From Bacteroidales bacterium (GTDB lineage Bacteria; Bacteroidota; Bacteroidia; Bacteroidales; VadinHA17): 64,000 nt of DNA. A program made the position numbers and the translations under genes. Under the pieces are notes generated by a model. It searched no databases, was not told where the DNA came from, and worked only from the letters and a program-made list of their open reading frames with translations. The DNA is taken from positions 1-64,000 of the forward strand of contig PLLO01000013.1 in NCBI GenBank assembly GCA_003142255.1, given 5' to 3'. The stretch's first letter is position 1; every line of letters begins with the position of its first letter. Below, in pieces: positions 1 to 64,000 of the stretch.

Positions 1-172
1 TGATTGAGAGCAGCGGCGCAGTCACGGTAAAGTCCCCTTATACTGTGTTCTCTTGAATGCAGGAACGCTATGCAAAAACCGTGACAAGTCTTATAACCTT
101 TATTGTCCGTGTTATAGTGCGTATTTATTCAAATTGTCAAATATTGATTGCCTGGTTCTAATGTGTGCATTT
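1..172. other. Left-edge non-coding stretch
   Basis: No gene can be supported here. On the minus strand about 42 codons stay open from around position 130 to the window edge, with a Cys/His/Arg-rich composition and no recognised match, so this could be the start or remnant of something lying outside the window. The stretch follows the 3' end of the neighbouring lipoprotein gene. Confidence 0.3.
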
Positions 173-886
173 TTACTGTATTAATATTTTGAAATATCCA
201 TTGTCGATTTTAACAAGTCTTGCAATATACAAAGGCATTACAGTAGTGGTAAACTTTCCGGTCACCAGTTTCATATCATTGCAAACATTTTCTATAGCCG
301 TTACTTCAAAACTCGATTTAGTCCATAGATATTTATTTAGTGAGTCAGCAGAATACCTAAAATGATCGCCTAATAACAGAGTCGAATACTCGATATCATC
401 CAGATGTAGATATATTAATACACCTGGGAAAAATAGTGGGTCAAAATCTGACAATGTCGTAGGAGCTTTTCCAGTTTTAGGTGTTGTGAATTTGAAATTC
501 TTACTTAAAACAGTCGAAAATAAAGGTATTGAATATTTAGCTAGAATATCATTTTGAACCATAATAAAATCAGTAAAATCCAATTCTACATACGGATGGT
601 ATTTAATTGAATTATTTGTATATCTGGCTCCATTCCAATCGGGATCATCGAATTCGACTTTATAGGATAAGTTTAAAACCTCTTGATTTCCAAGGATCAC
701 ACCGGATTGTGAAGCAGCTCCCCCATGATCATATCTATGCTGAAAATAATGGTATTTAATATTATCAAGGGTGAATGAGATAAATAATGAAGTATCACAA
801 TTTGAATCCAGATTGAATTGGCATGGTTCAGATCTTCTGCATGAGATGAGAAATATAAGTACAACAAAAAGGACCAGGTTTTTCAT
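173..886 (-). CDS. Hypothetical lipoprotein
   Basis: This predicted 237-residue protein has a lipoprotein signal peptide: Met-Lys-Asn, a hydrophobic run, then a lipobox ending LISC with Cys at about residue 16. It is therefore expected to be exported and lipid-anchored. The mature part is rich in Asp, Tyr and Phe and looks like a small beta-rich domain, but I recognise no family or catalytic motif. The codon bias is AT-richer than the housekeeping genes to the right, which fits accessory DNA. A 52-residue lipoprotein gene lies 84 bases upstream on the same strand, so the two may be co-transcribed. The function is unknown. Confidence 0.7.
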   Translation of the reverse strand: MKNLVLFVVLIFLISCRRSEPCQFNLDSNCDTSLFISFTLDNIKYHYFQHRYDHGGAASQSGVILGNQEVLNLSYKVEFDDPDWNGARYTNNSIKYHPYVELDFTDFIMVQNDILAKYSIPLFSTVLSKNFKFTTPKTGKAPTTLSDFDPLFFPGVLIYLHLDDIEYSTLLLGDHFRYSADSLNKYLWTKSSFEVTAIENVCNDMKLVTGKFTTTVMPLYIARLVKIDNGYFKILIQ

Positions 887-970
887 TTCTATTTAACTAA
901 TTAAATTTATAAAATAAATAATTGCAACTGTATGTGAATAATAGAATTATTAAGTAATCCAATCTTATTT

Positions 971-1129
971 TTATTTTAGAAACCCTCTCCCTGTGCTGTC
1001 ACGGATATACTCGAGAAGCGAAGTACCAGGTTTAGAAATTTCAGAGATACTCGTTTTAACCCTGCCAGGATTACTTTTGCAAGCGACGAGCATAATAATG
1101 AGAATCAGCAGAAATTTTGAGTATTTCAT
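971..1129 (-). CDS. Small lipoprotein (52 aa), possibly truncated
   Basis: This short reading frame begins MKYSKFLLILIIMLVAC, a textbook lipoprotein signal with lipobox LVAC at residues 14-17. About 35 mature residues follow, ending in a Gly-Arg-Gly-Phe-Leu-Lys tail before a TAA stop. The signal peptide is the main reason to believe it is real; the plus-strand frame over the same bases shows nothing protein-like. It precedes the 237-residue lipoprotein gene in the same direction. The abrupt end suggests either a genuine small lipoprotein or the N-terminal stub of a longer gene that has been cut. No family was recognised. Confidence 0.5.
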   Translation of the reverse strand: MKYSKFLLILIIMLVACKSNPGRVKTSISEISKPGTSLLEYIRDSTGRGFLK

Positions 1130-1596
1130 ATTAGAAGATTTTATGCCAGGCAGATATATTCCTATTAACGTAATGGAATCAATAATTTTAACTGCGTCAG
1201 AATCAGAAAGTGCATGGTTTTTCTTTTAAGTTTCCTATCCTAGCATTCGTTTCATGGGCGTTGGAAATATGTAATAGATGTTACAAATTAGAATTGCAAT
1301 TATCATTGAAATCTTACTAATCTGAGTGCTCTGCACTATAACTCGTTTATATGTCTACAAAATGTGTACATAATATACCACTGGGGGAGTTATTGTACAC
1401 CTTTTGTGGTTTTATAAGTCTTAATCTCAGTAAATCAATCCTTATGATTCCTTTCTACTTTTTACAGCACAGCCCCGTCAGTCACAATAGCATTTCACCA
1501 ACCTCCGCTATATATTCAACAAAAAATTGCTTATGACTGACTCTTCACATTTCAGATTAAAATTAAACAAAAAACAAGATTGAATAAGCAATTTTT
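1130..1596. other. Gene-poor AT-rich stretch
   Basis: No convincing coding region was found on either strand. The only frame of any length (1351-1536, plus) has no recognisable domain, start context or signal peptide. The region sits among broken pieces (a possible truncated lipoprotein to the left, a truncated zinc-ribbon-like stub and a tRNA fragment to the right) and is most simply read as decayed DNA. Confidence 0.4.
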
Positions 1597-1656
1597 ATGA
1601 ATTTAATCAAATGCCCCGGATGCGGAATAAAACTGGCTGCCGCAGGCTCGCAATAA
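1597..1656 (+). pseudogene. Zinc-ribbon-like N-terminal stub (19 codons)
   Basis: An ATG opens a 19-residue frame, MNLIKCPGCGIKLAAAGSQ, then TAA. The CPGCG knuckle after a short N-terminus is typical of small bacterial zinc-ribbon proteins, whose second CxxC would normally follow about 10-15 residues later. Here the frame stops first. A hairpin with a T-run lies 20 bases further on, as expected downstream of a transcribed gene. The likeliest reading is a gene remnant; a tiny functional peptide is less likely. Confidence 0.3.
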
Positions 1657-1675
1657 CCTAAGCGATAGTTGTGAT

Positions 1676-1703
1676 TTGGCCGGCATGCCAATTTGGTTTT
1701 TTT
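1676..1703 (+). terminator. Hairpin plus T-run
   Basis: The arms TTGGC (1676-1680) and GCCAA (1687-1691) enclose a six-base loop and are followed after five bases by seven T residues (1697-1703). The stem is short, so the call is moderate. It would end transcription of the zinc-ribbon-like stub on the plus strand. Confidence 0.4.
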
Positions 1704-1764
1704 ACTATCACAAAACACAAGCATCAATCTCTCTGCAGTGGTCAGATATAGAGTATTTGCGAAT

Positions 1765-1790
1765 AAAAAAAGCCCTCATTTCTGAGAGCT
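1765..1790 (-). terminator. Intrinsic terminator after tRNA-Arg
   Basis: Read on the minus strand, an eight-pair stem AGCTCTCA/TGAGGGCT (one G-U pair) with a four-base loop is followed by a run of seven T residues. It lies seven bases beyond the 3' end of the tRNA-Arg gene and has the form of a rho-independent terminator. Confidence 0.75.
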
Positions 1791-1796
1791 TCTATG

Positions 1797-1868
1797 TGAT
1801 CCTACCAGGAATCGAACCTGGATTTAAGGTTTAGGAAACCTCCGTTCTATCCATTGAACTATAGGACC
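1797..1868 (-). tRNA. tRNA-Arg (anticodon CCT)
   Basis: The minus strand folds as a cloverleaf. The acceptor arms are GGTCCTA and TAGGATC with discriminator A, and the T-arm is CCAGG-TTCGATT-CCTGG. The anticodon arm is GAGGT-TTCCTAA-ACCTT, so the anticodon is CCT, reading the AGG codon. CCA is not encoded. The gene stands alone, followed by its own terminator. A partial copy of its 5' half lies just upstream. Confidence 0.93.
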
Positions 1869-1890
1869 ATTTGTTTGCCCCCATTTCCAT

Positions 1891-1957
1891 TGGAAACCTC
1901 CTTCCTTCGTCTGCCTGAGCTTCAGCGAAGGTGGATATCCATTGAATTTAGGACCAT
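1891..1957 (-). pseudogene. Broken partial copy of the tRNA-Arg 5' half
   Basis: On the plus strand, 1891-1901 repeats the tRNA segment around the anticodon 5' arm and 1935-1957 repeats the D-arm and acceptor 5' arm with small changes. Between them is a 33-base insert (1902-1934) containing an imperfect inverted repeat with arms CCTTCG (1904-1909) and CGAAGG (1926-1931). The T-arm and 3' acceptor half are absent, so no tRNA can fold. It looks like a tRNA gene duplication broken by a small palindromic element. Confidence 0.6.
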
Positions 1958-2135
1958 TCGAGTGGCAAAAGTATATCTTTTTTTAATCATTGCAAATTGA
2001 TTGGCAATTTGGTAAAGGTCAAAGTGAGCCCGTTCATCGGCTGTTTATTCCATCATTATCGGAAAGTCGTACCCTATCGGGAAAGTGCCTGGAAATTGCC
2101 CGTATAATATGAGATCGCACAATTCAATCTGAAGC

Positions 2136-3497
2136 TTATTTATCATACTTCCTTTTAAGCCATGCTTCAGGAACGGGTATTATGCAGATATTCATCGATC
2201 TGTTGTCTTCGGAAAGCATCGCTGACTCTATCTCGATCTTCGTCCCATCGGAACTGAATGTCGGATGGGGATGGTCGGAAGCTGTCTCCTTGTGACCACC
2301 GGAAAGAAGTATCATTTCATGCGTATGCCTGTCGATGAGGTATATGTTTCTTGCGAAATCATCGCCGACAGCCCAGCGACCATCAGAAGATCCGTTCACA
2401 TGCCATAGCCCGCTGCCCGAAGCAGTTTGTCCGGCAATAGTCATTTCCCTGGTTCTCAGATTGACAATAGCGAGACCTGTGGGTTTTTCGCGGGTGCCTG
2501 ATGGGCCCCATGCCACCTCCTGTCCCGGATTTGCCGGGTTGGCAGGCTGCTCGGGAGTACCTATTTTACGATGGCCCATAATTGCAAGTGCCACCTCATC
2601 TTTTGAGATAATTGCCTCATGGGTTACCCATTCATATTCCGATTCCGGATAGAGAGGGCGCAGACTGGTGCCGTCGGATTTAACCGTCCATGTTCGCTGG
2701 GGTGCTTTACCTCCCGTCTCCCAGCAGAAGACTATTTCGCCCGGGACCCACGGGTTTGCCTGTATATGACCTATCTGGAACGAAACTGAAACCACAATGC
2801 CACATTCTCCGGTTTTGAGATCCATCTTTCCTATTCCCGAGGGCCCGGCACCCATTCTTCTCGGACCGAAGTTAGGTTCAATTTTTGTCCCTTCGGGAAG
2901 ATGCTTCGCAGCTTCTTCTTTCCCAACTCTGAAATAAACTACTCCTTCATCTCCGTCGAGCGCCATGTCGCCTCCGGCACCCATTTCGGCAGGTGTGGTG
3001 CCGCAAATTCTCTGGTATCCAGAAGCAGGCTTCAGCTTCCCCGCCTCGCTGTCGGAAAATAATTTCGCAAGGTCAACTTCTATAACCTGAACAGGTCCTC
3101 CCATGCGTAAATCTGATCCTTGCTCCCGCGGAATATTCCTCATGAAATAAAGCTTCATTGATTTCCTGCCGACGTTCAGCATCCCGGTAAAGCCGCCTTC
3201 GCTTACCTGGACAATGACACCCGTTTTTTCATTGACAGCCATCGCTTCTCCTCTCACCCTGTTCGATCTGAAAATGACCCATTTACCATCTGATGTCCAC
3301 TGGTTGTGCGTCTGGTAGATCTTCGAATCGCCAGCAGGTTTGCTGGTGAGAAATATGAGTTCAATACCTGTAACAGGATCTTTTACAACTTTTTTCTCAG
3401 AAGGGAATCGTGTTCCAATCTGGGCTGTAGCCTGTGAAACAGATAACGTAAAAATTATGATAATCAGAATTACTGCTAAAGTGTATTTTTTCATCAT
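2136..3497 (-). CDS. Secreted beta-propeller protein, oligogalacturonate lyase-like (PL22-like)
   Basis: The predicted 453 residues start with a signal peptide (hydrophobic 5-20, then a site near SQATAQ), so the protein is exported. The rest shows repeated propeller-blade motifs of the WD40-like/PD40 type (WTSDGKW, SSDGRW, SSDGTKI). Histidines are spaced as in oligogalacturonate lyases: a THE near residue 295, LWHVN around 365, and an HPHP in the last blade near 410. Those enzymes (PL22) cleave unsaturated pectin disaccharides using Mn-binding histidines. I infer a PL22-related role; another TolB-like propeller function is possible. The ATG overlaps the ettA stop as ATGA (3494-3497), so its translation is probably coupled to ettA. 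A second ATG follows directly. Confidence 0.6.
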   Translation of the reverse strand: MMKKYTLAVILIIIIFTLSVSQATAQIGTRFPSEKKVVKDPVTGIELIFLTSKPAGDSKIYQTHNQWTSDGKWVIFRSNRVRGEAMAVNEKTGVIVQVSEGGFTGMLNVGRKSMKLYFMRNIPREQGSDLRMGGPVQVIEVDLAKLFSDSEAGKLKPASGYQRICGTTPAEMGAGGDMALDGDEGVVYFRVGKEEAAKHLPEGTKIEPNFGPRRMGAGPSGIGKMDLKTGECGIVVSVSFQIGHIQANPWVPGEIVFCWETGGKAPQRTWTVKSDGTSLRPLYPESEYEWVTHEAIISKDEVALAIMGHRKIGTPEQPANPANPGQEVAWGPSGTREKPTGLAIVNLRTREMTIAGQTASGSGLWHVNGSSDGRWAVGDDFARNIYLIDRHTHEMILLSGGHKETASDHPHPTFSSDGTKIEIESAMLSEDNRSMNICIIPVPEAWLKRKYDK

Positions 3498-5176
3498 GCT
3501 AATTTTTTGTATTTGATTCTCACCGGTGTAGTATCGGAAACGCGTTTTTTAAAGTTCTCCTCGTAATCTGAGTAGGACCCTTCGAACCATACAACCTTTG
3601 AATTGCCTTCGAAGGCAAGTATATGAGTCGAGACCCTGTCGAGGAACCATCTGTCGTGAGAGATGATAACCGCGCAGCCGGCAAAGTTTTCAAGACCCTC
3701 TTCCAGTGCCCTCAGCGTGTTCACATCTATGTCGTTTGTGGGCTCATCGAGGAGAAGCACATTTGCTCCCGACTTAAGGGTGAGCGCCAGGTGAAGCCTG
3801 TTTCGTTCTCCGCCTGAGAGCATGCCGCATTTCTTCTCCTGGTCGGCGCCGCTAAAATTGAACCTGGCGACATAAGCCCTGGCATTTACCAGGCGGTTTC
3901 CCACCATAATATCCTGCTGTCCACCTGAAATTACTTCATAAACCGTCTTTGCAGGATCGATATCCTGATGTGCCTGGTCGACATACCCGAGAGAGACTGT
4001 ATCGCCGATCTCAAATTTGCCTTTCGAGGCTATCTCCTGTCCCATTATCATCCTGAAGAGAGTCGTTTTTCCTGCGCCGTTTGCACCAATTACTCCAACG
4101 ATTCCATTTGGTGGAAGACTGAAATCGAGATCCTCAAAGAGCAGTTTGTCGCCAAATGATTTGGCCACTTTTGATGCCCGGATGACTTTATCGCCGAGCC
4201 TCGGGCCGTTGGGAATAAAGATCTCCAGCTTATCCTCTTTCTGCTTCACATCCTGGTTGAGAAGGTTTTCGTATGCGCCAAGTCTCGCTTTTGATTTTGC
4301 ACGTCTCGCACTTGGTGACATCCGGACCCACTCAAGCTCGCGTTCAAGAATCTTCCTTCTTTTTACGTTGCCCTTCTCCTCAGCGGCGAGCCTCTTTGTC
4401 TTCTGCTCGAGCCACGAGGAATAGTTGCCTTTCCAGGGAATGCCTTCACCTCGGTCGAGCTCGAGGATCCATCCGGCGACATTATCGAGGAAATACCTGT
4501 CGTGGGTTATGCATATTACCGTTCCATGATATTGCTTAAGAGTTGTTTCGAGCCACTGTACCGATTCAGCGTCGAGGTGGTTCGTGGGTTCATCGAGAAG
4601 AAGAATGTCGGGTTGACGAAGCAGCAGCCTGCAAAGAGCCACGCGCCTCCGTTCGCCTCCTGAAAGTACATTTGCTCTGGCATTGCTTTCGGGGCAGCGG
4701 AGCGCATCCATGGCACGCTCAAGCTTATGTTCAATATTCCAGCCGTCGTGGTAGTCGATCTTCTCCTGCAAAACCGCCTGCCTGTCCATCAGGCGCTGCA
4801 TCTTATCGGGGTTCTCATATACCTCCGGTTCGCCGAAGCTTGTATTTATCTTTTCATATTCCTTTATCAGGTCCATGATCTCCTTTAATCCCTCCTCAAC
4901 AATCTCGCGAACAGAGCGCGTATCATCGATAAGCGGATCCTGCGGAAGGAATCCTACAGAATAGCCCGGCAGAAAGGTCACCTCTCCCTGGAATTCCTTT
5001 TCGACGCCTGCAATTATTTTCATGAGAGTCGATTTCCCCGAGCCGTTCAGTCCAATAATGCCAATCTTCGCTCCAAGGAAGAATGAGAGGGAAATATCCT
5101 TAAGCACCTGGCGGTGAGGGGGGAATGTCTTCCCCACCTGGTACATCGAAAAGATAATCTTGTTGTCGTCAGCCAT
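3494..5176 (-). CDS. ettA: Energy-dependent translational throttle protein EttA (ABC-F)
   Basis: This soluble ABC-F protein has two ATPase domains and no membrane segments. It is expected to bind the ribosomal E site and gate elongation according to ATP/ADP. The first domain has the Walker A GLNGSGKST near residue 43, the signature LSGGERRR and Walker B LLLLDEPTNHLD. The second has GANGAGKTT, LSGGERNR and LLLDEPTNDID, all intact. I chose the ATG at 5176 (MADDNKIIF) because E. coli EttA begins in the same place; an open frame extends 16 codons upstream but that extension matches nothing. The length is 560 residues, against about 555 in the family. The stop overlaps the start of the propeller gene. 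Confidence 0.92.
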   Translation of the reverse strand: MADDNKIIFSMYQVGKTFPPHRQVLKDISLSFFLGAKIGIIGLNGSGKSTLMKIIAGVEKEFQGEVTFLPGYSVGFLPQDPLIDDTRSVREIVEEGLKEIMDLIKEYEKINTSFGEPEVYENPDKMQRLMDRQAVLQEKIDYHDGWNIEHKLERAMDALRCPESNARANVLSGGERRRVALCRLLLRQPDILLLDEPTNHLDAESVQWLETTLKQYHGTVICITHDRYFLDNVAGWILELDRGEGIPWKGNYSSWLEQKTKRLAAEEKGNVKRRKILERELEWVRMSPSARRAKSKARLGAYENLLNQDVKQKEDKLEIFIPNGPRLGDKVIRASKVAKSFGDKLLFEDLDFSLPPNGIVGVIGANGAGKTTLFRMIMGQEIASKGKFEIGDTVSLGYVDQAHQDIDPAKTVYEVISGGQQDIMVGNRLVNARAYVARFNFSGADQEKKCGMLSGGERNRLHLALTLKSGANVLLLDEPTNDIDVNTLRALEEGLENFAGCAVIISHDRWFLDRVSTHILAFEGNSKVVWFEGSYSDYEENFKKRVSDTTPVRIKYKKLA

Positions 5177-5230
5177 CTGGTTTTGATTTTTTCTAAAATT
5201 AAATATTCTGCAATAGCCTGTCAAATTAAT

Positions 5231-5266
5231 TATAAAAAAGAAGAGACGTTCAATTGAACGTCTCTT
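5231..5266 (-). terminator. Intrinsic terminator with perfect 26-bp palindrome
   Basis: Positions 5241-5266 form a perfect palindrome (13-base arms, GAGACGTTCAA/TTGAACGTCTC core). On the minus strand it is followed by CTTTTTTAT. It lies between the small membrane protein gene and ettA and would end transcription of the former. The core resembles dispersed GAGACGTT-type palindromes known from many Bacteroidota genomes, so it may be both a repeat and a terminator. Confidence 0.75.
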
Positions 5267-5292
5267 TAAAAATTAAAATAAATTTTCCTGAT

Positions 5293-5685
5293 TTATTTCT
5301 TTTGGAACAGAGCAATTGTATCATCCTGCAGGAGCACCCATAATGAGTAGACCCCTTTTAATGTTCCGATAGGGATATTGAGGCAGCCCAGGGCAGCCAC
5401 AACGATCACCAGAAACCTGGCCCATGGCTGGAAAGTGAGAAGTCCTATTCCTCCTACAAGGCCAAGGGTCGACATGCATCCCACGAGCAATGGCAGGCTG
5501 ATGGAAAGAAACCCGACCACAGTCTGTGCTACATCATCGTTACCCACCTGTCCCTTTGCAAAATTAAGCACGAAGAAGATAGCGACAGCGCCAATCAGGC
5601 CAATTGCACCAAAGCCTATATGTATCGCCCCTACAACGGTGACGTGCTTTTTCATTTTCGATTCTTTTACAACATTTTCTTCCAT
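5293..5685 (-). CDS. Small integral membrane protein, unknown function
   Basis: A predicted 130-residue protein with about four hydrophobic segments (roughly 17-42, 55-75, 78-95 and 98-112) after a short charged N-terminus. It has no catalytic motif and no recognised family. The start used gives MEENVVKESKMKKHV; an inner Met at residue 11 is an alternative. It is followed by a strong terminator, so it is probably a single-gene transcript distinct from ettA. Its role cannot be inferred. Confidence 0.65.
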   Translation of the reverse strand: MEENVVKESKMKKHVTVVGAIHIGFGAIGLIGAVAIFFVLNFAKGQVGNDDVAQTVVGFLSISLPLLVGCMSTLGLVGGIGLLTFQPWARFLVIVVAALGCLNIPIGTLKGVYSLWVLLQDDTIALFQKK

Positions 5686-5782
5686 GACGTTTATTTTTAA
5701 TCGTTTTTATTTTTTCATTCCTGTTGTAATGACTGCTAATTTAACGAATTGATGCATTGATTGTTCAAAATTTAATAGTATG

Positions 5783-5964
5783 AGTATCGGTAATCAATAA
5801 CATGCTTGTGTTGATTTCCTTCGTTTGCCCCTTACCCTAAAGGGTGCGAAGAACCGAGCACGCAGTGCGAGCTCGACGCAGTCAAAATCAATTACTCCCT
5901 TTAGGGCAGGGGCAAATAATTGATTTTCAAGCACAATATTTGTTTTATTATTGATACCCGATAG
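5783..5964. repeat. Long imperfect inverted-repeat element
   Basis: The 367-base gap 5686-6052 holds no gene but contains a long imperfect inverted repeat. The outer arms are 5783-5800 and 5947-5964 (ATCGG..ATCAATAA type). The inner arms are 5824-5844 and 5896-5916 (TTTGCCCC..CCCTAAAGGG) and nearly match. The centre carries a GC-rich segment with GCACGCAGTGC. There are no coding signals. It resembles a MITE-like or intergenic repeat element. Confidence 0.55.
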
Positions 5965-6052
5965 TCATATTTAATATTTAAGCAACCTTTTTGATTTAAA
6001 AACGTACTATTATAAAAGAGTTTTATAATTTTGAACTGAAAACCTGATCAAA

Positions 6053-6277
6053 ATGAAAAAGAAAGTATTATTTGTTGCAGCCCTGGTTTTTATTGCCTGT
6101 GCTTTTACTTCCTGTACCAAAACCTGTAAAACATGCAAGCAGGTTGCTTATGTAAACGGTTCGTATGATCATGACGTATCCAGCGATCAGGAATATTGCG
6201 GGCTTGAGCTTACCGGCATTGAGGCTCTTGACCCTGTTACGATTGGCAACACCACTACAAAGTGGGAATGTAACTAA
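6053..6277 (+). CDS. Small cysteine-rich lipoprotein
   Basis: The predicted protein of 74 residues has a lipoprotein signal (hydrophobic 6-16, lipobox FTSC, Cys at residue 21). A cysteine cluster CTKTCKTCK and two later cysteines (around residues 49 and 73) follow. Such short Cys-rich lipoproteins are common in Bacteroidota but are unassigned. A perfect TAnnTTTG-type -7 element (TAATTTTG) lies about 25 bases upstream of the ATG. Its TAA stop overlaps the stop of the convergent SpoIIE gene by three bases. Confidence 0.75.
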   Translation: MKKKVLFVAALVFIACAFTSCTKTCKTCKQVAYVNGSYDHDVSSDQEYCGLELTGIEALDPVTIGNTTTKWECN

Positions 6278-8196
6278 TAGCGTACTCCCATTAGGGTTAC
6301 ATCATCAACCTGAGGGCTGTCGCCACGCCACTCTTCAAATATCTCATTTAATCTTTCCCCCTGCTTCAGCATTGGCATTCCCTCCATTGCTACAAGTGTT
6401 TCCCTGAGCTGATTTGACATGAATTTCTTCTGGTTCGGTCCTCCAAACTGATCGGAATATCCATCGGAGAAGATATAGAATGCATCACCCTTGTGAAGTT
6501 CAATTTTATGAAGCGTAAAGGGCAGCATCCTGTAATGGATTGAGGCAGGCATCTTATCGGCACGGTAATGTATAAGTTCACCTTTGCGTACAAGGTAGAG
6601 CGGGTTGTTTGCCCCGGCATACCAGAGAATATTCTCATCAAAATCGACTACACAGACTGCAATATCCATTCCATCCTTTACAGAATCCTCATCAGCAACC
6701 TGTTTCAATGATTTAATGACTCCTTCACGCAGATTTTCAATTATCTGGTCAGGCATCAGGATATGCTTACCGTTTACTATTTCATTGAGCAAGGTCACTC
6801 CCAGCATGCTCATAAATGCCCCGGGGACGCCATGCCCTGTACAGTCGGCTGAAATGATAATCTGCTTGTTCCCCTGCGAGCTTACCCAGTAAAAATCGCC
6901 ACTCACAATGGCCAGCGGTTTATAAAGAACAAAATGCTCAAGCTTGTCGCTGAATAGTTCGAGTGAAGGAATAAGCGCTGTCTGGATTCGCTTGGCGTAC
7001 ATAATGGAATCGGTGATATGCTTCTTCTGATAGGCAATCTGATCGCGCTGCGCTTCAGCAAGATCTCGCTGCTGCTCTATTTCGTCCTTCTGCATGGAGA
7101 TTATCCTGTTCTTCTCCTCAAGCCTTATATTGGCCTCCTTCTTGATTTTATAACCCCTGTATATGTAGTAACCAAGGAAGCTCACAAGAAGCAGCGCCAG
7201 AATTACAAAATAAAGTATCAGCTTTTGTTTTTCCAGGGTGGCAAGCTGAATTTTGATCTTCCCCTCCTGCTCGCCAATCTTTTTAAGCTGACCATCGATC
7301 ATTGAAATCTGCGATGAGATCTTTTCCTTCTGCCTTGCCAGCGTATCCTGCTGTACCCTTACAGACTCCTGCTGAACAACGATGGTCTGCTTTTGTGTCG
7401 TAATCTCACCTTTCTGCTTGTTTATCTGGACAAGCTGGAAATTAAGTACCTTCTGTTTTTCAAGAAGTGTTTTCTCCTTGGCTGTTATTTCCTTATCGAG
7501 ACTGTCAAGAAGAACTTTCTGCCTGAGTATTTCGGCCTTCTGCTTTTCAATCTCCATTTGCTGCTGTCTTACCGTCTCCTTCTGAACCGTCAGGTCGGCA
7601 TCGGTTATAACAAAAAGATTCTCCCAGTCTTCCTTTGTTTTGATTGCCTGAGCAAGGAAGTTGGAGTTTACAGACATGCCTGCCTTTTTGATAAGATCTT
7701 CATTTGCCTCGAATTTCGGATGGCCGTTTACAGCCACAAAATTTATCATTGATTCACGGAATTCATATCCCTCTGTAATAAGCATTGTCTGGTGTCCCTC
7801 CAGTTTTGCTTTTACCTTGTTAAGATTGAATCCGCTTGCTTTGTTAACATATAAAACCTGCGTATGCAGGATCTTTTCCTCGCTTCTGAAGGCAATAAGC
7901 TGAATCGGTTTGTTCTGAATTGTTTTCCTTGTTTTTGCCAGGTTCCCCATCTCCCAAAGCAGCTCCGATGTGGGATCAAGTATTCCTATCCTGAAAACAG
8001 ATGAGTCGGCAAAACCAGGACCGTAATCAATATATTTTGCCATATCAAAGATATAGACAGCTCTCGTGGAGTTGTCAAACCCACCCTGGCCAAAGGATCC
8101 GGAAACTGTAAAAAACAACCCTGCAAAGAGTATAACCGCTTTAATTAAACCTTTTTGCCTCATCATTTCCTGGTATTTATTATTACGAAATTGCAT
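6274..8196 (-). CDS. YfiR-like sensor / coiled-coil / SpoIIE-type PP2C phosphatase
   Basis: A 640-residue membrane protein in one chain. It has a signal sequence (about 18-36), a YfiR/HmsC-like periplasmic domain (about 47-180) and a long Gln/Lys/Glu coiled coil (about 205-325). One membrane helix (about 330-350), a second coiled coil (355-395) and a SpoIIE/PP2C phosphatase domain (about 425-640) follow. The phosphatase keeps the metal-binding motifs GDFYW, SADCTGHGVPGAFMS and FSDGYSDQ. YfiR domains in other bacteria control diguanylate cyclases from the periplasm. Here a similar sensor would be wired to Ser/Thr dephosphorylation, probably of an anti-sigma antagonist type protein not seen in this window. 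A receiver gene lies directly upstream, divergently transcribed. Confidence 0.85.
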   Translation of the reverse strand: MQFRNNKYQEMMRQKGLIKAVILFAGLFFTVSGSFGQGGFDNSTRAVYIFDMAKYIDYGPGFADSSVFRIGILDPTSELLWEMGNLAKTRKTIQNKPIQLIAFRSEEKILHTQVLYVNKASGFNLNKVKAKLEGHQTMLITEGYEFRESMINFVAVNGHPKFEANEDLIKKAGMSVNSNFLAQAIKTKEDWENLFVITDADLTVQKETVRQQQMEIEKQKAEILRQKVLLDSLDKEITAKEKTLLEKQKVLNFQLVQINKQKGEITTQKQTIVVQQESVRVQQDTLARQKEKISSQISMIDGQLKKIGEQEGKIKIQLATLEKQKLILYFVILALLLVSFLGYYIYRGYKIKKEANIRLEEKNRIISMQKDEIEQQRDLAEAQRDQIAYQKKHITDSIMYAKRIQTALIPSLELFSDKLEHFVLYKPLAIVSGDFYWVSSQGNKQIIISADCTGHGVPGAFMSMLGVTLLNEIVNGKHILMPDQIIENLREGVIKSLKQVADEDSVKDGMDIAVCVVDFDENILWYAGANNPLYLVRKGELIHYRADKMPASIHYRMLPFTLHKIELHKGDAFYIFSDGYSDQFGGPNQKKFMSNQLRETLVAMEGMPMLKQGERLNEIFEEWRGDSPQVDDVTLMGVRY

Positions 8197-8333
8197 ATTT
8201 TTATTCAGTTAAGCAAATATCAGTTTTAATCGGGTTGTAATTAATGTTGATAAATTGTTAATAACTGCAGGCTTGATGCAATACAAGGGAATTATCTTAT
8301 AGTAAATTTATGAAACTTTTCACAAGCTGAAAA

Positions 8334-8756
8334 ATGGTCTTGAATATCAATGAATTACAACTCTCCGATAAATCAATAGTAATTGTAGAAGACGATCTTC
8401 CCTCGATAAGGTACTATGAAACTCTCCTGAGAAGTTCAGGTGCAAATATCACAACCTTCAGAAACGGAAAAGAATTCGTTGATTATATCAGCCAGCCCGA
8501 CATTAAGATTGATATTGTCTTCATGGATTTCCTGATACCTCTCATCAACGGAATTGAATGCCTGCGCGCATTCCGCAAGAACAGGAAGAATGTTCCCGTT
8601 CTCATGCTTACGGCCTACTCTTCGGAACAGTGCAAAACAGAGGCATACCTTGCAGGATGCAATGAATATGTGCTTAAGCCAATCTATCCCGAAAAAATAT
8701 TCTTCCTGCTTGAGAAATACCTCTGGCACCAGCCTTCAACATCGCTGGTATCCTGA
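8334..8756 (+). CDS. Stand-alone response-regulator receiver protein
   Basis: This is a single CheY-like receiver of 140 residues with no output domain. The acidic pair is in VEDD (about residues 19-20), the phospho-acceptor Asp in VFMDFLIP (about 63), the switch Thr in MLTAYS and the conserved Lys in VLKPI. A short N-terminal tail precedes the domain. It is transcribed divergently from the YfiR/SpoIIE phosphatase gene, 137 bases away, and the two may be partners because receivers often regulate SpoIIE-type phosphatases. Its stop lies four bases from the stop of the convergent DUF2723 gene. Confidence 0.88.
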   Translation: MVLNINELQLSDKSIVIVEDDLPSIRYYETLLRSSGANITTFRNGKEFVDYISQPDIKIDIVFMDFLIPLINGIECLRAFRKNRKNVPVLMLTAYSSEQCKTEAYLAGCNEYVLKPIYPEKIFFLLEKYLWHQPSTSLVS

Positions 8757-8760
8757 TCTT

Positions 8761-11700
8761 TTACTGCCCAAGTTTCTTTTGTATTCCCATATAAGCAGCA
8801 TAATAATCCTCCAGCTTCTTGTTTATCTCGGTTCCCAGGTTGGTCTCTCCTGCTGCGTCACATGTATTTGCCACCCGTGAGGTAAACTGAATTGCCGACT
8901 GGATCTCATAATCAGCAGAACTGATGATATATGGGGTTTGTTTCATGTAATAATTAAGCTGCTCATAATAATGGGCGCAGAGTGCGCGGGTCATCTCTAT
9001 CCCCTTCGCCTTGTCGCCGGCATTAAAATATCCTTCTATCAGGTCAGGAACATATGGGTCGTATGGGATAATATCAAGAGGAAATGTCTTCATGCAGTAG
9101 TCAAGCACCTCAACTGCCTTTTCTTTCTTCCCCTGATGCGAAAGCGCATTTGCCAGCTTTGCATAATTAAGCCGGGCCCTTACCACCAGAAGTGTACGCT
9201 TGTGGTTGTAATCAATGTCAACCTTTTTGTCATTCGCGCCGCCCCATGCAAATTTCTTCATCATATTCTGATAAAGGATATCCGGATCGATCCTTCCGTA
9301 TTCCACCCAGCTTTTATTTTCCGATTTAATCGGCACAAAACGGTATGCAAGGCCTTCAAGTTGAAAATATTCTTCAAGCCCCAGGGCATCGTTATTATAC
9401 CCGGTTACAAAGTATATCGGGCGTTCCCAGTCGTTGTGGGCAATGATATCAAGAACAATAAGCTGGCTCTTCAGGATCGAATTTCCCTTAAGTTTAATAT
9501 CGATGTAAGGAACAATCTTTGCCGAATCCTCAGGTTTGACTGCTCCCGAGGCAATAACCTTTCTTGCATCGACCGGTATTCTTATTGTCCGGGTCGGAAT
9601 TATATCAAGAACTTCTGTCGGCGAAACCTGGACCTTGGTGCCCTGGTTTTCGCTGTTCACCCAATTGATTACTGTTTTTATATCGACAGGGTCCTTTGTC
9701 TTTTCAATAATGAAAGTCTGGTTATTAATACCGTCGTAATATTTTTTGGTCGGAAGAGTAACAGGAAGAGGATCCGAACTGTAAGTTTTAAGCTTCATCT
9801 GGTCGATATACCAGTCTGTATTGAGAAGCATCAGGTTGCAAACCCTTATATCGGTTCTTTTACCCTCAACTTCCTGTGCATACCAGAGAGGGAAGGTGTC
9901 GTTGTCGCCGTTTGTAAAAAGAATAGAGTTCGGTGCGCACGATTCAAGGTAATTAAACGCAACATCGCGTGTCAGGTAACGTCCCGACCTGTCGTGGTCG
10001 TGCCAGTTTTGCGATCCCATTATCACAGGTACCGCAAGGAATGAAAGCAGGCCTGCGACCGGCGCTGCCAGTTTCTCTCCCGTAAGTTTAGAAAGGAGCT
10101 CAAAAAGGAAGAGTACACCAAGGCCTATCCATACAGAAAAGAAATAAAACGATCCGGCGTATGCATAATCCCTCTCCCTTGGCTGGTTGGGATACTGGTT
10201 AAGGTAAAAGACTATAGCAATGCCCGTCATTATGAAAAGCAGTGCGATTATCCACCAGTTCTTACTATCCCTGTTTACCTGGTAGAAAAGCCCGGCCAGC
10301 CCAAGCAGCAAGGGCAGCAGGAAGTATCTGTTCCTGGAAGGATCATTTTTCTGATCAGAAGGCAAATCAGGTGTCCCAACCCTGGGTGTATCAATGAAAT
10401 TTATTCCGGTGATCCAGTTACCGTTTATTGCGCCGCCTGTTCCCTGTGTGTCATTCTGCTTACCGGCAAAGTTCCACATGAAATACCTGAAGTACAAATA
10501 ATTAAACTGGTACTTGAACATAAACCTCACGTTTTCGGTGAAGCGTGGTTTCTTTAAAATTGTCTTCCTGCCTGACTGGTCCGTGACCTGAAGAGGTACA
10601 CCGTTTGTTCCTCCCCACTGCTTATAAGCTTCAATATGATCGGCCTGATCGCTCCACATTCTGGGGAAGAGGGTGAAAAATCTCTCATCATAGACTCTTT
10701 CGAGGTCATGATGCGTAATCACATATTTATCCTTTTCGAGTGCATAGACTGCCTTGCCGTCTTTATAATCAAGCACAGGAGCATTATAATAGGGCCCTCT
10801 GAAAAGCGGCCTTTCGCCATACTGTTCCCTGTTAATGAAATAAAGAAGGGTGAAGGGGTTGCTTGGATTGTCTTCATTAAGCGGAGTGGAAGCCGACGAC
10901 CTGATGACAATAATGGCCATCGATGAATAACCGATCATTATAACCAATATTGAAGTGAGCATCGTACTCAGTACAACCCTGTCCTTCGCGATGTATAGCA
11001 ATGTGGCGCCTGCCACAGCAGTAAGCACCAGGATATTAACAACTGCCGAACCCGAAACGACCCATATGCCTGTAAAGAAAAGAGCAGCGATAGCCAGAAG
11101 CCCGTTCTTTGAATTGTTTTCAGAATTGCGCGAGAATTGTATTGCGGCAACCAGTAATAGCGCCATAATTAAAACATGAAAGATCATCCCTGAATTGTGC
11201 GGGAGATGAAGAGTGTTCACAAAGAAGAGATCAAATTTTGAGGAGATGGCCACAACCCCCGGCATAATTCCCCACATCAGCAGGGCAAGCATGACGAAAG
11301 AGACTGCAAGAGAAATGGCAAAGCCTTTCCAGGAAAATTCAAATTTCCTGAAATAATAAACAAGTCCCATTGCTGGAATAGTCAGGAGATTGAGAAGGTG
11401 AACGCCTATAGAAAGGCCCATAAGGAAAGCAATAAGGATTATCCACCTGTCGGCATACTTTTCATCCGCACAGTCTTCCCATTTCAGGATAGCCCAGAAA
11501 ACCACAGCAGTAAAAAATGATGACGAGGCATATACCTCACCCTCGACTGCCGAGAACCAGAATGAATCTGAAAATGTATAAGCAAGTGCTCCGACAACTC
11601 CGGCTGCCATCACTGCTATAATCCTTGCAGGTGTGAAGCTCTCCTCATCCTTTATGAGGATCTTCCTTGCAAGATGGGTAATTGTCCAGAAAAGAAAGAG

Positions 11701-11973
11701 AATAGTAAAGGCGCTGGCCAGAGCCGACATGGAGTTGACCATGGGAGCTATTTTCGAAACATTCCCGCCGGCAAAATGAGAAAAGAAATTTGCCATTACC
11801 ATAAATACCGGGTTTCCCGGAGGATGGCCCACTTCAAGTTTATAACCGGAGGCAATGAATTCACCGCAGTCCCAAAGGCTGGCAGTTGGTTCAATGGTCA
11901 TGAGATAGGTGACTGCCGCGACTGCAAAAACCACCCATCCTGTTATATTATTTATTGACTTGTACTTTTTCAT
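8761..11973 (-). CDS. DUF2723 family membrane protein (glycosyltransferase-like)
   Basis: A 1070-residue polytopic membrane protein. Residues from about 12 to 360 hold multiple helices and include the family hallmark stretch around SLWDCGEFIASGYKLEVGHPPG (residues 32-54). A second helix cluster runs from about 560 to 680. The C-terminal third is soluble and ends in TPR-like helices. DUF2723 proteins are related to GT-C/protein O-mannosyltransferases, and the Asp-Glu pair in the first extracytoplasmic loop matches the metal or sugar-phosphate site of that fold. A role in extracytoplasmic protein or lipid glycosylation is inferred. A long antisense frame inside it is a shadow. Confidence 0.85.
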   Translation of the reverse strand: MKKYKSINNITGWVVFAVAAVTYLMTIEPTASLWDCGEFIASGYKLEVGHPPGNPVFMVMANFFSHFAGGNVSKIAPMVNSMSALASAFTILFLFWTITHLARKILIKDEESFTPARIIAVMAAGVVGALAYTFSDSFWFSAVEGEVYASSSFFTAVVFWAILKWEDCADEKYADRWIILIAFLMGLSIGVHLLNLLTIPAMGLVYYFRKFEFSWKGFAISLAVSFVMLALLMWGIMPGVVAISSKFDLFFVNTLHLPHNSGMIFHVLIMALLLVAAIQFSRNSENNSKNGLLAIAALFFTGIWVVSGSAVVNILVLTAVAGATLLYIAKDRVVLSTMLTSILVIMIGYSSMAIIVIRSSASTPLNEDNPSNPFTLLYFINREQYGERPLFRGPYYNAPVLDYKDGKAVYALEKDKYVITHHDLERVYDERFFTLFPRMWSDQADHIEAYKQWGGTNGVPLQVTDQSGRKTILKKPRFTENVRFMFKYQFNYLYFRYFMWNFAGKQNDTQGTGGAINGNWITGINFIDTPRVGTPDLPSDQKNDPSRNRYFLLPLLLGLAGLFYQVNRDSKNWWIIALLFIMTGIAIVFYLNQYPNQPRERDYAYAGSFYFFSVWIGLGVLFLFELLSKLTGEKLAAPVAGLLSFLAVPVIMGSQNWHDHDRSGRYLTRDVAFNYLESCAPNSILFTNGDNDTFPLWYAQEVEGKRTDIRVCNLMLLNTDWYIDQMKLKTYSSDPLPVTLPTKKYYDGINNQTFIIEKTKDPVDIKTVINWVNSENQGTKVQVSPTEVLDIIPTRTIRIPVDARKVIASGAVKPEDSAKIVPYIDIKLKGNSILKSQLIVLDIIAHNDWERPIYFVTGYNNDALGLEEYFQLEGLAYRFVPIKSENKSWVEYGRIDPDILYQNMMKKFAWGGANDKKVDIDYNHKRTLLVVRARLNYAKLANALSHQGKKEKAVEVLDYCMKTFPLDIIPYDPYVPDLIEGYFNAGDKAKGIEMTRALCAHYYEQLNYYMKQTPYIISSADYEIQSAIQFTSRVANTCDAAGETNLGTEINKKLEDYYAAYMGIQKKLGQ

Positions 11974-12051
11974 CGTGACACTCGTTTTACTGAAGAGCTG
12001 AGATAAAAGACCAGATGACGAAAGTAATTATTTTTTTCAAATCATAAACCC

Positions 12052-12083
12052 TTGCTACAACCTCACATTTTTAGCTATTTTTG
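12052..12083 (+). promoter_or_regulatory. Bacteroidota-type promoter
   Basis: TTG (12052-12054) and a perfect TATTTTTG -7 box (12076-12083) are separated by 21 bases, which fits the Bacteroidota primary-sigma consensus. Transcription would begin near 12090, only about ten bases before the ATG at 12099. That argues against the upstream TTG start at 12081, which lies inside the -7 box. Confidence 0.6.
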
Positions 12084-12098
12084 AGCTTTATTGGCAAT

Positions 12099-14999
12099 AT
12101 GAAAATCCGCGATACAATACTCCTGATAATATTTTTGTTATCACCTGTCATCATAAATGCGCAGTATTTTGATACGGGGCAGGATCCGGCAAATCTCAGG
12201 TGGATGCAGATAAAGACCGGAAAATACACTGTAATTTATCCCAGGAAATACGGCAAAGAGGGCATCGAATTTGCAAAATCGCTCGACAAGTCAAATTCAG
12301 CTCTCGCGAGCCTCTTCCCTGAAATGAAATTCAGGCTGCCCGTTGTCATTCATAGTTTTACGGTCGAATCAAACGGCTACGTAGCCTGGGCTCCTAAACG
12401 GATGGAGATATTCCCTACCCCGGAACAAAATACAATTCCCCTTGACACAAAAAGCCAGTTGACCCTTCATGAGCTGGCACATGTGATGCAAATGGAGTCG
12501 CTGAACTCGGGAACTTCAAAATTTCTTTCATATTTTCTCGGACAACAGATGACAGGCGCACTTGCTTCGTTGATGCCTTTATGGTTCATGGAGGGCGATG
12601 CGGTTTTCTCAGAGAGTATCCTCTCCGAATCAGGAAGGGGACGAAGTCCTGATTTCCAGAAAACACTCAAGGCAATTGCCATCGAGAAAGAGCATGTTTA
12701 CAATTACGCCAAAATGGTTTGCGGCTCATTCAGGGATTACACTCCCGACCATTATCAGTTCGGATACCAGATGGTTACCTGGTCGCTCGCCTCAACCGAC
12801 CTTAATCTCTGGAACAGGATTCTGAACTTTACCGCCAACGAGCCATTCACCATAAATCCTGTCAACATAAGCCTCAAAAAGAATAGCGGTCTGACAAAAA
12901 AGATGCTTTATGATCAGACCTTCGATGTCCTTAAGAATCAATGGCAAAAAGATATCGCTGCAAGCGGAGCGCAGCCATATGTACCGATGAACCCTGATAA
13001 AAAGAAGCATTATATCAATTATAACTCTCCCGTTTTTGCAGGAAGAGACTCGATCATTGCCGTAAAAACATCCCTGACCGATCCCCCGTCATTCGTGCTC
13101 ATCAATCCTTCTTTAAAAACAGAAAAGAGAATTCATGTGCCGGGCAACATTTATCCCTATTTCATATCTTACGGAAATGGCATGATCGTATGGGTTGAAA
13201 CCATCGTTGATCCGCGCTGGGCAAACCGCGAGTACTCTGTAATAAAACTTAAAAACCTGAAGACAGGAATAACAAAGCAGCTGACCCACAGATCAAGGTA
13301 TATGGCAGCTTCAGTATCTCCTGACGGAAACATTATCGCAGCCGTTGAAAACAGCTATGATAACCAGAACAGCCTGGTATTACTTGGCACATCCGATGGA
13401 ATTCTTCAGAAGAGCATTCCCGTTCCGGGAAATTCTTCAATCCAGCAACCCCGCTGGTCGGATGACGGCAAAAAGATCACTGTTATTTTCTTAACAGATG
13501 CCGGCGAAGGGATCATGTCATATTCTCCGGCAGAAAACATATGGTATACCCTTGTTGAAGCAGGAAGAAATGACCTTCAGTCTGCGCAATCAAGGAATGA
13601 TTCCCTGTTTTTCACCAGCTCCGTTTCGGGAGTTGAAAACGGATTCCTGCTGACACCCGGAGGAAAATTGATTGAGATCACAAATTCAAGGTTCGGTGCT
13701 AACAACATGATCGTTACCGGATCAAAAATAATATTCAATGATTACACCTCGGCAGGCAACGATATTTGCATGGCCATTCTGCCGGGCAAAGAAAAGGAAC
13801 CTTACTCTTCAGAAAAGCGCAGCTCTTTCCTTGCCAGCAGGTTTGACATCAAGCCGGCACAACAGGAAGACAATGGAAAGGATTACACGCCTCAGCCGTA
13901 CCGGAAGTGGCAGCATCTCTTCAACCTCCACAGCTGGATGCCATTTTATACTGATATAAACTCAATCGAATCGAATCCTCAGACCCTGCGTCCGGGCATC
14001 ACTCTTCTTTCGCAAAACGTACTGAGCACTCTCACTGCCACTGCGGGATATGAATACTCTGCTGAAAAGAGAAATATGATTCACACCAACATTACCTGGA
14101 ACGGATGGTACCCGGTACTGCAGTCACAGCTCGATTACGGAAGCGTCCCTGAAATATATGGGGGCAGATCCGATCAGAAGCCGAAGTCTCCCGGTCAGGG
14201 ATACCATTTCGTAAATACCCTTTCGCTCCCGCTTAATTTCAATACCGGAAATTTCTCACAGTTCGTTTATCTTGCCGGTTCTACAAATTACCAGAAAAAT
14301 TACATGTTCGTAAGCGACACATCAGGGTATGATGTGGGGCAAATACAGTTTGCCGGGAGGTTCTATTTCTACAATTATTACAAATCAGCTTATCGTGATA
14401 TTTATCCAAGGTGGGCTCAGATTATCGAATTATTTTACTCCGCTTGGCCATATGACAATCAGTTTTTCGGTCCTGATTTATACCTGAAAACCGCATTTTA
14501 TTTCCCGGGAATTTTCAGGAATAACAGCATAAAAATCAGGCTTGAAACAGAGCATCAATATTTTCGACTGCCACACCTTTCATATAACCGGATCGATTTC
14601 CCGCGAAGCTATACCAACATTATTTCCGGAAAGCTTGATTTAATGTCGGTCGATTATGAAGCCCCTCTCCTGTACCCCGATTTCAATATTTCTTCGGTTT
14701 TTTACCTTACAAGGATACGTGGCGGGGTCTTCTATGATCTTGCCAGGGGATATGATAATTATTATCTTGAATTGCAGAATGGGAGCCTTGTGGCAACATC
14801 ACCACCTACTATCGGGCCCGATATTTTCAGTTCCTTTGGCGGTGAGCTCCTTGCAGATTTTCATCTTTTCAGGATCCCCTACAGGATTTCAGGAGGAGTG
14901 CAGGCAGCATGGAAAAGTATCGGTACGGTTCCGGCTTTTGAAATGGTGTTCAAAATGGACATAAACGGAACGACTATCGGAAGAAGGCCGCAATACTGA
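12099..14999 (+). CDS. Secreted peptidase-MA-like / beta-propeller / barrel protein
   Basis: The protein is 966 residues from the ATG at 12099, which gives a clean signal peptide (MKIRDTILLIIF..INAQ). A gluzincin-like motif HELAH (residues 124-128) is followed by a downstream glutamate in WFMEGDAVF (Glu165), the layout of peptidase-MA-like metalloproteases. The middle (about 300-560) has TolB/WD40-like propeller repeats with SPDG and SDDGK motifs. The last 350 residues are aromatic-rich alternating strands, compatible with an outer-membrane barrel. I infer a cell-surface protein with a possibly active zinc peptidase domain; substrate unknown. The adjoining decarboxylase gene is convergent. 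Confidence 0.75.
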   Translation: MKIRDTILLIIFLLSPVIINAQYFDTGQDPANLRWMQIKTGKYTVIYPRKYGKEGIEFAKSLDKSNSALASLFPEMKFRLPVVIHSFTVESNGYVAWAPKRMEIFPTPEQNTIPLDTKSQLTLHELAHVMQMESLNSGTSKFLSYFLGQQMTGALASLMPLWFMEGDAVFSESILSESGRGRSPDFQKTLKAIAIEKEHVYNYAKMVCGSFRDYTPDHYQFGYQMVTWSLASTDLNLWNRILNFTANEPFTINPVNISLKKNSGLTKKMLYDQTFDVLKNQWQKDIAASGAQPYVPMNPDKKKHYINYNSPVFAGRDSIIAVKTSLTDPPSFVLINPSLKTEKRIHVPGNIYPYFISYGNGMIVWVETIVDPRWANREYSVIKLKNLKTGITKQLTHRSRYMAASVSPDGNIIAAVENSYDNQNSLVLLGTSDGILQKSIPVPGNSSIQQPRWSDDGKKITVIFLTDAGEGIMSYSPAENIWYTLVEAGRNDLQSAQSRNDSLFFTSSVSGVENGFLLTPGGKLIEITNSRFGANNMIVTGSKIIFNDYTSAGNDICMAILPGKEKEPYSSEKRSSFLASRFDIKPAQQEDNGKDYTPQPYRKWQHLFNLHSWMPFYTDINSIESNPQTLRPGITLLSQNVLSTLTATAGYEYSAEKRNMIHTNITWNGWYPVLQSQLDYGSVPEIYGGRSDQKPKSPGQGYHFVNTLSLPLNFNTGNFSQFVYLAGSTNYQKNYMFVSDTSGYDVGQIQFAGRFYFYNYYKSAYRDIYPRWAQIIELFYSAWPYDNQFFGPDLYLKTAFYFPGIFRNNSIKIRLETEHQYFRLPHLSYNRIDFPRSYTNIISGKLDLMSVDYEAPLLYPDFNISSVFYLTRIRGGVFYDLARGYDNYYLELQNGSLVATSPPTIGPDIFSSFGGELLADFHLFRIPYRISGGVQAAWKSIGTVPAFEMVFKMDINGTTIGRRPQY

Positions 15000-15001
15000 T
15001 C

Positions 15002-16417
15002 TTAGCCAAGCCGGCGGGCGTTTTCCTTAATAATCTCCCATGCTTTTTCAACATGACCAAACGTGACGTTTGTCTGGCCGGTGACCATCCTGAGGGTGTA
15101 TTTACCGTTAACCATTGTGTGCGAGAGATATATCCTGCCGCTGTCGTTAATCTGGTGGTTGATCTTTTCATTCAGTGAATTCAGCTCTTTCTCATCGCGG
15201 CCTTCCGGGCAATATCTGAAACATACAACGTTGATGACAACGGGGGCAAGGATCTCAAAGTCAGGCTCTTTCAATATCATCTCTTTAAGCCTGGCAGCAA
15301 AGCCGATATGTTCCCGGATCTTCTTCTGAAGCCCCTCGGTTCCATACGATCTTATCACGCTCCATAGTTTAAGCGCCCGGAATCTTCTTCCAAGCGGAAT
15401 TCCCCAGTCGCGGTAATCATTTACGGTCCCCCTTGTCCTTGTTTTAAGATACTCGGGCAATATTTCGAAGGTTTTGATAAGTGCATCTGCATCCTTTATG
15501 AAGAAAGCCGTGCAGTCGAAATTTGTGAACATCCACTTGTGAGGGTTGAACAGGAGGCTGTCGACATATTCCTTCCCGTCGATCATCCACCTGAATTCGG
15601 GCAAAATAAGAGCCGTGCCGGCCATTGCGGCATCGACATGAAGCCATATATCATTTTTGCTGCAGATCTCTCCTATGGCCCTTAAAGGGTCAACGGCAGT
15701 GGTTCCGGTAGTTCCGATTGTGGCAACAACGCAGCATGGTATAAATCCTTTTTCCCTGTCTTCTTCTATTGCCTTCTGAAGCAAAGCCGGGTCCATGGAA
15801 AAATCATCCCTGACATCTATTTTCACAAGGTTTTTTATACCGATGCCGCAAATTTTTACAGCCTTATCGACAGATGAGTGAGCCTGCCCGGAACAATAAA
15901 CCCTGAGCCTGCCGGCAGAACCGGAACCTTCATCGTTGACTGCAAACGAAGTGACTTTTTCCCTTGCTGTTATAATCGCTGCAAGAGTTGCGGAAGATGC
16001 TGAGTCCTGGATAACTCCTTCGAAGGTCGAAGGAAGTCCAGTCATCTCTCTCAGCCAGATTATCATTTTCTCTTCCAGCTCAGTCGCAGCAGGTGATGTT
16101 TCCCAGTTCATACATTGCGAGCCAAGAGTTGCTGTTATCATTTCTGCAAGAACGGAAGGAGGGCTGCTGTTTGCAGGGAAATACGCAAAAAAATCGGGAC
16201 TTTGCCAGTGGGTTATTCCCGGCATGATTATCTCATCCAGATCGCGCATGAAATTCTCAAAGGGCTCTGGCTCTTCAGGTGGCGACGATGGTATTTTATT
16301 GAATATTTCTCCGGGCTTGACTCCCGATTTCACAGGATAATTTTCGACATTCTCAAGATACATGGCCATCCATTCCACAAGAGAATGGGCATGCTTCCGG
16401 AATTCATCAGGAGTCAT
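15002..16417 (-). CDS. PLP-dependent group II decarboxylase (aromatic amino-acid decarboxylase-like)
   Basis: This 471-residue fold-type I PLP enzyme belongs to the aromatic-L-amino-acid/tyrosine/histidine decarboxylase group. The PLP lysine is in LLFNPHKW (about residue 296), and the Asp-Ala pair HVDAAMAG that stacks on the cofactor ring lies about 40 residues earlier. The N-terminus MTPDEFRKHAHSLVEWMA is the usual beginning of the group. It would convert an aromatic amino acid to an amine and CO2; the substrate cannot be told from sequence. It lies ten bases after atpC on the same strand, so it may be read through from atpDC. That placement is unusual. Confidence 0.85.
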   Translation of the reverse strand: MTPDEFRKHAHSLVEWMAMYLENVENYPVKSGVKPGEIFNKIPSSPPEEPEPFENFMRDLDEIIMPGITHWQSPDFFAYFPANSSPPSVLAEMITATLGSQCMNWETSPAATELEEKMIIWLREMTGLPSTFEGVIQDSASSATLAAIITAREKVTSFAVNDEGSGSAGRLRVYCSGQAHSSVDKAVKICGIGIKNLVKIDVRDDFSMDPALLQKAIEEDREKGFIPCCVVATIGTTGTTAVDPLRAIGEICSKNDIWLHVDAAMAGTALILPEFRWMIDGKEYVDSLLFNPHKWMFTNFDCTAFFIKDADALIKTFEILPEYLKTRTRGTVNDYRDWGIPLGRRFRALKLWSVIRSYGTEGLQKKIREHIGFAARLKEMILKEPDFEILAPVVINVVCFRYCPEGRDEKELNSLNEKINHQINDSGRIYLSHTMVNGKYTLRMVTGQTNVTFGHVEKAWEIIKENARRLG

Positions 16418-16427
16418 CGCAGAATTA

Positions 16428-16673
16428 TTATTTTACCGTTTCGGCAAGGAGGATTATTGTATTTGCCTTTACCTCTATCACTCCCCCGTTTATCTCATAT
16501 CTTGTTTCATTCCCCTGCTGGTCGACCATTATTACCGGGCCGTTATCGAGGGTCGAAATTATTGGAGCATGGTCCTTCAATACCTGGAACGAGCCCTTCT
16601 TTCCAGGAACTCTTATTGATTTGATGTCCCCTTCAAAAACTTTTTTATCGGGAGTGATGATCTCTATTTTCAT
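16428..16673 (-). CDS. atpC: F-type ATP synthase epsilon subunit (short form)
   Basis: The 81-residue protein comprises only the N-terminal beta-sandwich domain of the epsilon subunit (MKIEIITPDKKVFEGDI start, GSFQVLKDHAPIIS core). Typical epsilon proteins are about 130-140 residues with a C-terminal two-helix domain that inhibits ATP hydrolysis. That domain is absent, as in other Bacteroidota. The protein joins gamma to the c-ring in the central stalk. The gene follows atpD by 11 bases. Confidence 0.92.
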   Translation of the reverse strand: MKIEIITPDKKVFEGDIKSIRVPGKKGSFQVLKDHAPIISTLDNGPVIMVDQQGNETRYEINGGVIEVKANTIILLAETVK

Positions 16674-16684
16674 CCGGGAATATA

Positions 16685-18283
<1,599 letters not shown>

Positions 18284-18303
18284 TTAATCTGTCTTATAGA
18301 TTA

Positions 18304-18350
18304 AGATTCCCCATCCCTCCGCCGGATGGTGGATTCATACGGGAATGACA
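18304..18350 (-). repeat. GTCATTCC...GGAATCT repeat, copy A
   Basis: On the minus strand the unit begins GTCATTCC, ends GGAATCT and has a variable core with CCATCCGGCGGAGG. Copies B (18388-18433), C (18519-18544) and D (18581-18606) share the arms. Confidence 0.65.
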
Positions 18351-18387
18351 GCTAAATTAAGTCTGAAAATAAAGTAATACATCAGGG

Positions 18388-18433
18388 AGATTCCTCATTC
18401 CTCCGCCGGCCGGCGGATTCATTCGGAATGACA
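18388..18433 (-). repeat. GTCATTCC...GGAATCT repeat, copy B
   Basis: This copy has the same arms as copy A on the minus strand. The core carries a GCCGGCCGGC palindrome. Confidence 0.65.
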
Positions 18434-18455
18434 TATCATCTGGTATAACGAAGGG

Positions 18456-18497
18456 GTAAGGTTAGGCGATTCGCACAGGCGAATCGCCTAACCTTAC
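18456..18497. repeat. Perfect 19-bp inverted repeat with 4-base loop
   Basis: Arms 18456-18474 and 18479-18497 are exact reverse complements (GTAAGGTTAGGCGATTCGC) around ACAG. No T-run follows on either strand. The element sits between divergent genes, so a classical terminator role is unlikely. Confidence 0.8.
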
Positions 18498-18518
18498 AAT
18501 ATTTACCCAAAAAGCCCT

Positions 18519-18544
18519 GTCATTCCGAGCGCAGCGAGGAATCT
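18519..18544 (+). repeat. GTCATTCC...GGAATCT repeat, copy C
   Basis: Arms GTCATTCC and GGAATCT flank the 11-base core GAGCGCAGCGA. Compare copy D, whose core is the exact reverse complement. Confidence 0.75.
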
Positions 18545-18580
18545 CCTTATACCTTCTTCTGTACTTTGTTTAAAAGCATT

Positions 18581-18606
18581 GTCATTCCTCGCTGCGCTCG
18601 GAATCT
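18581..18606 (+). repeat. GTCATTCC...GGAATCT repeat, copy D (core inverted)
   Basis: The arms and orientation match copy C, but the core is TCGCTGCGCTC, the exact reverse complement of the core of C. With copies A and B and the 19-bp palindrome, this fills the 506-base gap 18194-18699, which has no gene. Confidence 0.75.
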
Positions 18607-18632
18607 TTCTAATATTCTCCAACGATTTCTTT

Positions 18633-18663
18633 TTGTCAGTTAATTCTTAATGATATATCTTTA
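18633..18663 (+). promoter_or_regulatory. Bacteroidota-type promoter
   Basis: TTG (18633-18635) and TATCTTTA (18656-18663, one mismatch to TAnnTTTG) are 20 bases apart. They lie 36 bases before the ATG of the outer-membrane barrel gene. Confidence 0.5.
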
Positions 18664-18699
18664 TGTCAGTTACTAACATTTAACCCTAAAACAGTTCAT

Positions 18700-19284
18700 A
18701 TGAAAAAAAATTTACTCCTCATACTTGTAGTCTTGATGGCGCTTCCTGCATTAAATGCCCAGTTTTCAGGGGTGGGCGGAGGCCTGGCCTTCAGCTCTGG
18801 TTATCACTTTCATGATATTAATTTTGTTGGAAACAAGAGCGGAAACCTTGCATTATCATTAAAGGGAATTTATAAGATCAGTGTGCCTATCGAGGTATCG
18901 CCTTCATTTACTTTTTTCTATCCTCATGTATGGAAGGATGTCAATGAAAAGGAAATCATAACGACAATGATGTTAGATGTAAATGGTCATTATATCTTCA
19001 ATTCACTTGACAAATTTGAATTCTATGGTCTTGCAGGTCTCGATGTTCTTCTTGCATGGAATAATACTAAATACGCCGGGGCCGCAGCAGCTACCTATAA
19101 AGAGAGCGATAATGCCATTGGCCTTAATATCGGAGCAGGATCATATATGAAACTCACCAATCAGTTTGACCTTTATCTCGAAGCAAAATATATCGTCAGC
19201 AAATATAATCAGTTCATGCTCAATGCGGGCATTCTAATAAATATTGACTGGCTTAAAAAACACGAGGATACCGGGATAAATTAA
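18700..19284 (+). CDS. Outer-membrane beta-barrel protein, small
   Basis: A 194-residue protein with a signal peptide (MKKNLLLILVVLMALPALNAQ) and alternating aromatic/hydrophobic strands, of the porin-like eight-stranded barrel type. There is no enzymatic motif. It interrupts the ATP synthase region, is transcribed against both atp blocks, and has its own promoter. Its TAA overlaps the stop of the convergent polyprenyl synthase as TTAA. Confidence 0.75.
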   Translation: MKKNLLLILVVLMALPALNAQFSGVGGGLAFSSGYHFHDINFVGNKSGNLALSLKGIYKISVPIEVSPSFTFFYPHVWKDVNEKEIITTMMLDVNGHYIFNSLDKFEFYGLAGLDVLLAWNNTKYAGAAAATYKESDNAIGLNIGAGSYMKLTNQFDLYLEAKYIVSKYNQFMLNAGILINIDWLKKHEDTGIN

Positions 19285-20255
19285 TGATCCCGTCCTATGA
19301 GGGAGATGGCAAGATTTGTCATCTCCTTTTTTCTTGATTCGTCGACCGAAACTTTCTGCAGGAATCCAAAAGCCTTGTTGATATAGTCGTATGCAAGTGT
19401 CTCCGTAATTTCCCTTAAGTTTATCTGCTCGTACAATTCAACTACTTTTCTGACCTTAACGTCCGGATCCGGCTCGCTTCCCGAAAAGAGCTCCTGCAAC
19501 TGCTTTACCTGAGTGCCGGTTGCTGTCTCCATTGCTTTTACGAAAGGGAAGGTTTTTTTGTTGGCAACGATATCGCCGCCCTGCGTTTTTCCGAAAACCT
19601 TTGTATCGCCCCATACATCCAGGAGATCATCCTGCACCTGGAAAGCAAGCCCCAGGTTACGGCCAAACTCATAAAGCAGCTCCGCGTCCTTATCATCTGC
19701 TCCGCCTATTATAGCGCCTGTCTTGACAGCAGCAGCAACAAGCACGGCTGTCTTTAGCTCTATCATCCTCAGGTACTCCTCATGCGATACGATAGAGGCT
19801 TTTTCATAATCCATGTCGAGCTGCTGGCCGATACACACTTCAATAGCTGCCTTATTATAAACCCTGAAGACTTTAAGAAGCTTGTCTGCCGGAGCCTGCA
19901 TTATACAATCGTTAGCCACAAAAGCCATAACATCGCCTGAAAGAATAGCCTGGTTTGTATCCCATTTTGCATGAACCGTCGGGAAGTTTCTCCTTACCGG
20001 AGCATTGTCCATTATGTCATCATGAACAAGGGTGAAATTGTGGAATATTTCGAGTCCTATTGCCGGAAGAACAGCTTCGTCAATCGTATCGCTGTAAAGG
20101 TTACAGGCCATTAGAGCCAATACCGGGCGAAGTCTCTTGCCGCCGATGGAAAGAATATATTTTACAGGGTCAGTGAGCCTTGAAGCTTCCCTGTTATAGG
20201 AAAGATTTTTCAGAGCTCTGTCAACTACCTCCTTAAGTCCGGAATGATTGTACAT
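19281..20255 (-). CDS. Polyprenyl diphosphate synthase
   Basis: The predicted protein of 324 residues carries both aspartate-rich motifs of trans-prenyltransferases: HDDIMD near residue 80 and QDDLLD near residue 210. GGKRLRP near residue 40 binds isopentenyl diphosphate. It condenses isopentenyl diphosphate with an allylic diphosphate; the chain length (geranylgeranyl or longer, for quinones or other lipids) is not certain. It lies 33 bases after atpG on the same strand and may be the last gene of that operon. Confidence 0.9.
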   Translation of the reverse strand: MYNHSGLKEVVDRALKNLSYNREASRLTDPVKYILSIGGKRLRPVLALMACNLYSDTIDEAVLPAIGLEIFHNFTLVHDDIMDNAPVRRNFPTVHAKWDTNQAILSGDVMAFVANDCIMQAPADKLLKVFRVYNKAAIEVCIGQQLDMDYEKASIVSHEEYLRMIELKTAVLVAAAVKTGAIIGGADDKDAELLYEFGRNLGLAFQVQDDLLDVWGDTKVFGKTQGGDIVANKKTFPFVKAMETATGTQVKQLQELFSGSEPDPDVKVRKVVELYEQINLREITETLAYDYINKAFGFLQKVSVDESRKKEMTNLAISLIGRDH

Positions 20256-20288
20256 GCTGTTTTAGGAACTATACCTTCCTGAATTTGA

Positions 20289-21173
20289 TTATTCGTTCAG
20301 TGCATTGGCTCCGCTCACTACCTCGAGGATCTGGTTGGTGATCGCTGCCTGCCGTGCCTTGTTGTACTGCAGTGCAAGATCCTTGATCATCTGCGTAGCG
20401 TTATCGGTGGCCTTGTGCATCGATGTCATCCTTGCCCCGTGCTCTGCAACAAAGGAATCAAGAATTGCCTTATAGAACTGTATCTTCAGTGATTTTGGAA
20501 TAAGCTCTTTGACGATTTCCTCTTTTGCCGGTTCATAAATATAGTCAACTGGTGCAGATTTGCCGACAACAGAATTCACCGCTTCAACCGGCAGGAACTG
20601 TTCAACCGTCAGGTTCTGAACGGCAGCGTTCTTAAACTGGTTATAAACGATATCAACTTTGTCATAATCGCCGTTTACAAACGCAGCCATGATTTCCTCT
20701 GCAATTACATTTACATTTTCGAAAGTGAGATTATTGAAAATGGCATTGCGTTCAGGCAGCATCTTCAGGTTCTGTCTCCTGAGGTAATCGAATCCCTTCT
20801 TACCAATAGTCAGAAAGGTAACGTTTCCCTTATTGAACTGCTCAGGGTATTTCTCCGATACGACTCGCCGGGCCTCTTTTATGACATTCGAGTTAAAGGC
20901 TCCGCACAGGCCCCGGTTTGATGTCACAACAACAATAAGGATCTTTTCCGGGTCCGAGATGCGGCCATATACATTTTCAATTTCTGAATCGATAAGGCTT
21001 TGCGAGAGACCTACCAGTATCTCATGCAGTTTATTGGCATAAGGCCTCAGCCTGACGATCTTGTCCTGCGCCCTTCTTAGCTTGGCGGCAGAAACCATCT
21101 TCATGGCAGCGGTGATCTGTTTGGTAGATTTAACAGATGCTATTCGTATCCTTATCGCTTTAAAATTAGCCAT
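20289..21173 (-). CDS. atpG: F-type ATP synthase gamma subunit
   Basis: The central-stalk subunit, 294 residues. It has the N-terminal helix motif RIASVKSTKQITAAMKMVSAAKL and the C-terminal LNxARQAAIT-like helix (YNKARQAAITNQILEVVSGA). The SNRGLCGAFN segment is conserved. It follows atpA by 28 bases. Confidence 0.96.
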   Translation of the reverse strand: MANFKAIRIRIASVKSTKQITAAMKMVSAAKLRRAQDKIVRLRPYANKLHEILVGLSQSLIDSEIENVYGRISDPEKILIVVVTSNRGLCGAFNSNVIKEARRVVSEKYPEQFNKGNVTFLTIGKKGFDYLRRQNLKMLPERNAIFNNLTFENVNVIAEEIMAAFVNGDYDKVDIVYNQFKNAAVQNLTVEQFLPVEAVNSVVGKSAPVDYIYEPAKEEIVKELIPKSLKIQFYKAILDSFVAEHGARMTSMHKATDNATQMIKDLALQYNKARQAAITNQILEVVSGANALNE

Positions 21174-21201
21174 CTTCGACTTAATTATTCATCCCGGAGC
21201 C

Positions 21202-22788
21202 TTAATTGCCCGGCTTGTATTTCATTGCCAGGTCGATGGCAACTTTTTCAAGCACTTTTGTAATATCATCGTTTAGTACGCCATCGCGGAGCTTGTCAAG
21301 AACATCGCGGTGCTTAAGGTCCAGAAATTCTATATAATCCTTTTCAAAATCTCTAACCTTGTTTACAGGTATATCTTTCAGAAGGCCCTTGGTCCCGCAA
21401 TAAATAATTGCGATTTGTTTTTCAACCGGGATCGGAGCATATTGCAACTGCTTTAGTATTTCGACGTTCCTTGCTCCCTTGTTAAGAGTAGCCAGGGTTG
21501 TGGCATCGAGGTCGGATCCGAACTTGGAGAATGCTTCAAGCTCCCGGTACTGTGCCTGGTCGACCTTCAGCGTCCCTGCGATCTTCTTCATTGATTTGAT
21601 CTGGGCATTTCCCCCTACCCTCGATACTGAAATACCTACGTTGATAGCGGGACGGACTCCTGCGTTGAAGAGTGCCGACTCCAGAAATATCTGACCGTCA
21701 GTGATCGAGATCACGTTTGTCGGAATATATGCCGAAACGTCTCCGGCCTGGGTTTCTATTATAGGAAGCGCTGTAAGAGATCCGCCTCCTTTTATCATGT
21801 GCTTAATTGAATCAGGAATATCGTTCATCTGTTTTGCCACCTCATCAGATTCAATAATTTTAGCGGCTCTTTCAAGCAGTCGTGAATGGAGGTAAAAGAC
21901 ATCTCCAGGGTATGCTTCACGTCCTGGCGGGCGGCGCAGAAGCAGGGAGACTTCCCTGTACGACACGGCCTGTTTGGACAAATCGTCGTAGATGATAAGC
22001 GCATCGCGGCCGGTGTCCCTGAAAAATTCGCCGATAGCAGCTCCGGCAAATGGAGCATAGAACTGCAGTGCGGCAGGATCTGAAGCTGTAGCCAGAACAA
22101 CTACTGAATACTCAAGTGCTCCATACTCTTCCAGTGTCTTGGCAATGTTAGCAACGGTAGAGCCTTTTTGTCCTATTGCCACGTAAATGCAATAGACAGG
22201 CTTCCCTTTTTCAAAGTTGCTTCTCTGGTTTATGATCGTATCAATTGCTATTGCTGTTTTCCCAGTCTGCCTGTCACCGATTATAAGCTCTCTCTGTCCG
22301 CGGCCTATTGGGATCATTGCATCAATAGCCTTTATACCTGTCTGGAGCGGTTGTTTTACCGGCTGGCGGAAGATAACCCCGGGGGCTTTTCTTTCAAATG
22401 GCAAATTAAACAGCTTTCCTTTTATCGGTCCTTTGCCGTCAAGCGGCTGCCCGGTCGGAGAGATAACCCTGCCCAGCAACCCTTCACCAACGTTTATTGA
22501 TGCTATACGGCCTGTTCTCTTGACGATATCTCCCTCGTTAATTTCTTCCGTTGGGCCGAGAAGAACAGCTCCGATATTATCCTCTTCAAGGTTCAGGACA
22601 ATGGCCTCCATCCCGTTCTCGAACTCTATCAGCTCATTCGATTCTACATTTAAAAGTCCGTAAATACGGGCAATGCCGTCACCAACTGTTAGTACAGTCC
22701 CAACCTCCTGGAGTTCAACGCCTGTCTGGATCCCTTCGAGTTGTTGCCGGAGAATTTCCGAAACTTCTGCTGGTTTAATATTTGCCAT
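21202..22788 (-). CDS. atpA: F-type ATP synthase alpha subunit
   Basis: The non-catalytic nucleotide-binding subunit of F1, 528 residues. It has the P-loop GDRQTGKTA (about 170-178), the conserved [15 protein letters not shown] segment and the [12 protein letters not shown] segment with its arginine finger. The N-terminal helix [17 protein letters not shown] binds the delta subunit. Confidence 0.97.
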
Positions 22789-22823
22789 ATTGTTTAAACT
22801 TAAAATACCTGTAAATTTCTTTC

Positions 22824-23372
22824 CTACGCTGTCAGGGAGATCCCTTTCAGCTCTTTTTCAATTTTGCGGAGCTTGCTCCTTACGCTTGCATCAATCAAGT
22901 CGTACTCAATCCTGAGAACAAATCCGCCAATTATATTTTTATCTACAACTTCAGTAAGGTCGACTTTTGTTTTAAATATTCCTTCTATCAGTGTAGAAAC
23001 CTGTTCCCTGATCCCTGCGTCTACTTTTACGGCAGTTGTCAGAACTGATTCCGTGATCCCTTTATATTTTTTTGTTTCGTGCTTAAATGCCCTTGCCATA
23101 GCAGGAAGGAAACTTTCTCTCTCCTTCCGTACTACCAGGTCAATGAAGGAGAGAGTTAATTTTTCGACATTTTTTTCTAATATCCTGTGAAGTATACCAG
23201 TCTTTTTTGATGGTACAATTATCGGGCTATACAGAAATTCCTTCATTTCCGGCATCTCGCATATTTTGGAAATAAAGATCATGTCGTTATACACTTTATC
23301 GAGTATCTTTTTCTCGATTGCCGATTCAAAGAGAGCGCGTGAGTATCTGACGGATATTTTGCTGTCGTTCAT
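22824..23372 (-). CDS. atpH: F-type ATP synthase delta subunit
   Basis: A predicted 182-residue delta/OSCP subunit. The N-terminal helical bundle begins [12 protein letters not shown], and the C-terminal signature [22 protein letters not shown] is clear. It connects the b-subunit stalk to the alpha/beta head. It sits between atpF and atpA as usual. Confidence 0.94.
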
Positions 23373-23387
23373 CTGTAAAGCTATGTG

Positions 23388-23903
23388 CTAATTCTTGTTA
23401 AGGTCGATATCCTTAAGGTACTTATCGATCAGCTTTGTTTGTTCGTTGCTCTTTGAAAGTTTCTCTCCCAGTATCTTGGAGGCAATATCAATGGAGAGGC
23501 TTGCCACCTGTTCGTGGATTTCCGAGAGGGCCTTTGCCTTTTCGTGCTCAATGCCGGCCTTGGCTCTTTCTACTATTTTTTCCGCCTCTTCCGTTGCTTT
23601 TCCCTTGGCTTCTCCGATAAGCTTGTCGCGGACATCCCTTGCCTCTTTGAGGATCACTTCGCGTTCTTCGCGGGCTTTCTTGAGGATTGCTTCATTATCG
23701 CTCAGGAGCTTTAGCATGTCTTCGCGCGCCTTCTCTGCTGAAGCCAGGGAGCCTTTAATCATTTCGTCCCTTGCCTTTACGGCAGAGAGGATCGGCTTCC
23801 AGGCAAATTTCGTCAGCAGGAAAAAGAAGAGGCCGAAGATCAGAATTGACCAGAAGACCAGTCCTATTCCGGGGGAAGTAAGACTATTTGCCAGTAATAT
23901 CAT
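23388..23903 (-). CDS. atpF: F-type ATP synthase b subunit
   Basis: The 171-residue peripheral-stalk subunit has one membrane helix (about 12-30, containing the conserved FWSILIFGLFFFLLTKFAW) and a long charged coiled coil rich in Ala, Glu and Lys. It is preceded by a hairpin that separates it from atpE. Confidence 0.94.
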   Translation of the reverse strand: MILLANSLTSPGIGLVFWSILIFGLFFFLLTKFAWKPILSAVKARDEMIKGSLASAEKAREDMLKLLSDNEAILKKAREEREVILKEARDVRDKLIGEAKGKATEEAEKIVERAKAGIEHEKAKALSEIHEQVASLSIDIASKILGEKLSKSNEQTKLIDKYLKDIDLNKN

Positions 23904-23921
23904 ATTCTGTAAATTAAATCG

Positions 23922-23965
23922 TTAAAAATTAAAAGAAGACCTGCAACCAACCGTTGCAGGCTTCT
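23922..23965 (-). terminator. Terminator-like hairpin directly after atpE
   Basis: On the minus strand a long stem with one bulge (AGAAGCCTGCAAC paired with GTTGCAGGTCTTCT around a five-base loop, 23934-23965) is followed by TTTTAATTTTTAAC. It begins 13 bases past the atpE stop and precedes atpF in the same operon. It has the form of a partial terminator or a 3'-stabilising hairpin. Confidence 0.65.
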
Positions 23966-23977
23966 CTGTTTCTTCTC

Positions 23978-24190
<213 letters not shown>

Positions 24191-24215
24191 TCAGATTTTT
24201 AGTTAAACAATAATA

Positions 24216-25280
24216 TTAATGATGCTCTTCCGGCATTGCCATTCCGATGAACAGCGATGAAAGAAGAGTAAAAATATATGCCTGAAGGAATGCCACAAGA
24301 AGCTCGAGGCAATCCATGAAAATCACAAAGAAGATTGAAACCGGGGCAATAGAAAGGGAGTTGAAAATAAATATAAGGCAGATCAGGCTCAGCACAATGA
24401 TATGACCTGCTGTAATATTGGCAAAGAGTCGGATCATGAGTGCGAACGGTTTTGAAAACAGGCCGATGATCTCTACCGGTATCATAATTATAAGAAGCCA
24501 GATTGGAACTCCCGGTGGAAAAAAGATATGCTTCCAATAGGTTTTGTTGCCGCTGAACTGGGTAACGAAAAATGTACATGCAGCCAATACAAATGTGAGG
24601 GCAATGTTCCCAGTCACATTTGCTCCGAACGGCGGCGGAAAAGGAATAAGCCCCATCACATTGTTAATGAGTATAAAAAAGAACACGGACAATAGGTAGG
24701 GCATGTATTTTTCATAGTGATGCTCCCCCATGTTTGGGATGGCAATATCGTCGCGGATAAACATAATCACCGGTTCAAGGAAGCTCTGGATGCCCCTTGG
24801 ATAGCTTATCCCTGTTTTCTTATATGAACGAGAGAGGGAAATGAAAAGCCAAAGGCCTATCAATGCTGCAGCTAACATCCCGACCACGGTTTTTGTCACT
24901 GAAAAATCAAGGGGTTTGTTTTTCTCATCGATCTCACCGGCTTCATTGGTCATAAAAATTTTCCCTTTGAGATCACCTTCTTCCTGAACCTTATAGCCTT
25001 TAAATATTTTACCGTCAGCCAGCTTTTTCGATGAAAAGATATCGAGGCCCTTCTCCCTGCTGTAAAGAATTACCGGAAGGTAAATGGCCACTCCCTCTCC
25101 GTTCTTTTTTGTCAGGAGATGCCATTCGTGAGAGTCGGCAATATGATCAAGAATAAATGTGCTGGCATCAAAGGCAGTTGAATCTTTTTTCGGGACCGGC
25201 TCTTCCTGGGCTGATAACGGAATAGAAAATGCCGCAAGCAGAAAAATATAAAAGAGTCGTGTGAGAATCCTGTTTTTCAA
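24216..25280 (-). CDS. atpB: F-type ATP synthase a subunit, with extended N-terminus
   Basis: The 354-residue membrane stator subunit carries the essential arginine in ALMIRLFANITAGH. The first 120 residues form an exported extension with a signal-like segment (LFYIFLLAAFSIPLSAQ) and a hydrophilic domain; E. coli AtpB is about 270 residues. Such an extension is known in Bacteroidota. Together with the c-ring it forms the proton path. Confidence 0.95.
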   Translation of the reverse strand: MKNRILTRLFYIFLLAAFSIPLSAQEEPVPKKDSTAFDASTFILDHIADSHEWHLLTKKNGEGVAIYLPVILYSREKGLDIFSSKKLADGKIFKGYKVQEEGDLKGKIFMTNEAGEIDEKNKPLDFSVTKTVVGMLAAALIGLWLFISLSRSYKKTGISYPRGIQSFLEPVIMFIRDDIAIPNMGEHHYEKYMPYLLSVFFFILINNVMGLIPFPPPFGANVTGNIALTFVLAACTFFVTQFSGNKTYWKHIFFPPGVPIWLLIIMIPVEIIGLFSKPFALMIRLFANITAGHIIVLSLICLIFIFNSLSIAPVSIFFVIFMDCLELLVAFLQAYIFTLLSSLFIGMAMPEEHH

Positions 25281-25292
25281 AATCCGTGCCTG

Positions 25293-25679
25293 TTATAAAG
25301 ATTTGTGCTTCAGTGTTTTCAATATAACAAATATTAAAAACAAAGTGAATGTTAAATATAAGACAAAAAATAATATCACAGATGATAATCCGGTTTTTTT
25401 AGCAATTAAAAACCAGAAGAAAACGAAGACCAGCTCCATGAGGAATTTAAGGCTCACAGAGACAAGAGTGTGCATGACTTTTGAATCCGGTTCTTTCGAT
25501 TGTCCCCTGAAAAAAAGAGCCATGGATATGAATATGATGGCCATAAAAACGGACGATGCAATTGCCACCTCGCGGGTTCTGAATCCGGCGCTGAACAGAT
25601 TATTGATAAGAAATGCCGCCGAAATGAGCAGGATGCCAAGAAGTATGAGCAGAATAGAATATTTTAAAAGTGGTTTCAA
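25293..25679 (-). CDS. AtpI-like four-helix membrane protein
   Basis: The predicted protein has 128 residues and four hydrophobic helices (about 7-30, 38-58, 70-92 and 97-122). It has no clear sequence signature. By position between atpZ and atpB, and by topology, it corresponds to the AtpI-like protein often found at the head of ATP synthase operons, where it helps c-ring assembly. The function is inferred from context only. Confidence 0.7.
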   Translation of the reverse strand: MKPLLKYSILLILLGILLISAAFLINNLFSAGFRTREVAIASSVFMAIIFISMALFFRGQSKEPDSKVMHTLVSVSLKFLMELVFVFFWFLIAKKTGLSSVILFFVLYLTFTLFLIFVILKTLKHKSL

Positions 25680-25687
25680 GTGAAGGT

Positions 25688-25945
25688 TTATTTTATAAAA
25701 TCCTTAACCGTAAAATAGATCGCGGCAAATACACCAAGAAGGGAGAGAATTATTGTGAAGACAGGCGTTTGCCATCCCGTCAGCTTATCGAGCTTGACCC
25801 CGCCCAGGGTGGGCAACAGGATTAATGCGACCATCTGAAATGCAAGGCCCGAATACCTTCCAAAGTCTTTTATCCCCTTATTTGACGACTTTGTCTGGTT
25901 CTTTTTCTTTTGGGATTCCTGCTCCTCCATTGGTGATGTTTTCAC
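25688..25945 (-). CDS. atpZ: AtpZ/AtpI-family protein
   Basis: An 85-residue protein with a charged Lys/Gln-rich N-terminus and two hydrophobic helices (about 32-52 and 58-78), with GGVKLDKLTGWQTPVFTI between and within them. This matches the putative F0F1-ATPase subunit family AtpZ, which acts in assembly and perhaps Mg/Ca handling. Its start overlaps the 3' end of the bactofilin gene by 68 bases, so expression is probably coupled. A later Met (25930) would still overlap. Confidence 0.75.
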   Translation of the reverse strand: MKTSPMEEQESQKKKNQTKSSNKGIKDFGRYSGLAFQMVALILLPTLGGVKLDKLTGWQTPVFTIILSLLGVFAAIYFTVKDFIK

Positions 25946-26279
25946 TCATTTTACAGTTTCCGGAGAATAGGGCTCCGGGTTCAATAGAAAGTTTTGATGT
26001 TGCTATATCGCCAAGAATTTTTGAAGAAGCTTTAAGAATAAGCAATTGATTTACGCCGATCTTTCCCTCGATGCTGCCGGATACTTCGGAGTTTTTGCAG
26101 ATGATTTCGCCTTTTACTTTTCCTGTCGGACCGATAACCACCTTCCCTCTTGTCGACAGGTTGCCGGAAAGTGTTCCGTCAATCCTGATATCGCCAGTGG
26201 ATTTTATATCGCCGGTAATATCGGTGCCGTTGCTTATAAGGTTTATAGCAGCTGTTTCAGTCTCGTTGTATTTTGCCAT
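25878..26279 (-). CDS. Bactofilin (polymer-forming cytoskeletal protein)
   Basis: A 133-residue protein with the right-handed beta-helix repeat of bactofilins: GTDITGDIKSTGDIRIDG, then rungs such as GKVVIGPTGKVKGEI and SGSIEGKIGV. It has short disordered tails and no membrane segment. Bactofilins polymerise without nucleotide and scaffold envelope machinery. It is the first gene of the ATP synthase cluster here and has a TATATTTG -7 element on the minus strand at 26318-26325. Confidence 0.88.
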   Translation of the reverse strand: MAKYNETETAAINLISNGTDITGDIKSTGDIRIDGTLSGNLSTRGKVVIGPTGKVKGEIICKNSEVSGSIEGKIGVNQLLILKASSKILGDIATSKLSIEPGALFSGNCKMSENITNGGAGIPKEKEPDKVVK

Positions 26280-26355
26280 AGCGGTTAGAATTTATAAGAT
26301 ATAAACTTAATAACTGACAAATATAAAAACTATTGCAAAGAAAAATAATATGTCT

Positions 26356-26422
26356 GCCCCTAAATCCCCTGAAGGGGACTTAAAAATTACTTCAATAAAG
26401 CCCCCTTCAGGGGGTTGGGGGC
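26356..26422. repeat. Dispersed hairpin repeat overlapping the fabH 3' end
   Basis: Arms 26356-26381 and 26398-26422 are imperfect reverse complements of the GCCCCTAAATCCCCTGAAGGGG type around an AT-rich loop. The right arm supplies the last four codons and stop of fabH. On the minus strand the hairpin may terminate fabH transcription. Confidence 0.65.
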
Positions 26423-27417
26423 ATCGGATCATAGGCCCACTTGAGGTAGATTGATCCCCATGTAAAGCCGCCGCCGAAAGCAGCAAGTATAAGAATATCG
26501 CCCTTCTTCAGCCTTTTTTCATATTCCCATATACACAACGGAATTGTCGCATTAGTTGTGTTTCCATAGTTTTGAATATTTATCATCACCTTCTCAGGAG
26601 GGAGACCCATTCTCCGCCCGGTAGCGTCAATGATCCGCAGGTTTGCCTGGTGCGGGACCAGCCAGGTTATATCTTCAGATTTAAGATTGTTGCGTTCCAT
26701 TATCTCAGCAGCCACGTTTGCCATGTTAACCACGGCAAATTTGAATACGCTCTGTCCTTCCTGGTAAAGATAATGTTCCTTTGCATCGATCGTCTCATGG
26801 GAAGCAGGTTTTACCGAACCCCCTGCTTTAAGATGGAGATATTTTCTTCCCGATCCGTCGGTATAAAAAATATGATCTATTATACCATAATCTTCTTCAG
26901 TTGGCTCAAGCAGGATAGCCCCGGCTGCATCGCCGAAGAGCGGGCATTGTGAACGATCGGTATAATCAGTGATCGAAGACATCTTGTCGGTTCCGACAAC
27001 TATTACCTTTTTGTATTGTCCGGTCTCGACATATGCAGCTGCTGTCTGAAGGGCGAACAGAAAACCAGAGCAGGCGGCATTAATATCAAAGCTAAAGGCA
27101 TTTTTTATTCCAACCTTGTCGGAGATTATATTTGCAGTCGCAGGGAAAAACATGTCGGGAGTGACTGTTGCACAGATAAGCAGGTCAATTTCTTCAGGGG
27201 CAGTTCCTGTCTTTTCAAGCAAGCCCTTTACTGCCTCGAATCCCATATCGGAGCTTCCGAGGCCTTCGCCTTTCAATATTCTTCGTTCCTTTATTCCGAC
27301 GCGCTGCATTATCCACTCGTCGGAAGTGTCGACCATTTTTGAAAGCTCATGGTTGGTAAGCCTGTACTCCGGAACCCATGCATGGATCCCGGTTATGGCA
27401 GCTCGTAATTTACCCAT
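26407..27417 (-). CDS. fabH: 3-oxoacyl-ACP synthase III
   Basis: This condensing enzyme starts fatty-acid synthesis by joining acetyl-CoA to malonyl-ACP. The 336 residues carry the triad: Cys in [12 protein letters not shown] (about 115), His in VPHQANLRI (about 250) and Asn in [12 protein letters not shown] (about 280). It follows plsX with a gap of two bases. The C-terminal PPTP comes from a dispersed hairpin repeat, an odd extension of a few residues. Confidence 0.96.
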
Positions 27418-27419
27418 AA

Positions 27420-28358
27420 TTAAATTGCCTCTTTAATCTTTTGAGCAAGGTTGACATGAACGACCGCCCAGGTCTGAAGAATCATGTTCATGATAGCCTT
27501 TCTCCTTGAAATGCCATGACCAATCACGACATTTGCATTTATGCCGATAATCGGCGTTCCCCCTATACTTTCGAAATCAAGTCTGTCAAAATAGGCATCC
27601 TGGAGATTCCTTAACTTGTAAACATGGTGGAAGGCTTCAGTCTGCTTTAGTATGACGTTGCCGACGAACCCGTCGCAGACAATGACATCAGCCATTGTTT
27701 CCTGGAAGAGTCCGTTAGCTTCGATGTTCCCTTCAAAATTGATCCCCGGATGTTCCTTCATCAGTTCATAGGCTGCCTTTACTGCCGGGGTTCCTTTTGA
27801 TTCTTCTTCTCCTATATTCAGAAGCCTTACCCTTGGATTGGTTACTTCAAGCACATATTTTGCAAATATGCTTCCAAGCATCCCGTACTGAAGAAGTACG
27901 TCAGGCTTACAGTCTATATTAAGCCCGACATCGAGGATAACCGCATTGCGGTCATCAATGGCAGGCAGCATGGTTGCAAGGGCAGGACGAAGAACTCCGG
28001 GGATGGCGCCTACGGTGTATGTTGCGCCTACCAGCATTGCTCCGGTATTCCCGGCACTGCAAAATCCATCTATCTTCCCTTCTTTCAGCATCCTGTAGCC
28101 CACAGCAATGCTGGAATCCGGTTTCTGGGCATATGCCTTTGCCGGAATGTCACCCATTCCAATAACCTGGGAAGTATGAACGATTTTGAAACAGGATGGT
28201 TTTATCTTCATCTCCTCCAGTTTCTTAAGAATGGAGGGCTCATCGCCAATGAGAACAAGCTCATCGGCAGAAGATAAGTGCATCAGGGAATCAACAGCAC
28301 CTTCCACAATTGCATCGGGCGCATAATCACCACCCATAACATCAAGGCCTATTTTCAT
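27420..28358 (-). CDS. plsX: Phosphate acyltransferase PlsX
   Basis: A 312-residue enzyme that makes acyl-phosphate from acyl-ACP for phospholipid synthesis. The N-terminal [21 protein letters not shown] and the inner segments [13 protein letters not shown] and [10 protein letters not shown] are diagnostic. It lies in the conserved block DUF177-rpmF-plsX-fabH, which ties membrane lipid initiation to ribosome assembly genes. Confidence 0.96.
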
Positions 28359-28383
28359 AGAATTACAGGTTGGTTAAACCACG

Positions 28384-28569
28384 TCAGGCAGTTGCCTTCT
28401 TTTCAATAGCAAGCTTGCCCCTGTAAAAACCGCACTCTGGGCAAACCCTATGAAACTGAACCGAAGATCCGCAGTTTGAACAAGTGGATATAGTAGGTGC
28501 AGTTGCTTTATAATGAGTTCTGCGCTTGGCTGTTCTTGCTTTCGAGTGTTTACGTTTGGGATTTGGCAT
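28384..28569 (-). CDS. rpmF: 50S ribosomal protein L32
   Basis: The 61-residue protein MPNPKRKHSKARTAKRRTH has a zinc ribbon CSNCG...CPECG. The start at 28569 is chosen because L32 always begins MxxPKxK. An in-frame extension upstream to 28617 overlaps the DUF177 gene and resembles nothing. It is a late-assembling large-subunit protein. Confidence 0.95.
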   Translation of the reverse strand: MPNPKRKHSKARTAKRRTHYKATAPTISTCSNCGSSVQFHRVCPECGFYRGKLAIEKKATA

Positions 28570-28580
28570 TTTTTCTCTGT

Positions 28581-29102
28581 TTAATTGTTGTTCATTAATT
28601 TCTTCAATTCGTCCCACCTGGGATCATTTGTAATTTCCTCGTCTGCAATATGTTCCTTCAGCTTCTTCAGCATTTCGGGATCACAGGCGGATTTCCCGTT
28701 CTCATCTACGGAGTGCACTCTCTGAATCGGCATGGCAAGGAGAATGTACTCATAAAAGTACTGGCGAAGGTCAAGTTCATTCTCATCTGCCGGCAGGGTA
28801 ATGATATCAGGGTCGCTGTCATCGCTTACACGGCCGAATTTAACCAGGAACCTGTTCTCACAGCTTAACGGCTGCCGGAACAGTTCCAGACACCTGTCGC
28901 ACGAGATATTAACACTCCCTTCGATCCTGATAGAAAGGTCAATGTGAGTAGCAAGCTTATCTGCTTCAACCACCGCTGTCAGGCTTCCTTCCTTTATCTC
29001 CGATTCTTCAAACTGGTCAAAAAACTCTTTGTTAATCTCAAAATTATAAGAGTGATATCCTTCTTTCAAACCTCCTATTGGTATGGTAAATAAAACGGAC
29101 AT
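28581..29102 (-). CDS. yceD: DUF177/YceD family protein
   Basis: A 173-residue protein with the family motif CDRCLELF near residue 74 and an acidic C-terminal half. It normally precedes rpmF. In other bacteria YceD affects 23S rRNA/large-subunit maturation. It is the first gene of the rpmF-plsX-fabH operon here. Confidence 0.88.
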   Translation of the reverse strand: MSVLFTIPIGGLKEGYHSYNFEINKEFFDQFEESEIKEGSLTAVVEADKLATHIDLSIRIEGSVNISCDRCLELFRQPLSCENRFLVKFGRVSDDSDPDIITLPADENELDLRQYFYEYILLAMPIQRVHSVDENGKSACDPEMLKKLKEHIADEEITNDPRWDELKKLMNNN

Positions 29103-29252
29103 CTCTGCAAATTTTGGTTTGCAAAAATATGAAAGCTTCTTTAATTAAAAAAATTATCAACAAAAAAGTAACACTTTCCGCTGTAAACAGCCAAATACCG
29201 TTAAAAAACCGTTATTCACCGATTTACCATAACTCTCCCTTTCAGGTTGAAG

Positions 29253-29260
29253 TATTTTTG
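29253..29260 (+). promoter_or_regulatory. -7 element for the LiaF-like operon
   Basis: TATTTTTG fully matches TAnnTTTG, 22 bases before the ATG at 29283. No clear -33 TTG is present at the usual distance. Confidence 0.4.
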
Positions 29261-29282
29261 ACACAGATATAAAATCTTAATT

Positions 29283-29654
29283 ATGGGACATAAAGATAAA
29301 TATTGTGAAAATCGCAGGGAGCATCATCCTAGAGTTAGCATAGGGATCTTTTTCGTCCTGCTCGGGGTTGCTCTTCTGGTGGCGACGAATGATATGCTTC
29401 ACCTCGGAAGTGTAAAGGAATACTTTACATGGGAGACAGCTATGATATTCATCGGCGTTTTGCTTCTTCTCAACCTCCAATTTACCGGAGGGTTGCTGCT
29501 TATAGCGGGAGGTGCCTGGTTCCTGATGAAAGATTATTACGGCGGAATCCCCGATGCGATGAAAACCTTTTACTGGCCGGGTGTAATAGCCCTGCTTGGG
29601 TTATCATTTATAATTTCTTCCTTCTTTAAACGGAATCGTCAGAAAATTAATTAA
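29283..29654 (+). CDS. LiaI/DUF5668-like membrane protein
   Basis: The 123-residue protein has a His/Lys-rich N-terminus and four hydrophobic segments (about 18-38, 50-62, 65-80 and 95-112), of the LiaI/LiaF-like transmembrane region type (DUF5668). It is the first gene of a four-gene same-strand group with the larger LiaF-like protein, a LytS-type kinase and a LytTR regulator. A role in envelope-stress sensing is inferred from the context. Confidence 0.7.
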   Translation: MGHKDKYCENRREHHPRVSIGIFFVLLGVALLVATNDMLHLGSVKEYFTWETAMIFIGVLLLLNLQFTGGLLLIAGGAWFLMKDYYGGIPDAMKTFYWPGVIALLGLSFIISSFFKRNRQKIN

Positions 29655-29675
29655 AAATCAAATAAATTTACAGCT

Positions 29676-30425
29676 ATGGAAACAAATAATAATTACATGG
29701 ATGAGCGCCATAAACAGAGGCACGAGCATCATCATCTTACAAACAACAGGGCAATTATAGGAGTGGTACTGGTTCTTGCCGGATTGTTCCTGGTCATCAG
29801 AAATACCGGGTTTTTCCCCGAATTCATTGATCATGTGATCTTCAGCTTCCCAATGCTTCTTGTAGTTATCGGGCTTATTATGACACTGGGGTCATCTGAA
29901 AAAACAGGAGGGATCATCGTAATGGCCGTTGGCGGGTTCTTTATGATTCCCCGGCTCTTCGAGGAAACATTCCACATGTACGACATGTTCTGGCCATCGA
30001 TATTTATTATCATTGGCATAATCTTTATCGTCTCAAAGAGGAAGGGATGGCGTTCGGTGGGCACTACCGGAGCTACGGGCGATGATTACATAGATTATGT
30101 GAACGTATTCAGCGGCGGTGAGCGCCAGGTTGTTTCCGAAAATTTCAGGGGAGGCAGGATTTCGTCAGTGTTTGGCGGAATAGAACTTGACCTTACCAAA
30201 GCTAAGCTGGCTCCTGGCAGAAATGAAATTGAGATTGCATGCGTTTTCGGCGGTGCTACAATCATTGTACCTGATAACTGGTATGTGACGATAGAAGTTA
30301 CTCCTGTGCTAGGAGGATTCAGCGACTCACGCAAAATTGCCCCGGGCCGCTCGGTTGATTCAACAAGTCAGCTGGTGATCAAAGGTGCAGTTGTATTTGG
30401 CGGAGGTGAAGTAAAAAGTTATTAA
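29676..30425 (+). CDS. LiaF-like protein (DUF5668 plus toast-rack domain)
   Basis: The predicted protein has 249 residues: a His-rich N-terminal tail (HKQRHEHHH), four short membrane helices (about 27-125), then a cytoplasmic all-beta domain (140-249) with VFSGGERQVVSENFRGG and repeated FGG turns. The latter matches the LiaF C-terminal/DUF2154-like fold. LiaF proteins inhibit a cell-envelope two-component system. Here the adjacent system is LytS/LytTR, nine bases downstream, which suggests the same type of partnership. Confidence 0.8.
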   Translation: METNNNYMDERHKQRHEHHHLTNNRAIIGVVLVLAGLFLVIRNTGFFPEFIDHVIFSFPMLLVVIGLIMTLGSSEKTGGIIVMAVGGFFMIPRLFEETFHMYDMFWPSIFIIIGIIFIVSKRKGWRSVGTTGATGDDYIDYVNVFSGGERQVVSENFRGGRISSVFGGIELDLTKAKLAPGRNEIEIACVFGGATIIVPDNWYVTIEVTPVLGGFSDSRKIAPGRSVDSTSQLVIKGAVVFGGGEVKSY

Positions 30426-30434
30426 TCAATAAAG

Positions 30435-31490
30435 ATGAAACATCCTGTCCTTGGCAACAGGGTACGTATGATAGTATGGTGGCTGGCCTGGCTCTTTCTT
30501 TCGCTGGGCCAGGCACTTTTATTTTATTATGCTTTTGGCAGTTATACAAATATCAGCATTGTCGATTCAATAGCATCATTGCTTATTTTTTCCGGGATTG
30601 CCCTGTCGATATGGTATCCATTCAACTTCTTCAACAAGAGCGGAGCCAGGCCATCTTCTCTCATTATGAACCTTGTCCTTACGGGAGTTGTCTCAGTATC
30701 TCTCTGGATCTTCATCACAAAGATGATATTGCTCCTCGTGTTCCCCCAGGAAAATAATTACCAGCAGTACTGGGATGCCACATTCCCTTACAGGGTTGGA
30801 ATAGGAGTTTCTATCTATGCAATAATAATCCTTACGTACTTTCTCTTCGAGAGCCTTACAAACCTGTCGGAGAAGAATGCCCGTGAGGCAAAGCTCGAAA
30901 GCCTGGTAAAGGAGACCGAGCTTAAAATGCTGAGATCGCAGATCAATCCCCATTTCCTCTTCAACAGCCTTAACTCGATAAGCTCTCTTACCGTCACTGA
31001 TCCTGAAAAGGCAAGGAGCATGGTTGTAAAGCTTTCTGATTTCATGAGGTATGCCCTCTCAAGGAAGGATGAGCAGCCTGTTTCATTCAGGAGCGAGCTC
31101 GATAACCTGAGGCTTTATCTGGATATAGAAAAAGTAAGGTTTGGCGACAGACTTTCTACTGAAGAGCATATCGAAGGAATAACCCTGGAGGCGAAAATTC
31201 CCGTGATGCTTCTTCAGCCACTATATGAAAATGCCGTTAAGCACGGGGTATATGAAAGCACAGGCTGTGTCAGTATTGTAACAACTGCCGGAGTATCTGA
31301 AGGTATCCTTGCAATCACTATCAGCAATAGCTACGAGAACGGGGTCTCGTCGGCAAAAGGAACAGGAACAGGGCTGCTGAATGTAATAAGAAGGCTCGAA
31401 CTCACTTATGGCAACAAAGCTTCCCTCAGGACTGAAAAAAAGGATGGCATGTTTACCGTGAACCTGTACATGCCGGCAGAATTTGCTTAA
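30435..31490 (+). CDS. LytS-type sensor histidine kinase
   Basis: A 351-residue kinase with four membrane helices (about 12-32, 42-62, 78-100 and 117-135), a short coiled coil, then the His_kinase domain with MLRSQINPHFLFNSLNSI containing the phospho-acceptor His (about residue 175). A HATPase domain with QPLYENAVKHG and GTGTGLLNV follows. No extracellular domain is present, so sensing would be membrane-based or through the LiaF-like proteins. The LytTR regulator follows 19 bases downstream. Confidence 0.92.
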   Translation: MKHPVLGNRVRMIVWWLAWLFLSLGQALLFYYAFGSYTNISIVDSIASLLIFSGIALSIWYPFNFFNKSGARPSSLIMNLVLTGVVSVSLWIFITKMILLLVFPQENNYQQYWDATFPYRVGIGVSIYAIIILTYFLFESLTNLSEKNAREAKLESLVKETELKMLRSQINPHFLFNSLNSISSLTVTDPEKARSMVVKLSDFMRYALSRKDEQPVSFRSELDNLRLYLDIEKVRFGDRLSTEEHIEGITLEAKIPVMLLQPLYENAVKHGVYESTGCVSIVTTAGVSEGILAITISNSYENGVSSAKGTGTGLLNVIRRLELTYGNKASLRTEKKDGMFTVNLYMPAEFA

Positions 31491-31509
31491 ACAAATTTTC
31501 TCTTCATAA

Positions 31510-32262
31510 ATGAAAAAATTAAGAACAGTTATAATCGATGATGAGGCTCCGGCAAGGGAGCTCATGAGGTATTATCTTAAAGATTCTCCTGAACTTGACA
31601 TTATTGCTGAATGTGCAGACGGTTTTTCGGGTTTAAAGACTATCTCCGAATTGAAACCGGATCTGGTTTTTCTGGATATCCAGATGCCCCGGCTCACCGG
31701 TTTCGAACTAATTGAGGTCATGACTGAGAGGCCGGCAATAATCTTCACAACAGCGTATGATCAGTTCGCAATTAAGGCATTTGAAATGAATGCCGTGGAT
31801 TATCTTTTGAAACCCTTCCCAAAGGAACGCCTTCGTGAAGCCATTAACAAAGTGATTAAAAGATCCAGCCCTGAAAAAGCAGAAAGAATTCCCCCCTCCA
31901 GGCTTATCGAAAAGATGCCCGAGCAGGCCGGTCCTCTCAACCGCATTGTAGTCAGAAAGGGAAATGCAATAAATCTCATTCCTATAGACCAGGTGCGCTA
32001 CATTGCAGCCGAGGACGATTATGTGATGGTTTACCATTCAACAGGAAAGGCTCTTAAGCAGCAGACCATGAAGTTTTATGAAGATAACCTTCCGGGAACT
32101 GATTTTGTAAGAGTGCACCGCTCATATATTGTCCGGATACAGGACATCAACCGTATTGAACCGTACGGAAAAGACAATCATGTAGCGATTCTTAAATCAG
32201 GCGAAAAGCTGCCGGTCAGCAGGGCCGGGTACAAACATCTGAAGGAAGAGTTAAACTTCTGA
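31510..32262 (+). CDS. LytTR-family response regulator
   Basis: The 250-residue regulator has a receiver domain (acidic pair in IDDEAPARE, Asp in LVFLDIQMP, Lys in YLLKPF) and a C-terminal LytTR DNA-binding domain (about 145-248, VRYIAAEDDYVMV and FVRVHRSYIV). It is the cognate partner of the upstream LytS-type kinase. Targets are unknown; the LiaF-like operon itself is a natural candidate. Confidence 0.94.
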   Translation: MKKLRTVIIDDEAPARELMRYYLKDSPELDIIAECADGFSGLKTISELKPDLVFLDIQMPRLTGFELIEVMTERPAIIFTTAYDQFAIKAFEMNAVDYLLKPFPKERLREAINKVIKRSSPEKAERIPPSRLIEKMPEQAGPLNRIVVRKGNAINLIPIDQVRYIAAEDDYVMVYHSTGKALKQQTMKFYEDNLPGTDFVRVHRSYIVRIQDINRIEPYGKDNHVAILKSGEKLPVSRAGYKHLKEELNF

Positions 32263-32294
32263 AGTAGTGAAATGGCTATGAAAGAGCCAGATAT

Positions 32295-32325
32295 GAATAA
32301 CCTCCGGTTACGCCGGGGGTTATTC
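32295..32325. terminator. Stem-loop between convergent genes
   Basis: Arms 32295-32307 and 32313-32325 pair over 13 bases with one G-T pair around a five-base loop. It lies between the LytTR regulator gene and yidD, which converge. There is no clear T-run, so it may act as a bidirectional barrier or a weak terminator. Confidence 0.45.
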
Positions 32326-32375
32326 ACATTATGCCACATTCGTGGCAATGATATTTTAAAAGTGGTCAAATATAT

Positions 32376-32684
32376 TTATTTCTTCAAACGATTCTCTTTT
32401 TTGCTTCTCAAAACCGATAATGAAAACGGTTTGTACCGCTTAAACCTGAATAGAGGAACCGGATCATAGCCATGCGTTCCTCCGGGACGGCATCTCAATA
32501 TCCTGTTGAGCCCCATTGCAAAACCCGTAAAAGGTCCGTGGATTTTAAGTGCATCCAGCATGTACTGAGAGCATGTAGGGATATGCCGGCATGCGGGTCC
32601 TAAGAATGGAGAAATTGTGTACTTGTAAAAATGCACAGGCAGTGCAAGAATATAGGATAATATCTTTTTTACTACTTTTGCCAC
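32376..32684 (-). CDS. yidD: Membrane protein insertion efficiency factor YidD
   Basis: The predicted 102 residues have the diagnostic YKYTISPFLGPACRHIPTCSQYMLDA and GLNRILRCRPGGTHGYDPVP segments, with an amphipathic N-terminus. YidD assists YidC-dependent insertion. In most bacteria it sits next to rnpA; here rnpA is about 27 kb away. Confidence 0.95.
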   Translation of the reverse strand: MAKVVKKILSYILALPVHFYKYTISPFLGPACRHIPTCSQYMLDALKIHGPFTGFAMGLNRILRCRPGGTHGYDPVPLFRFKRYKPFSLSVLRSKKENRLKK

Positions 32685-32795
32685 CCTTCAAAGATAGCAA
32701 AAACGGGCTTGCAGGGTCAGCTTACCGACCATTACAATCCTGAAAACAAAACGATCAATCTCAGCCCGGATGTTTATAGCGGAAGAAGCCGGTAA

Positions 32796-33668
32796 TCACC
32801 TCCCTTTCACTTCAAGCCATTTGGTGTACTTGTGGATTGACCGTATTATTGCCCAGACCACAACTGCGGCAATGAAGAGTATTAACCAGATCCGGGTAAA
32901 GTATATCCGTTCTGAAAGGTAAAAGTTCCTGAAGATATCGAGCAGGAAGAAAATAACGAAGATGTTCACGAAACTGTTGTATTCCCTCTTGAACACGTTG
33001 CGGATCGAGAAGGAAATCTTTGACGGAATATATTTTATTGAGAAGGGAATAAACGAGCCTGCTTTTTCTGACCATTTATCATATGCCTCTCCGAATTTTC
33101 TTCTCAGGAACTGCTCTTCGGCAAACATTATCCTCTCGTAATAAAGCCAGTATACAAGGCAGAAAACCACAGTGAACCAGGCAGATCTCAGGAAAAGAAC
33201 AGGTCCCAGCCACATGAAAAAATTGCCGACATAAAGCGGATGCCTTACTATGGAATAGACACCTGTCACGTTAAGTTCATCTGCAATCTGGCCGGCATCA
33301 GTGTTGCGTCCAGAGGTGTTCTTTGGTGCAAAACCTACAGTAATAATTCTTATTGCCTCTCCCAGCATGCTTATGCCAAGAAAGATCATTTCGTCCCTCA
33401 GGTCAAAAATTATTGCCTGCCTGTTTCCGAGATACATCATCACAAGGCCGGCGGCAATTAAAATTACCGGGAGCCAGCTTCTTCTTTTAAAAAGCCAGTT
33501 GCCGCTGTTTTCAAATTCATGAATAAGTGCCATAAATACTAATATTGCTGCGGCAAAAGTAGGAAAATTCCAGAAACTCTGCTTTATGTGAATACTTGAG
33601 ATCCTGACTTTTATTACCTGTTGCTTTTTTAGTGCATTGAATTTTCGAATCGGCCTCATATTTTTCAA
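32796..33668 (-). CDS. ICMT/PEMT-like membrane methyltransferase
   Basis: A 290-residue polytopic protein. The methyltransferase signature GVYSIVRHPLYVGNF (about 138-152) and the later EEQFLRRKFGEAYDKW fit the isoprenylcysteine carboxyl methyltransferase/phospholipid N-methyltransferase fold. That fold uses S-adenosylmethionine on lipid-linked substrates. Two extra C-terminal helices (about 235-275) extend it beyond the core. The substrate is unknown, and the enzyme may act on a lipid head group or lipid A. Confidence 0.75.
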   Translation of the reverse strand: MKNMRPIRKFNALKKQQVIKVRISSIHIKQSFWNFPTFAAAILVFMALIHEFENSGNWLFKRRSWLPVILIAAGLVMMYLGNRQAIIFDLRDEMIFLGISMLGEAIRIITVGFAPKNTSGRNTDAGQIADELNVTGVYSIVRHPLYVGNFFMWLGPVLFLRSAWFTVVFCLVYWLYYERIMFAEEQFLRRKFGEAYDKWSEKAGSFIPFSIKYIPSKISFSIRNVFKREYNSFVNIFVIFFLLDIFRNFYLSERIYFTRIWLILFIAAVVVWAIIRSIHKYTKWLEVKGR

Positions 33669-33750
33669 AAAACAAATATTTGAAGTTGTTTGAACGTTTA
33701 TTTTAGAAAGAATTTCTATCTTTATCAGTTGTACTTAAAACATTTATGCA

Positions 33751-35166
33751 ATGGCAAGTCTCAAGTTTCTATTGGGTTTGATCCCGTCAACTGCTAAAAT
33801 TGAACAGGCTGAGAAGGCTCTGATAGCTGAATTTGACAAGCTCAATGCTTTCGCAAAGTCAGATACCCTGAAAAAATTCACGGAACTAAAAGAATTGGTC
33901 GCCTCATCCTCATTCCTTCAGAAAAAGAAAGAGATTGAATCATTAAGCTTTAAGGGTTCTGAGGAGTATGCCAGGGAGAAAGAGTTTCTTTCTCTGCAGA
34001 AAGCAAAGGATATAGTTCTCTATTTCAGAACTATCGGAGGTTCATCTCTGAAAAAATTCCAGGAACTTGACGGATCTGATAAGATCAAAGGGTATGAATC
34101 CCTCGAAAAACTTGTCCAGTCTCTCGAGTTCAGGGAAAAATCAAAATCAAAAGAATTCAAGGGATCAGATGATGAGAAGAAGCTCCAGGAATTCAACAGG
34201 CTTAAATCAAGTTCAGAAATTAAGGAATATTACACATTTAAAAAATCGAAGGAGTATACCAACTTCCTGAATACAGATGGTTCAACCCGCCTTGCCAGGT
34301 ATAATGAGCTTAAGGAATATGTCGTCACTCCGGAATTCAAGGAAAAGAAAAGTTACCTGCTCGATAAGAAAAGATTCGGAAAGAGCGATATGTTCAAGGA
34401 GCTTCAGGAGTTCGACAAGCTTAAAAAAGATAAGGATATTCTCTGGTACTTCAAAATTAAGGATTCAGATAAATTTTATGTTCTGAAGAACAGGGAGCTG
34501 ACTTTCAGCGACGAATTTGAAGGAGATAATCTGAACACGAAAACATGGCTCACAAACTACTTCTGGGGAGATAAAATTCTTCATGACAGGTATTCCGTTG
34601 AGATTGACATGCAGGCATATACCGAAAAGGATAATTTCGAGATAAGGAACAGTATCCTGAAGATCATTACAAAGCCACAGAAGGTACAGGGGAAAGTATG
34701 GTCCGGCGCCGACGGCTTTAAGACTAAGGAATTTGCCTTCACTTCGGGGCTTATTAATACCGGGAAAAGCTTCAGACAGAAATATGGAACATTCACTGCG
34801 AAGATCAAGCTTGGCGATCCTTCTGTAAAATCGGCTTTCTGGATGCTTGCCGATCAGATTACCCCGCATATCGACGTATGCCGGACATTGAACGGCAAGG
34901 TTGCCGTTAACTATTTTGCCTCTGTAAATAAAAAGGCAAAAGCTTCCGTCGGATCAAAATATGCAAATGACTTCTTTATCTTCTCACTCGAATGGAGTGC
35001 CGATAAGCTTGTCTGGAAAATCAATAATACCGAAGTTCTTACCCAGACATCAGATGTTCCGCAGGAACCGATGTATATCCTCTTCTCAGGAGGCCTCGAC
35101 AAGCCTGTTAACAGCATGACATCCATGGAGATCGACTGGGTTAGAGTATATCAGCCGAAGAAATAA
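33751..35166 (+). CDS. GH16-fold protein without catalytic residues, with N-terminal helical repeats
   Basis: This 471-residue protein has two parts. Residues 30-245 hold three tandem Lys/Glu/Phe-rich repeats of about 65 residues. Each starts near an LKKF/IKGY/LARY motif followed by ELKEL-V..F..KK, then a KGS/GKS step and a LQEF/LQKA-K..DI-YF end. Residues 250-471 are a GH16-like jelly roll (LTFSDEFEGDNLNTKTW start, KYGTFTAKI, AFWMLAD, EIDWVRVYQ end). The catalytic ExDxxE is replaced by H373-I-D375-V-C-R378, so both glutamates are lost. There is no signal peptide. I infer a binding or structural protein, not a hydrolase. A strong terminator follows. Confidence 0.8.
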   Translation: MASLKFLLGLIPSTAKIEQAEKALIAEFDKLNAFAKSDTLKKFTELKELVASSSFLQKKKEIESLSFKGSEEYAREKEFLSLQKAKDIVLYFRTIGGSSLKKFQELDGSDKIKGYESLEKLVQSLEFREKSKSKEFKGSDDEKKLQEFNRLKSSSEIKEYYTFKKSKEYTNFLNTDGSTRLARYNELKEYVVTPEFKEKKSYLLDKKRFGKSDMFKELQEFDKLKKDKDILWYFKIKDSDKFYVLKNRELTFSDEFEGDNLNTKTWLTNYFWGDKILHDRYSVEIDMQAYTEKDNFEIRNSILKIITKPQKVQGKVWSGADGFKTKEFAFTSGLINTGKSFRQKYGTFTAKIKLGDPSVKSAFWMLADQITPHIDVCRTLNGKVAVNYFASVNKKAKASVGSKYANDFFIFSLEWSADKLVWKINNTEVLTQTSDVPQEPMYILFSGGLDKPVNSMTSMEIDWVRVYQPKK

Positions 35167-35188
35167 TATTATTTGAATTCATATTTTA

Positions 35189-35220
35189 ATAGGACATGTG
35201 ATCGCATGTCCTATTTTTTT
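35189..35220 (+). terminator. Intrinsic terminator
   Basis: A ten-pair stem ATAGGACATG/CATGTCCTAT with loop TGATCG is followed directly by six T residues. It lies 22 bases after the GH16-like gene. Confidence 0.85.
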
Positions 35221-35251
35221 AAAAATCGTTTAACAATAAATACATACAGGC

Positions 35252-35449
35252 ATGAAAAACATTTTTATAGAACTGACAGATACCAATGACACCAAAATTC
35301 TTTTGAACGTTATGCATATAGCATGGATTGAAACCGGGAAAAACGGTGTAAGTATCAAGTCCAATTTGGTAAATTATTCCTTCCCGACCAAAGTAAAAGA
35401 ATCATACGAACAGGTTAAATCGTTAATTGCCTCTCTGAATTCAGACTAA
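35252..35449 (+). CDS. Small FlbD-like protein
   Basis: The 65-residue protein MKNIFIELTDTNDTKILLN has a HIAWIET core and a final amphipathic helix. The layout (two-strand start, ..N..I..IE......I......Y.VKES..EV..LI) resembles the FlbD family of flagellar-operon proteins. No flagellar genes are nearby and most Bacteroidota lack flagella, so the role is open. It is a single gene just after a terminator. Confidence 0.65.
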   Translation: MKNIFIELTDTNDTKILLNVMHIAWIETGKNGVSIKSNLVNYSFPTKVKESYEQVKSLIASLNSD

Positions 35450-35476
35450 TAAATTTTATCGTTTTCATCGTTTACT

Positions 35477-35502
35477 TGTAACTTTTTGCCTTACATAACG
35501 TC
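35477..35502 (+). promoter_or_regulatory. ECF-type promoter of the sigma gene
   Basis: TGTAAC (35477-35482) and CGTC (35499-35502) are separated by 16 bases, the classic AAC/CGTC layout of ECF sigma promoters. They lie just upstream of the sigma ATG at 35523 and suggest autoregulation. Confidence 0.65.
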
Positions 35503-35522
35503 TTTGCATTGTAAAACGTTTT

Positions 35523-36008
35523 ATGACTGTCAGGGAGTATAACAGAGCTGTTGAGGAGTTCGCTGATGCCGTTTACCGGTTCATCCGTGCTGATCTGAAA
35601 GATGATGATCGTGCAAATGATATCGTCCAGGACAGCTATGAAAAGCTCTGGCGGCATGTCGCTGAAATAGAATACAGGGTCGTGAAATCATGGCTTTTTT
35701 CGACAGCCTATCACAATATGATCGACATAATCAGGAAGGAAAAGAGAGTAACTCAGCTCGACGAATCACACGAAGAGGATTTGTTAATTAATTCGCAATA
35801 CTCCGATCTGAATGAAATCCTTCATGCTGCACTGTCGAGACTCCCTGAACAGCAGAAATCGGTTATCCTTCTGCGGGATTATGAAGGATATAGCTATGAA
35901 GAGATCGGGCAGATAGCAGGACTCACTGAAGCCCAGGTCAAAATAAATATATACAGGGGAAGGATTGCCCTTAAAAATTACATTGGTAAAATTGAAACTA
36001 TAATCTAG
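35523..36008 (+). CDS. ECF-type RNA polymerase sigma factor
   Basis: The 161 residues have sigma region 2 (ADLKDDDRANDIVQDSYEKLWRH, about 22-46) and region 4 (LPEQQKSVILLRDYEGYSYEEIGQIAGLTEAQVKINIYRGR, about 108-150). Regions 1 and 3 are missing, as expected of ECF sigmas. It is followed two bases later by a membrane anti-sigma candidate and then an outer-membrane barrel gene. An ECF promoter lies in front of both the sigma and the barrel genes, so the module is probably self-controlled. Confidence 0.94.
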   Translation: MTVREYNRAVEEFADAVYRFIRADLKDDDRANDIVQDSYEKLWRHVAEIEYRVVKSWLFSTAYHNMIDIIRKEKRVTQLDESHEEDLLINSQYSDLNEILHAALSRLPEQQKSVILLRDYEGYSYEEIGQIAGLTEAQVKINIYRGRIALKNYIGKIETII

Positions 36009-36010
36009 TC

Positions 36011-37093
36011 ATGAAGCCCGACAGATCAAACTACGAAACATGGTTAATCGACTGGCTCGACGGAACTCTCACCGCTCAGCAGACGGATGAGCTCATGGCT
36101 TTTCTCAATCAGAACCCCGATATCAGGGAAGAGGCAGATTCAATTATGATTGCCAGGATATCTCCGGCCAATGATGCTTTTTCCGGGAAGGAAAAGCTTT
36201 TGAAATCCTCTGCAGAAATTGAAATATCACAGATAGAATTTCTTTCTGCCTCGTATCTTGAAGGTGACCTCTCCCCGGAACAGAAGGCCGACTTGTTTCA
36301 GAATATTGAGCTGAACCCGGCTAACAGGGAATTCTTCGATAAAATCCAGAAAACAAAGCTTGACCCTCCCGTGGTCAGTTACAGGCATAAAAACAATCTT
36401 AAGAGAATCACGCTTGCTTCAAAAATTACCAGGATCGCAGTGATCGGACTAAGCGCCGCAGCAGTACTGGTATTTATTCTGTTAAACCATATGTTCATCC
36501 CGCGCCAGGTCGCACAAAACAGCCCTGCGGTTGCAGTTATGACCCCAGATATAATTTATATCCAACAGCCGATTATCCTTAAAGACAGGAATTATGGACA
36601 CTTCTTCCCCCGGATTGAAAAGAACATAATGAAAGCCGGCACAGAAATCCCTGCCTATGCTATTAACGATCATCCGGTTCAGCAGAATATACCTGATCCC
36701 AATGCAGGAATAGAAAGAATCCAGGGACCCGATCTGATTGCTTTCACCAGTCTCCCTGTAATCGGTACAAACCCTGAAAATATCAGCCCTGCACTGATTG
36801 CATCGTCGATTAATTATACTGCGCCGGCTTACGATGATGAAAGAAGCTGGCTGAACCGGTTTGTCGCCAGAACATTCCGCGAAAAGATCCTTAAGGAAAA
36901 CAAGGGTGCCGATAAGCCGCTGCAAAGCTATGAGCTTGCTGAAGCAGGAATTGAAGGACTTAATAAACTGCTGGGCTGGCAGATGGCGCTTGTTAAAACA
37001 AATGATAACGCAGGGGAACTTAAGTCTCTTTATTTCAGCTCTAAAGTACTGAAATTCAACGCTCCTGTCAGAAAAACTACTGAACTGCAGTAA
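36011..37093 (+). CDS. Putative membrane anti-sigma factor
   Basis: The predicted protein has 360 residues. The N-terminal half contains two copies of a short motif: WLDGTLTAQQTDEL (about 15-28) and YLEGDLSPEQKADL (about 80-93), each followed by a helix. This is the pattern of Bacteroidota anti-sigma N-termini. One membrane helix (about 138-158) is followed by a 200-residue exported domain. It has no zinc-binding HxxxCxxC motif. By position directly after the sigma gene it is the likely anti-sigma partner. Confidence 0.75.
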   Translation: MKPDRSNYETWLIDWLDGTLTAQQTDELMAFLNQNPDIREEADSIMIARISPANDAFSGKEKLLKSSAEIEISQIEFLSASYLEGDLSPEQKADLFQNIELNPANREFFDKIQKTKLDPPVVSYRHKNNLKRITLASKITRIAVIGLSAAAVLVFILLNHMFIPRQVAQNSPAVAVMTPDIIYIQQPIILKDRNYGHFFPRIEKNIMKAGTEIPAYAINDHPVQQNIPDPNAGIERIQGPDLIAFTSLPVIGTNPENISPALIASSINYTAPAYDDERSWLNRFVARTFREKILKENKGADKPLQSYELAEAGIEGLNKLLGWQMALVKTNDNAGELKSLYFSSKVLKFNAPVRKTTELQ

Positions 37094-37115
37094 CTTTTGC
37101 ATGACGTTTCCCGTC
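37089..37115 (+). promoter_or_regulatory. ECF-type promoter of the barrel gene
   Basis: AGTAAC (37089-37094, overlapping the TAA stop of the anti-sigma gene) and CGTC (37112-37115) are 17 bases apart. The following TTTTGC resembles the sigma-gene promoter (GTAACTTTT). It lies 31 bases before the barrel ATG. Confidence 0.5.
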
Positions 37116-37145
37116 ACAGCATAAGAAACATATAAATTGATAATC

Positions 37146-38096
37146 ATGAAAAAGATCGGAATAATTGTATTGCTTACAATAATTATTAGTCAGGGCTTCA
37201 GCCAGGCGTCTTCTGCTGAAAAAAGAGGAGACAGCCCTGCAGCAGTTGCTGCTGATTCGAACAGCATAACAAAGGTAGTTGTCGGCCACGACCGGCTTGC
37301 CTATGTTGATAAGGGTGATGAAATTAATGTTAGGGTCGGGAACAGGGGATTGAATATCCTTGAATCGCTTGAGGGAAAGTTTCCAAAATTAGAGGTCGAA
37401 AAATATAACGACTACAATTCATTTAATCGTGAAGATAATGATGATCATAAGGATTCAAAGGAGCACAGAAGAACCCATTTCAAGGGCCATTGGGCCGGAT
37501 GTGAGGTCGGCTTTAATAATTACGTGACCAACAATTACAACTTTTCCCTGCCTGCAGGAATTGAATATATGTCGCTTAATTCCGGAAAAGCAATGAACTT
37601 CAACCTTAACTTTTCTCAGCTGAGTATCGGACTTTGTAGACATATCGGGTTTGTAACGGGTCTTGGCCTTAGCTGGAATAACTACAAATTCGACGGAAAT
37701 AATAACATCCAGAAAGATGCCGGTGGTAACATTATCATATTGGATCCCGGCGAAACCCTTAAGAAATCAAAGCTGGCAACACTTTATCTCGATCTTCCGG
37801 TTCTGTTCGAGATCCAGATACCGACCGATCACCAGCGTATTAACATTGCTGCAGGACCCATCGGCGCAATAAAGATTAGCTCTCATTCCAAAATGGAATT
37901 TGAAAACGGCGATAAGGTAAAGTCTGACGGCGATTTCAGCCTTAACATGCTGAGGTACGGTGCAACAGCCCGGATAGGCTATGAGAACCTTGAGATCTAT
38001 GGTACTTACTACATAACGCCTCTTTTCAAACACGGAAAGGGTCCCGGAGGCGTTGATCTGTTCCCGTTTGAGATCGGACTTGCCTTCTCAATCTGA
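37146..38096 (+). CDS. Outer-membrane beta-barrel protein of the ECF module
   Basis: The protein is 316 residues from the ATG at 37146, which gives a clean signal peptide (MKKIGIIVLLTIIISQGFSQ). Residues 20-120 are hydrophilic, with an acidic/His-rich linker NREDNDDHKDSKEHRR. The rest shows alternating strands (SLPAGIEYMSL, YLDLPVLFEI, RIGYENLEIYGTYYI) typical of PF13568-like barrels and ends in a terminal FSI. As the third gene of the sigma/anti-sigma group with its own ECF-type promoter, it is the likely effector or signal-linked target. Confidence 0.8.
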   Translation: MKKIGIIVLLTIIISQGFSQASSAEKRGDSPAAVAADSNSITKVVVGHDRLAYVDKGDEINVRVGNRGLNILESLEGKFPKLEVEKYNDYNSFNREDNDDHKDSKEHRRTHFKGHWAGCEVGFNNYVTNNYNFSLPAGIEYMSLNSGKAMNFNLNFSQLSIGLCRHIGFVTGLGLSWNNYKFDGNNNIQKDAGGNIIILDPGETLKKSKLATLYLDLPVLFEIQIPTDHQRINIAAGPIGAIKISSHSKMEFENGDKVKSDGDFSLNMLRYGATARIGYENLEIYGTYYITPLFKHGKGPGGVDLFPFEIGLAFSI

Positions 38097-38180
38097 TAAG
38101 GATTTTCATCGCTGGTATCAAAGTATTTGATTAATGCCGCTTACAGAGTATATTTGTAATGGTCAACATTAACTGGGATA

Positions 38181-38966
38181 ATGGCAGATGAAATACTTTC
38201 CCCGAGGGAATTAAGAAGATACAGCAGACAGATAATGATCCCAGAAATCGGCACCGCCGGTCAGGAAAACCTTAAAAAATCAAAGGTCCTGGTCGTCGGT
38301 GCCGGTGGTTTGGGGTGTCCGGTTCTCCAGTACCTGGTTGCGGCAGGTGTTGGAAAAGTTGCCATTGTTGAATACGACATGGTTGATGAAACCAACCTCC
38401 AGCGTCAGATACTTTATGGTTCAGACGACGTAGGCAAGCTCAAATCAATAATCGCAAAAAACCGTCTTGACCATCTCAATCCACTTGTTGAGACCGAGAT
38501 ATTCAATCTCAGGCTTGATGCTGCAAACGCCCTGCGCATCATTAAGGATTTTGATATCGTTGTCGACGCAACCGACAACATAGAATCAAGGTATATCATC
38601 AATGATGCCTGCGTCATTCTCAATAAGCCGATGGTCCACGGTGCAATTTATAAATACGAGGGACAGATTTCTGTATTTAATTATAACGGGGGGCCGACAT
38701 ACAGGTGCTACAACCCGGCAGTAAATGAAAAAGAATTCAGGAATCCGGCTCCTGCTCAGGTTGGCGTAACAGGAGTTCTTCCGGGGATTACCGGGACTTT
38801 CATGGCTAATGAAGTGATCAAAATAATAACAGGTTCAGGAAAGGTATTGTCGGGACAGGTGCTTCTTTTCAATATTGCGGAAAATTCCTTCCGCCTGATA
38901 CATGTAAAAAACAACCCTGAAAATCACAATATTACAAACCCGGGAGCCAATCAGTCTGCAGGGTAA
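38181..38966 (+). CDS. ThiF/MoeB/HesA family adenylyltransferase
   Basis: A 261-residue E1-like enzyme with GAGGLGCPVLQYL nucleotide binding (about 37-49), the NLQRQILY and DATDN motifs, and VLPGITGTFMANEVIK. It would adenylate the C-terminal Gly-Gly of a sulfur carrier such as MoaD or ThiS. The usual zinc CxxC pairs are missing (only one Cys in the YRCYNPA segment, none in the APAQVGVTG segment). A moaD/moaE pair exists 23 kb away, so molybdopterin use is possible. Confidence 0.85.
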   Translation: MADEILSPRELRRYSRQIMIPEIGTAGQENLKKSKVLVVGAGGLGCPVLQYLVAAGVGKVAIVEYDMVDETNLQRQILYGSDDVGKLKSIIAKNRLDHLNPLVETEIFNLRLDAANALRIIKDFDIVVDATDNIESRYIINDACVILNKPMVHGAIYKYEGQISVFNYNGGPTYRCYNPAVNEKEFRNPAPAQVGVTGVLPGITGTFMANEVIKIITGSGKVLSGQVLLFNIAENSFRLIHVKNNPENHNITNPGANQSAG

Positions 38967-39036
38967 TTACAATCTTGATCAAATAAATTAACTTTGACCC
39001 CCGTTATCTGCCCTGCTGGCAGTTATCCGTTGGTTT

Positions 39037-41649
39037 ATGAAGCTGTTATTAAAATTCCTGAAAATATTTGCCGTGATGGTCATTATAATCACGGTCGGCC
39101 TTTTCGCCGCATCATTTTTACTGCAGGACAAAGTTACAGGACTGATCCTGAAATCGTTCAACAAAAATATCCAGACAAAATTTGAGTTTGAGTCGTCACA
39201 CCTTTCCTTTCTGAGAAAATTTCCTAAAGCCTCACTGGACCTTAAGAACGTACTGGTTCACTCATCTTCTGGCTTTGATGCTGCCTCCTTTGGCAATACA
39301 AATACAGACACTCTTTTATTTGCCAGATCAGTAATTGCCGAATTCAGCATAACCGACATTATCCATGGCATCTATAACATCGACAGGATAGGAGTTAAGC
39401 AGGGACGGCTGAATATTTTCACCGACGCTGCAGGTCTCGTCAATTATGAAATAAGTGCAAATACCGGCCAAGTATCAGTTTATAATTTCACCATAAACCT
39501 CGACAGGATAAATGCTTCGGATATTATTGCAACATATAATGATGTGGCCAAAAAACTGTTTATCAGGGGATTGATTGATAACGGCAGGATGAAAAGCAGG
39601 ATCTCCGGCAATGATATTGATTTCACTGCCGAGGGAGATATGCGGATTGATAAATTCGCTCTTTACGGTTTCACTATCAGCAGAAGCATAGAAGCTGCCA
39701 TTGACATTACCCTGCACAGCTCGCCTAAGGGTATCATGTTCAGCAAAGGGAGCCTGTCCATTGATAAAATTAATTTCGGCCTTAGCGGCTTTATTTCAAA
39801 AGATGATATACTTGATCTTGCGGTCAGGGGCGACAACATCGATATTTCAGGCATTAAGAAGTACCTGCCCGAAAAGTACAATGAGAAGATCGCTGCTTAT
39901 GACCCCTCGGGTATACTCAATATCAGGAGTACTATAAAAGGGCTGATGACAAGAACTATAAATCCTGTAATAAAAATAAATTTTGATCTCTCAAAGGGCC
40001 ATGTTTCTTACCTGAATTCAGCTCTTAACATCAATGCCCTCTCTTTCAATGGTTACTTTACCAATGGTGCTAAAATGAACCCCGAAACCAGTACCGTCAC
40101 TTTAAATGATGTTGCCGGGACACTCGGATCTGCTCAGTATTCAGGGTCGCTGTCACTGTCGGATTTCAATCCCCCGGAAGGCACCATGCATCTCAAAGGG
40201 AAGCTCATTCCTTCAGAACTAAAGGAGTTCTTCAATCTACGCGATATTTCCACTGCAAAAGGGAGCATCGATTTTATCCTCACATTAGCGGGCAAAGTGC
40301 CTGCCGTTGAGAAATTTTCAGTATCTGATTTCCTTGCCCTGGGCCCTGTAGCTGATCTGAATTTCAATTCATTCGGAATCGGTTTACACAACGACCGGAT
40401 AATGGTCGATAAAGTAAGCGGCAACCTTTTCGTTTCAGATACCGTTACCGCGAAAGATCTTAAATTCAGCTACCATAAGCATGATTTTAACCTTAACGGC
40501 ACTTTTATAAACCTGCCGGGGTGGCTTACGGGGAAACCTGTTATCCTGACAGCCGATGCTGCCTTAACTGCTAAAACTATAAGGCCGGAACTTCTTTTTC
40601 CTTCGCTTTCAGACACGTCCTCAGTGAATAATACTGCATACATTCTTCCAGGGGATGTGATCCTGGATCTTGATTTCAGATTTGACAATTTTGAATACAA
40701 GATTTTCAGCGCTGAAAAAATAAGAGGTTCAATGAGCTACAAGCCGGGGATATTCAACTTTAAAGCTCTGAAATTTAATTCAATGGAAGGCTCTGTCTCA
40801 GGTAATGGTTTCGTACTCCAGAACAAGGATAAATCATTTCTCGGGAGGGTCACATTCGACCTTGAATCGGTTAATATCAACACGGCTTTCAAAGTGTTTC
40901 ATAACTTCGGCCAGGATTTTATAAAAGCTGAAAATCTTGCAGGAAATATTTCAGGCCATATTTCTGTGCTTGTCCCGACTGATTCTTTGTTTAAGCCAGC
41001 CATTAAATCGATATCTGCCGAGGGAAAGTACATTGTTGAAAACGGAGCGCTGGTCGATTTCAAACCTATCCAGGCACTCTCTTCCTTCATCGAGATATCT
41101 GAACTCAAAAACATTCATTTTGAGAAGCTCGAGAATGAATTTTTCATCAGGAATAATTACTTGTACATCCCTCAGATGGATGTGAAATCATCGGCTGCCA
41201 GTCTGACTATCAGCGGCAAGCACAGCTTTGATAATGATTACGAATATCATGTAAAGATACTGCTGTCGGAAATGCTCAGTAATAAGATCAGGAAGCCAAA
41301 GCCCAATACCACTGAATTTGGTGCCATTAAGGAAGACGGGCTGGGTCGTACCTCGATGCTGTTGAAAGTAGTCAACAAAGGAGAAGATGTCAAGGTAAGC
41401 TACGACGTCAAGGCTGCAGGAAGCCAGATAAAGAGCGATATTAAATCGGAACGGCAGACGCTTAAAACAATTCTGAACCAGGAGTATGGATGGTTTAAAA
41501 AGGACACTGTCGCAACACCCGCCCCGGCAAAATCTGCGCCCCGGTTTAAAATAGCATGGGGAGATGCAGATACGGCAAAAGTTGAAGTGGAGGAACCGCC
41601 AGTGAAGAAAAATGATTTCCCGCTGAAAAACCTCTTTAGGAAAAAATAA
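39037..41649 (+). CDS. AsmA-like envelope protein
   Basis: The predicted 870-residue protein has one N-terminal membrane helix (about 4-28), then a very long repetitive beta-rich exported part. It ends in the AsmA C-terminal region (AASLTISGKHSFDNDYEYHVKILLSEML) and a low-complexity Pro/Lys tail. The AsmA/TamB/YhdP group forms beta-grooves that carry lipids between inner and outer membranes. The same role is inferred. Confidence 0.85.
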   Translation: MKLLLKFLKIFAVMVIIITVGLFAASFLLQDKVTGLILKSFNKNIQTKFEFESSHLSFLRKFPKASLDLKNVLVHSSSGFDAASFGNTNTDTLLFARSVIAEFSITDIIHGIYNIDRIGVKQGRLNIFTDAAGLVNYEISANTGQVSVYNFTINLDRINASDIIATYNDVAKKLFIRGLIDNGRMKSRISGNDIDFTAEGDMRIDKFALYGFTISRSIEAAIDITLHSSPKGIMFSKGSLSIDKINFGLSGFISKDDILDLAVRGDNIDISGIKKYLPEKYNEKIAAYDPSGILNIRSTIKGLMTRTINPVIKINFDLSKGHVSYLNSALNINALSFNGYFTNGAKMNPETSTVTLNDVAGTLGSAQYSGSLSLSDFNPPEGTMHLKGKLIPSELKEFFNLRDISTAKGSIDFILTLAGKVPAVEKFSVSDFLALGPVADLNFNSFGIGLHNDRIMVDKVSGNLFVSDTVTAKDLKFSYHKHDFNLNGTFINLPGWLTGKPVILTADAALTAKTIRPELLFPSLSDTSSVNNTAYILPGDVILDLDFRFDNFEYKIFSAEKIRGSMSYKPGIFNFKALKFNSMEGSVSGNGFVLQNKDKSFLGRVTFDLESVNINTAFKVFHNFGQDFIKAENLAGNISGHISVLVPTDSLFKPAIKSISAEGKYIVENGALVDFKPIQALSSFIEISELKNIHFEKLENEFFIRNNYLYIPQMDVKSSAASLTISGKHSFDNDYEYHVKILLSEMLSNKIRKPKPNTTEFGAIKEDGLGRTSMLLKVVNKGEDVKVSYDVKAAGSQIKSDIKSERQTLKTILNQEYGWFKKDTVATPAPAKSAPRFKIAWGDADTAKVEVEEPPVKKNDFPLKNLFRKK

Positions 41650-41677
41650 CTAAATTCATAAGCTTAAATCTATTGCG

Positions 41678-42820
41678 GTGAACAATTACCGGCACAAAAC
41701 CAACTGGATGCTTTTTCTTTTCCTGTTCGCAATATTGACCGGACTTGGATCTCTGATATACACACGATTTCTTGTGAATATCCTCAAAAATGAGGAGAGA
41801 ATTAAGGTTGAACAATGGGCAGAGGCTACAAGGCTCATTTCCATGCCCGACTCGAGCCATACCGAATTCCTCTCATCAATAATTGAAAATAACATCAGCG
41901 TTCCGGTAATCCTTACCGATGAGGCCGAAACGATTATCGGATCAAAGAATTTCGATGAGAACAGAATGCGCGATCCGGGTTTTCTCTATTCTCAGCTCAG
42001 GAAGATAAAGAATAAACCTATTGTAATTGATCTCGGAAACGGACACAGATCGATGATATATTACAAGGATAGTTTAATTCTTATTCAGTTGAATTATTAT
42101 CCATATGTACAGCTTGCCATAATACTTCTTTTTATACTGGTGGCTTATCTCGCCTTCAACTCTTCAAGGAAAGCTGAAGAGAACCAGGTGTGGGTAAGCA
42201 TGTCGAAGGAGACAGCCCACCAGCTTGGGACACCAACATCATCCCTGGCCGGATGGGTTGAGATGCTTTATGACAAATATCCTGAAGTATCGCTTACAAA
42301 TGAAATTGCCCTGGATGTTGCAAGGCTTGAAAAGATAACGGAACGGTTCTCAAGGATTGGTGCAAAACCAGCTCTGGCAAAGGATAATATTATTGCAATC
42401 ATTTCCCGGACAATCGATTACCTCAAGACAAGATCCTCTTCAAAAGTAAAATTCATTCCCCTGTTTGATCCTTCCGAAATAGTCTTTGTTCCGCTTAATG
42501 CACCTCTTTTTGAATGGGTGATCGAGAATGTATCAAAGAACGCCATTGATGCAATGGAGGGAAGCGGAGAGATCAGGTTCAATATTTCCCTTACAGATAA
42601 AACAATTCTGCTCGATATAACCGATACCGGGAAGGGAATACCGGGGAATGCATTTAAAAAGATATTCAACCCCGGATATACGACGAAACAGCGGGGCTGG
42701 GGATTGGGTCTTTCTCTTGCAAAAAGGATCATTGAAGAGTTCCACAACGGCAAGATTTATGTCAGAAATTCAGAGGTCGGTAAAGGCACTTGCATCAGGA
42801 TCGTGATGAACAGGGAATAA
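41678..42820 (+). CDS. Sensor histidine kinase
   Basis: The predicted protein has 380 residues and begins with GTG (MNNYRHKTNW). It has two membrane helices (about 12-32 and 145-165) around a 110-residue extracytoplasmic domain. An HisKA-like helix with SKETAHQLGTPTSSLAG (phospho-acceptor His about 186) and a HATPase domain with N-box VIENVSKNAIDAM, DTGKGIPG and RGWGLGLSLAKRI follow. All catalytic motifs are intact. No response regulator lies next to it. It follows the AsmA-like gene by 28 bases. Confidence 0.9.
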   Translation: MNNYRHKTNWMLFLFLFAILTGLGSLIYTRFLVNILKNEERIKVEQWAEATRLISMPDSSHTEFLSSIIENNISVPVILTDEAETIIGSKNFDENRMRDPGFLYSQLRKIKNKPIVIDLGNGHRSMIYYKDSLILIQLNYYPYVQLAIILLFILVAYLAFNSSRKAEENQVWVSMSKETAHQLGTPTSSLAGWVEMLYDKYPEVSLTNEIALDVARLEKITERFSRIGAKPALAKDNIIAIISRTIDYLKTRSSSKVKFIPLFDPSEIVFVPLNAPLFEWVIENVSKNAIDAMEGSGEIRFNISLTDKTILLDITDTGKGIPGNAFKKIFNPGYTTKQRGWGLGLSLAKRIIEEFHNGKIYVRNSEVGKGTCIRIVMNRE

Positions 42821-42829
42821 TTAAATATC

Positions 42830-42849
42830 TATATTTGCAGCCTGCAAAT
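42830..42849 (+). promoter_or_regulatory. -7 element embedded in a dyad, upstream of trhP
   Basis: TATATTTG (42830-42837) matches TAnnTTTG. It overlaps a perfect dyad ATTTGCAG-C-CTGCAAAT (42833-42849) that ends eight bases before the ATG. The dyad could be an operator at the promoter, or coincidence. Confidence 0.35.
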
Positions 42850-42857
42850 TTCAGTAA

Positions 42858-44114
42858 ATGAACAGGAAGGATATTGAGATAATGGCTCCGGCCGGGTCGT
42901 ACGAATCACTTTCGGCAGCGATCCAGGGAGGTGCCGATTCTATATATTTCGGCGCTGAGCAGCTGAACATGAGAGCCGGCTCATCAAACAATTTTACGCT
43001 CGACGACCTTCGCAAAATTGCAGTCATCTGCAGGGATAAAGGCCTGAAAAGCTACCTGACAGCAAACGTTCCGGTTTATGACAATGAGATCGGACAGATG
43101 CATAGTATCATCGATGCAGCTGCCGAAAACAGAATAAATGCCATAATTGCATCAGACCTTTCCGCAATAGAATATGCTTTCAGCAAAGGAGTTGAGGTTC
43201 ATATTTCGACACAGCTTAATATTTCAAATTCAGAGGCACTTAAATTCTATTCAAAGTGGGCTGATGTTGCCGTTCTGGCCAGAGAGCTTAACCTTGAACA
43301 GGTAAAATACATTCACGAATCAATCATAAGCCAGGATATCAGGGGACCAAAAGGAGAACCCGTCAGGATCGAGATGTTTGTTCATGGAGCACTTTGCATG
43401 GCTATCTCGGGCAAATGTTACCTAAGCCTTCACGAAAACAACACTTCGGCAAACCGCGGAAACTGTTACCAGACATGCCGGAAGTCGTACCTGGTAACTG
43501 AAAAGGAATCGGGGTACCAGCTCGAAATTGACAATGAATTCATAATGTCTCCCAAAGATCTTTGCACAATAGGATTTGTCGATAAAATGATCGATGCAGG
43601 AGTAAGGATATTCAAGATTGAAGGAAGGGCAAGATCGGCGGAATATGTGAAGATTGTCACCTCATGTTATGATGAGGCTGTAAAGGCTGTTTTTGACGGC
43701 ACATACACGGAAGAGAAAATTACAGAATGGCGTAATAGATTATCATCGGTATTCAACAGGGGCTTCTGGGATGGCTATTACCTTGGACAGAAGCTCGGGG
43801 AATGGAATACCAGATATGGTTCAAGCGCTACCAAAAGGAAGGTTTACCTTGGAAAGATCACCAATTATTTCACAAAACTGAATGTTGCCGAGATAAAGGT
43901 GGAGAACGGTGATCTCTGCAAGGGTGATACTATACTGATAATGGGTCCCACAACCGGGGTAATAGAATACAATGTCGGAGAAATACGCGTTGATCTGCAG
44001 CAGACTGATACTGCTAAAAAGGGAGAGCTCTGTTCAATCAAAATTGATGATTACCTCCGAAGGTCCGACAAGGTATATAAGTGGGTCAGTTCCGATGAGC
44101 TTAAGAAACAGTGA
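42858..44114 (+). CDS. trhP: U32 family protein, tRNA uridine-34 hydroxylation (TrhP-like)
   Basis: The 418 residues have the U32 hallmarks MAPAGSYESLSAAIQGGADSIYFG, FVHGALCMAISGKCYLS and ANRGNCYQTCRKSY (the cysteine cluster). The length fits the TrhP/YegQ branch, which with prephenate-derived chemistry makes 5-hydroxyuridine at tRNA position 34; RlhA (23S rRNA) is the alternative. It converges on mnmH, another U34-modifying enzyme, with a 14-base overlap at the 3' ends. Confidence 0.85.
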   Translation: MNRKDIEIMAPAGSYESLSAAIQGGADSIYFGAEQLNMRAGSSNNFTLDDLRKIAVICRDKGLKSYLTANVPVYDNEIGQMHSIIDAAAENRINAIIASDLSAIEYAFSKGVEVHISTQLNISNSEALKFYSKWADVAVLARELNLEQVKYIHESIISQDIRGPKGEPVRIEMFVHGALCMAISGKCYLSLHENNTSANRGNCYQTCRKSYLVTEKESGYQLEIDNEFIMSPKDLCTIGFVDKMIDAGVRIFKIEGRARSAEYVKIVTSCYDEAVKAVFDGTYTEEKITEWRNRLSSVFNRGFWDGYYLGQKLGEWNTRYGSSATKRKVYLGKITNYFTKLNVAEIKVENGDLCKGDTILIMGPTTGVIEYNVGEIRVDLQQTDTAKKGELCSIKIDDYLRRSDKVYKWVSSDELKKQ

Positions 44115-45168
44115 ATAAGCCTGTTCGCCAGTCTATTTTACCTGCCGCTTCAATCACTCTTAAAGTGTTGCTTTCAATATCATCAGTATCGGTTTTAATA
44201 TAGATGATCTTATCCTGCGGCTTTCTTCCGATGCTGAACATATACGTTTTATCGTAATACTTCAGGGTTATCCCTATTGCTTTTGCGAAATCGCCTTTTT
44301 CAACAGCGCTGATGACATCCCTGGCATTATCTCCCCCGAGCCTCTTACTGATCCTGTTTATTGATTCTATAAGTAGTTCAGGCGGGAAGGCTGAATATTC
44401 TTCAATAAGTCTCGGCAATCTTGTGTCAATGTCCATCACAAGAACAATTGTGGGAGCGGTTTGCATGTTAAGGTAAAACTCATCGGTCATGAATACTGTG
44501 CCGATGTTCCTGCTTTCATCCTCAAGCCATAGTGGCAGATTATCATCAATTTTCTTCCATTGATCGAAAAGGAGGTTGGCAAAATGTTCCGTTGACGGCT
44601 GGGGAAGCTGGCCAAGTGCTCCGAAAGCAGAACCCTTGTGGTTAGAAATGTCTTCAAGATCGATAACCTGTTGCCCGAGGCTCCTAATGGAACGAAGGAT
44701 ATGTGTTTTGCTGCTGCCGGTCATCCCCCCAAGGATAATCGTTTTTCGTTTTTTTGAAAGAGATCCAAGGACATGATGCCTGTAGGATTTATAGCCGCCG
44801 TCAAGCACCTCCGTATCCAGCCCACCCAGTGAAAAAAGCCATGCCATTGCCTCCGATCTTATTCCTCCCCGCCAGCAATGAACAAGTATTCTGCCCTCTG
44901 AGGCAATTTTAAGGGCCTCCCTGAGCTTTTCATGCATTAAGGGACCCGTTAGTTCCAGTCCGGTAAGTATCGCTTTGTTTCTGCCCTCTTTCTTGTATTT
45001 TATCCCGACTGCTTCCCGTTCCTTGTCATTGAAAAGAGGGACATTAAAGGCGCCGGGGATATGTCCTGCTGCAAATTCTGAAGGGGATCTCACATCGGCT
45101 ATTGGAATTGTCTCAGCCATTCTTAGAAACTCCGCTATCAACGTTTTTTTCAAAACCGGGAATGTCAT
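44101..45168 (-). CDS. mnmH: tRNA 2-selenouridine/geranyl-2-thiouridine synthase
   Basis: The protein is 355 residues from the chosen ATG at 45168. It has a rhodanese domain (IPIADVRSPSEFAAGHIPGAFNVPL, catalytic Cys in HCWRGGIRSEAM) and a P-loop domain with GGMTGSSKTHIL. MnmH replaces sulfur by selenium in wobble uridines of some tRNAs. A longer frame to 45237 would overlap the upstream hybrid kinase and adds residues with no family match. SelD is not in the window, so selenium use cannot be confirmed. Confidence 0.9.
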   Translation of the reverse strand: MTFPVLKKTLIAEFLRMAETIPIADVRSPSEFAAGHIPGAFNVPLFNDKEREAVGIKYKKEGRNKAILTGLELTGPLMHEKLREALKIASEGRILVHCWRGGIRSEAMAWLFSLGGLDTEVLDGGYKSYRHHVLGSLSKKRKTIILGGMTGSSKTHILRSIRSLGQQVIDLEDISNHKGSAFGALGQLPQPSTEHFANLLFDQWKKIDDNLPLWLEDESRNIGTVFMTDEFYLNMQTAPTIVLVMDIDTRLPRLIEEYSAFPPELLIESINRISKRLGGDNARDVISAVEKGDFAKAIGITLKYYDKTYMFSIGRKPQDKIIYIKTDTDDIESNTLRVIEAAGKIDWRTGLFTVS

Positions 45169-45211
45169 CTGCCTGTTTGATTTACTACCCTGTGAAATGA
45201 TTCTGCATATG

Positions 45212-48034
45212 TCAGCTCTTGCTGAAATGTTTTGCAAAAAGATTCTTCAGATCGTCTACCATTACCGGTTTGGGAATAAATTCCCTGATACCGGATAGTT
45301 CTGCCTTTCTTCTTGCATCAGGCATATTATCAGCAGTAAATGCCACGATGAGCACTGATTTGTCAATATTGAGTATTTTTCTCGCTGAATCATATCCATT
45401 CATTTCAGGCATAATGAGATCCATGAAGATGAGGTCATATTTTTTGCTTTTCGCCTGCTGGTACCCTGCATAGCCGTCATCAGCAACATCGTAAGAATAA
45501 CCAAGTGTTTTAAGCATGGTGCAGATCACCTTCTGGTTCATTTTGTTGTCCTCGACAACCAGGATCTGAATATTATCCCTGATATTGTTTACGTCTATCG
45601 TTCCGGAAAGGGTTTCTATATATGGGAAGCTGTCATGGACCGCATTAACAAGCTCATTGTTATCAAATGGCTTGACAAGATAATGGTCAACCCCCATGGT
45701 AATGCATTTCATATAATTACCTTTCTGGTCGTTTGAGCTGATCATGAATATTATCAGACTGCGGGAGAGACTGTTTTCCCAGATAGCCCTGGCAGCTTCA
45801 AATCCGTTAAATATCTCGTCATCGACAATTACAACAAGATTGTACTTGTCCTGGCCTGAGTTGAGGTTCGCCTTTATCTGTCCGACCGTCGATTTCTGGT
45901 AAGTTGTGACTGTTGCATTAAGCCCCAGCCGGTGCAGTGGGTTAAGTATTTCTTCATCGCGGTTTTTGGACCCGGTTATTATAAGGGTTTTAATTTTGTC
46001 TAGGGAAGCAATGCTTGACTGGTCAAGGTTCTTTACAATCTTATCATTTGAATATGCGGTTATGGTAAAGGTGATCTTTGTTCCAGTGTTGCCGGAAAGG
46101 CCCGAAGGACTTTCAGCAGTGAGCTCTCCTCCCATCATCTCTACCAGCTGCCTGGCAAGAACGGTCCCGAAGCCAGATTCATCGTTTCCCCACGATGCTT
46201 TGGATTCGACATTGACATAGTCGCCGAATATCTTCTTGAAGCTTGCCTTGTCAAAGCCGGTACCGGTATCGAACAGCTCAAAACCAAGAACAAGGATCCC
46301 TTTTTTATTGCTTTTCAGCGTACAGTTCAGGAGTATTTCGCCTTTGGTGGTATTTGATGCAGAATGGTTTATAAGGTTGGTAAGCACTTGCCTCAGTCTG
46401 AAGGGGTCGGCAACTATGCTATGGGGAATATTCTTGTCGATATTATAATTAAAAACAACATTGTTATCGGAAATATGTGTCCTGGCCAGACCGGAGCAGT
46501 AATTTATTTCCTCCCGCAGGTTGAACGGGACCTCATCAAGAATCATTTTCCCGGTTTCAATCTTGGAAAAATCGAGGATGTCGTTTATGATGTTAAGGAG
46601 AACTTCGGTGGAGCGGCGAAGAAGTTTTATAATCTCCTTCACATCATCCGGTGCGTCCTGCCTGTTAAGGATATCTGTCATGCCGATTATCCCGTTAAGC
46701 GGTGTTCTGATCTCGTAGCTCATACGTGCAAGAAACTCTGACTTGGCCTCATTTGCCTTTGCTTCCTGCTTGCGTGCCGATTCAAGCATCGTAACATCTA
46801 TCAGGATCTCCATAGTTGCCTCTTCGCCCAGAAAAACAACAGGTATACTGTTCCTGTAGAGTACGATTTCGCCTATTTCTTTTTTGATTATGACAAACTG
46901 ATCGGGGTTGAATATCCCTCCGAGGTTCTTTGAGAAATAATCATGGCTTTCGGGATATGAGGATTCAGGGAATATCTTTCCTTTCATTTCCGCCTCAGCG
47001 GGATAGGAGTACTGTACAGCGGCTATTTTATTAGCTTTTATTATTTCCCCGTTCTTGTTGTGAATTATCACACCCACCGGCATCTCTTCAATAAGCATGA
47101 AAAGCATCTTCTCAGATTCGCTCAGCCGCTTCATCTCCGATTTTTGCTTCCTCAGATACTTCATGAACATCGAGATAATGAGCTGCATTAGAAGAAGAGT
47201 CACGGTCACAATTATTAAAGAATTCCTGATAATGTATTTCTGGAAAAGCTCAGTGGGGGTCGTGAATACAAGGCAGAGGTTCCTCTGCAAAAGCTGAACA
47301 GGATAAAAAGATGAGATAACTTCCTTTGATTTGCCCTTTATTTCAGCCCTGTGAATGATATTATTTATTGTCTGGTTATCAATTGACGTGGCAATTGTCT
47401 TTATTCTTGAATAGGTTATTTTGCTGACGCTGTTACTGAATATTATATCTCCGGAATCGCTTACAACCCATTGCCACTGATAATCTTTAAGATTGAATTC
47501 GGAAAAGGTCTTAGTGAAGTAGTTCTGGTAATCAACCGTAACAACAATATCGCCGACAGCAACATTATCTTCATAGATCGGAAGGTAATAATTGAATTTC
47601 TTGTTTTCTTCAATCAGCATGTCCCGGTCAATAATATCACCTTGTACATGAAGCACATATGGTGGTTGCTCCAGCCAGTCTCCAACTTCATCTTTCTTTA
47701 AGGTAAATTCATTCCGGTTATGGTCGAAAATCTTGATACCGGTCACAAAATCCGTATATTTTGAATAAAATAATTTCATCTTACCAGTGATCTGGTATCG
47801 TTTATTCTTATCATTGAAAAAAGAGTCGAGATCGCCGGAAAGAATTATTTGATTCAGGTCGTTTGTAAAATAATTATTTGTGCTATCCACGGAAAGGCCG
47901 ACAATTTGAACCTGCCGGTCGAGCAGGGCAGTAATATAATTTATCTGTTTGTCATACAGGCCTCTATAATAGTAAAAATTTGCCAGCAATATCAGTACGA
48001 AGGCTGTATAAACAAATATCAGGAGTTTTTTCAT
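45212..48034 (-). CDS. Degenerate hybrid histidine kinase (pseudo-kinase) with two receivers
   Basis: 940 residues. A membrane helix (about 5-22), an extracytoplasmic sensor domain (about 30-270), a second helix (about 275-295), a PAS domain (about 312-420), HisKA, HATPase and two receivers follow in order. The H-box reads [11 protein letters not shown]: Tyr440 replaces the phospho-acceptor His. The N-box reads [10 protein letters not shown]: His557 replaces the Mg-binding Asn. The G2 box is ESGFGTVLA instead of GTGLGLA. Receiver 1 lacks the acidic pair (LIITGSKN). Receiver 2 is intact ([22 protein letters not shown]). So canonical autophosphorylation is unlikely, yet the last receiver could still take phosphate from another kinase. 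Confidence 0.85.
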
Positions 48035-48098
48035 CGTGTTTCAGGTTTGCCGGCAACTGGCTGGTAAAGATATGTTAAATAGGGAAAAAATATTTGGA

Positions 48099-49025
48099 TC
48101 ATCGATATTTACGGTTATTATCGTTCAGTATATTCAAATAACTCCGGTATCTGAGGGGATCTATTGCCCCGGTTTCCACTGCGTCCCTGACAGCACAACC
48201 GGGTTCATCGAAATGAAGACAATTATAAAACCGGCACTCTTTTGAGGTTCTGAAAATTTCAGGGAAAAAATGATAAATCTCGTTCTTCTCCATATCTATA
48301 ACTCCAAATCCCCTGATCCCGGGAGAATCGATCACAAATCCGCCAAAGGGCATTGGGTGCATCTCCGGGAAGGTTGTGACATGCTTTCCCTGTTTATGAT
48401 AATCAGAAATTGCTTCTGTTTTCAGATTAAGCGCGGGGTTTAATGCATTTATGAGGGTTGTCTTGCCAACACCGGAATTGCCGGCAAGAAGGTTGATCTT
48501 CCCCTTCATCCTGGTCTTCAGAATTTCGAGACCCTGATTTTTGATGATTGAGAGGCGCAGGCATTCATATCCGATCCTGGTATAAAGCGACTCCAGGTAT
48601 TCCATCCTTTTTGTCTCTGCTTCCCCGTAAAGATCTGTTTTGTTGATTATTATAGTTGCCGGGACTCTATATGCCTCAGCCGTCATCAGAAATCTGTCAA
48701 TAAACTCCACGAGGGTTTCAGGAAGAATTATTGTTATCATCAGGAAAAGGTGGTCGACATTGGCCGCAATGATCTGGAACTCCTTTGAAAGGTTTGTGGC
48801 TTTCCTCAGGATATAGTTCCTGCGATCGAGAAGCTCGGTAATAATACCGGTATTACTGTCAGGTTCATAATCAAATTTAACATTATCTCCAACCGCAATG
48901 GGGTTGGTTGTCCTCAGGTTTTTCTTCCTGAATTTTCCCCTGATAACGCAATCAGTAATTTTCCCGTCGCCATGCAACACCCTGTAGTGAGACCCGGTTG
49001 ACTTTATGACAATTCCCTGTTCCAA
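48099..49025 (-). CDS. rsgA: Ribosome small-subunit GTPase RsgA
   Basis: The 308 residues are a circularly permuted GTPase: an OB-fold N-terminus, NKTD (about 130), GNSGVGKTTLIN (about 182), DSPGIRGFG (about 228), then the zinc knuckle with CRFYNC, HFDEPGC. It helps mature the 30S subunit. A GTG/other start is not needed; the ATG gives the usual N-terminus. Confidence 0.94.
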   Translation of the reverse strand: MEQGIVIKSTGSHYRVLHGDGKITDCVIRGKFRKKNLRTTNPIAVGDNVKFDYEPDSNTGIITELLDRRNYILRKATNLSKEFQIIAANVDHLFLMITIILPETLVEFIDRFLMTAEAYRVPATIIINKTDLYGEAETKRMEYLESLYTRIGYECLRLSIIKNQGLEILKTRMKGKINLLAGNSGVGKTTLINALNPALNLKTEAISDYHKQGKHVTTFPEMHPMPFGGFVIDSPGIRGFGVIDMEKNEIYHFFPEIFRTSKECRFYNCLHFDEPGCAVRDAVETGAIDPLRYRSYLNILNDNNRKYR

Positions 49026-49077
49026 AGAATCAGTATTTCGGGTAAAGATAACTTGTTATTAATTTAAATACATAGGT

Positions 49078-49093
49078 ACGTTGCATGCAACGT
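49078..49093. repeat. Perfect 16-bp palindrome
   Basis: ACGTTGCATGCAACGT lies between rsgA and the phosphofructokinase gene. It belongs to the same ACGTT..AACGT type as the palindrome at 5241-5266 and may be a dispersed intergenic repeat. No T-run marks a terminator. Confidence 0.5.
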
Positions 49094-49123
49094 CTACAAC
49101 GAATATTCCGGATATTAATAAAT

Positions 49124-50326
49124 TTAGTCGTCGGATGCCATCAGCAGGAACGGCTTCATTTCGAAGCTATGGTAAATTGGCCTTAGTCTTTCAATATTAT
49201 AGTTTTCTGATACGTTTACTACTTTCTTCGTTGATGTGACAACATCAATGGGAACATTATCATAACGTCCATTCTTCAGAACGACTATTCTTCCATATAT
49301 TCCTTTCAGTATAAGGTCAAGCGCCAGGTTGCCGTATGCCATGGGAACAATTGAATCGAGGAAATCAGGATCGCCGCCGCGAACCATATAACCAAGCTTC
49401 TGGTTAATGACATTAATAGTTCTGCCGCTATTGTATTTTGGAGAAAGTTCTTTCAGCTTCTGGGAGACAACATCCCCGATCCCTCCAAGCTTAGCATGTC
49501 CATAAGCATCTCTTTCATTGTCGTGGAATATCATTTCGCCGCCCTTGAACATAGCTCCCTCGGAAATAAGCACCACCGAATACCGGCTGGGATTATTATT
49601 CCTGTCCTCGACAAGCAGATTAGTAAGAAGCTCAACATCAAATTTATATTCGGGAATTACACACCTGTTTGCCGATCCTGCCATTGTCGGGAGCATGGCT
49701 GTAAAGCCTGCATATCTTCCGAAAACCTCCAGAACAAGAAATCTCTCATGTGATCCTGCAGATGTCCTCAAACTGTTTGTCATCTGAATTGTTCTTGTGA
49801 CGCAGGTGCTGAATCCTATGCAATAGTCTGTTCCCGGAACATCGTTGTCCATCGTTTTAGGGATAGCTACAACCTTTACTCCCATCTTGTTAAGGTGAAC
49901 TGCATAGCTGAGTGTGTCATCGCCCCCTATCGGGATAAGATAATCGACACCAAGCCATTCAAGGTTTTTTATGATTTCCGGAGTAATGTCATTTACTTCA
50001 GCATTATAGGTTCCCTTCAGGTGATCAGGCACGCTGTCCTTTGACATGTGGCTTGGACGCGTTCTTGAAGTGTGAAGGAAAGTACCCCCGGTACGTCCTG
50101 CTTTGTTTACTATATTGTCGGTAAGGATCTCGAAGCAGTTGCTGTTGTCAGCTTTGTGATCCCGGATTATTTCCGATATTCCTGCCCATCCCCTTCGCAG
50201 TCCGATTACTTTGTACCCTTCGCGGTTGGCACGTATTGTCACCGCACGTATTGCGGGATTAAGACCCGGCACATCGCCTCCTCCTGTAAGAATTGCAATG
50301 ACTCCCTTTGTTTTTGGTATTATCAT
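49124..50326 (-). CDS. pfkA: 6-phosphofructokinase, PPi-type active site
   Basis: A 400-residue phosphofructokinase catalysing fructose 6-phosphate phosphorylation in glycolysis. The P-loop-like start is ILTGGGDVPGLNPAIR. The catalytic loop is PKTMDNDVPGTDYC. The phosphoryl-donor site reads GGDDTLS and PKTMDND, the Asp and Lys usual for pyrophosphate-dependent enzymes, where ATP enzymes have GGDG and PGTIDND. Pyrophosphate use is therefore inferred; ATP use is not excluded. Confidence 0.92.
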   Translation of the reverse strand: MIIPKTKGVIAILTGGGDVPGLNPAIRAVTIRANREGYKVIGLRRGWAGISEIIRDHKADNSNCFEILTDNIVNKAGRTGGTFLHTSRTRPSHMSKDSVPDHLKGTYNAEVNDITPEIIKNLEWLGVDYLIPIGGDDTLSYAVHLNKMGVKVVAIPKTMDNDVPGTDYCIGFSTCVTRTIQMTNSLRTSAGSHERFLVLEVFGRYAGFTAMLPTMAGSANRCVIPEYKFDVELLTNLLVEDRNNNPSRYSVVLISEGAMFKGGEMIFHDNERDAYGHAKLGGIGDVVSQKLKELSPKYNSGRTINVINQKLGYMVRGGDPDFLDSIVPMAYGNLALDLILKGIYGRIVVLKNGRYDNVPIDVVTSTKKVVNVSENYNIERLRPIYHSFEMKPFLLMASDD

Positions 50327-50495
50327 GATTTTTTGCTTTTTATATGATACTATACTGTTTTTTTGTGACCCCTAAAGTATAACTTTTTACAATTATTACA
50401 TGGATTCAGAAGCAATTTTTACCTTACAGAAGGGGGGTTCTTTATAATCAGTACAAAAGACAGAAAAATGATTAATGGTTTGAAATAAATCTATT

Positions 50496-51182
50496 TCAAC
50501 CCCTCTTGGAAATGATCTCAAGCTTCTCAATGTTAACTATCTCAATTGCCTTTCCAACCACCTTGATGATCCCTTCACGCTTGAAGTCGGAAAGAGTCCT
50601 GATGACATTGGCTGTGCTCATCCCTATATAATCGGCGATCTCTTTTCTGGAGACCGGAAGATCGAAGACTCTTGTGCTGTAAATTTCCTTCGCGAAATAA
50701 AGCAGGATGAACGCAACCCTGCCAACGAGGTTTTTCTGCCTGATGTCAAGTGTCTGGGTAATTATCTTGTCGTTTATTTTTGAGATTTTGGCCATCAGGC
50801 CCATGGCAAATCCGCCATTCTTCAGGAAGAGAGCCTTGATAAAATCCAGGTTAATTGTGCAAACAACAGAATCTTCAACGGCAGAAACAGAATAATGGTA
50901 ACGATCTTCGGAAAAGATATTCATATTGCTGACGAACTCGAAAGGCTTGGTAATTGTTATCACCTGCTCTTCGCCCGAGGGGGTTCGACGGTAAAGCTTT
51001 ACAAGTCCGCTTTTAAGATATTTGAAGCTCGTGATCTTCTCTCCCTCATGATTTATTATCTCGCCTTTCCTGAAAGGCTGCTCCTCCTTGTGACTGCATA
51101 ATTCCTGTATGGTTGGTTCATCGAGATAAGCAAATACAATATCCCTGAATTCGCAGTTTTCACATACACAATTTTTGTTCAT
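50496..51182 (-). CDS. Crp/Fnr family transcription regulator with N-terminal cysteines
   Basis: The 228 residues have a cNMP-binding-like beta-barrel (about 30-125), a dimer helix and a winged helix-turn-helix (LPVSRKEIADYIGMSTANVIRTLSDFKREGIIK, about 175-207). Cysteines at 5, 7, 10, 29 and 108 resemble the arrangement (N-terminal cluster plus one internal Cys) of FNR iron-sulfur sensors, though the spacing differs. It may sense redox or oxygen; unproved. Divergent from the GH127 gene. Confidence 0.85.
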   Translation of the reverse strand: MNKNCVCENCEFRDIVFAYLDEPTIQELCSHKEEQPFRKGEIINHEGEKITSFKYLKSGLVKLYRRTPSGEEQVITITKPFEFVSNMNIFSEDRYHYSVSAVEDSVVCTINLDFIKALFLKNGGFAMGLMAKISKINDKIITQTLDIRQKNLVGRVAFILLYFAKEIYSTRVFDLPVSRKEIADYIGMSTANVIRTLSDFKREGIIKVVGKAIEIVNIEKLEIISKRG

Positions 51183-51254
51183 TTCGTTCCCGGATGGAGA
51201 TTTTCGACAAATTTACATTTTTCAATGCAGAAACCATACAATCAATCCGTTTTA

Positions 51255-51283
51255 TTGCAATTCCGGTTAAAATTCTATCTTTG
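51255..51283 (+). promoter_or_regulatory. Bacteroidota-type promoter
   Basis: TTG (51255-51257) and a perfect TATCTTTG (51276-51283) are separated by 18 bases, about 50 bases before the GH127 ATG. Confidence 0.6.
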
Positions 51284-51332
51284 AAATAGTATTAGTGTCC
51301 ATCTTACACTTTATCCTAAAACCTCATTCGTC

Positions 51333-53300
51333 ATGCTGAAAATTGCCAGGTTTTTGTTGTCGGGAATTATTATTTTCAACCTTATTTCTGGTTGCACGGC
51401 ACATCATGAAACCACAGTCAAAACAGGTGGTCCTGAAATAGTGTCATTCAGGGCTCTTCCTTTCCGGCTTACTGATGTCAAGCTTCTCGGCGGACCCTTT
51501 CTGCATGCCACTGAACTGGATGAGATTATACTACTAAGCTATGAACCCGACAGGCTTCTTTCAAAATTCTATTCTGAAGCCGGACTAAAGCCAAAAGCGG
51601 AGCACTATATGGGGTGGGAAAATGAGACTATTGCAGGACATAGCCTTGGGCATTACCTCAGCGCCTGTTCAATGATGTACCAGACTACCGGCGATAAACG
51701 GTTCCTTGACAGGGTCAATTATATAGTTAATGAGATGAAAAAGCTTCAGGACGCTGACGGGGATGGCTACCTGGGAGCATTCCCGAATGGCAAGAAAATC
51801 CTTGAGGGTGAAGTCGCAAAGGGAAACATCCGCTCGCAGGGATTTGACCTGAATGGTATCTGGGTCCCTTTCTATACTGAACACAAGATGATGGCTGGCC
51901 TTAGGGATGCTTATCACCTTTGCGGAAATCAGACAGCTCTTGAGGTCGAGAAACGGTTCGCTGATTGGCTCTATGGCATTGTATCTCCTCTCACCGACGA
52001 ACAGGTGCAGAACATGCTTCGCTGTGAACATGGCGGAATAAGTGAGACGCTCGCTGACCTCTACGCAGACACGAAAGACGAAAAGTACCTGAAGCTTTCG
52101 AAAATATTCTACCAGAAAGCTGTTCTCGATCCACTGAAGCAGGGGAAGGACATTCTGCCCGGGAGACATTGCAATACAAATATCCCAAAGCTTATTGCAC
52201 TGTCGCGCCTTTATGAGCTAACCGGCGATACGTCGGACAGAAAAGCTGCAGAATTCTTCTGGAATACTGTAGTGTATCATCATTCCTACGTTACCGGGGG
52301 AAATGGCAATAATGAATACTTCGGTCCTGCCGACAAGCTAAGGGATCAGCTGGGAGAGAACACTACAGAATCGTGCAATGTTTACAATATGCTTAAGCTT
52401 ACCGAGCATCTATTCGAATGGGAGGCATCGGCAAATGAAGCTGATTTTTATGAAAGAGCTCTTTTTAATCATATTCTTTCTACCCAGAACCCGGTTGACG
52501 GACATGTCGTATATAACCTGTCGCTGGATATGGGTGGGTATAAATATTTCCAGGATCCGCTTGATCTGACCTGTTGTATTGGTACCGGAATGGAAAATCA
52601 CTCCAAATACGGCAAAAACATTTTTTACCACAACAACAACGAATTATTTCTTTTTCAATTCATTGCCGCTGAGCTTTCGTGGAAGGAAAAAGGGCTGATT
52701 GTTACGCAAAACACAAAATATCCCGAAGAACAGGGAACAACTATTGAGTTCAAATGCGAGAAGCCGCAAAGGCTTACGCTGCAGGTCCGCTATCCTTACT
52801 GGGCAGCCAACGGGATCAGCATCAGCTTGAACGGGAAAGCAATGCATATCAAAGGAAAACCGGGAAGCTTTGTCCCGGTTGAGAGAACCTGGGAAACCGG
52901 AGATAAGGTTGAAGTGAAGCTGCCTTTCTCATTGCGTCTTGAGGCGATGCCCGACGACAGCAGCAGGGTGGCTGTGATATATGGTCCGCTTGTCATGGCC
53001 GGAGATCTCGGTCCTGTAAAGGATTCCACCTCAACAGATGCCATGTATGTGCCGGTCCTTATGACTGAAAAGAGGGATCCGGCAGCATGGATGAAACCTG
53101 TTAACGGGAAGATAAATACGTTCGTGACAGTAAATACCGGGAGGCCGCACGATGTTGAGATGAGACCATTATATACTTTTTACGACAGGCGTTATTCGGT
53201 TTTCTGGGATCTGTTTACAGAAGCAGAATGGAACGCAAGACAGGCTGATTACAAAGGGGAAATCAAAAGTGACCGTAAAATTCCAGGCGCATCAGAATAA
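51333..53300 (+). CDS. GH127 family glycoside hydrolase (beta-L-arabinofuranosidase-like), lipoprotein
   Basis: A 655-residue protein with a lipobox LISGC (Cys near residue 22), so it is lipid-anchored. An (alpha/alpha)6 barrel domain is followed by beta-sandwich domains. The zinc-thiolate active site of GH127 is present: Glu346 and Cys348 (TESCNVYNM) and Cys414-Cys415 (LTCCIGTGMENH). These correspond to the characterised bifidobacterial enzyme. Substrate is probably a beta-L-arabinofuranosyl linkage in plant glycans. No SusC/SusD pair is nearby, so the enzyme stands alone. Confidence 0.9.
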   Translation: MLKIARFLLSGIIIFNLISGCTAHHETTVKTGGPEIVSFRALPFRLTDVKLLGGPFLHATELDEIILLSYEPDRLLSKFYSEAGLKPKAEHYMGWENETIAGHSLGHYLSACSMMYQTTGDKRFLDRVNYIVNEMKKLQDADGDGYLGAFPNGKKILEGEVAKGNIRSQGFDLNGIWVPFYTEHKMMAGLRDAYHLCGNQTALEVEKRFADWLYGIVSPLTDEQVQNMLRCEHGGISETLADLYADTKDEKYLKLSKIFYQKAVLDPLKQGKDILPGRHCNTNIPKLIALSRLYELTGDTSDRKAAEFFWNTVVYHHSYVTGGNGNNEYFGPADKLRDQLGENTTESCNVYNMLKLTEHLFEWEASANEADFYERALFNHILSTQNPVDGHVVYNLSLDMGGYKYFQDPLDLTCCIGTGMENHSKYGKNIFYHNNNELFLFQFIAAELSWKEKGLIVTQNTKYPEEQGTTIEFKCEKPQRLTLQVRYPYWAANGISISLNGKAMHIKGKPGSFVPVERTWETGDKVEVKLPFSLRLEAMPDDSSRVAVIYGPLVMAGDLGPVKDSTSTDAMYVPVLMTEKRDPAAWMKPVNGKINTFVTVNTGRPHDVEMRPLYTFYDRRYSVFWDLFTEAEWNARQADYKGEIKSDRKIPGASE

Positions 53301-53361
53301 TATGGCCGGGCCTGTATTCGGGCTAAGAACGATAAAAAACAGAATGTAAATGAGCTGGATA

Positions 53362-53862
53362 ATGAGAAAAAGCAAGTTAATTCCCTTGTTTCTTTTTCTG
53401 TCTGCAATTTGTCTGAATTGCTTATCACAGTATAAAAAGAATGCCGTCGTGTTTGAGTTATTGGGGAAATCCAGCTATTATTTTGACATTTCCTATGAAC
53501 GAAACCTGTCGGAAAGGATTCACTTAGGGAGCGGAATCGGATTGGCCGGCATATATCATCTATATTATAGCGGTGGAGAATTTCACGAAGTAAATTTTTC
53601 AATCCCTATCTATGGCGCATATTCTTTCGGACAAAAAAAACATCATCTCCTTTCCGAAATAGGAATGTCAGTTTGGGGAAATACCGTACATGATGGTTTT
53701 GTTTATTTTACCGATTTGATCCCGTTCATTTCTGCTGGTTATGAATATAAGGGAGTGCATTATGTTTTCAGGGTGCCGGTATATTTTGCCTATATCGGGA
53801 GAAATGAGTTTTTCCCTTCAGTAATGCCATGGATCGGAGTGAGCTTCGGCAGGCTGTTTTGA
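53362..53862 (+). CDS. Small outer-membrane barrel-like protein, unknown
   Basis: The protein is 166 residues from the Met at 53362 (MRKSKLIPLFLFLSAICLNCLSQ, a signal peptide); an upstream ATG at 53350 adds four residues. The mature part has alternating aromatic strands (YYFDISYERNLSERIHLGSG, VHYVFRVPVYFAYIG) and ends in F, typical of an outer-membrane barrel. It has no family match. It follows the GH127 gene by 61 bases and may be co-transcribed. Confidence 0.6.
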   Translation: MRKSKLIPLFLFLSAICLNCLSQYKKNAVVFELLGKSSYYFDISYERNLSERIHLGSGIGLAGIYHLYYSGGEFHEVNFSIPIYGAYSFGQKKHHLLSEIGMSVWGNTVHDGFVYFTDLIPFISAGYEYKGVHYVFRVPVYFAYIGRNEFFPSVMPWIGVSFGRLF

Positions 53863-53884
53863 TTAGAATAATTCTTGCTTCTGT

Positions 53885-54445
53885 TTAGGCCAGAATATGC
53901 TCGAGGAATATCTTTATTCCGATGGCTATCAGAATCAACCCGCCGATTATCTCAACCTTTTGACCAAGCTTCTCCCCTGCCGACTTGCCGATCCTGATCG
54001 CTGTCATTGAGGCAAGAAACGTTACTGTTCCGATAATGAGACCCGCTATCCAGATCTCCACATCAAGAAGGGCAAAGCTTATTCCCACGGCAAAAGCGTC
54101 AATGCTCGTGCCTAGAGCTATGGTAAACAGAACTATCCATTTGGTATAGTCCAGAGCCTCCTTTTTTTCTTCCTTTTTCAGACCCTCGATTATCATCTTA
54201 ATGCCAAGTGCTGAAAGCAATCCAAGCGCGACCCAGTGATCGACAGCTTTAAGTGCCTCTGAGAAGAAAGAGCCGAGAAAAAAACCTGCAACCGTAAGTC
54301 CTCCCTGGAAAATGGCAAGCACCATTGCCACACGGATTGCCTGCCGGAAAAGTATCCTGGACCTTACCATACCCATTGAGAGCGATACGGCAAATGTATC
54401 AAAACAGAGTCCGGCAGCTATGGCAAAAATTGTGAAATAATCCAT
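53885..54445 (-). CDS. mntP: Manganese efflux pump MntP
   Basis: The 186 residues have six membrane helices in two similar halves. The conserved Asp residues lie in CFDTFAVSLSMGM (about 13-25) and GTSIDAFAVGIS (about 110-121). MntP exports Mn2+. No yybP-ykoY riboswitch could be recognised in the 93 bases between it and dtd. Confidence 0.9.
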   Translation of the reverse strand: MDYFTIFAIAAGLCFDTFAVSLSMGMVRSRILFRQAIRVAMVLAIFQGGLTVAGFFLGSFFSEALKAVDHWVALGLLSALGIKMIIEGLKKEEKKEALDYTKWIVLFTIALGTSIDAFAVGISFALLDVEIWIAGLIIGTVTFLASMTAIRIGKSAGEKLGQKVEIIGGLILIAIGIKIFLEHILA

Positions 54446-54538
54446 TGATAATCTATATCTGCGGCAAATATAATATAAAACATCATTTTCAGGTTTTTGA
54501 TTTTGATTGCATATATTTGAAAACCTTAAAATGGGTTT

Positions 54539-54991
54539 ATGAGAGTCGTAATACAGCGTGTCAAAAAGGCTTCCGTCACAATTGAAGGCAAGATCAAAGA
54601 TGAGATCGGTCCCGGTCTTCTTGTCCTTGCCGGAATTGAAGAGGCTGATGACTTGTCCGATGTAGAATGGCTCAGCAGCAAGATAGCGCAGCTCCGTATA
54701 TTTAATGATGAGGCCGGCGTAATGAACCTTTCAGTATTGGATACGGGGGGAAGCATAATGATCATCAGCCAGTTCACCCTTCATGCCAAAACAAAAAAAG
54801 GGAACAGGCCTTCATATATTAAAGCCGCAAGTCATGAAATTGCCATTCCACTTTACGAAAGCTTTATCAGAAGGCTGTCGGATATTACCGGGAAAAAGAT
54901 CGCTTCCGGTGAATTCGGTGCCATGATGGATATCGGACTGGTAAATGACGGCCCTGTAACAATAATAATCGATTCAAAAGAAAAAGAATAA
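54539..54991 (+). CDS. dtd: D-aminoacyl-tRNA deacylase
   Basis: A 150-residue proofreading enzyme that hydrolyses D-amino acids or Gly from mischarged tRNA. The motifs SQFTLHA (about 79-85) and NDGPVTIII (near 137, the Gly-cisPro site) are intact. A TATATTTG -7 element lies at 54512-54519. Confidence 0.95.
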   Translation: MRVVIQRVKKASVTIEGKIKDEIGPGLLVLAGIEEADDLSDVEWLSSKIAQLRIFNDEAGVMNLSVLDTGGSIMIISQFTLHAKTKKGNRPSYIKAASHEIAIPLYESFIRRLSDITGKKIASGEFGAMMDIGLVNDGPVTIIIDSKEKE

Positions 54992-54994
54992 TTT

Positions 54995-56413
54995 ATGACA
55001 GACCTGACAGACAATCTTATAGATGAAAAAGAGATAAAGAGTCAGAAACAGGCGGTTCTCATGGTATCTGCCTTTGCAGGTTTCCTGGTTCCGTTCCTGA
55101 CATCGGCAATTAATCTTGCCCTGCCGGCCATCGGGGCAGATCTACATGTCAATGCAATCAGTCTTTCATGGGTTGTCAGCAGCGCTCTTCTGGCGTCAGC
55201 TATATTTCTTCTCCCCTTCGGAAAACTTGGTGACATTATCGGAAGGAAGAAGGTCTTTACTTTCGGAATAATTCTTTTTACTCTCGCAACTTTACTTATC
55301 GTATTCACACACAGTTTTGTCTCGCTTATAGTACTTAGAACAATCCAGGGCTTCTCAAGCGCCATGATCTTCGGAACCAGCCTGGCTATTCTCACATCCG
55401 TTTTCCCGGCAGGAGAGAGAGGCTGGGCAATGGGAATACAAGTGACAGCCACCTATCTCGGCCTTTCTACGGGTCCGGTAATTGGAGGGGTTTTAACTCA
55501 TTCGCTTGGCTGGAGAAGTATTTTTGTTCTGCTTTTTTTCATCGGTGTGATTTGTATTTATCTTGTCTTCAGCAAGATGAAATCTGAATGGGCTGATGCG
55601 CGCGGAGAAAAATTTGACTGGAAAGGGTCTGTCATTTACGGAGTGTCGTTGTTTGCTTTCATGTATGGTTTTTCAAAGCTTCCCTCTGCAACAGGATGGA
55701 TATTTCTGGCGTCAGGAATTACCGCTGCTGTAATCTTCCTGTTTTTTGAAGAGAGGATCGAACACCCTGTTTTTCATGCAAAGTTTTTTCTTACTAACAA
55801 AGTACTCGCCTTTTCAGGTCTGGCTGCGCTGATAAATTATTCGGCAACAAGCGCAATTGGTTTTTTTATGAGCCTCTATCTCCAGTACTTGAAGGGGCTT
55901 GATGCCCGTGCTGCCGGTCTTATAATGATCTCTCAGCCTCTGGCGATGGCCCTTTTGTCGCCTGTCGCAGGAAAGCTGTCCGACCGGAAAAACCCCGGAG
56001 TGATTGCTTCGGCGGGAATGGGAATTACAGGTATCGGACTTATTCTGCTTTGTTTTATAAATGCTTCGACTCCGTTTTATCTGATCATCTGCCTTTTGAT
56101 ACTGATGGGCGTGGGATTCGCTCTCTTTTCATCTCCCAACTCGAATGCCATAATGAGCTCCGTGGAAAAACGTTACCTGGGGATAGCTTCAGGAGTCGTT
56201 GGGACAATGAGAATGATCGGCCAGATGATGAGCATGGGAATAGCTATGATGCTAATATCGCTTTATATCGGGAAACAGACGATCAATCCGGCCACCAGTC
56301 CCGGACTGATGGCCGCCATGAAAACAGGATTCATTATTTTCTCTATTCTATCTGTTCTGGGAGTGTTCGCATCTCTTGCCAGGAACGAGAAGCTTGGAAA
56401 TAAGAATTCATAA
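54995..56413 (+). CDS. MFS multidrug transporter (DHA2-like, 14 helices)
   Basis: The predicted protein has 472 residues and about 14 hydrophobic segments. The MFS motif A GKLGDIIGRKKVF lies near residue 75 and motif C-like GPVIGGVLTHSLGWR near 160. It fits the DHA2/EmrB-QacA drug:proton antiporter branch. Substrate unknown. It starts three bases after dtd and is probably co-transcribed. Confidence 0.9.
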   Translation: MTDLTDNLIDEKEIKSQKQAVLMVSAFAGFLVPFLTSAINLALPAIGADLHVNAISLSWVVSSALLASAIFLLPFGKLGDIIGRKKVFTFGIILFTLATLLIVFTHSFVSLIVLRTIQGFSSAMIFGTSLAILTSVFPAGERGWAMGIQVTATYLGLSTGPVIGGVLTHSLGWRSIFVLLFFIGVICIYLVFSKMKSEWADARGEKFDWKGSVIYGVSLFAFMYGFSKLPSATGWIFLASGITAAVIFLFFEERIEHPVFHAKFFLTNKVLAFSGLAALINYSATSAIGFFMSLYLQYLKGLDARAAGLIMISQPLAMALLSPVAGKLSDRKNPGVIASAGMGITGIGLILLCFINASTPFYLIICLLILMGVGFALFSSPNSNAIMSSVEKRYLGIASGVVGTMRMIGQMMSMGIAMMLISLYIGKQTINPATSPGLMAAMKTGFIIFSILSVLGVFASLARNEKLGNKNS

Positions 56414-56424
56414 ATAAAATAATT

Positions 56425-56496
56425 ATGAAAACAAAAAGCATTATATTGAACCCGTTCTTTTTTATCATGATGTCCTGGTTTTTTATACTAAACTGA
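56425..56496 (+). CDS. Tiny hydrophobic peptide (23 aa)
   Basis: An ATG-TGA frame MKTKSIILNPFFFIMMSWFFILN fits exactly between the MFS gene and deoC. It has a basic N-terminus and then a hydrophobic helix-length run, so it could be a small membrane peptide or an upstream leader peptide. There is no homology evidence, and chance is a real alternative. Confidence 0.3.
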   Translation: MKTKSIILNPFFFIMMSWFFILN

Positions 56497-56501
56497 GCAA
56501 T

Positions 56502-57374
56502 ATGACGAAACTATATCAAAAACTCATAAAATCATGCCCTTCAGAATCTGAGATCAATAAAGAGCTGAAAAAAGCGGCAGCATCGGGCCCCGAGGAAGCC
56601 GACAAGCATTTACTGATGAGTATCCTGAACATAATAGACCTTACCAGTCTGAATACAACTGATAATAAAAGCAACATCATAAACTTCACTGGAAGGGTAA
56701 ACAGCTTCCAGAGCAGGTTTACCAATATACCCAACGTTGCTGCAATCTGCGTCTATCCGAACTTTGTCTCAGTAGTAAAAGAAAAGCTGAGCGCTAAAAA
56801 TGTTAAAATAGCATCCGTAGCCGGGGCGTTCCCTACATCTCAGACTTTCAGGAGCATAAAGGTGGCTGAATGCAAAATGGCTGTAGACGCCGGGGCTGAT
56901 GAGATCGATATTGTTATCCCTGTGGGCGCATTCCTCGGAAACGATTATGTTATGGTGGCCGACGAGATCCGGGAGATCAAGGAAGCTATAGGCAACAAGC
57001 TGTTGAAAGTAATTGTAGAATCGGGGCTGCTTGGCAGCTATGAGTTGATTTTTAAGGCCTCAATGATAGCAATGGATGCCGGGGCCGATTTTATCAAAAC
57101 ATCAACAGGCAAGGTTGCCGTTTCTGCTACACCTGAAGCAGCATATGTGATGTGCCATGCAGTTTCAGATTTTTATGCTGAAACCGGCATAAGAGTCGGG
57201 TTCAAGGCTGCAGGCGGAATTGCAACAATCGAGGATGCCCTTATTTACTATAGGATTGTCAGTCATTGCCTTGGCGACGAATGGCTTAACAATAAATATT
57301 TCAGGATCGGAGCAAGCCGTCTTGCAAATAATATTCTTTCCGGGATTGCCGGCGAAAAGCATGAACATTTCTGA
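56502..57374 (+). CDS. deoC: Deoxyribose-phosphate aldolase
   Basis: A 290-residue class I aldolase that splits deoxyribose 5-phosphate into acetaldehyde and glyceraldehyde 3-phosphate. The Schiff-base lysine is in DFIKTSTGK (about residue 200). Supporting lysine and Asp motifs are VIVESGLL and FKAAGGI. It is a longer form than E. coli DeoC (259). Its end overlaps the DUF4271 start by 14 bases. Confidence 0.94.
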   Translation: MTKLYQKLIKSCPSESEINKELKKAAASGPEEADKHLLMSILNIIDLTSLNTTDNKSNIINFTGRVNSFQSRFTNIPNVAAICVYPNFVSVVKEKLSAKNVKIASVAGAFPTSQTFRSIKVAECKMAVDAGADEIDIVIPVGAFLGNDYVMVADEIREIKEAIGNKLLKVIVESGLLGSYELIFKASMIAMDAGADFIKTSTGKVAVSATPEAAYVMCHAVSDFYAETGIRVGFKAAGGIATIEDALIYYRIVSHCLGDEWLNNKYFRIGASRLANNILSGIAGEKHEHF

Positions 57375-58377
57375 TCAGGAACAGGTTTTTCAGGTACGGG
57401 ATTCGGCAAAGCATAAGGCAGACACTTCTGTCCATGCCCTTAGATCAACGGCCGATACTGCCAGGGTTGCTGATTCGATTCCACAAAAGAAAATTCACCC
57501 TTTATCCGTAAAACAGATAGCCTTACCTGCAGATACCACTTCCTTCTGTGCCAGGAATGCTATTTCCGATGTCACTTTTTATGATCCCGTAAATTTACTT
57601 ACCCTTATTAATGAAACGGATCTGAACAGGTTCCCTTTCATATTCACAGAAAAGAACAGGAAAAGGGAAAATGCTTTAAAGAGTGTGCTTACAAAACATC
57701 TTAAGGACGGCAAAGAGATCCCTGTAAGGCCATTTCACGAAGACTGGATTATTTTAGTTGTTCTGGTTGCAGCATTTCTTTATTCTTCAATCCGGACTTT
57801 TTCAAAAAATTTCTTCCCTGAGGTTATAAGGTTTTTCTCCTTCAGGGGAGTCGGAGATCCGGTTTCCGGGGATATTGGCGAGGTATATCACTGGCAGTCA
57901 ACAGTCGTTAACCTTATCTCTTTTTTCAACATAGCGCTTTTCGTTTATTGCGCAGCATCTTATTATGATTTCATCCCCGCCGGAATCTCGGGAATTCTCT
58001 TCTGGGCAATTGCCTTCCTTGCTGTAGCGCTCATTGTAACCTTCCGGCATCTCGTTTGCTTTGTGACGGGATACATTAGCGGGCAGAGGCAGATTTTCAA
58101 TGAATATATGGTTACTGTTTATCAGTTGTACAGGTATGCTGCGCTGATATTATTCGTTCTTGTCATCCTTCTCTCATATACTGATATCTTTTCAGCCAAA
58201 ACGATCTTTACTATTGGTTTAACTTCTTTCCTGGCTCTTTATCTCATGCGCATAATAAGGCTTCTTTTAATTTTTATAAAGAGGGATGTTTCTGTTTTGT
58301 ATTTGATTTTATACCTTTGTGCGCTGGAATTTCTGCCTGTACTAGTTACAGCAAAATATTTTACAGGCCTGTTTTAG
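57361..58377 (+). CDS. DUF4271 membrane protein
   Basis: The protein is 338 residues from the ATG at 57361, which lies just before the deoC stop; an in-frame extension to 57220 lies entirely within deoC and is rejected. The hydrophilic N-terminus (1-125) is followed by six or seven membrane helices (about 130-335). DUF4271 is Bacteroidota-specific and normally sits before hemD and rnpA, as here. Function unknown. Confidence 0.8.
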   Translation: MNISDQEQVFQVRDSAKHKADTSVHALRSTADTARVADSIPQKKIHPLSVKQIALPADTTSFCARNAISDVTFYDPVNLLTLINETDLNRFPFIFTEKNRKRENALKSVLTKHLKDGKEIPVRPFHEDWIILVVLVAAFLYSSIRTFSKNFFPEVIRFFSFRGVGDPVSGDIGEVYHWQSTVVNLISFFNIALFVYCAASYYDFIPAGISGILFWAIAFLAVALIVTFRHLVCFVTGYISGQRQIFNEYMVTVYQLYRYAALILFVLVILLSYTDIFSAKTIFTIGLTSFLALYLMRIIRLLLIFIKRDVSVLYLILYLCALEFLPVLVTAKYFTGLF

Positions 58378-58425
58378 ATAGGTAGGGAAGTATTACCTGA
58401 TAAGTAAAACTTAAACTGTAAGGAT

Positions 58426-59178
58426 TTGAAAATAAGGAAGATTTTAGTAGCGCAACCAGAGCCGATAAATCCGAAATCTCCGTATTTCGACCTGGCAAAA
58501 AAATACAATCTCAAGATAGATTTCAAACCATTTATTCTGGTTGAAGGAGTAGCATCAAAGGATTTCAGGCACCAGAAAATCAACATTCTTGATTTTACTG
58601 CCGTAATCTTTACAAGCAAGACCGGGATAGATCATTTCTTCAGGATCTGCAATGAACTGCGTATTGTGGTTCCTGATATGATGAAGTATTTCTGTATCAC
58701 GGAGAACGTTGCCTTTTATCTTCAGAAATATATTGTTTACAGGAAGCGAAAGATCTTCCACGGCAAGGCCAAATTCCAGGATCTAATTGACATAATCATT
58801 AAACATAAGGAGGATAAATTCTTTGTCCCCCTCTCAGAGCCGCATAATGCTGAAATCCCGGATCTGCTCGATAAAAACGGCATCAAGTATACCATCGGGA
58901 CGATGTATAAGACCATCAGCAGCCATTTTACAAACCTGGCCGAATTTGATTATGACATCCTTGTCTTCTACAGCCCCTCGGGGATTAAATCGCTTAAAGA
59001 AAATTTTCCCGATTTTGTCCAGGGTGAAATTAAAATAGCCGCCTTCGGCCCCACAACTGCATCGGCAGTGGAACAGGAAGGACTGCGCCTTGATATAAAT
59101 GCTCCTAATCCCAAGGCGCCGTCAATGACCATGGCCCTTGATTTCTTCCTGAAGGAGCACAACAAGAACCTGAAGTAA
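58426..59178 (+). CDS. hemD: Uroporphyrinogen-III synthase
   Basis: The 250 residues begin with a TTG start (MKIRKILVAQPEP, preceded by AAGGA). The two-domain HemD fold is shown by VIFTSKTGIDHFF and FDYDILVFYSPSGIKSL, then FGPTTASAVEQEG. It closes hydroxymethylbilane into uroporphyrinogen III in haem synthesis. The TTG start is supported because Bacteroidota homologues begin with MKIKxILVSQPxP. Confidence 0.9.
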   Translation: MKIRKILVAQPEPINPKSPYFDLAKKYNLKIDFKPFILVEGVASKDFRHQKINILDFTAVIFTSKTGIDHFFRICNELRIVVPDMMKYFCITENVAFYLQKYIVYRKRKIFHGKAKFQDLIDIIIKHKEDKFFVPLSEPHNAEIPDLLDKNGIKYTIGTMYKTISSHFTNLAEFDYDILVFYSPSGIKSLKENFPDFVQGEIKIAAFGPTTASAVEQEGLRLDINAPNPKAPSMTMALDFFLKEHNKNLK

Positions 59179-59252
59179 TTTCTTCTATATATTCAACTTC
59201 ATGGCACTCTGCGCATAGGTTTTGAGCAGATGCCCGGCTGAATTTTTCACAC

Positions 59253-59660
59253 ATGGATACCGGGAGCGAAAAGTTCAAAAAATCAGAAAGGCTTTGCAGC
59301 CAGAAAATCATTGCTTCACTGATAAAGGAAGGTGATGTTTTTTTCACGCCCCTCTATAAGGTGGTATGGCTGAAGTGCCCGGCTCAACTCCCTTCTCCTG
59401 CCCAGGTTGCCTTCAGTGTTCCCAAAAAGGGGTTTCGCAGTGCTGTCATAAGAAACCTTTTAAAACGCAGGATGAGAGAGGCATACAGGAAGAATAAATA
59501 TTTACTTTACGACCAGCTTCAGCAGGCCGGAATATGTATTGCCTTTATCATTTCATTCAGGCGGAATTCGGTTGCCGCCTATACTGAAATCGAAAAAGCA
59601 ATGATTGAAACAATCGGGAGGCTGGCATCTGCTGCTTCTAAAAGCAATATACAATGTTAA
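59253..59660 (+). CDS. rnpA: Ribonuclease P protein component
   Basis: The predicted 135-residue protein has the RNR motif KRRMREAYRKNK (about 73-84) and the N-terminal FKKSERLCSQKIIASL hook. It binds the RNase P RNA. yidD, usually the next gene, is not here; rpmH is also absent. Confidence 0.93.
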   Translation: MDTGSEKFKKSERLCSQKIIASLIKEGDVFFTPLYKVVWLKCPAQLPSPAQVAFSVPKKGFRSAVIRNLLKRRMREAYRKNKYLLYDQLQQAGICIAFIISFRRNSVAAYTEIEKAMIETIGRLASAASKSNIQC

Positions 59661-59743
59661 AGTTGTCTTAATTAAATCCTTCCCCGGCACATTGCCAATT
59701 ATTATATTTATTTTCGTCGTTCAAATTTAAGCAAGTACCAGAT

Positions 59744-61489
59744 ATGAAAAAGATGCGATCATGCAGGTTAATAATCGTGTTGAGCCTGTTGGTTTTCGGA
59801 GGAGTATGTGTCGGATTTTTTGCCACGCAGGAGACTCGTGATTTCAGGATTGCAAAGAACCTCGACATTTTCTTTTCTCTATTCAGGGAGCTGAATACAT
59901 TTTATGTCGATGAGATCAATCCCGATAAAGTGATCAAAACGAGCATTGACGACATGCTTAAGAGCCTTGATCCATATACTGTCTATTACCCTGAATCTGA
60001 AGCAGATGAATTTACCTTCATGACCACCGGAAAATACGGGGGAATAGGATCCCTTGTAAGGGGCGGCGGTGATTATGTTACAATAAGTGAAGTGTACAAG
60101 GGATTCCCGGCAGATCTTGCCGGGATTAAGGCCGGCGACCTTCTTAAGAAAGTTGACGGGGTCTTATTAAAAGGCATTTCAACAGATAAGGTAAGCGAAA
60201 AACTGAAGGGAAACCCCGGAACAGATATTTCCGTGACTGTTGAGAGGAGCGGCAAGGATTTAGATTTCAAAATGAAGCGGGAAAAGATTGTTATTCCACC
60301 GGTTCCTTATTACGGCATGATTGATTCAAATACCGGATATATTAGATTCACGACATTCACCCAGGGATGCAGCCAGGATGTTAAAAATGCTCTTGTGGCA
60401 TTAAAGGCAAACAACCCGAAGCAAATAATTCTTGACCTCCGCAGTAATCCCGGTGGCCTTCTCACTGAAGCTGTCGAAATAGTAAACTTTTTTGTGGGCC
60501 CCGGCAATGAGGTGGTCTCTACAAAAGGAAAAGTGAATCAGTTCGATGAGGAATTCAAAACAACAAAAGCTGCATTTGATGATAAGATCCCTGTGGCTAT
60601 CCTGATCAACAGCGGCACGGCTTCTGCAGCAGAAATAGTGGCAGGCGCAATTCAGGACCTTGACAGGGGCATCATCGTGGGCCAGCGTTCCTACGGCAAA
60701 GGACTTGTGCAGGTGACCAGGCCGTTAAGCTATAATACCCAGCTGAAGGTCACAACCGCGAAATATTACATCCCCAGCGGAAGATGTATCCAGGCTCTCG
60801 ATTTCTCGCATCCTAATGCAGATGGCAGCGTGGGAATAATTCCGGATTCACTTATCTCTGAATTCAAAACGAAGAACGGCAGGACCGTCAAAGACGGAGG
60901 CGGTATCACCCCTGATGTTCCAATACTGCCGGAAACCCTGAGCCAGGTCGCTTCGGAACTCTATATCAGGAACTTCATCTTTGATTTTGCAACAAAGTAC
61001 TACTGGGCTCACCCGGATATTAAAACCCCACAGCAGCTTGCTTTAAGCGACCAGGATTATGCAGATTTCCGCGATTTCCTGATAGCCAGAAAATTCGACT
61101 ATAAAACCGTGACTGAGCAATCACTGAATGAGCTGATTTCCAATGCCAAAAAAGAAAAATATTACGATCTTCACAGGGATCTTTTTAACGAGATTGAAAA
61201 AGACATCACCCATTCGCTCGACCAGGATCTTTCGATTTTCAAGCCGGAAATAAAGGAACTGCTCGAGGAGGAGCTGGTGAGCCGGTATTTTTATGAGGAT
61301 GGGGCTATAGCCTGGACAATTAAAAACGATGAACAGGTAAACAAGGCTATTGAGGTTCTGAATAATAAGGAAAAGTACAGTTCAATCCTGAGCGGGAAAA
61401 CCGGATTACAGCTCGTCACTCAGAAGGATGCTTCCCCTGTCAGCCATAAAAAGATTCAAAATAAGGGTGAAATAGCGGCATCCGTTTAA
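59744..61489 (+). CDS. C-terminal processing peptidase (S41, CtpA-like)
   Basis: The 581 residues have a signal/membrane anchor (about 5-25), a PDZ domain (about 85-165) and an S41 catalytic domain with Ser in INSGTASAAEIVAGA (about 290) and Lys in RSYGKGLVQ (about 317). A C-terminal domain of about 170 residues follows. It degrades or trims exported proteins. Its TAA overlaps the stop of moaE as TTAA. Confidence 0.93.
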   Translation: MKKMRSCRLIIVLSLLVFGGVCVGFFATQETRDFRIAKNLDIFFSLFRELNTFYVDEINPDKVIKTSIDDMLKSLDPYTVYYPESEADEFTFMTTGKYGGIGSLVRGGGDYVTISEVYKGFPADLAGIKAGDLLKKVDGVLLKGISTDKVSEKLKGNPGTDISVTVERSGKDLDFKMKREKIVIPPVPYYGMIDSNTGYIRFTTFTQGCSQDVKNALVALKANNPKQIILDLRSNPGGLLTEAVEIVNFFVGPGNEVVSTKGKVNQFDEEFKTTKAAFDDKIPVAILINSGTASAAEIVAGAIQDLDRGIIVGQRSYGKGLVQVTRPLSYNTQLKVTTAKYYIPSGRCIQALDFSHPNADGSVGIIPDSLISEFKTKNGRTVKDGGGITPDVPILPETLSQVASELYIRNFIFDFATKYYWAHPDIKTPQQLALSDQDYADFRDFLIARKFDYKTVTEQSLNELISNAKKEKYYDLHRDLFNEIEKDITHSLDQDLSIFKPEIKELLEEELVSRYFYEDGAIAWTIKNDEQVNKAIEVLNNKEKYSSILSGKTGLQLVTQKDASPVSHKKIQNKGEIAASV

Positions 61490-61926
61490 GCCAGGCTGTT
61501 TTCCTTCCACCCCGCACTGTTGTTTTCATATATCTCTTTTTTCCAGACGGGAAGGCTTGCCTTTATCATTTCAACGGCTTTGCTGCATGCGCTTATCGCA
61601 TGATGCCTGTGCCCCGCTGAAACAATCACCAGAAGAGAAATCTCACCGGCCATTACTATACCTGTGGAGTGCAAAATATCAATTGACTTCACATCATTGA
61701 ATTCCTCTGATAATGATTTTATTATCTTACCGGCTTCAGCTTCGATCATATTCTCATACGCAGAATATTCAATGGCTTTAACCCGCCTTGCACCAAAGTC
61801 ATCGGCCCTTACCTGTCCAATGAATACCGAATGCCCTCCGGCATCTTTTTTTTCGGCGAGCTTCGCGATGATGGAAGATACGATCTCCTGGGTTATTGGT
61901 CCGTTAACCAGTATTTTATGGGACAT
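61486..61926 (-). CDS. moaE: Molybdopterin synthase large subunit
   Basis: A 146-residue MoaE. The active lysine segment LPVWKKEIY (near 128) and the GQVRADDFG and EYSAYENM segments are present. With MoaD it turns precursor Z into molybdopterin. The gene follows moaD. Confidence 0.93.
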   Translation of the reverse strand: MSHKILVNGPITQEIVSSIIAKLAEKKDAGGHSVFIGQVRADDFGARRVKAIEYSAYENMIEAEAGKIIKSLSEEFNDVKSIDILHSTGIVMAGEISLLVIVSAGHRHHAISACSKAVEMIKASLPVWKKEIYENNSAGWKENSLA

Positions 61927-61944
61927 GTTAATTTTAATTTATTA

Positions 61945-62178
61945 TTATCCTCCTGCAAAGGGAGGCATATATGCAACTTCGTCACCATCTTTAAGCAGCG
62001 GATCGCCATTAACAAGTTCATTATTCACTGCTATCCGGAAGTTGTAATGAGCTATCTCAGGAAAATCGTCCCCGACTCTCATCTTAAGTTCTTCGAATGA
62101 TGTAACTCCTCTGTAGTGCTTAAATGCGGTCTTTGTCACCTCCGCCAAAACCCCGAAAAAGAGTACTTGAATTTCCAT
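61945..62178 (-). CDS. moaD: Molybdopterin synthase sulfur carrier subunit
   Basis: A 77-residue ubiquitin-fold sulfur carrier ending in PPFAGG, whose C-terminal Gly is adenylated and thiocarboxylated. It partners MoaE 18 bases downstream. The ThiF/MoeB-like protein at 38 kb could be its activator. Confidence 0.92.
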   Translation of the reverse strand: MEIQVLFFGVLAEVTKTAFKHYRGVTSFEELKMRVGDDFPEIAHYNFRIAVNNELVNGDPLLKDGDEVAYMPPFAGG

Positions 62179-62235
62179 CTGTATAATTATTAAATCTTTT
62201 CTTCCGGTCGCCGTTCACCGGTAGCCGGTAGCCGC

Positions 62236-64000
62236 TTAATGCGCCTCCAGCCAGTTCTTTCCTGTTCCCCAGTCAACCATCAGCGGTACATCAAGCCTTG
62301 CTGCCCCTGACATTTCAGCTATTACCATTCCCCTGAGTCTGTCGAGCTCTGATTCGACTGTCTCAAAAATAAGCTCATCATGAACCTGAAGGATCATCTT
62401 TGATTTGAAGCTCTCCGATTTAAGCTTATCATTTATCCTGATCATCGCTATCTTGATAATATCGGCTGCAGATCCCTGTATCGGTGCGTTTATGGCGTTC
62501 CTTTCCGCGTTTCCCCTTGCCACCTGGTTGCGCGATTGTATGTCGCGGAGGTATCTTCTCCGGCCGAACATCGTGGTTACAAAGCCGGCTTCACGGGCTT
62601 TTTTGATGCTCTCTTCCATGTAGGTCTTTACCCCGGGGTATGAATTGAAATACCCTTCAATAAGATCTTTAGCCTCTTTCCTGCCAATGTTGAGCCTCTC
62701 CGACAAACCAAAGGATGAGATGCCGTAGATGATCCCGAAATTTGCAGTCTTGGCCTTCCCTCTCATTTCCCGGGTGACATCCTTAATGTCGACGCCAAAG
62801 ATCTTTGCTGCCGTTGCAGCATGGATATCGTTCCCGGAAAGAAAGTCCGCAATCATGTTACTGTCTTTGCTCAGATGGGCCATCAGCCTGAGCTCTATCT
62901 GTGAATAATCAGCTGAAAGAAATATGCATCCGGGGGCAGGGACAAAAGCCTTTCGTATTTCCCTTCCTCTCTCATCACGAACCGGAATATTCTGAAGATT
63001 GGGGTTATTTGAGCTTAAACGTCCTGTTGCAGCTACTGCCTGGTTGAAGGATGTATGGATCCTTCCTGTTCTGGCATCAACAAGCTGCGGCAACGCCTCA
63101 ACATAGGTTGATAAAAGTTTTTTTAGTCCCCTGTATTCCAGCACTTTGTCTACGATCGGGTGCTTGTGGGCAAGCCGTTGCAGGATCTCTTCGTTAGTTA
63201 TGAACTGGCGCGTTTTCGTCAATCTGGCTTTATCGTCAAGCTTAAGCCGGATAAAGAGTATGTCGCCCAGTTGCTTTGGCGATGATATATTGAATTCAGT
63301 GCCGGCAAGAACATAAATCTCCTTCTCCAGTGCAATAATATCTTCCCTGAGCCCATATGTTATTTTCTTCAATTCATCAGTGTCGAGTATCACTCCGTTT
63401 CTCTCCATGAGTGCGAGAACTGGAATGAGCGGCATTTCTATCTGAGACGACAGTGGCTCAAGCCCTTGTGCCCTGATCTTTGGTTCAAATATTTCTTTAA
63501 GCTGGAGCGTAACATCGGCATCTTCAACTGCATACTCTTTCAGCTTTTCATCGGGCACTGACCGCATATTCTTCTGGGAGTTTCCTTTTTCGCCGATAAG
63601 CGACTCTATGTGAACCGGGGAATATGAAAGATAAACCTCAGAGAGCAGGTTCATATTATGGCGCATATCGGGCTCAAGAAGGTAGTGGGCGATCATGGTG
63701 TCAAATAGGCTTCCCTTTACTTCAACGCCATAGTTTGCAAGGATCTGGATATCAAATTTTATGTTCTGTCCTATCTTAAGAATTGCCGGATTTCCAAGCA
63801 TCGGCCTGACAATTTCAAGAAACTTCTTTGTTTCTTCCCGCAATTCCGGAAAGCGGAAAAGGTATCCTTTTCCCTTTTCCCACGACAATGCTAATGCTAC
63901 AATTTCTGCGTTGAGAGGATCTATGCCGGTGGTTTCGGTATCAAAACATATTTCCTTTTGCCTTTCAGCTTCACGGATCACTTCTGCCAGCTGCTTCGCG
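62236..64000 (-). CDS. polA: DNA polymerase I, 3' part (runs off the window)
   Basis: At least 587 residues of PolA; the frame stays open to the right edge, so the N-terminal part is outside. The 3'-5' exonuclease keeps all metal ligands: DTETTG, GQNIKFDIQ and the YAVEDAD segment. The polymerase has motif A DYSQIELRLMA, motif B RGKAKTANFGIIYGIS and motif C LQVHDELIFE. It is therefore a proofreading-competent family A enzyme. The usual total length is about 930 residues. Confidence 0.96.
   Translation of the reverse strand, partial: AKQLAEVIREAERQKEICFDTETTGIDPLNAEIVALALSWEKGKGYLFRFPELREETKKFLEIVRPMLGNPAILKIGQNIKFDIQILANYGVEVKGSLFDTMIAHYLLEPDMRHNMNLLSEVYLSYSPVHIESLIGEKGNSQKNMRSVPDEKLKEYAVEDADVTLQLKEIFEPKIRAQGLEPLSSQIEMPLIPVLALMERNGVILDTDELKKITYGLREDIIALEKEIYVLAGTEFNISSPKQLGDILFIRLKLDDKARLTKTRQFITNEEILQRLAHKHPIVDKVLEYRGLKKLLSTYVEALPQLVDARTGRIHTSFNQAVAATGRLSSNNPNLQNIPVRDERGREIRKAFVPAPGCIFLSADYSQIELRLMAHLSKDSNMIADFLSGNDIHAATAAKIFGVDIKDVTREMRGKAKTANFGIIYGISSFGLSERLNIGRKEAKDLIEGYFNSYPGVKTYMEESIKKAREAGFVTTMFGRRRYLRDIQSRNQVARGNAERNAINAPIQGSAADIIKIAMIRINDKLKSESFKSKMILQVHDELIFETVESELDRLRGMVIAEMSGAARLDVPLMVDWGTGKNWLEAH

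Follow-up and report, generated by a model that had tools for sequence, protein, structure and literature searches.

The gene at positions 45212..48034 on the minus strand of the window (the 64,000-nucleotide stretch of Bacteroidales DNA analysed here) encodes a hybrid histidine kinase homologue of 940 amino acids, plus the stop codon, in which the phosphoacceptor histidine is replaced by tyrosine. Comparison with its orthologues lends good support to the view that this protein is a fixed pseudokinase descended from a canonical hybrid kinase of the dCache-PAS-DHp-CA-REC1-REC2 architecture. It now probably operates as a signal regulator rather than as an enzyme. Furthermore, the histidine appears to have been lost several separate times within this one orthologous family. 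Such recurrent inactivation in a single, mostly synteny-linked orthologous gene is the new point of this analysis and deserves follow-up. Only a few bacterial pseudo-histidine-kinases, for instance, DivL and RetS, have been well studied, and judging by titles and the opening lines of abstracts, we recognized no paper on this family in the open-licence literature on pseudo-histidine-kinases, histidine-less hybrid kinases and their Bacteroidales or Bacteroidetes cases. Since the family includes canonical and dead orthologues as well as half-dead ones, most of them in one genomic neighbourhood, it can be asked directly on which part of a hybrid kinase selection still acts after the loss of catalysis, and whether signalling is commonly rewired by way of such losses.

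Domain organization and catalytic residues

By descent, the window protein is a hybrid histidine kinase, with HisKA, HATPase_c and a C-terminal receiver joined in one chain. The HisKA (DHp) domain (residues 430-495; 46550..46747, minus strand, as are all domains below) and the HATPase_c (CA) domain (residues 543-659; 46058..46408) score 68.6 and 47.8 bits, respectively, both above the Pfam cut-offs, and Response_reg is matched twice. The two receivers are REC1 (residues 683-803; 45626..45988), delimited from the alignment, and REC2 (residues 824-931; 45242..45565), supported by Pfam and the alignment. The N-terminal sensor (residues 22-275; 47210..47971) has no Pfam match, but its AlphaFold2 model (mean pLDDT 86.3) predicts a dCache-like fold; the best Foldseek matches are mostly dCache sensors of chemoreceptors and kinases (best E-value 5.8e-9), among them TlpC and TlpA, and the TM-scores lie at roughly 0.4-0.7. 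That the PAS domain looks intact, as originally predicted, is only weakly supported: the PAS-like stretch (residues 314-367; 46934..47095) scores 17 bits, below the cut-off of 22.6 for PF00989. The model of the DHp-CA-REC1-REC2 part (pLDDT 78.8, pTM 0.60) is less sure than that of the sensor. By E-value, its top PDB match is ShkA, yet with a TM-score of only 0.35-0.39 and an rmsd of 19.5; GacS is second, RetS third and DivL nineteenth. At this moderate confidence, the matches to GacS, RetS and DivL agree with the conserved fold that had been proposed.

Neither the phosphoacceptor histidine nor the complete N, G1 and G2 boxes of an active kinase are found. The H-box site is occupied by Tyr440 (codon TAC, 46715..46717, or 46717-46715 in the reading direction), followed by a retained Glu441-x-x-Thr444. 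His557 (46364..46366) stands where, in our reading and in agreement with the alignment, the N-box should have its Mg-binding Asn; the G2 box, NDESGFGT, is degraded and G1 is partly kept, with Asp589 and Gly591 in place. REC1 has Thr687-Gly688 at the site of the acidic pair, although Asp738 and Lys788 are retained, and the REC2 motif is full (Glu828, Asp829, Asp872, Thr900 and Lys922). What the original prediction noted on the H-, N- and G2-boxes and on the last receiver is confirmed in the open reading frame, the assignment of His557 on the assumption just stated. In the same genome, PF00512 matches 36 places, and the other 35, all with sequences fetched, have His, so that its loss here exceeds chance among PF00512 matches, a count that leaves out kinases unmatched by this profile, such as the one at 41678-42820.

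Distribution and gene neighbourhood

In an even sample of 393 genomes of the order, 39 contain a match at E-values up to 1e-90, mostly near full length. In a phylum sample of 345 genomes, the kinship of most of which is not listed, only the genome of the window itself matched (1/345, E up to 1e-85), and a single scan of named genomes yielded full-length relatives only under Bacteroidales, Bacteroidia, Bacteroidetes or Bacteroidota titles. The named records with the gene (L031-L075) bear titles of these same four kinds and share 47-92% identity. Within the limits of the phylum sample and this one scan, no occurrence of the gene beyond the order was observed.

The kinase gene is preceded at a distance of 64 bases by rsgA in the same orientation (48099..49025, minus; TIGR00157, 199.2 bits against a cut-off of 100) and followed on the same strand by mnmH (44101..45237, minus; TIGR03167, 322 bits against 219.75), both identified with NCBIfam profiles; as listed, with a TTG start, the mnmH frame overlaps the kinase gene by 26 bases. 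When one locus is counted per distinct kinase end, 141 distinct loci result, of which 122 have rsgA, in the same orientation, as the next upstream gene and 90 have mnmH as the next downstream gene. The loci without upstream rsgA comprise eight contig ends and 11 with another gene, including all four of family f98; the adjacency is also absent in f86 and in two of the four f43 loci. Hence, rsgA synteny supports orthology for most of them but not for all.

The conserved surroundings of the kinase (42858-45237 and 48099-49025) include translation and tRNA genes, namely, rsgA, mnmH and a gene for a TrhP-like U32 protein, the match of which falls under the cut-off of the model. A second sensor kinase lies nearby at 41678-42820 on the plus strand (HATPase_c, 75.2 bits; motif AHQLGTP). 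Its similarity to the window kinase is weak and limited to the ATPase domain, and a relative was found in the fetched flanks of 98 of the 141 distinct loci.

Conservation and selection in the genus and family

Orthologues are present in 57 of the 62 genomes of the genus and in 110 of the 117 genomes of the family, spanning 15 of 15 genera. In the genus, the phosphoacceptor site is Tyr in 54 and Phe in two of the 56 readable sequences; the gene of genome G007 is split over two frames and unreadable at this site. The Mg-binding Asn of the N-box is found in only 8 of 57 sequences and G2 is likewise degraded, whereas Glu441 (56/56), Thr444 (56/57) and the REC2 residues Asp829, Asp872 and Lys922 (each 56/56) are kept. 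At the family level, His is absent from every readable sequence in seven of the 15 genera (g1, g3, g6, g10, g11, g13 and g14, of which g6, g10, g11 and g13 rest on one sequence each), mixed in g9 and g12, and kept in g2, g4, g5, g7, g8 and g15. In the Tyr/Phe clade formed by g1, g13 and g14, the neighbouring positions are nearly invariant (Ser439 and Glu441, 78/78; Thr444, 78/79; Pro445, 79/79), whereas in g3 and g6, Thr444 is replaced by Ile, Val or Leu. In g8 and g15, His is kept but the CA domain has decayed, with degraded N-box and G2.

Pairwise whole-gene dN/dS is 0.05-0.24 in 16 non-His pairs (one of them with a sequence unreadable at the phosphoacceptor site) and 0.06-0.43 in seven His pairs, as estimated by a simple pairwise method from these 23 close pairs, some with saturated dS. 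These low values argue for a fixed pseudokinase rather than a decaying gene. That the tyrosine reflects a sequencing or assembly error, or a gene on its way to decay, has a negligible probability: the contigs are drafts and the G007 gene is broken, but Tyr or Phe occupies the site in every readable sequence of the genus, orthologues with the same residue have intact frames, and dN/dS is well below 1 in the listed pairs. Accordingly, both sequencing error and a pseudogene were rejected. Orthologues with His, which according to the original prediction would imply such an error or a recent mutation, are indeed found in different genera and families, where they represent an old state. Taken together, the genus-wide Tyr/Phe, the decayed ATP site and the low dN/dS strongly support the pseudokinase reading put forward earlier.

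Among the domains, DHp is the least diverged in the genus (mean pairwise identity 72%; CA and the sensor have 56% and 54%, respectively). The ratio of CA divergence to sensor divergence is 0.95 in the genus versus 0.56 in 24 His sequences of other families, a contrast that would fit, if weakly given the different depth of the two sets, relaxed catalysis with docking retained. The relaxation of constraint on CA is nevertheless not clear-cut, because the ratio in the His-bearing group of g7 and g2 (0.91) nearly equals that of the genus.

Apparent repeated loss of the phosphoacceptor histidine

The complete alignment contains 146 sequences, 143 of which are readable at the phosphoacceptor site: 50 have His and 93 do not, the latter carrying Tyr (58), Phe (23), Gln (7), Arg (4) or Lys (1). 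Thus, the histidine at this position, previously called universal, is not so in this orthologous family. The His-bearing orthologues of other families (f8, f38, f43, f44, f65, f98 and others) resemble the window protein in being full-length homologues mostly beside rsgA, but differ in retaining His. Of the 48 readable His sequences, 40 also have all six ATP-site residues checked (Asn557, Asp589, Gly591, Gly593, Gly621 and Gly623); the 40 come from f1, f7, f8, f30, f38, f43, f44, f65, f83, f86, f98 and f118. All six are found in only 7 of 91 non-His sequences, four from g3 and the others from g6, g9 and g11, and none from the genus of the window. The first Asn of the N-box is changed in these seven, which may therefore lack a functional ATP site all the same. 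Glu441 and Thr444 are kept in 93 and 80 of 93 non-His sequences, respectively, and a complete REC2 is found in all 89 non-His sequences scored and in 45 of 46 His sequences. The absence of the acidic pair from REC1, correctly observed in the window protein, had been counted among the losses of the kinase. This interpretation was rejected: both acids are found in none of 90 non-His and none of 48 His sequences (a single acid in 8 and 14, respectively), and the REC1 defect therefore appears ancestral.

Several His-bearing sequences stand out on their own. L223 (f7), with an odd H-box, INHEISANSD, is the only readable sequence in which the phosphorylatable Asp of REC2 is lost (Asn). In L194, L198 and L213 (f39), His-Asp-x-x-Asn (SHDIRNPLNG) replaces His-Glu-x-x-Thr and no G2 box is recognizable, making f39 a further half-dead lineage.

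We mapped the His and non-His states on two trees, both obtained by quick searches with SH-aLRT support only. The first (73 sequences; sensor, PAS and REC2 columns, H-box columns excluded), in which L217 and L223 were flagged as long branches, requires five unpolarised changes, and the second (75 sequences; cytoplasmic columns without H-box and CA) six, also unpolarised. We read the direction as loss, because a functional kinase has His at this site and His predominates in the sequences from outside the family. With regain disallowed, we read seven losses on the second tree: in f15, g3+g6, g9, g10, g11, g12 and the clade of g1, g13 and g14. The order of decay seems to have differed as well. 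On the branch leading to the genus of the window, the ATP site may have decayed before His, because g8 and g15 keep His alongside degraded N-box and G2; in g3, g6, g9 and g11, His presumably went first, since the seven non-His sequences from these genera still have the six ATP-site residues.

These patterns raise a broader, more doubtful possibility, namely, that the selected function of this rsgA-linked Bacteroidales family was never mainly autophosphorylation. Its conserved activity would instead be phosphate capture by REC2 combined with docking through DHp, and the kinase chemistry would have been shed at least five to six times, through varying substitutions and not always in the same order (the ATP site decaying first in g8 and g15, His going first in g3/g6, g9 and g11). 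If so, one orthologous gene anchored by synteny would offer a natural series of conversions from kinase to pseudokinase.

Possible roles of the pseudokinase

The scaffold, heterodimer partner and phosphate sink suggested originally would all fit the data. By analogy, we favour, if only tentatively, a partner role like that of RetS from Pseudomonas aeruginosa. The dimeric DHp would dock another hybrid kinase or a receiver, Asp872 of REC2 would be the acceptor for phosphate donated by an HPt protein or a partner kinase, Glu441-x-x-Thr444 could dephosphorylate a partner receiver, and the dCache sensor would gate docking, such that a periplasmic ligand would lower or redirect the signal of the other kinase. 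RetS differs from the window protein in its sensor domain and in keeping its His, in place of which the window protein has Tyr440. The two share the hybrid kinase layout, the degenerate ATPase, a phosphorylatable REC2, the H-box Thr and a kinase-core fold match, and RetS seems to be the best functional parallel. In the RetS study (PMC5992135), the HATPase is degenerate and lacks G-boxes, phosphoryl groups pass from GacS onto Asp858 of REC2, GacS autophosphorylation is inhibited, and Thr428 is needed for transmitter-phosphatase activity. From the H-box spacing, we infer that Thr428 answers to Thr444. The RetS-type combination of a degenerate ATPase and C-terminal receivers, with REC2 phosphorylatable, is recognizable here from residues only, and the retention of His is seen in g8 and g15, which resemble RetS in pairing it with a decayed CA. 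A phosphatase role cannot be general, given the replacement of Thr444 in g3 and g6. The adjacent rsgA and mnmH, neither a kinase nor a regulator gene, also speak against the RetS-like reading, as do the 5 of 110 kinase-bearing family genomes without an HPt match.

The single HPt match in the genome of the window (L224:1099-1845, contig C2) is a standalone protein encoded beside a STAS-domain protein, a possible phosphate donor or acceptor. It lends some appeal to the idea, on balance unlikely, that the protein is simply a node in which REC2, phosphorylated by this HPt or by another kinase, serves as output or buffer of a phosphorelay and DHp as a dimer stalk. Counted by eye from genome lists, HPt matches occur in 39 of 39 kinase-bearing genomes of the order sample versus 216 of 354 others, a comparison that ignores kinship and genome size; moreover, the HPt could serve other hybrid kinases. 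Within the family, no link is apparent (105 of 110 genomes with the kinase gene versus 6 of 7 without), and the HPt is therefore no evidence for a specific partner. In addition, the H-box surface is conserved beyond the needs of a plain stalk.

That same conservation around the H-box, together with the presence of DivL among the PDB matches of the core, would suit a DivL-like reverse sensor. In this scenario, the dead core of DHp and CA would take a phosphorylated receiver, either the REC2 of the protein itself or a separate regulator, as its input and inform a partner kinase while performing no chemistry itself. We consider this somewhat unlikely, since a pure reverse sensor would not need the REC2 that is complete in all 89 non-His sequences scored. 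DivL is not known to have C-terminal receivers or a dCache sensor; the window protein has two receivers and shares with DivL a kinase-fold DHp-CA core in which Tyr replaces His. DivL is also from another phylum (Caulobacter crescentus) and has other partners. In the DivL study (PMC4211667), Tyr550 occupies the same place and goes together with lost kinase and phosphatase activity and retained binding of a receiver, DivK~P; reintroduction of His failed to re-establish autonomous autokinase activity and disturbed growth in the cell. The weak ATP binding of DivL compares with a decayed ATP site here. ShkA, the top fold match and also from C. crescentus, shares with the window protein the layout of a hybrid kinase with a central pseudo-receiver, in our case REC1, but is an active kinase stimulated by c-di-GMP (PMC7010744).

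Some kinase activity might persist, either with another phosphoacceptor or in a heterodimer using the CA of its partner, with REC2 fed from the His of the latter. Asp589 and Gly591 are invariant in 92 of 92 non-His sequences, so that residual nucleotide binding is possible, and seven non-His sequences keep the whole set of six ATP-site residues. None of the seven belongs to the genus of the window, where the Mg-binding Asn is rare and G2 degraded, making this alternative improbable. A second full-length copy that could act as dimer partner was not found in the same genome at E-values up to 1e-15; among the paralogues, the one with the longest match (C11, L270) shares 27% identity over residues 3-652 and has a canonical-looking core. 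Phosphorylation of Tyr440 itself, as in a tyrosine autokinase, is very improbable: Tyr is the commonest replacement (58/93), but the ATP site has decayed, and no autokinase activity of DivL is reported (PMC4211667). The occurrence of Phe, Gln, Arg and Lys at the same site led us to reject it as a general role.

Tyr in place of His was also encountered in a different hybrid kinase, from Flavobacteriales and Flavobacteriaceae metagenome-assembled genomes (L102 and L107). The CA boxes and receiver motifs of this kinase are apparently intact, and it represents a separate further case.
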